A DNA stretch of 21,144 nt from a virus, in the IMG/VR virus record IMGVR_UViG_3300001450_000410, positions 1 through 21,144 of that record; one strand, given 5' to 3'. Below are positions 1 through 21,144 of the stretch, in pieces. Positions within the stretch are counted from its first letter, which is position 1. Each line of letters opens with the position of its first letter. The notes beneath the pieces are model-generated. The model was not told where the DNA came from and made no database searches. It saw only the letters and a program-made list of their open reading frames with translations. The position numbers and the translations under genes are program-made.

Positions 1-772
1 TAACTACAAATGTAGAATCAAACCACATAGCAAATCCACCTTTATTCATTAATTTGGGTTTACCCATTGGGGATTCTGCTTTTGCTGTCCATACTTTATT
101 AATACAAACTAAGGTATTAGTAAATGCTGATGATTCTTTTCTTGATAATGTAATTCTTTGATTAACACTATTTCCAAATTGAGTAGACATTGCACCTGCA
201 TTCCATTCATTATTATTTTTATTTGATTTTATAGACATTTCACAAGGAACTGATCCAATACTATCCCATAAGAATAATAAATCATAGGGTAAATTACCTC
301 GTTTTTGCTCATCCATTAAATCTAAAATAAACATAGCTACATCTTCTATACTATGGATTGTTTCTCTATCAGCATAAATAAATTCACCTTCAAAATTTGT
401 AATTTCTCCAGTTTCTTTATCCACTATTTCATTAAATTGTAAACCCATTTGTTTAGCATGTTCCCAGTTCCATTTCATTTCAGTAATAATGAATACAGGT
501 AGTATGTTTCTCTTTTGGGCTGATACTGCTGCTTCTAGCAGAGCAGTTGTTTTACCTGTATCTGAATGGCCTCTAAGTAAAACAATATGTCCTGTAGGGA
601 TACCTGGTATTGATGTAACATCTTGGAATGCCTTAGATAATGGAATCCATTCTTGATCTTTAAATTTAACGTTTTGTTTAAGTCCCTTTTTTTCTTTAAA
701 GGTGTTTAAATCAAATTTAGATTTTATTTCCTTGGAGACTGCCTCCGATAGCGATTTTTTAACTCTTGGCAT
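1..772 (-). CDS. uvsX: UvsX/RecA-like recombinase, N-terminal 257 residues (runs off the left edge)
   Basis: This is the strand-exchange recombinase used in phage recombination and recombination-dependent replication; it would coat ssDNA and pair it with a homologous duplex. The frame is open from the ATG at 772 to the window edge without a stop. Visible motifs are a Walker A GHSDTGKT at residues 68-75, a glutamate (E98) in the place of the RecA catalytic Glu after a hydrophobic strand, and a Walker B strand LLFLWDS at 165-171. T4 UvsX is about 390 residues, so roughly the last third is missing from the window. The GKT Walker A is more RecA-like than the diverged T4 UvsX loop. It starts 11 nt after the stop of the SSB gene, consistent with one operon. 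A general RecA-fold ATPase of another type is less likely given the SSB and polymerase neighbours. Confidence 0.85.
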   Translation of the reverse strand, partial: MPRVKKSLSEAVSKEIKSKFDLNTFKEKKGLKQNVKFKDQEWIPLSKAFQDVTSIPGIPTGHIVLLRGHSDTGKTTALLEAAVSAQKRNILPVFIITEMKWNWEHAKQMGLQFNEIVDKETGEITNFEGEFIYADRETIHSIEDVAMFILDLMDEQKRGNLPYDLLFLWDSIGSVPCEMSIKSNKNNNEWNAGAMSTQFGNSVNQRITLSRKESSAFTNTLVCINKVWTAKAESPMGKPKLMNKGGFAMWFDSTFVV

Positions 773-783
773 ATAACTTTAAT

Positions 784-1617
784 TTAAAATGGTAAATCGT
801 CATCCTTAAACAAATCATCAAATTCATCTGATTTTGCTTTTTTAGGAGTACCTTGGGATGATAGACTAAATGCTTTTTCTTCTTTAGCAGGTTTATCTGC
901 TTCAAATGGAGTAGCAGGCTCTGATGAAATAGATCCTTCTTCATCTTCACCACCTGTTAAGAAACCTTGTAATTCCTCTTTTAGTTTATCGTATGTGTAT
1001 TTAAATCTTTCTTCTAGTAAGATTGGTTGATTTTCTAACCACGTTTTTATTTGATTAGCATCTTCACTTAATGGTGTTTGTTTAGGTTTTGGTCTTAAAC
1101 TAAGAGCAAATCCTGGTCTGTCTACTACTTTAGAAGCATTAACAACAAAATCATAACCTTCTGCCATATTTGTAAAATCACCATAATCTTCATCATCTGC
1201 AATTGATAGTAATTCCATGTATATAGTTTTACTAAATTCAAATAAACGAACACCTTTTTCTTCTTCTCCTCTAACAATAACAGGAGCAAATACTCTCATT
1301 TTAGGATCTAGTTTTTTAGCTAGTCTCCAATTTTCAGAGTCACTTGTTGTTCTTAATTTTTTAGCAAAATCAACGATTGGGTCTTCCTCGCCCCAATTGT
1401 TTAATGCTACTATTGGAAATTTTCCAATCCCATAATGCATGAATATTTCTTGAAAGGGGTTTGTTTTGTTTAGTTTTGAAGGTACGAACCTTATTTGGTA
1501 TTTTCCTTCTTGTCTTGGTTTCCAGTAAATTAAAGTATAATCTTTTTTTTCTGTGTTTTTTGGTTTGGTGTCCTGATTTAAGGAGGCCAAACGATTTTTG
1601 ATCGCGTTTAAATCCAT
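784..1617 (-). CDS. 32: gp32-type single-stranded DNA-binding protein
   Basis: A 277-aa protein that would bind and protect ssDNA during replication and recombination. It has the layout of T4 gp32: a short basic N-terminus (1-25) suited to cooperative binding, an OB-type core (about 27-215) rich in aromatic and basic residues, then a low-complexity acidic tail (222-277). The tail ends in DDDLPF, almost the tip of bacterial SSB proteins. T4 gp32 binds zinc through His and Cys residues in its core, but this protein has no cysteine at all, so that zinc site is lost. It lies between the polymerase-side genes and the recombinase, a classic partner set. The leader carries a Bacteroidetes-like promoter candidate. 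The assignment rests on size, acidic tail and context; the fold cannot be proven by eye. Confidence 0.82.
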   Translation of the reverse strand: MDLNAIKNRLASLNQDTKPKNTEKKDYTLIYWKPRQEGKYQIRFVPSKLNKTNPFQEIFMHYGIGKFPIVALNNWGEEDPIVDFAKKLRTTSDSENWRLAKKLDPKMRVFAPVIVRGEEEKGVRLFEFSKTIYMELLSIADDEDYGDFTNMAEGYDFVVNASKVVDRPGFALSLRPKPKQTPLSEDANQIKTWLENQPILLEERFKYTYDKLKEELQGFLTGGEDEEGSISSEPATPFEADKPAKEEKAFSLSSQGTPKKAKSDEFDDLFKDDDLPF

Positions 1618-1643
1618 TTTTGTAACTTTTTAAATATAACAAT

Positions 1644-1675
1644 TAAATATACGAATTAAATAACTAATATCCAAA
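1644..1675 (-). promoter_or_regulatory. Candidate Bacteroidetes-type promoter before the SSB gene
   Basis: Read on the minus strand there is TTTG (1675-1672), a 20-nt spacer, then TATATTTA (1651-1644), 26 nt before the ATG. This is close to the TTTG / TAnnTTTG pair described for Bacteroidetes vegetative promoters, with the last G replaced by A. The same 12-mer GTATATTTAATT occurs just before the DNA polymerase ATG. In DNA this AT-rich the match could be chance. Confidence 0.4.
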
Positions 1676-2110
1676 CTAAAGTTCTATTATTTTATGTATT
1701 TTGGTATTAAGTTGTTTTAACTCATTGTGTTGTGTTAGTAAAATACAATTTCTATAGTGTTGCCAATCTATTGGAAATTTGGTGTCTACTACTCCACCAT
1801 TAAGACTTTTAATAAGCTCATTTAGAGCATTTATTGTATATAAGGTATTAGTTTCTTTTTTACGATGAACTAAAATTGTGTTTTCTGGGATTTCACTTAT
1901 ATTACCCTGGTCAACGTTATAAGTCAGAACATATTCATTATTGCTTTTTATATATAAAGCAAACATCTTGTTATACATTATTGAGTATTTAGAAGAGAGA
2001 CTTTTAACTAGTCCCTCCAACTCTTCTAATGTTGTAAAAGTGCAAAATAATTTGTTGTTCAAATCGCTAATATTATATGGATTATCAAAATCGTAATCCG
2101 ACTTATACAT
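1676..2110 (-). CDS. Conserved-looking unknown protein between DNA polymerase and SSB
   Basis: Function not recognised. About 144 aa if started at the ATG at 2110, one base after the polymerase stop and with AGGA about 10 nt upstream. An ATG at 2146 would give 156 aa but a 35-nt overlap with the polymerase. The protein is soluble-looking, with no signal peptide or membrane segment. It has an N-terminal acidic/aromatic stretch, a helical region around EELEGLVKSLSSKY and a C-terminal part with W, Y and N followed by a basic helix. It sits directly between the polymerase and the SSB and probably shares their transcript, so a replication accessory role is plausible but unproven. Confidence 0.7.
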   Translation of the reverse strand: MYKSDYDFDNPYNISDLNNKLFCTFTTLEELEGLVKSLSSKYSIMYNKMFALYIKSNNEYVLTYNVDQGNISEIPENTILVHRKKETNTLYTINALNELIKSLNGGVVDTKFPIDWQHYRNCILLTQHNELKQLNTKIHKIIEL

Positions 2111-2111
2111 A

Positions 2112-3380
2112 TTAACTTTGTCCTGTAAAATCATAGTTTGTTCCATGTTTAATTTTTGTTTTTAAATCGTGTTTCTCAAACACTTTTAATATTTTTTTTA
2201 TTAATTCTTTTTCATCATTATCTATATCTAACAAAAATGCGTCATAGGTATATAATACTAATTTTGTGTTATGATTTTTTAATAACTTTATAATCTCCCA
2301 TAATATACGAACATTAGTTGACGTCTCCAAATTTTGTAGCAAATAATTAAATAACTTTTGTGGGTTCATGTTATCTAATTTATCTCTTTCAAACCTATGT
2401 TTTGATATTGGACATTCTATAAAACCCTCATTTTGAAATTGATTCCATAATTTATCTACGTACTTTTGTATTTTTTTAAAATACGGTAGATCCTTATACT
2501 GATTAAAAACACCGCCGTAAAGCTGTTTAAATGTAAGTTCTTTAGCCTTTTTATAATCCACCCTATACATTTTAGCGAATGAGGCATGGATGTCATCAGT
2601 ATCAAACTTATAATGAATAAGATGGCTGGCAAGAGTAGGATGGTAAGCAGAAATATCAATTTCAAAAAATCGATCATTACGTGGGATAAAGGCTTTACGA
2701 CATTCATTTTCTTTATTTAAAGCAGCAAAGTTGACTCCTCCAAATCTATTAGAGGGTCTTGTGGTGGTTGTTCTGTAGTTATATTGTGTGTATACTTTAT
2801 TTCCCCAATCTTGGTTGAAGTGCTTTTTGAATAATTCGGGGGTAACTTGTATACCATTCCTTTCAATGGAGTTGAATACCAGTGGTACTCTGTTGTTGTA
2901 AAATTCGTTAATGGGTTCATTAAAATATTGTTTTAAATTATTATAATTTTTTTCACACGTTTCATAATGTTTAACTATAGGAATAATTCTATTTATGTCT
3001 AATTTTTCTTTATTTTTTTGTGTTAAAATTTGATGAGCTTTTGTAGTTTCCATCTCATATTCTGGGAGATGTAAAGAAATATCTATTAAATTCTTATGCA
3101 CATAAAAATGTAAAAATTCCTTTTTTCCCCAAACATATAACGTATCATAGCTATTAATTAATTCAACAATATATTCGTTATTTAAACGTAAAGTTTCACT
3201 ATGGTTTATAGCTATAATATAACCCTTAGTCGCATTTAAGGGACGTATATAAACTAAACTAATAGATGTTTTTACAGGGTGGGTTTTATAAGAATATGGT
3301 ATAACTTCTATATAAGCTTCTTTATAACCTTTGTTGTAAAAATCTTTTAGTTGATCTAAATTTTCAACTATATAAAACAT
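2112..3380 (-). CDS. Family A (PolA-like) DNA polymerase, short form
   Basis: A 422-aa phage replicative polymerase candidate. The template-binding segment with TTTRPS...NFAALN is at about 205-222. Motif A is DISAYHPTLASHL from D242. Motif B is K280-x3-F284-x3-YG (288-289), matching K758/F762/Y766 of E. coli Pol I. Motif C is YTYDAFLLD with D380. Both catalytic aspartates and motif B are kept. Pol I motif A is DYSQIELR and motif C is VHDE; here the steric-gate Glu becomes His247, and His and Glu of motif C become Tyr379 and Ala381. The first 170 residues have the length and strand pattern of a reduced DnaQ-like exonuclease domain (AYIEV at 22-26), but no clear DxE or other exonuclease acids, so proofreading is probably lost. 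T4 itself uses a family B enzyme. Rhodothermus phage RM378, another T4-related myovirus, is known to have a family A polymerase split from its exonuclease, which makes this assignment reasonable. Confidence 0.85.
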   Translation of the reverse strand: MFYIVENLDQLKDFYNKGYKEAYIEVIPYSYKTHPVKTSISLVYIRPLNATKGYIIAINHSETLRLNNEYIVELINSYDTLYVWGKKEFLHFYVHKNLIDISLHLPEYEMETTKAHQILTQKNKEKLDINRIIPIVKHYETCEKNYNNLKQYFNEPINEFYNNRVPLVFNSIERNGIQVTPELFKKHFNQDWGNKVYTQYNYRTTTTRPSNRFGGVNFAALNKENECRKAFIPRNDRFFEIDISAYHPTLASHLIHYKFDTDDIHASFAKMYRVDYKKAKELTFKQLYGGVFNQYKDLPYFKKIQKYVDKLWNQFQNEGFIECPISKHRFERDKLDNMNPQKLFNYLLQNLETSTNVRILWEIIKLLKNHNTKLVLYTYDAFLLDIDNDEKELIKKILKVFEKHDLKTKIKHGTNYDFTGQS

Positions 3381-3381
3381 T

Positions 3382-3393
3382 AATTAAATATAC
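3382..3393 (-). promoter_or_regulatory. GTATATTTAATT element abutting the polymerase start
   Basis: The 12-mer GTATATTTAATT, identical to the one before the SSB gene, ends one base before the ATG. No proper TTTG element lies at the expected distance upstream. If it were a -7 element the transcript would be leaderless or start inside the gene. It is recorded because it is an exact copy of the SSB-leader element. Confidence 0.25.
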
Positions 3394-3404
3394 AAAAAAT
3401 ATTT

Positions 3405-4244
3405 TTAATATCCACCTCCTCCACCACTTGGAGTAAATGAAGTTAGTGATGAAGGAGATGATGAAGGTAGTGTTTGTTGGGTTCTAGTAGTAATAATAGA
3501 AGAATTTATTTTAATTAAAGGGATATCTTTCCCTTCTCCGTGATATTTTCCAGTCATAAAATTTCCATTTTTCATTTGGTGAAAAAATCCTACATAATTT
3601 GTTCTATTAGGAAGTAAAAATTCCCCTCCTTTAGTTTCTAAATAGTTAGGGGGGATTTGGGAAGTTGAAAAATTATTTTGAAAATAGTTTACAAAACCAA
3701 ACCAACGATACCTTTTTTCAACTAATTCAACTGTTTTTTTATTAGCTGAGATAATTTGACCCCTTAATGACCATATCAGTTTAACACTATTATACAAATT
3801 AAAGGCAATATCTAAAGATTTTTTTTGTAACAGATTGTAATCTGATGAGGAAATTTCATAATATAAAAACTCATTATTTCTTTTAACAAAATACCTTTCA
3901 TATTCTCCCTTTGCTAAATCTTGAGGAGATGGGGTTGATTTAATTGGATTAGGGACAGAACGAGGAGTAATTGGTTTATTATTATAGTTTCTAACATATG
4001 CAGATTGTACAATATCAGGATTACTTCCCTCAAAGTCTTCTGTGGTTTTATTAAGATTAACATTATTCCCACTAAAAATAGTAAGTAAAACTCCCCCTGT
4101 TCCTACTGAAGTTTTTCCTGTAAACTTTTTTCCTTTTGAAGTTTCATAGTAATATCCCGTATATGATTTTCCTGTAGTAGAAAGATAATATTCTGTTCCA
4201 TTAGTATATAGATTTTCTTTTATTTGAGATTTAGGATAGTACAT
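3405..4244 (-). CDS. Probable virion/baseplate accessory protein with duplicated YTG-TGK motif
   Basis: Family not firmly recognised; 279 aa. Two related segments are visible: 18-45 (EYYL...SYTGYYY...KKFTGK) and 208-234 (EFLL...NYVGFFH...NFMTGK), about 190 residues apart. Each has an aromatic-Gly turn followed by a TGK turn, a pattern typical of beta-rich phage structural proteins. Between them lie a Pro/Ser-rich linker (90-110) and a helical region (112-192). The C-terminus is Ser/Thr/Pro-rich and ends in five glycines and a tyrosine. No signal peptide or membrane segment. It follows the giant hub-peptidase gene after the structural genes and just before the replication block, which suggests a tail or baseplate attachment role (inference). 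Confidence 0.7.
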   Translation of the reverse strand: MYYPKSQIKENLYTNGTEYYLSTTGKSYTGYYYETSKGKKFTGKTSVGTGGVLLTIFSGNNVNLNKTTEDFEGSNPDIVQSAYVRNYNNKPITPRSVPNPIKSTPSPQDLAKGEYERYFVKRNNEFLYYEISSSDYNLLQKKSLDIAFNLYNSVKLIWSLRGQIISANKKTVELVEKRYRWFGFVNYFQNNFSTSQIPPNYLETKGGEFLLPNRTNYVGFFHQMKNGNFMTGKYHGEGKDIPLIKINSSIITTRTQQTLPSSSPSSLTSFTPSGGGGGY

Positions 4245-4248
4245 TTAT

Positions 4249-4258
4249 TATAAATATT
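4249..4258 (-). promoter_or_regulatory. Recurrent AATATTTATA motif before the 279-aa gene
   Basis: Coding-strand AATATTTATA, 4 nt before the ATG and directly after the stop codon of the hub gene. One of eight copies found before structural genes. At this spacing a promoter would produce an essentially leaderless transcript. Confidence 0.4.
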
Positions 4259-7200
4259 TTAAGTTGGGAAACTATCATTTACCATGTTATGTACATAATC
4301 TATTAAAATTTGTTTATCAGGGTATTGTATATGAAGGTGAATATTTGGAGAATATTTAGCTCCTGACATAAAATTAGATTGTCTAGCTAATAATGTACCT
4401 TTTTTAACAGTATCTCCTTTATTAACAAGAGCATTATTCGTATCCATATGTAAAAGTTTATATATTTTCCCATCATGATCGGATTTAATTTCAATTGCAG
4501 AATCTTGACCATTTTTATAAAAACCTAAAAATGATATCTTTCCGTCAACTGGAGATGGAACATATGGGGATATTGTTTCTGTCCCATCTTCTGTTCTTTT
4601 TAATACCATATCATACATGTATTCTCCTCCTTGTCTTCCTGTTTTAGACCATCCCCCTGATACTTGTTTTGAGTCATCTTCCCATACAGAATAAGAATGG
4701 TGTTTTGTTAAATCATAAGCTGAGGAAATTGCTTTGCTTCCTTTTATAACTTTCCACGCTCCTGCTTTTGTTGGAGGTGGGGTAGATTCATATTCAGGTC
4801 CTGGTCCTTCACTTGCCGGTTTTGGATCTGAAGAATTAATAAGTTCAGCTTCTGGAAGAATTTCTTGAAGAATATCTGGGGTTGAGATTCTTTTTTGAAG
4901 TTTTCCATCTGTTGCTATTATGGATTTGCTAGTAGCTATGGTATCTAAATGAGTAACCCAATCATTACCTGAAAGTTTATGGTTAATTCCTGTTACTAAA
5001 AATTTTAAAGTTTCAGGATAATTAGTTGGTAAAAATCTTGTATCAACATTTAATCTTTGATAAATTTTAATCCCCCCTAAACCATCAAGATCAAGATTTA
5101 AATTAAAAGGTAAAAATCCTACTGAACTTTCTAACCCCTCAGATTGTTCTTCTTCTTCTGATATTTTTGCTTGACAAAATACATAAAAATTATGAAATGT
5201 ATTTTTTTGAACTTCTATAGCATCTGTATTAATTGTTAAATCTGCATTAAATCCTAAAAGTGTTACTTTGTTTGATGATTTAGTCATACTAGCATAATCT
5301 TCAATTACTTGGGCATTTTGTGTTATTAAGGAATCTGGGTCAGATATTGCATCTACTACTTCATTTTTAAACCTATCATGGATACCAACATTCCATTTTG
5401 AAAAGGCTGTTGCTTCGGCTCCAGGAATAGATCCATTAGCCGTTGCTCCTATAGTAATCATAGTAGCATAATTTTTATCAATTTGGGTATTTAAACCTAC
5501 TTTTCTAATAAAATTAGAACCCTCTTCATTATATCCAAAAGTCCCTAATGTTTCTTCTTTAAATGAAGGTTCTAATCCTAATAATTTTGATATTTTTTCT
5601 ATATTTGGTATAGCAGTTTGGTCTATAATTTGAACAGTGTTTCCTGAATAAGATTTTTCATTAAAATATGATGAATCTTTTTTTGGAGTTTCACTAGTAA
5701 TTCTAGGTTCTAAATTATTTAACCCCCCCATACATTCATTAATGTCATTACATATATCTTGTAATACCTTAAAACAACTTAATTCATTGTTTGAGTCAAC
5801 CCCATCAAATATTTCTTGTATTCTATTAAAATTTAAATATATATTCATTGGACTACCCCATAAACTCCATTCTCCATCTATAGGTGCCCCGGTTAGAAAA
5901 TTTTTTAGTTCTGGGAAAACTTTACTTTTTTCTTTTAGATCCTTTTGCTGTTTTTTAAAATCTTCTTCATCTGCAATTTTTTTATAGAATTCATTTTGTT
6001 CTGAATATGTTCCCTTTGATACATCTGAAGATCTAAAAGAACTATTACCCACAATCATTTTTCTTGGGTCTAATGAAATACTATTATCTACAGCATAGCA
6101 TATATTTGTACTAGAATCTGTATCTATAGTTAATATAGGATTGTTAGTACCTTCTATTTTTGGGAAAATTCTTTCTTGTAAAAAATCTAAAAAAGTTCCT
6201 AATCTAATATAATAGGAATATTGAGGTTCACTTATAGTTAAAGATACAATATCAACCTGATGACTTTCTGAACGTGAATCATTGTATGGAGGAAATAAAC
6301 CTGCTTCATTCCACTCTTCTATCATAGTGCTAACTATTTTCCCTCCTTCTTTTTTATTTCCAATAGTTCCCGCATATACAGGGTCAGGATCATCTTCAGC
6401 AACTTTTAATTGACCTGCTTCAAAATCATATACTTGGGCCTCTAGGCTAGGATTAACTATAAATAAGGGTATATCCCCAGCAACAAAAGTATTACCAGAT
6501 GTTTCAAAAGTTGAATTTCTTATTTCTTCTAACCTTTGTCTTTCACTAGCTACTTTTGCTAGTTCTGTATTTGGTTTTACTGTATCAAAATATCTAATAT
6601 TGTATAAATATTCTCTTACTCTATTTTTTCCTCTTTGTTCAGTATCTAATTGAAATTGTGATTTTTCTGCAACATCATCATCTGGGACAGAATCTGCTTC
6701 TGGGTCACCTGCAGAAAAATCATCAGAATCAGTAAAATTAACATTTAAATAAAAATATCTAAAAATTACAAAGACTAATTCCATAAATGAATCAAAATCT
6801 ATATTATTCATTAAAAACTTTTGTTGGTCAAGTTGAATAGAACGTAAATAATTATGATGTGCAACAAAAGTATAATATTTAATGTTATGTGGAAGATAAT
6901 TACTATCATATACGTCTCCTTTTTCACCTATTCTGTAATAATATTGATCTAAAGAAGGAGAATAAAATAATTTTTGTCCATCACTTAAGATTTGAGCATC
7001 TGATGTCCAGGTATAAACAGGAATTCCAAGTGAATTATAATATGCTACATAATTAACTCCTTTTATTTCTTTATCTCTTTCATCCCTCAGATTTTTTCCA
7101 TCCCTAAAATTAATTGCTCTTTTTTGATCTCCTACTAAAACAGATAAGGCGGTTGCCCCCACTGTAGGGTAATTAAGGTTAGCTGCTTGTGTAGCTAAAA

Positions 7201-8515
7201 TTAAAGGAAATAATACATTATTAGAATAACCTGAAATATCAGAAAAACCCCCCAAACCTTCTTGTTCTACTGCGGGTTCAAAAGTAAATTTTAGAGCATA
7301 TCTGATGACATCTTCTAAAATATTATTAATTTCTTGTTGAGCTTTTTGAGGCGTAAAAGTCTGAGAGCCATCTTTATTTGGAATTTCAAAAGTAACACCC
7401 GCAGGGTACAAATAAGTCATAAAATCATTAGGAAAAGTTAAAGTAGTTAGCCAATCTGTAATTCCATCACCTAATGCATAGTCTACCATAAGAGGACCAT
7501 TACCTGATTTAGCTAAATCAAACCACTCTCTTATTTGGACATCTAAATCTTGATATACAGTGTAAAATTGATCTTCTGAAAGACTTAAACCCCCACCAGT
7601 TTCAGAAATTGTTTGTTTAACTAATCTAGAAATTTCTAAAGCTTCTTGAGCAGATAAACCTTCTGTATTTGTTGGAGGAAGATTCATTTTTAATGATTCA
7701 ATAACATCTCCTAAACTCATTATTTCTAGTTTAATGTTATAAGACCCATCCGTTTCAAAGCTCCAAGTAAAATTAGATATTACTCCAAAAACCCCTTCAT
7801 AATTTCCTCCTGATCTTTCTCTTCTTTCTTCAATTTCTGGGAGCCATTTTTGGTAATCAGATTTATCAAAATTATCATCAAACCAATTTTCATCATTTAT
7901 TAGTGATTGATCTGCTGTTGTAAAAGATTCATTATTATCATAGTATTTACTATACCCAAACTCTAACATTACTGAATAACCTAATCTTAGGTATAAAACA
8001 TCAATTACATCAAATTGATATTTATTATGAGCTTTTATTGTAACTGAGGCTTTTTTAATAGAACCTCTATTTAAGGTTTTTACTTCGGCTTCTACTATTC
8101 CTGGCATTGGTGAAAAACCAAAATCACCATCATTTCCTCCAAACCCACCTACCCCATAAGCACCAAATGTTCCACCTTCAATACCTGCTCTATCACTATA
8201 TGTTGCACCCGTAGGATCAAAATCTTCAGTAAAAGTATTACTAATTAAACCATTCCATAAAATATTACCTCTTGCTAAAGATTTTCCTAAAGGTACTCCT
8301 TCTACTAAAGGGTTACCTTTAAGTAAATCCATTCTTTGTTTATCTAGGCTTACTCCTGATGCTAATTTTACCCAAGAATTTCTAGAATTAAGATATTCAA
8401 TTTCTTCTAGAGTTCTTGTGTCATTAAGTAAAGCTCCTGATCCATGAATTTTTTGTCGGACTTTTATTTGTTTTTGGACATATTCTTTAAATGGTTCTCC
8501 TAATATATTTCCCAT
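4259..8515 (-). CDS. Giant baseplate hub protein with C-terminal M23-type peptidase domain
   Basis: A 1418-aa baseplate hub, combining the role of T4 gp27 with a cell-wall-degrading domain that replaces gp5 lysozyme. The N-terminal part (about 130-270) has the hub-type strand pattern ending in VLYLRLGYSVMLEFGYSKYY. A middle part (about 750-830) has ISEPQYSYYIRLGTFLDFLQ and SISLDPRKM. Before the peptidase lies LKFLVTGINHKLSGNDWVTHL, typical of hub proteins. A Pro/Glu/Ser linker leads to a beta-rich M23-like domain (about 1275-1410) with VDGKISFLG, LLHMD (H1356) and HLH (1393-1395). The usual HxxxD zinc motif appears as ExxxD (E1298, D1302), so one ligand is altered. It starts 3 nt after the LysM gene, so the two are probably translated together. 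Hub identity is fairly safe; peptidase activity is uncertain. Confidence 0.8.
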   Translation of the reverse strand: MGNILGEPFKEYVQKQIKVRQKIHGSGALLNDTRTLEEIEYLNSRNSWVKLASGVSLDKQRMDLLKGNPLVEGVPLGKSLARGNILWNGLISNTFTEDFDPTGATYSDRAGIEGGTFGAYGVGGFGGNDGDFGFSPMPGIVEAEVKTLNRGSIKKASVTIKAHNKYQFDVIDVLYLRLGYSVMLEFGYSKYYDNNESFTTADQSLINDENWFDDNFDKSDYQKWLPEIEERRERSGGNYEGVFGVISNFTWSFETDGSYNIKLEIMSLGDVIESLKMNLPPTNTEGLSAQEALEISRLVKQTISETGGGLSLSEDQFYTVYQDLDVQIREWFDLAKSGNGPLMVDYALGDGITDWLTTLTFPNDFMTYLYPAGVTFEIPNKDGSQTFTPQKAQQEINNILEDVIRYALKFTFEPAVEQEGLGGFSDISGYSNNVLFPLILATQAANLNYPTVGATALSVLVGDQKRAINFRDGKNLRDERDKEIKGVNYVAYYNSLGIPVYTWTSDAQILSDGQKLFYSPSLDQYYYRIGEKGDVYDSNYLPHNIKYYTFVAHHNYLRSIQLDQQKFLMNNIDFDSFMELVFVIFRYFYLNVNFTDSDDFSAGDPEADSVPDDDVAEKSQFQLDTEQRGKNRVREYLYNIRYFDTVKPNTELAKVASERQRLEEIRNSTFETSGNTFVAGDIPLFIVNPSLEAQVYDFEAGQLKVAEDDPDPVYAGTIGNKKEGGKIVSTMIEEWNEAGLFPPYNDSRSESHQVDIVSLTISEPQYSYYIRLGTFLDFLQERIFPKIEGTNNPILTIDTDSSTNICYAVDNSISLDPRKMIVGNSSFRSSDVSKGTYSEQNEFYKKIADEEDFKKQQKDLKEKSKVFPELKNFLTGAPIDGEWSLWGSPMNIYLNFNRIQEIFDGVDSNNELSCFKVLQDICNDINECMGGLNNLEPRITSETPKKDSSYFNEKSYSGNTVQIIDQTAIPNIEKISKLLGLEPSFKEETLGTFGYNEEGSNFIRKVGLNTQIDKNYATMITIGATANGSIPGAEATAFSKWNVGIHDRFKNEVVDAISDPDSLITQNAQVIEDYASMTKSSNKVTLLGFNADLTINTDAIEVQKNTFHNFYVFCQAKISEEEEQSEGLESSVGFLPFNLNLDLDGLGGIKIYQRLNVDTRFLPTNYPETLKFLVTGINHKLSGNDWVTHLDTIATSKSIIATDGKLQKRISTPDILQEILPEAELINSSDPKPASEGPGPEYESTPPPTKAGAWKVIKGSKAISSAYDLTKHHSYSVWEDDSKQVSGGWSKTGRQGGEYMYDMVLKRTEDGTETISPYVPSPVDGKISFLGFYKNGQDSAIEIKSDHDGKIYKLLHMDTNNALVNKGDTVKKGTLLARQSNFMSGAKYSPNIHLHIQYPDKQILIDYVHNMVNDSFPT

Positions 8516-8518
8516 AAC

Positions 8519-8818
8519 TTATTTATTTAATGCTTCATACTTAGAAATAATTTCTGAGTAATTTGGTGGAATCCTAATCTGAGACCCTACTGGGGGAGTT
8601 AATGAATTCTGCATTAATGTACCATTAGATATTGAAATAATCCACCAAAGGGAAGAGTCTCCATAATATTGTTGGGCTAAAGTATCAAATCTATCACCTA
8701 CTGTTGTATAAACATAAGTATCATTAAAAGACCTGGGTATTTCTGGGTAGCGTACAGTTCTATACATAATTTTACCCTCTGGGGATCTTGTTTCTGGTAT
8801 AGTGCTGTATCTTTTCAT
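8519..8818 (-). CDS. 53: LysM-domain baseplate protein (gp53 / gpX-like)
   Basis: A 99-aa protein. Residues about 36-85 form a LysM-like module: YTTVGDRFDTLAQQYYGDSSLWW, then a central Asn, then PPVGSQIRIPP. Small LysM proteins of this kind (T4 gp53, P2 gpX, Afp7-type) join the tail hub to the baseplate wedge in contractile systems. It lies between the tube-cap-like gene and the hub gene, where such a protein is expected, with short gaps on both sides (20 nt and 3 nt). No signal peptide. The naming to T4 gp53 is by domain and context; P2 gpX-like is an equally fair name. Confidence 0.78.
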   Translation of the reverse strand: MKRYSTIPETRSPEGKIMYRTVRYPEIPRSFNDTYVYTTVGDRFDTLAQQYYGDSSLWWIISISNGTLMQNSLTPPVGSQIRIPPNYSEIISKYEALNK

Positions 8819-8838
8819 TTAATTATTTTTAATTAACC

Positions 8839-11202
8839 TTAAATAGTAATTAATTCATTAGTGTCAGTAGCATTCCACATTTGAATAAAATGTTGTCCCC
8901 CAAGAGAAGCTAATTCTCCATCTGGATTATACCCATTATGTTGTTTTTCTGGTTTAAAATTATGAATTGGTGTAAAGGTAAATCCTGATACTTTAATTAT
9001 GTGGGGGAGTTGAGAAATATCACCATCTTTTTCACCATTGTCTTTTATTCCTATTTCCCAAGGAGAATCTTCTGGAACTTCTAAAGTCATACCCTCAATA
9101 AACCCTGCAAGTTCATGGCACCATCCTCCCATTGTTAAAGTAACTAAGGGTCCAGACATATATCCTGCATTTGTGTATTCTGGGGCTAGATTAGAAACTA
9201 AAAAGTTTAATTTTTTATATTGGGCTAATAATTCTTCTTTAGATTGGGCTGCTACCGTAAAACTTAGATTAATTTTTCTATCAAAACCTCCATATTTATA
9301 AAGACTTTCTCCCCTACCCATATATTTTTGTCCTTCCCATTGAGCTGAGTATCCATCACTAAAAGAATCTATATAAGCTCTAAAATGAATAAATTCTTTA
9401 TCAAAATCACCCCCAGAAGGACCCATTTTAGTTGAAATTGCTCCTATTCTAAAAGGAATTAAGTCATCTTTACCTACCCCTTTTTCTGCATCTTGAGATA
9501 AATAAAGAGGTTGTGCATTAACTTTATCTATAGGTCCTATCCCTGATCCTTTTGTATATGAAATTAAATTTTTATTTTTTTGTCCTGGAGATGTATAACT
9601 ATTTAAATTATTTCCCGAGTTATTATCTATAACACCTTGTCCTTGATAGCTTGGAGCTATACTCATTATAGTTGATGATTTTTTACCAGGTAATTTAAAA
9701 GGTACTTTAAAATCTTGAACTTGTCCCGTTTGTCTATAACTTGTTTGTTGATTTAATTGTGTTTGATCTAAAGTTTTAAAATTTTGATCAATTAAGGAAG
9801 GGGTTTTTATTATATCACTAGATTCTAATGTTCCATCTTTGTATACCGAAGTTATAAAATTTTGTTCCCAAGTTAACCAGTTTTTTGCAATGTCAGTAGA
9901 CCAATTTCCTTGCCCTCCTTTTCCTGATAAGGATTTATATTTTGTGGAAGCATTTATAGGATCTATAAATAAATCTTCAGGGTTGGTTTTTAATCCTATT
10001 TGGTAAGTATTTAAATCTTTTCTGGGTGTTAAGTTTAAACCATCACTATATACTGAAGTATTAAAATTAGGATCCCAAGTAATACCCCCATCACTAGTAA
10101 AGTTATTCGTTAATACTCCATTATATTTATCAGATACTCCTATAGGAGATTTAAACATATTCATATTAACTCTAGTATAATTTAATCCTATTTGGTAAGT
10201 ATTTAAATCTTTTCTAGGTGTTAGAGTTCCTGGGTTATAAACTCCTATTTCGAAAGTTCTTGCAAATAATCCATCAGTACTATTATTTAAAGTAAGACCT
10301 TCATTTAATTTAGTATTAGGATAAATTTCATTATATTTAAAACTAACTCCTCTATTTGATGGGTTGAATCCAAATGCAGTACTACCATATTCAATAGGGT
10401 TATAATATTGAAAAGGTATTGTAGTAGGATCCCAATGTGTTTCAGATGGTAAATAACCTGAGGAATTACCTAAAAAAGTTAATGTTGATCCCTTTTGTCC
10501 TTGGGTTTCAGGAAACCTTGTATCTATTAATTTTGAATTATTAAACCCTGTTCTTAAAACTCCTCCTTGGTTATCAGTAGCAAATTTAATATTAGTTTTT
10601 CCTACTCCTACATTAGAATTAGGACCTCCTGAATATGAATAAACATTTGGGTTATCAGAACCTAAAGATACTTGGTCTTGTGGGGAGATTTTAGTGTTAT
10701 ATAAAAAAGCTAATCTATTACCTTTACCATTCTCATCACCTATAATAAAAGAATTAGATGATGAATATGTAGGATCATCTTTAAAAGGAAGTAATCCTTG
10801 TTTATTAACATGACCTCCTATAAAATTAATACCAGCTTGTGCTAAAGTACTTAAGGGAGTATAAACACCCCCATTTGGTACAGTGCTTGATTGGGTTTTA
10901 ACTGAAATTTGGGATAATACATTTTGTTTAGCTGTAAATAAGGCTCCACTTACTGATTTAAAATCTGTAAAATATTTAGTTAATCTAACTACGTCTCTAG
11001 CTGTATCACGAGCAGAATTTATACCTCCTCTTAATGCAAAATCATTACTAGCTAAATTATTTCCTGTTGTTGGGGATAATGTATCTGGGATTGGGGTTTT
11101 TAAATAAGGCTGAGCACTGTTCCCACCACCTTGAACATCTGTTGCTGGAGGAGTACCAAATTTTATTGATTTAAGATCAGTTTGTAAATCTATTAGCCCC
11201 AT
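8839..11202 (-). CDS. Large baseplate protein with tail-tube initiator/cap-like C-terminus (gp48/gp54 type)
   Basis: A 787-aa structural protein lying right after the tape measure gene, the place of T4 gp48/gp54, which cap the baseplate and start tube polymerisation. The C-terminal 200 residues (about 582-787) look like the conserved part: IGAIST, HFRAYIDSFSDGYSAQWEG, YKYGGFDRKINLSFTVAAQS, LAPEY and a late FTFTPIHNF strand. The N-terminus (about 55-105) is helical (RGGINSARDTARDVVRL). Between them are about 450 residues rich in Asn, Gly, Ser and Tyr, containing a tandem-like repeat: LTPRKDLNTYQIGL at 327-340 and 391-404, and WDPNFNTSVYSDG at 376-388 with WEQNFITSVYKDG at 445-457. T4 gp48 and gp54 are about half this size, so the middle is an expansion. 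Exact equivalence to gp48 or gp54 cannot be decided by eye. Confidence 0.7.
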   Translation of the reverse strand: MGLIDLQTDLKSIKFGTPPATDVQGGGNSAQPYLKTPIPDTLSPTTGNNLASNDFALRGGINSARDTARDVVRLTKYFTDFKSVSGALFTAKQNVLSQISVKTQSSTVPNGGVYTPLSTLAQAGINFIGGHVNKQGLLPFKDDPTYSSSNSFIIGDENGKGNRLAFLYNTKISPQDQVSLGSDNPNVYSYSGGPNSNVGVGKTNIKFATDNQGGVLRTGFNNSKLIDTRFPETQGQKGSTLTFLGNSSGYLPSETHWDPTTIPFQYYNPIEYGSTAFGFNPSNRGVSFKYNEIYPNTKLNEGLTLNNSTDGLFARTFEIGVYNPGTLTPRKDLNTYQIGLNYTRVNMNMFKSPIGVSDKYNGVLTNNFTSDGGITWDPNFNTSVYSDGLNLTPRKDLNTYQIGLKTNPEDLFIDPINASTKYKSLSGKGGQGNWSTDIAKNWLTWEQNFITSVYKDGTLESSDIIKTPSLIDQNFKTLDQTQLNQQTSYRQTGQVQDFKVPFKLPGKKSSTIMSIAPSYQGQGVIDNNSGNNLNSYTSPGQKNKNLISYTKGSGIGPIDKVNAQPLYLSQDAEKGVGKDDLIPFRIGAISTKMGPSGGDFDKEFIHFRAYIDSFSDGYSAQWEGQKYMGRGESLYKYGGFDRKINLSFTVAAQSKEELLAQYKKLNFLVSNLAPEYTNAGYMSGPLVTLTMGGWCHELAGFIEGMTLEVPEDSPWEIGIKDNGEKDGDISQLPHIIKVSGFTFTPIHNFKPEKQHNGYNPDGELASLGGQHFIQMWNATDTNELITI
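9989..10031 (+). repeat. 43-nt direct repeat, copy 1
   Basis: Matches 10181-10223 at 42 of 43 positions (one G/A difference), 192 nt away, which is 64 codons in the same frame. It encodes LTPRKDLNTYQIGL on the minus strand. Such nucleotide identity suggests a recent duplication inside the gene. Confidence 0.9.
10181..10223 (+). repeat. 43-nt direct repeat, copy 2
   Basis: Partner of 9989-10031 within the 787-aa baseplate gene; in phase with the reading frame. Confidence 0.9.
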
Positions 11203-11207
11203 TTATG

Positions 11208-11217
11208 TATAAATATT
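11208..11217 (-). promoter_or_regulatory. Recurrent AATATTTATA motif before the 787-aa baseplate gene
   Basis: Coding-strand AATATTTATA, 5 nt before the ATG at 11202, in the 20-nt gap after the tape measure gene. Exact match to the shared core. Confidence 0.4.
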
Positions 11218-11222
11218 TAATT

Positions 11223-14048
11223 TTATTGAATTTCTCGTTCTGCTTCAGCTATACCAGCTCCTACTTTTTCACCCTCCATTACTATTGTGAGATCTTTAGC
11301 TAAGATTTGTTGGTTAATTGATATAAGTTTACTTATTCCAGATAATAAAGCTGAATTATCATTTCCACTATTAGAATCATTATTTGTTTTTTCACCCCTT
11401 TTAGCCATAGCATCTGCTGCTCCAGGTGCTGCTATAAAATCATCATTTTTAGAAAGTTCAAATATTCCTCCTTCTTTAGGTGATACCTGTGTTCTACCGT
11501 CAGCAGTGCCCATCATATCCCCTGCTGGTTTTTTAAATTTTGAATATAAAGCCATACCTCCAGCTACGGCGGCAGCAGCTGCAGCAACTGCTAATACCGG
11601 ACCTATAATAGGTATCTTAGCAATAGATATAGCAGCATTAATAGCAAGTTTACCTACACTTAATAAGAAATTAGCAGCAGCTTTAGCAAAGTTTTTCATT
11701 TCTATTAACCCTTCTTGAATTTTTTTCTTATTAAATAAATTTTGGAGTATGTTTTTAGCTCCTAATAACCCATTATATACTAATGTTGCCGCATTTATTG
11801 CTTGATCTTTTATGAATATTAAACCTTTTAAAACAAGGTTTTCTTTATTAAATCCTAAACCAATAGCTGTAAGATTATTATTAACAAGTTCAGCTGCTTG
11901 TATTGCTAAAGTTTTTGCTAGTACTGCACCTTTTGCTATAATTCCTTCTCGGGTAAATTGAAGATAAATAAGCTCATAAGCATTTTTAAGTTTTGCTTGA
12001 ACATTTTCTTTAAAATATTCTAGTACTAATGCTTTTCTATAGCCTAATTCGTATTTAATATTTGCAAGATTAAGTTTACCAAATTTATCCATTACACCTT
12101 GAGTAATACTAATACTTTTAAATAATAAATAAATACTACCTAAAACTTTAAAAAGACCACTATATTGTTTTACAAGTTTAGCTGTACCTGATACAGCATC
12201 TGCAATAAAGCTTACAATAGGCATAATAGCTGTTCCTATATCAACAAATATTGTTTTTAATTGTTCTACCGATGCTGCAAACCTTTCTTGGACTGATTCT
12301 GATTCATATTGGGCTCCTAACCTTTCATCTCCTAATGCTTTAGCTGCTTCTTCAGCAGACATAGTTTGTCTTAATGTAGCATATTTTTTCTTGGCTGCAT
12401 CATTATCAGCCATTCCTATTTTTTGTAAAGCTTCTCTTTCTATTAAACTTTTAGATAATTGTTCTCGTGTTAATCCTGCTGCCTTAGCAAGGGCTTCTTG
12501 CTGGATAACATTCATTTTTTCAAAATCAGCTGCTGATCCTACTTCTTTAGCTACTTCAGCTGCCGCACCTGCAATATCTCCCTTTAAAGCTAATTGTCTT
12601 GCAGATTCTAAATTCAATTGTTTACCTGTAAGTAACTCTGCTTCTAATTCTGATTGGATTGAACCCTCAAAGTCTAATAAACTACTAGATATACTTTCCA
12701 TTTCAGCAAAAGATAAAGCTAATTTTTTAGATGTCATTAAAGTTCTAGTTAAAGCTAGAGGTTGGTTTCTTAATGTTATTAATGTTGCTTTACTTACTTT
12801 ACTAATGTCTTCTAACATTTGTTTTTCACTAAATGTAGTGCCATTTAATGCATTCATAGCAACAAGTTCACCTTGCATAAGAGCTACATTGTTTTCTAAC
12901 TCTGTACCTTGAGAACCTGTCAGTTTAGATATTTCAGCTATAGTTCCAGATGTAAATCCTGCTTGTTTAGTTAAAGCTGTAAAAGACTCTAACATTTGGT
13001 TACTAAAATTAGTAGCCCCTCCAAATTCTTGATTTAATGAATTAAAAGATTCATTTAAGTTTTTAGAATTAACTTGTAAATGATCTGAATCTATTGCTAC
13101 TTGATTAAATTGTTCTTGAAATTTTAGTGATTCTTTATAACTTACACCTATATTTTTTGCTAATTGTCCAGTTAATCTATCTACTGACATCATAGCTGAT
13201 ACAAGAAAGGTAAAGGCTCCTTGTATAAGATTAGCTGATGATAAAACCCCTTTTAAATTACCTGCTACACCCTTTAATGTATCTTTTAAAACACTAGATT
13301 CACCCTTTGTTTTTATGAAATTTTTTCTAGCTCCATCAATAGCATCAGCTATTCCTAGTGCAGGGATTCCTACTTTTTGTAAAGCTTTATCTAACCCTTT
13401 AGCTAATTGACCCCCAAAACCTATTTTTTTATTAAATTCATCTTCTAAATCAATTCTATCTTCAATTTTATCTAGTACATCTTTTTGAATATTATTTTCG
13501 TCTCTTAAAATACCAAGGGCAGATCTAGCTTTTGCTCTATCCTCTGCCTTCATTCGGCCTATCTTTAAACCATCCTTTTGTTGTACTTTTCCATCTTGGG
13601 TTCTAATACCCATTTGCTGCAATAAAGCAGCAGCACTATCTTTAGCTAATCTTGAAGAAGCTCTAGCTCTTTCTTGGATTGCTTTTAATTGTTTTTTAGA
13701 TAAATTACCTATATCTTCTTCTTCATTTGCTAGTTTTTGGGCTTCTTTAATAAGGCCCTTCATCCCTTTTTCTAAATCTTTTGTAGCATTTATTCCTTTA
13801 GGATTAATTTCACTAACTACAGCTTTTAAGGTTTTTTCTAAATCATCAAAAGAAGAGTTTACTCTTCTAACCTGGGATTCAACTCCGTCTAAACCTACTT
13901 CTAATTGTTGGATTGTATCATTAACATCCTTTATTTTATTAGGATCTATCCCCCTAAAAGGATTTTTCTTTCCTAATTGGTTGTAATTTTTTTGGATTTG
14001 ATCCAAAAGATCTTTTATTTCCTGTAGTTTTTTAGGATCTGCGGCCAT
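11223..14048 (-). CDS. 29: Tape measure protein (gp29 position)
   Basis: At 941 aa this is one of the longest genes and it follows the tail tube and the gp26/gp51-like genes, the standard position. It would set tail length, fill the tube lumen and later help DNA entry. The protein is mostly predicted helix: coiled-coil N-terminus (about 1-220, EIKDLLDQIQKNY, many K/E/L heptads), a hydrophobic stretch near 270-295 (FTFLVSAMMSV), long Ala/Leu/Lys helices, and an Ala/Val-rich membrane-like segment at about 840-865 preceded by IPIIGPV. The C-terminal region has GGIFELSKNDDFIAAPG, a common tape measure end motif, and ends in a short charged helix. T4 gp29 is 590 aa, so a longer tail than T4 is suggested. 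The AAATGGC start lies after an AATATTTATA element. Confidence 0.85.
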   Translation of the reverse strand: MAADPKKLQEIKDLLDQIQKNYNQLGKKNPFRGIDPNKIKDVNDTIQQLEVGLDGVESQVRRVNSSFDDLEKTLKAVVSEINPKGINATKDLEKGMKGLIKEAQKLANEEEDIGNLSKKQLKAIQERARASSRLAKDSAAALLQQMGIRTQDGKVQQKDGLKIGRMKAEDRAKARSALGILRDENNIQKDVLDKIEDRIDLEDEFNKKIGFGGQLAKGLDKALQKVGIPALGIADAIDGARKNFIKTKGESSVLKDTLKGVAGNLKGVLSSANLIQGAFTFLVSAMMSVDRLTGQLAKNIGVSYKESLKFQEQFNQVAIDSDHLQVNSKNLNESFNSLNQEFGGATNFSNQMLESFTALTKQAGFTSGTIAEISKLTGSQGTELENNVALMQGELVAMNALNGTTFSEKQMLEDISKVSKATLITLRNQPLALTRTLMTSKKLALSFAEMESISSSLLDFEGSIQSELEAELLTGKQLNLESARQLALKGDIAGAAAEVAKEVGSAADFEKMNVIQQEALAKAAGLTREQLSKSLIEREALQKIGMADNDAAKKKYATLRQTMSAEEAAKALGDERLGAQYESESVQERFAASVEQLKTIFVDIGTAIMPIVSFIADAVSGTAKLVKQYSGLFKVLGSIYLLFKSISITQGVMDKFGKLNLANIKYELGYRKALVLEYFKENVQAKLKNAYELIYLQFTREGIIAKGAVLAKTLAIQAAELVNNNLTAIGLGFNKENLVLKGLIFIKDQAINAATLVYNGLLGAKNILQNLFNKKKIQEGLIEMKNFAKAAANFLLSVGKLAINAAISIAKIPIIGPVLAVAAAAAAVAGGMALYSKFKKPAGDMMGTADGRTQVSPKEGGIFELSKNDDFIAAPGAADAMAKRGEKTNNDSNSGNDNSALLSGISKLISINQQILAKDLTIVMEGEKVGAGIAEAEREIQ

Positions 14049-14062
14049 TTAAGTTGGTTTGT

Positions 14063-14072
14063 TATAAATATT
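14063..14072 (-). promoter_or_regulatory. Recurrent AATATTTATA motif before the tape measure gene
   Basis: Coding-strand AATATTTATA followed by AC, 14 nt before the ATG at 14048. Extended match TAATATTTATAAC shared with the copy before the 82-aa gene. Confidence 0.45.
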
Positions 14073-14083
14073 AAAAAAATTAA

Positions 14084-14413
14084 CTATTTATAACTACTTT
14101 TACCCTTAAAGGGGTTTGATGTTGGTGATGTTTTATTTTGGGTTGATTTTGAAGCTTGAGCAAATGCTGGGGTGTTGACAGTACCATCAGAATTTATAAG
14201 ATTAGTTTCACCTTGGCCTTTATTTGCTTTATCATATTCTTTCTTTTCATCATCATAGTGTTTTTTAATTTCTGAAAAAGTATATTTTCTTAACCATAAA
14301 GGCATGTTGTAGATAGTATGAAAATCATATCCACCTTTTCCATGAAATACTATTTGGTGTATTTGGTTAAATACAGAAAGTCTAACTTGTGAGGCTATCT
14401 GAGTAGTCAGGCC
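14084..14413 (-). CDS. 51: gp51-like frame, probably expressed by +1 frameshift from the gp26-like gene
   Basis: The first ATG in this frame is at 14305 and would give only 73 aa (MPLWLRKYTFSEIKKHYDDE...). The frame stays open upstream to 14428 and its translation there looks like real protein: SVFNQIHQIVFHG, then KGGYDFHTIYN just before MPLWLR. That stretch has no ATG, GTG or TTG. It overlaps the end of the gp26-like gene and begins at a T7 run, so frameshifted readthrough is the simplest explanation, giving a 109-residue extension on 237 residues of the upstream protein. The C-terminal 40 residues are Ser/Thr/Asn/Lys-rich and disordered-looking. Location before the tape measure fits a tape-measure chaperone of the lambda G/GT kind; the YNMP-LR pattern recalls gp51 of T4-like phages. 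A separate short protein from 14305 cannot be excluded. Confidence 0.65.
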   Translation of the reverse strand, partial: GLTTQIASQVRLSVFNQIHQIVFHGKGGYDFHTIYNMPLWLRKYTFSEIKKHYDDEKKEYDKANKGQGETNLINSDGTVNTPAFAQASKSTQNKTSPTSNPFKGKSSYK

Positions 14414-15125
14414 AAAAAAAGTTAAGTCCTATAGGGACTCTCACCTCCTCTCCATCATCCATCATATAGTTTAAATCTACATCTGGTTGGTTTTGATTTA
14501 TATATTCTCTTAGGGCTCTAGAATCTCTTGCTAATAAGTAATTATCGACAAATTCTCTTATTGTTTTTGAATCAGTTTCTCCTTCAACTGATGTTATTAA
14601 ATGTTTTAATCTAGTAGTAAGATCAGGAGAAGCATTTTTATTCATTTTTTTAAGACCTGCTAATTCTTTTTCTATTTTAGTATCATCATGGCCTGTTAAA
14701 ATCTTAAATGTAATGTTAGTTCCACTATGAGGTAACTTAAAACTAAATTCATTTTTACTTTCTGTTATTAAAGAAGTATCAAATTCTTTATTATCTAATT
14801 CAGATAAATCAATAGTTTCTTCTTCTCCATTATATTCAAATTTGTAATCTTTACCATACCCCAAAATACGAGTTGCTATTAAAACAGCATTTTTATCTCC
14901 TATTATTAAATCTTTTGGGTTTATCTTTGACACTATTACAGATTCTAGTAATTTATCTAGAACTGTTCCTTTTTGAATATATCCTTGGTTTGTTAGTATA
15001 TCTTCTTCTTTAGCAGTCATATATTTTATTTCTATTTTACCGCTTGAAAGAGGATTTTCTTTTGGGTATACTAAACCCTTTGATGGTAATTCTACTTCTT
15101 CTGAAGGGAATTTAAATTCTGCCAT
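14382..15125 (-). CDS. 26: gp26-type baseplate/tail assembly protein, probable tape-measure chaperone
   Basis: A 247-aa protein of the T4 gp26 (T4_baseplate) type. Hallmarks are LPSKG at 13-17 followed by YP and SGKIEIKYMTAKEEDIL, then KGTVLDKLLESVIV (52-65). The later half has a helical region with charged residues and ends in VPIGLNFFWPD (230-240). In T4-like phages gp26 takes part in hub assembly but is not a clear virion component, and its place between tail tube and tape measure is that of the tail assembly chaperones. The last codons AAC TTT TTT TGG carry the T7 run where the +1 shift into the gp51-like frame is proposed; without the shift only 10 more residues follow Trp238-Pro239 before the TAG. 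It begins 102 nt after the tail tube gene, past a terminator, so it probably has its own promoter. Confidence 0.8.
   Translation of the reverse strand: MAEFKFPSEEVELPSKGLVYPKENPLSSGKIEIKYMTAKEEDILTNQGYIQKGTVLDKLLESVIVSKINPKDLIIGDKNAVLIATRILGYGKDYKFEYNGEEETIDLSELDNKEFDTSLITESKNEFSFKLPHSGTNITFKILTGHDDTKIEKELAGLKKMNKNASPDLTTRLKHLITSVEGETDSKTIREFVDNYLLARDSRALREYINQNQPDVDLNYMMDDGEEVRVPIGLNFFWPDYSDSLTS
14414..14423 (-). other. Candidate +1 (or -2) ribosomal frameshift site
   Basis: Coding strand AAC TTT TTT T|GG at the end of the gp26-like gene: a run of seven T (14420-14414). Skipping one T, or slipping back two, moves the ribosome into the open gp51-like frame starting GGC CTG ACT. The frame arithmetic fits +1 or -2 and not -1. 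Confidence 0.55.
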
Positions 15126-15159
15126 AATCTTTTATTTGTTGATAACTTATTTTATTTGT

Positions 15160-15169
15160 AATAAATACC
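15160..15169 (-). promoter_or_regulatory. Degenerate copy of the recurrent motif before the gp26-like gene
   Basis: Coding-strand GGTATTTATT, sharing the TATTTAT core, 34 nt before the ATG at 15125 and just past the terminator of the tail tube gene. The weakest of the eight copies. Confidence 0.3.
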
Positions 15170-15174
15170 AATAT

Positions 15175-15203
15175 AAAAAAGGAGCTTGACATAGCCAAGC
15201 TCC
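15175..15203 (-). terminator. Rho-independent terminator after the tail tube gene
   Basis: On the minus strand, stem GGAGCTTG / CAAGCTCC (8 perfect pairs, 7-nt loop) followed by six T. It lies 25 nt beyond the tail tube stop codon and before the gp26-like gene. It separates the abundantly needed tube mRNA from the low-copy assembly genes. Confidence 0.88.
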
Positions 15204-15227
15204 TCTCTAGAAATATTAATTTTTTTA

Positions 15228-15716
15228 TTAGAAATTTAATACACAGTAATCTGGTTGTACTGTTAATGAAATTTCTTTTGCTTCATTTTCAGTATCCCAA
15301 TTATAATCACCAAATGTTGCTTCTGTAATTAATGCACCTTTGATTACCCATTCTGAAACTATATCTCCTACAGGTCCTAAAATATTTACTGTAAGATCTT
15401 TTTTATAAAAATCAGAATAACCATCTCTACCTGTTACAGATTCGTGATGTAGTCTTACCCACTCCATTACTGCTTGAGCTCCTGATGGTGTAATCGGATC
15501 AAATAATGTCATTGATATTGGTCCCCAAGTGGTTTTACCTTTAACAAATCTTTGAACATTAATGTGGTTTAAAGCTACTGTACCTTGGGCTACATTTACT
15601 GCTGCAACTCCTTTAATAATGAAGCTTGGTATACCATCCATATAAAGGATGAATCGGTTCGCTTGTTTGGGTTCAAACGCGGTGAAAAATATTTCGTTGG
15701 GATCTAATACTGCCAT
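15228..15716 (-). CDS. 19: Tail tube protein gp19
   Basis: At 162 aa it matches the length of T4 gp19 (163 aa). It polymerises into the inner tube inside the sheath. The sequence is typical: N-terminal FEPKQANRFILYMDGIPSFIIKGV, central WGPISMTLFDPI, the MEWVRLHHESVTGRDGYSDFYKKD segment, then ILGPVGDIVSEWVIKGALITEATFGDYNWD and a final beta strand VQPDYCVLNF. It follows the sheath gene after 45 nt and is insulated from downstream genes by a strong terminator. Among the safest calls in the window. Confidence 0.93.
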   Translation of the reverse strand: MAVLDPNEIFFTAFEPKQANRFILYMDGIPSFIIKGVAAVNVAQGTVALNHINVQRFVKGKTTWGPISMTLFDPITPSGAQAVMEWVRLHHESVTGRDGYSDFYKKDLTVNILGPVGDIVSEWVIKGALITEATFGDYNWDTENEAKEISLTVQPDYCVLNF

Positions 15717-15737
15717 TTTTTATTGTTTATTTTCAAT

Positions 15738-15747
15738 TATAAATATC
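15738..15747 (-). promoter_or_regulatory. Recurrent motif before the tail tube gene
   Basis: Coding-strand GATATTTATA followed by A, 21 nt before the ATG at 15716, within the short gap after the sheath gene. One mismatch to the core. Confidence 0.42.
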
Positions 15748-15761
15748 TAATTCTTTGGTTT

Positions 15762-17501
15762 TTATGATGGGAAAGTAGCCCCTGTTGGTAAAACATTAAA
15801 ATCTAAGTAAATAAATTCTGCTGTTTTAGTTGGTTGTAAATAAATTTGACCTACTAATTGATTTCTATCGATAGTATCTGGTGTATTATTACTCTCATCC
15901 ATTACTACTTGGTAAGCAAATAAACCTTGTCTTTGTTGTACACTTGCTAAGTATGGGTTAACTTGGCTTAAGAAGTTATTTCTTGTAGCTATAGTGTTTT
16001 GCTCAAATACTAAGTTGTCTGCAATTTGTGAAATAAATCCTTTAAGAGCAATTAACAACCTTCTAACATTTACCCTATCTAAAGCACTTGCTTTTTTCTG
16101 AAGTGTTTTCTGACCAAATACTACTACACCTGTGTTAGGGAAGGTAGCAATTGGATTAACATTACCTGTATATAATGTATCTCTATTTCCATTAGTTAAT
16201 TTTCTTTCTGCTCTAATCACTGTACTTAACCCACCTCTATTTAAACCTGCAGGTGCAAACCATGCTGCACTAGAAGCATCAGTAAAGGCATAAACAGCTG
16301 GAATAAGTGTTGATGCTGGAACCCAACATTGGTTTCCTAAATCAGGGCAAATTGTTTGAACCCAAGGCCAATAAGTAGCCGCATATGAAGAATCAATTCC
16401 ACTTGCTTCTGTTGTTACATCACCAATATTTTTAGAATAAGCTACCATATCAACTACTGCAATAGCATCTCCTCTTTCTTGACAATTATCAATTACTGTT
16501 GTTACTGTTGAAGAATAATCATCTTTATAGATACCTGGAACAGATAAAACATTATATTGAAATTCATCTACATTTGCTAATAAATTAAGTGCTGTGGTAT
16601 AATTAGCAGCTACAACTCCTTGAGTATTTGCAGCAGTTCCTGTACCACCATTAATAGTATTATAAAAATTAGCTTCTATTCCATCAAATGGTGTTCCCGT
16701 TGCTCCTCCAAATGAACCTGAACCCACTACTGGGACAGAAGATGTAAGTGCTGTTTTTGCAGTTCCATTATTATCAAAATAATTTAATGTAGGTGTATCT
16801 ACAGATGATACTCTTACTAATTGGCTTCTGTTTGGATAAGATCCAGTTATTTGAAGATAATAAGTAGAACCATCACTCTGTACTGTTTGGGTTTGATCTC
16901 CAATTACTTTTGATACAAAATTATCTGAATTTGGATCCATAGAAACATCAGTATATTGTTCTAATACTGTTTTTCTAGTAATAGTATCATCTCCTCTTCT
17001 AATAAGAAGACTAAAAGTACCTGATCCTGAATTTACTCCTGTAACTTCCCATCTTAAATTATTTTTAGTACCATTTGATAAGGTGTTATTAACACCTTCA
17101 GATCCAGTACTATTTGTTATTGTTCCTACATCTAATGTTTCTAATTTAAATGCTGATACAGAATCACCATTTACAATTCCATCTGTTCCACCACTTTCGG
17201 CGCTTGCTCCAGTAAATGAACCACTTGCAACTCTAGTCACTAGAAGTGAATCTCCTCCTTGTTGGAAGAAATTATAAGCAGCTAATGAAGTGAAGTAAGT
17301 ATATTCAAGACTTCCACTTTCTACAATAGCTCCAAATTTATTTTTATAGTCACTATATGAAGTAACTATTGTTGGAATGTTTACTGGGCCTTTTACTGTA
17401 GGGCCTGCTATAGCTGCACCCGCTGGTATAGGGGTTGATGCTATAAATGATTGGTCGTTTTCTCTAGCTAATACACCGGGAGATAATAATACTTCTGCCA
17501 T
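15762..17501 (-). CDS. 18: Tail sheath protein gp18
   Basis: At 579 aa, close to T4 gp18 (659 aa). It forms the contractile outer sheath. The N-terminus VLLSPGVLARENDQSF with GPTVKGPVNIPTIVTSYSDYKNKFG is the usual sheath start, where an extended arm links neighbouring subunits. Residues about 90-270 are a Gly/Ser/Thr/Asn-rich variable domain exposed on the surface. The conserved C-terminal half has YWPWVQTICP, VPASTLIPAVYAFTD, WFAPAGLNRGGL, NPIATFPNTGVVVFGQKTL, DRVNVRRLLIALKGFI and a final IYLQPTKTAEFIYLDFNVLP strand. Order gp18 then gp19 is that of T4. Confidence 0.94.
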   Translation of the reverse strand: MAEVLLSPGVLARENDQSFIASTPIPAGAAIAGPTVKGPVNIPTIVTSYSDYKNKFGAIVESGSLEYTYFTSLAAYNFFQQGGDSLLVTRVASGSFTGASAESGGTDGIVNGDSVSAFKLETLDVGTITNSTGSEGVNNTLSNGTKNNLRWEVTGVNSGSGTFSLLIRRGDDTITRKTVLEQYTDVSMDPNSDNFVSKVIGDQTQTVQSDGSTYYLQITGSYPNRSQLVRVSSVDTPTLNYFDNNGTAKTALTSSVPVVGSGSFGGATGTPFDGIEANFYNTINGGTGTAANTQGVVAANYTTALNLLANVDEFQYNVLSVPGIYKDDYSSTVTTVIDNCQERGDAIAVVDMVAYSKNIGDVTTEASGIDSSYAATYWPWVQTICPDLGNQCWVPASTLIPAVYAFTDASSAAWFAPAGLNRGGLSTVIRAERKLTNGNRDTLYTGNVNPIATFPNTGVVVFGQKTLQKKASALDRVNVRRLLIALKGFISQIADNLVFEQNTIATRNNFLSQVNPYLASVQQRQGLFAYQVVMDESNNTPDTIDRNQLVGQIYLQPTKTAEFIYLDFNVLPTGATFPS

Positions 17502-17522
17502 TGGTTACAAATTAATTTTGTT

Positions 17523-17532
17523 TATAAATATT
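17523..17532 (-). promoter_or_regulatory. Recurrent AATATTTATA motif before the tail sheath gene
   Basis: Coding-strand AATATTTATA followed by AAC, 21 nt before the ATG at 17501, the same spacing as the tail tube copy. Confidence 0.45.
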
Positions 17533-17554
17533 ATAAAAATTGTTAAAAATACAT

Positions 17555-17803
17555 TTAATGTTTTATAAACTCACCATTTTCTAAATTTACCGTTCCTACA
17601 CCGTATTTTTCTTCAAGTGTTTTAGATAATTCAAATTGTTGAGTTTCTAAAGATTTAATATTATCTTTAATATTTTTTCTTTGTTGGTCTAGTAATTCTT
17701 TTTGGTACTCAATTTGACCTAATTGAATTACAAAGTTTTGTTGTTGTTGTTGAAACGAAGATAATGTATTTAATTCTTCTTCTGATAAAACTATTTTTTC
17801 CAT
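17555..17803 (-). CDS. Small coiled-coil protein of unknown function
   Basis: An 82-aa protein made mostly of one long helix (about 5-65) with many Gln, Leu, Glu and Lys and an evident heptad pattern (LSEEELNTLSSFQQQQQN, then LGQIEYQKELLDQQRKNIKDNIKSLE), ending in a short KYGVGTVNLENGEF turn. The layout resembles a prefoldin-like or structural coiled coil. It has its own gap, its own copy of the AATATTTATA element and sits between gp15 and gp18 where T4 has the terminase genes. A chaperone or minor tail role is possible; the sequence does not decide. Confidence 0.78.
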   Translation of the reverse strand: MEKIVLSEEELNTLSSFQQQQQNFVIQLGQIEYQKELLDQQRKNIKDNIKSLETQQFELSKTLEEKYGVGTVNLENGEFIKH

Positions 17804-17823
17804 GTTATTTACTTTTTTATAGT

Positions 17824-17833
17824 TATAAATATT
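17824..17833 (-). promoter_or_regulatory. Recurrent AATATTTATA motif before the 82-aa gene
   Basis: Coding-strand AATATTTATA, flanked as TAATATTTATAAC, 20 nt before the ATG at 17803. Confidence 0.45.
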
Positions 17834-17855
17834 ATATTTTTATTGAAAGATACAT

Positions 17856-18758
17856 TTATTTTGTAGGAGAATCAAATAAATTTGAAACAGTTTCCATAGG
17901 AAAAATTACTTTTGATTTAGAGTTTAGTTTTTTAATAGCTTTTATATCCTTTTGTATAACATCAGGTACTATATACCCATACATTTTTATATCAAATGTA
18001 CCTCTTACTAATCTTTCTTGGCTTTGTTGTAATTCTGTAACTGTAGTAAAATTATCTATTCGAGCCCTAAATTTAAATCTTTCGGGATTACCCCAGTATG
18101 AATCAGAAGCATAGTTTATTGCCTCAATAACTTTATTTAATTGTTCTACATAGTATGTTTGTATTATACAACTATAAGTTAAATTAACATAATCTGGTAC
18201 TACATTAGCTATAAATTGTTTTGTAGGAATTCTATTATTTAATAATTTAAAATTACTATAAATTTCTTTTTGATTATATGCTTTTTGCCAAAAGGTATAT
18301 AAATTAGGTTCGTTTGCATCTAATTTTCTTGATAATGCTCTATTTTTTTCTAAAGAATTTCTTTTAAACATTATTATGGGATTCATTATAGCACCTTTTT
18401 TATCTCTATAATAAGCATCTTTTTGGATTGATTTCCATCTTTCGGGAGATCCATATATTATAGGAACTGCTATTCTTTCTCCATTTTGTATTACTGTAGG
18501 TTTAATAACATTCTGAAAATAATACATTATAGATTCATCTATATCTTGTATCCCAATTGAAAAAGGTTTAACCGTATCCCCTTTAAAGGACATCTTAGTA
18601 GACCTATTAAAATCTATATTTGCTTCATTTATTGGTGGTGTTTGGGGTCCTGGAGTAGCATTATTAGGATTACCCATATGAATATCCTGAGCATTTTGTA
18701 AGTCCTCAGATATTTTTCTTTGTGTTTTAGGAACGGGTTTTTTATATTTTTTATCCAT
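17856..18758 (-). CDS. 15: Tail sheath stabiliser / tail completion protein gp15
   Basis: A 300-aa protein close to T4 gp15 (272 aa), the ring that closes the head-proximal end of the tail and holds the last sheath ring. Recognisable pieces are VPIIYGSPERWKSIQKDAYYRDKKGAIMNPIIMFKRNS (about 97-135), a PDYVNLTYSCIIQTYYVEQLNKVIEAINY segment and the late GTFDIKMYGYIVPDVIQ. The first 60 residues are Pro/Asn/Gln-rich and probably flexible. Its ATG overlaps the end of the gp14-like gene by 8 nt, so the two are translationally coupled. Confidence 0.85.
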   Translation of the reverse strand: MDKKYKKPVPKTQRKISEDLQNAQDIHMGNPNNATPGPQTPPINEANIDFNRSTKMSFKGDTVKPFSIGIQDIDESIMYYFQNVIKPTVIQNGERIAVPIIYGSPERWKSIQKDAYYRDKKGAIMNPIIMFKRNSLEKNRALSRKLDANEPNLYTFWQKAYNQKEIYSNFKLLNNRIPTKQFIANVVPDYVNLTYSCIIQTYYVEQLNKVIEAINYASDSYWGNPERFKFRARIDNFTTVTELQQSQERLVRGTFDIKMYGYIVPDVIQKDIKAIKKLNSKSKVIFPMETVSNLFDSPTK

Positions 18759-19314
18759 TTATTCTTGCTTTTTCTAGTTGAACTTTATCCGCTGGTTGAT
18801 AATGTGTTTTACATATAATAGATAAATCACTACCAAAATTTTCTAATCCTGGGTTAATGGGATTTTCATCATAATTATAATCTGGATCTTTACCTACAAA
18901 ATATTGATTACTTATTATATCATCTACTTCATAATAGCCTCCATAGTAAAATATTATATCTCCTACTTCAGGTACTAAATCAGCTCCAAAATAATCTCCT
19001 TGATCAAAATTTTCATTAAAGTCTAAATTTCTTTCTAGTAAATCATCCCTCAAAAATTTAAAATCGACATTTCTATAATACTGTACACCAAATTCATCAT
19101 CTGGGTATTCTTGGGGTTGTCTTTCAATTAAACAGCTTAATATAACTCCAGTATAATAATATTTTGCCCCTGAAGATTCACCATATAAGTTTACTTTTGT
19201 TTCATCTAATTTAAATTTATAATAAACACATTCTTGAGAAACAATATTACCTATTAATTCTCTATTTACATGTCTAAATAAACTTATATCTCTTGCTGCT
19301 CCGTATAAAGCCAT
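18751..19314 (-). CDS. 14: Neck protein gp14-like
   Basis: A 187-aa protein. The N-terminus GAARDISLFRHVNRELIGNIVSQECVYYKFKL and the acidic, aromatic-rich middle (VPEVGDIIFYYGGYYEVDDIISNQYFVGKDPDY) match the neck protein found between gp13 and gp15 in T4-type phages. It would join the portal/head-closure complex to the tail. It is shorter than T4 gp14 (256 aa). It starts 1 nt after the gp13-like gene and overlaps the gp15 gene by 8 nt, a tightly coupled 13-14-15 block. The name rests on position plus the N-terminal pattern. Confidence 0.68.
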   Translation of the reverse strand: MALYGAARDISLFRHVNRELIGNIVSQECVYYKFKLDETKVNLYGESSGAKYYYTGVILSCLIERQPQEYPDDEFGVQYYRNVDFKFLRDDLLERNLDFNENFDQGDYFGADLVPEVGDIIFYYGGYYEVDDIISNQYFVGKDPDYNYDENPINPGLENFGSDLSIICKTHYQPADKVQLEKARING

Positions 19315-19315
19315 A

Positions 19316-20464
19316 TTATCCTATAAAAATTGTGTAAGGAACTTTATTTAATTCCTTTTGTAAAAAATCATTTTCGTTTGCTTTTCTTTCTAATAAACTA
19401 CTTCTTGATGTTTCATCAAAATATGTTCTTAATCTTTCTATTAAAGCATTTTTGTCTGCTGTTGCAGATGATAACAAATCAGCTTGATTTAATGTTACAT
19501 CTGAATCTGGGATTGGTATAGTAGAATATTTACCCCTAATATATCCTAACATTTCTTTAGCTATAGATAAAGTATATTCAAATATCCATTGTCTACCTAT
19601 AGAATTAATTTGTGTATAAGTTGGGTTTTGGAAAGGTACATTACCTACATCAGTTATTACATTAGTACCATCTTTGTAAGGATTATTTCTTTCCGATTTT
19701 TTTATGTATTGAAAATAAAGTTTTGTAACGCTACCGTTAGGGATTGGAAAAATTTTTAATTGATTATTTACTAATTCAAAAGAATAATTTGATTTTCTTA
19801 TCTGGTCATTAAATTCTATTGCTTGAATGGTTTGTAAATCATAGTTAATTGGCATCATTAAGAAATTAATTGCAGGTGAATAGCTACCCCAACCAAATGA
19901 GTCCATTAAATCAATCATTCCCGTACCTGTACCAGCATATGGATCAAAATATCTTGTTATTGCTGGTGGTGCTTCATAAAATATTTTTTTTAATTCTATT
20001 GAGTCACTTGAACTAATGCTAGCACTTGCTTGTGCCCAAGCATTCATATCATAATCTTGTTTACCGCTTGTTAAATTTATTGAACCCGAATACCATGTTA
20101 CGTCACCACCTACTCCTGCTTCTACTCCATATTGTTCTGAGATCCTAACAACTCCAGCTAGATTTGGTGATATTAATTGATTATTAGGAACTGTTAATGA
20201 AGATGCTCCTTCTAAAGACAAATAATTTTCTCTTACTTTATAAGCATATAATTCATTTCCATATGTTGTAATTGCTTCTTCAAAAGCCGTATAAAAAGAT
20301 CCTGATTGTAATTCAACATCTGCTAAAGGATAACCTAAACGTCTTGCACAAAAGTCTGATACCTTATCTGAGTCTGTTTTAAAATCTAAATCATTATCAT
20401 AAAAACCAAAGGGTGTTTGGCCTACTGCAAATGTTGATGTACCTGTCCAAATTGGAATGTTCAT
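19316..20464 (-). CDS. 13: Neck protein gp13-like
   Basis: A 382-aa protein. The N-terminal half has FCARRLGYPLADVELQSGSFYTAFEEAITTYGNELYAYKVRENYLSLEG, helices typical of the head-closure (gp13) position in marine T4-like phages. A later region has FEYTLSIAKEMLGYIRGKYSTIPIPDSDVTLNQADLLSSA, and the C-terminus ends in a basic-acidic helix. It would bind under the portal after DNA packaging and receive gp14. It is longer than T4 gp13 (309 aa), with a Ser/Gly-rich insert near 130-190. The start ATG is in a short A/T leader 11 nt after the preceding gene. Confidence 0.65.
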   Translation of the reverse strand: MNIPIWTGTSTFAVGQTPFGFYDNDLDFKTDSDKVSDFCARRLGYPLADVELQSGSFYTAFEEAITTYGNELYAYKVRENYLSLEGASSLTVPNNQLISPNLAGVVRISEQYGVEAGVGGDVTWYSGSINLTSGKQDYDMNAWAQASASISSSDSIELKKIFYEAPPAITRYFDPYAGTGTGMIDLMDSFGWGSYSPAINFLMMPINYDLQTIQAIEFNDQIRKSNYSFELVNNQLKIFPIPNGSVTKLYFQYIKKSERNNPYKDGTNVITDVGNVPFQNPTYTQINSIGRQWIFEYTLSIAKEMLGYIRGKYSTIPIPDSDVTLNQADLLSSATADKNALIERLRTYFDETSRSSLLERKANENDFLQKELNKVPYTIFIG

Positions 20465-20475
20465 AATATTTTAAA

Positions 20476-20901
20476 TTAAGTTGTTGCTATAAAATATTCT
20501 ACTTTAGCAGAACTTCCTGAGGGTTCTACAAATACCGAGTTTATATCATTATAAGTAAAAGTATTAGTTAAACTGCCTGTTATGTCACTTGTTGATAACA
20601 TAAATGTACCTCCAGCATCTATTTTAAAATTCATAAGTTCTGAAGATGAAGATACTTTTAAATTTATTGGTGTTGTTGTTGAATAATTTGATATTCTACC
20701 ATATTTAAAACTTCCTGAGGTAAATGTACCTGCTCCTGGGGTGTTACTATATTGGAATATTGTAGTTTCACTTCCTGAGGGTACTGTAACTATTCTATTA
20801 TCGTAATTTTCTATATTAGGAATAGTTAAAACATAATCAGTACCTCTTTCAGTACCATTAAGTAATACTCGTTCTTTTAATAAAAGGGTAAAATCAGCCA
20901 T
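20476..20901 (-). CDS. Unknown beta-rich protein between capsid and neck genes
   Basis: A 141-aa protein of unrecognised family. It is rich in Ser, Thr, Gly and alternating hydrophobic residues, suggesting an all-beta fold; the only helix-like part is the first 10 residues (ADFTLLLKER). No cysteines, signal peptide or membrane segment. It is located between the capsid terminator and the neck genes with its own late-type motif, so it is probably a virion component such as a head decoration or head-tail joint protein. This is a guess from position. Confidence 0.72.
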   Translation of the reverse strand: MADFTLLLKERVLLNGTERGTDYVLTIPNIENYDNRIVTVPSGSETTIFQYSNTPGAGTFTSGSFKYGRISNYSTTTPINLKVSSSSELMNFKIDAGGTFMLSTSDITGSLTNTFTYNDINSVFVEPSGSSAKVEYFIATT

Positions 20902-20911
20902 AGCATTTTGT

Positions 20912-20921
20912 CATAAATATT
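20912..20921 (-). promoter_or_regulatory. Recurrent motif before the 141-aa gene
   Basis: Coding-strand AATATTTATG followed by AC, 10 nt before the ATG at 20901 and shortly after the capsid terminator. One mismatch to the core. As the first gene after a terminator, this gene needs a promoter of its own. Confidence 0.45.
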
Positions 20922-20939
20922 AGAAAAATAAGGTAAGAT

Positions 20940-20970
20940 AAAAAAAGACCTGACTAAAAAGCCAGGTCTT
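20940..20970 (-). terminator. Rho-independent terminator after the major capsid gene
   Basis: On the minus strand, stem AAGACCTGGC / GTCAGGTCTT (10 pairs including one G-U, loop TTTTTA) followed by five more T. It lies 30 nt past the capsid stop codon. Confidence 0.88.
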
Positions 20971-21000
20971 AATTTTATGAATTTACTTTAAAAGTAATTA

Positions 21001-21144
21001 TTAAATCAAATCAGTGTTTGATACAAATACTCTACCGTAAAATTCTGGTCTGATCATCTTCTTAGCATATCTCGTTAATAGACCTTTTCTTGGTGTGAAA
21101 GTGTCTGGATCATATACTAATGGAGTCATAATCAATGGAATGTA
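21001..21144 (-). CDS. 23: Major capsid protein gp23, C-terminal 47 residues (runs off the right edge)
   Basis: The frame is open from the window edge to a TAA at 21003-21001. The tail reads YIPLIMTPLVYDPDTFTPRK, then a GLLTRYAKKMIRPEFYGRVFV segment, the characteristic end of gp23 in T4-like phages, especially marine ones. This protein forms the hexamers of the head shell. The stop is followed by a second in-frame TAA and a terminator. The bulk of the gene, including any N-terminal cleavage site, is outside the window. Confidence 0.9.
   Translation of the reverse strand, partial: YIPLIMTPLVYDPDTFTPRKGLLTRYAKKMIRPEFYGRVFVSNTDLI

Follow-up and report, generated by a model that had tools for sequence, protein, structure and literature searches.

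A probable +1 ribosomal frameshift in a T4-type tail chaperone gene of a virus from IMG/VR

Frameshifting in tail chaperone genes is among the most widely conserved recoding events of phages. Nearly all of the tail-chaperone cases named in those portions of the literature that we drew on shift by -1. The 21,144-nucleotide stretch of viral DNA analyzed here (IMG/VR record IMGVR_UViG_3300001450_000410; “the window”) raises a different question: how is a downstream frame translated that overlaps the end of a gp26-like gene, lies +1 relative to it, and runs for some 40 codons before its first start codon? We examined the junction itself, its relatives in metagenomes and isolated phages, and the protein families to which the two frames belong.

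The junction and its gene neighborhood

All of the features in Table 1 lie on the minus strand. At the junction, frame 0 reads CTT AAC TTT TTT TGG CCT GAC and frame +1 reads ACT TTT TTT GGC CTG ACT. The frame containing MPLWLRKYTFSEI is +1 relative to the gp26-like ORF and ends at 14084. From 14428 it stays open for 41 codons without ATG, GTG, or TTG, the first ATG being at 14305, and because an in-frame TAG closes it immediately upstream, the extension cannot begin any farther upstream. A one-base skip at the T run gives a product of 346 aa, with 237 residues to ...NFF followed by 109. A sequence-only reading of this DNA had proposed a programmed +1 frameshift just before the tape measure gene, citing about 40 start-free codons above the ATG, an overlap with the end of the gp26-like gene at the T7 run (AAC TTT TTT TGG), and a joined product of 237 + 109 residues; these particulars hold, and the relatives described below support the proposal itself.

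Table 1. Coordinates of the junction and neighboring genes in the window.
Feature	Position	Strand	Remarks
gp26-like ORF, putative short tail assembly chaperone (TAC-N; lambda G counterpart)	14382..15125	-	247 aa; ATG at 15125 to TAG at 14382; C-terminal end ...LNFFWPDYSDSLTS, then stop (direct reading)
Candidate frameshift site TTT TTT TGG CCT	14409..14420	-	T7 run at 14420-14414
+1-frame extension, putative C-terminal T-like part of long product	14087..14413	-	109 codons after the shift; stop TAG at 14086-14084
0-frame stop of short product	14382..14384	-	29 nt past the T run (direct reading)
In-frame TAG closing the +1 frame upstream	14429..14431	-	direct reading
Tail tube gene, upstream neighbor	15228..15716	-	phrog_4542 tail tube, E 3e-21
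Tape measure gene, downstream neighbor	11223..14048	-	phrog_2854 tail length tape measure, E 6.4e-9

In the window, a tail sheath gene lies upstream of the tail tube gene, and the order tube, gp26-like gene with its extension, and tape measure is the lambda order V-G-T-H. A 1418-aa ORF at 4259-8515 (minus strand) is a baseplate-region protein, the C-terminus of which (HDGKIYKLLHMD ... NIHLHIQYP) presumably resembles an M23/LytM peptidase domain. Close to the tail genes, a 422-aa ORF at 2112-3380 (minus strand) contains DISAYHP ... LTFKQLYGG, which we take to resemble the active region of a family A DNA polymerase.

Like the window gene, lambda gpG/gpGT, P2 E/E', and Mu gp41 sit between the tube and tape measure genes; they give a short and a frameshifted long product and shift near the end of the short frame, as is proposed for the window gene. 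Lambda shifts by -1 and Mu by -2, according to part of a review (PMC5009743), and P2 also by -1, whereas the window type is +1; the families differ too, lambda G belonging to phrog_42 and Mu gp41 to phrog_508 rather than to phrog_150 as does the window type. The sole hint linking the +1 set to phrog_508 is a weak match of one relative, Listeria phage LIS04 (E 0.038).

The best reading is that the window gene would encode a pair of tail assembly chaperones, one short and one long, as lambda does with G and GT. Most ribosomes would terminate at 14382 and release the gp26-like short protein of 247 aa. In a minority, the tRNA-Phe paired with UUU in the P site would slip forward by one base at the U7 run and re-pair with UUU or UUC, and translation would continue in the +1 frame to 14084, yielding a long product of 346 aa with the final 109 residues forming an extension predicted to be mostly helical. 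If the proteins act as lambda gpG and gpGT do, the abundant short form would coat the tape measure protein, and the extension on a few long copies would recruit tube subunits. Judging from comparative sequence evidence, programmed ribosomal frameshifting into the +1 frame, with a -2 variant of the same event counted within it, is very probably how the extension is expressed.

Conservation of the frame relation in related loci

Using the short product as the query against IMG/VR, we took the best 80 loci of a longer list. The extension was matched by tblastn in 79 of the 80, in the +1 frame in all 79, and each match began at query residue 1 or 2, the query opening one codon before the T run; the contig of the 80th locus terminates at the junction. 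Such agreement is far beyond what chance would produce. The L037 contig ends 5 nt past the 0-frame stop. In L069, an in-frame stop lies close to the start of the gp26-like match (region near 3011), perhaps through a sequencing error.

Queries with Microcystis phage Mel-JY01 and LIS04 added at least 82 loci, 80 of them readable (L241 and L270 run off the contig). In this second set, as in the -1 set and LR756511 described below, we called the frame from whichever open run was longer, which gave +1 in 77 of the 80; in L245, L274, and L282 the longer open run is -1, yet the homologous extension sits in +1. A recognizable +1 extension is present in all 80: a strict motif identifies it in 52 and a relaxed one in 72, and the last 8 were recognized by eye. 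The two sets together comprise 162 metagenomic loci, of which 3 have contigs that stop at the junction; the other 159 are readable, and all 159 show the +1 relation. The lists for the window and Mel-JY01 queries are the best 80 of longer ones, so further relatives exist.

The same layout occurs in isolated or complete records: Flavobacterium phage immuto, Mel-JY01, Rhodothermus phage RM378, LIS04, Streptococcus phage GXN1, and the uncultured LR756508. IMG/VR held two relatives of LIS04, only RM378 itself for RM378, and none that we could confirm for LR756508. A megablast search with the 35-bp junction found no match, that is, no near-identical DNA among isolated phages. Homopolymer runs are error-prone on some sequencing platforms, and an indel introduced during sequencing or assembly, or decay of the gene, could place the two frames out of register; the recurrence of one relation in every readable metagenomic junction and in independently sequenced isolates, together with purifying selection on both sides of the junction, makes this explanation negligible.

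That selection is seen in the codons. The 83 junctions used for column counts were reduced to 78 distinct ones by removing five repeats, and among these the +1 frame remains open for a median of 93 codons beyond the 0-frame stop (minimum 17, counting contigs that are cut), and the -1 frame for a median of 6 (maximum 75). In 59 junctions we examined the stretch from +42 to +84, which follows the 0-frame stops and precedes the window's first ATG. There the +1 frame has a pN/pS of 0.30 and no stop codon in 826, and pN/pS is 2.60 in frame 0 and 1.06 in frame -1. Upstream of the junction the pattern is reversed: frame 0 has no stops and a pN/pS of 0.61, and the +1 frame has 137 stops in 1180 codons and a pN/pS of 0.90. 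A second group of 14 junctions agrees. The sequence-only reading had asked whether homologues are similar before the Met-Pro at 14305 and keep the T run, and had named homologues that all start at this Met-Pro, or a loss of synonymous constraint above 14305, as evidence against it; instead, similarity starts at the T run in 79 of the 80 loci, the run is kept in most junctions, and the codons above 14305 are strongly constrained.

These observations bear on whether the downstream frame might be a separate gene with an internal start, either a non-ATG codon upstream of the extension or the ATG at 14305 within it, and no fusion. In 52 of the 78 distinct junctions the open +1 frame does contain an ATG, GTG, or TTG above the slip site, most commonly a TTG at -8 (34 of 78), and a small standalone ORF is annotated in public records: those of immuto and Mel-JY01 show the short gene and a separate small ORF. 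However, no such codon precedes residue 10 of the extension in 22 of the 78 (the window and 21 others) or residue 28 in 15 of the 78, and in 15 distinct junctions, the window included, there is none before the conserved GGY block of the extension. Nor is the AGGAGG found upstream of many junctions tied to a close start; of the 49 junctions that have AGGAGG, 21 have a start no more than 22 nt from the slip site and the other 28 do not (Fisher p 0.16). With codon constraint in the +1 frame present after the run and not before it, we regard a separate gene as highly improbable. A long ORF (at least 250 codons) starts within 2.5 kb downstream in 63 of the 78 distinct junctions, at a median gap of 36 nt.

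The candidate slip site and the probable direction of the shift

Most sites are identical: 128 of 145 distinct +1 junctions (166 including repeats) read TTTTTTTGGCCT, and the remaining sites include TTTCTTTACCCT, TTTCTTTGGCCT, TTTCTATTCCCT, TTTTTTCGTACC, TTTTTTAGTACC, and TTCTTTCGTCCC. In the 78 distinct junctions, the columns TTT YTT TGG CCT GAC are 94 to 100% conserved, with T as the first base of the second codon in 94%, and around these columns the third positions of many codons vary. Not all of this conservation need be signal, since TGGCCT is fixed by having to encode both Trp-Pro (frame 0) and Gly-Leu (frame +1). Such double coding does not fix the third base of either UUU codon. The Phe codon is TTT in 141 of 142 cases at the first slip position and in 140 of 140 at the second, compared with 82% of the Phe codons farther upstream in these sequences, which are related by descent.

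The frame relation is compatible with +1 or -2, as the sequence-only reading had also calculated, and the variant sites help to separate the two. We scored re-pairing of the slipped tRNA with wobble rules applied. Each of the 13 site classes contains at least one UUU that re-pairs perfectly after a +1 move. A -2 ribosomal shift of the kind used by phage Mu (according to excerpts of PMC5009743 and PMC3498833) would give the same fusion with an extra Phe (347 aa), and at sites with at least six Ts a P-site UUU re-pairs perfectly two bases back. Clean -2 re-pairing needs six or more Ts and fails in 4 of the 13 site classes, amounting to 6 of the 145 distinct junctions: at TTTCTTTACCCT, TTTCTTTGGCCT, TTTCTATTCCCT, and TTCTTTCGTCCC, the three scored codons all mismatch at the first or second position, whereas the +1 UUU fits. 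At the TTTCTTT, TTTCTATT, and TTCTTTCGT sites, UUU re-pairs at +1 with no clean re-pairing at -2. Where the T run is broken, only a +1 move allows clean re-pairing, so the site variants favor +1, and a -2 shift seems unlikely. The TTTCTATT and TTCTTTCGT sites point to a P-site UUU that would move to UUC.

The same variants argue against slippage of RNA polymerase on the T7 run, by which some mRNAs would be one U short and then be translated normally. A T7 homopolymer is indeed present at the junction in most loci. The frame relation, however, is still +1 at the TTTCTTT, TTTCTATT, TTTTTTA, TTTTTTC, and TTCTTTCGT sites, which have no run of seven; slip-site codons that vary to CTT or CTA shorten or break the run but retain one UUU; and GGCCT beyond the run is conserved as strongly as the run itself. 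Transcriptional slippage is therefore very unlikely, and a +1 slip of the ribosome is the reading that we follow below.

Several stimulators of such a slip were considered. A hungry or rare A-site codon does not fit, given that UGG, the A-site codon, outnumbers GGC, the +1 codon, in nine ORFs of the window (8.6 versus 2.2 per 1000); the two codons that may stand in the A site, TGG and TTT, occur at 8.6 and 42.8 per 1000 in those ORFs. Shine-Dalgarno stimulation via GGAGAGGAGGTGAG was likewise rejected: in the window AGGAGG lies at 14449-14444, 23 nt upstream of the T run, and in 29 of the 78 distinct junctions AGGAGG is absent from -45 to 0. A search for conserved RNA structure with RNAalifold gave 0 kcal/mol in three windows of the 59 ungapped junctions.

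The prfB-type +1 site is CUU UGA with a close Shine-Dalgarno sequence. The +1 set differs on both counts, having UGG or UUU where prfB-type sites have UGA, and the Shine-Dalgarno sequence that lies a few nucleotides upstream in prfB-type sites corresponds in the window to the distant AGGAGG described above. Another comparison is with the influenza PA-X site UCC_UUU_CGU, at which a P-site UUU slips +1, as proposed for the window type; part of the PA-X literature (PMC3498833) argues from a sequenced peptide that UUU slips to +1 at UUU_CGU and holds that a rare A-site codon helps the slippage. In the window, by contrast, the A-site codon is not rare, as judged from the nine window ORFs. The PA-X core UUU_CGU occurs in the GXN1 (L103) site and in one of the two LIS04-like loci (L204 and L205). 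The tail chaperone of the haloarchaeal myovirus HSTV-2, which an excerpt of PMC5009743 gives as very likely using +1 frameshifting, resembles the window type in its reported direction.

Relation to T4 gp26 and gp51 and to -1 relatives

The short product is homologous to T4-type gp26. It matches phrog_150 (“baseplate hub”) with an E value of 1.4e-9, and in the fused product the match reaches profile position 270 of 282 instead of 202, with a gain of only 0.8 bit from the extension. On its own the window protein does not reach PF12322 (Pfam T4_baseplate), which is reached by its relatives RM378, LIS04, GXN1, and Atu_ph07, and the window extension has no hit to phrog_634. Among the BFVD models, the short product matches those of T4-type gp26 (e.g., Q19CJ6, E 4.4e-5). 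Its AlphaFold model has a pLDDT of 89.7; in a Foldseek search of 350,542 PDB chains, the first match was the HK97 tail assembly chaperone 2ob9, at a weak E value of 0.74 (prob 0.51), and VIA-align of 840 chains gave 2ob9 a Z of 4.7 over 81 residues at 4.5 A, a value that could arise at chance level, with the next chain at Z 3.1. This modeled likeness is weak but would fit the proposed role. The model of the extension is mostly helical and of low confidence (pLDDT 72.5, pTM 0.47).

Both T4 proteins belong to these families: gp26 (208 aa) matches phrog_150 at E 6.7e-71 and PF12322 at 8.8e-64, and gp51 (249 aa) matches them at 2.6e-84 and 3.9e-52. Only gp51 runs on to phrog_150 position 280 and matches phrog_634. 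As paralogs of the same families, with an additional C-terminal part in gp51, gp26 would correspond to the short product and gp51 to the long one. The window's short product is of the gp26 type, and its fused product reaches the part of phrog_150 that only gp51 covers. T4 itself has two separate paralogous genes, on opposite strands and without a frameshift, where the window has a single, probably frameshifted gene. The sequence-only reading had called the downstream part gp51-like, which stands in the sense that the C-terminal ~110 residues would be gp51-specific but not in the sense that they are equivalent to gp51, since the counterpart of T4 gp51 is the long product in its entirety. Its suggestion that gp26 and gp51 are the counterparts of G and GT is not new as a reinterpretation, being attributed to Vladimirov, Gautam and Davidson (2022) in the papers that cite them. 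As cited there, some T4-like phages do not frameshift but have one gene for the short protein and another, fused gene for the long one (PMC10885494), and T4-like chaperone genes carry poly-T -1 signals (PMC12846349). A passage of an earlier review names T4 as an exception to G-T frameshifting (PMC5009743), and part of a T4 review describes gp51 as an essential protein that the particle does not contain and whose function is unknown (PMC3004832).

Many T4-type phages (Kyanoviridae, Ackermannviridae, Schizotequatrovirus, and others with gp26 and a small gp51) have the same pair with a homologous extension, but in the -1 frame. We assembled this set from the best 80 IMG/VR loci for cyanophage S-PM2 gp26 and 13 named records (S-PM2, HTVC008M, Mosig, Melnitz-3, phiM7, SRB7757, PX29, BUCT608, V05, K469, Kevin, RHph_I1_9, and LPCS28), S-PM2 being counted twice (L100, and L144 from IMG/VR). 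The longer alternative frame is -1 in all 93, and TTTTTTC in the register T_TTT_TTC is present in 87 of 92, L101 being omitted from the motif count because the locus is reversed. Agrobacterium phage Atu_ph07 and the uncultured LR756511 are also -1, with TTTTTTC. A -1 frameshift would explain why, in the relevant part of Sullivan et al. (2010; PMC3037559), the first ~200 residues are missing from cyanophage gp51. In Vibrio phage K469 (L120) and Serratia phage Kevin (L121), the -1 extension is kept without the T_TTT_TTC heptamer, with CTT TTT GCG and GTT TTC ATC, respectively, just ahead of the stop. In the jumbo phage LR756511 (L088), the overlap of the 0 and -1 frames is unusually long, with the 0-frame stop at 3769.

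The extensions of the two directions are connected in steps: window-type to Listeria-type +1 extension (P 1.7e-5), Listeria-type to -1-type extension (P 9.1e-6), and -1-type extension to T4 gp51 residues 200-244 (P 4.2e-5). Compared directly, window-type and -1-type extensions give P 6.8e-4 (probability 27%), the window extension family and T4 gp51 give P 0.67, and the window-type gp26 profile has no match to T4 gp26 alone. The short parts of the window and -1 types are related (P 3.7e-6).

A quick, unrooted tree was built from 50 short proteins. One branch, with support of 65, which is not strong, separates the 29 +1 rows from the others, and with T4 excluded a single change of the direction label is enough; T4 gp26 and gp51 sit on long branches within the -1 part. 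LR756511, once included, groups with the +1 rows of the Listeria type (support 84), and two changes of the label are then required. The direction of the frameshift thus appears, on these trees, to have switched once or twice. A single origin of the +1 form, in line with the one change on the 50-row tree, is no longer supported with LR756511 included.

We tentatively propose a broader history that seems to us plausible, if not quite the likelier course: the T4-type chaperone gene would have switched direction at least once, the +1 form being kept in phages of Bacteroidota and Firmicutes, of one cyanobacterium, and of numerous uncultured hosts; the 12-base UUU UUU UGG CCU of the main +1 group seems to work without a close Shine-Dalgarno sequence, a stop codon, a rare codon, or conserved RNA structure and would represent a class of bacterial +1 signal not yet described; and the T4 lineage would have replaced the shift by gene duplication.

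The kind of system is already known, as is the equivalence of T4 gp26 and gp51 to G and GT. Apparently new are the conserved +1 direction, which runs through a large lineage of phages, and the compactness of its signal. Among the literature matches listed, no title or abstract reports a +1 shift in gp26/gp51-type genes; Vladimirov et al. (2022), known to us through citing papers, may mention such cases. A homologous gene that uses -1, +1, or two separate genes offers a way to study how frameshift direction evolves, and the +1 signal is short enough for dissection base by base. The rule that PRFect, as partly described, applies to forward shifts is that the new-frame A-site codon must be commoner than the old-frame one, so that it would probably miss the window's site, given the codon counts of the nine window ORFs. 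In a number of phage annotations, the small ORFs listed as “hub assembly catalyst” or hypothetical proteins are probably pieces of such fusions.
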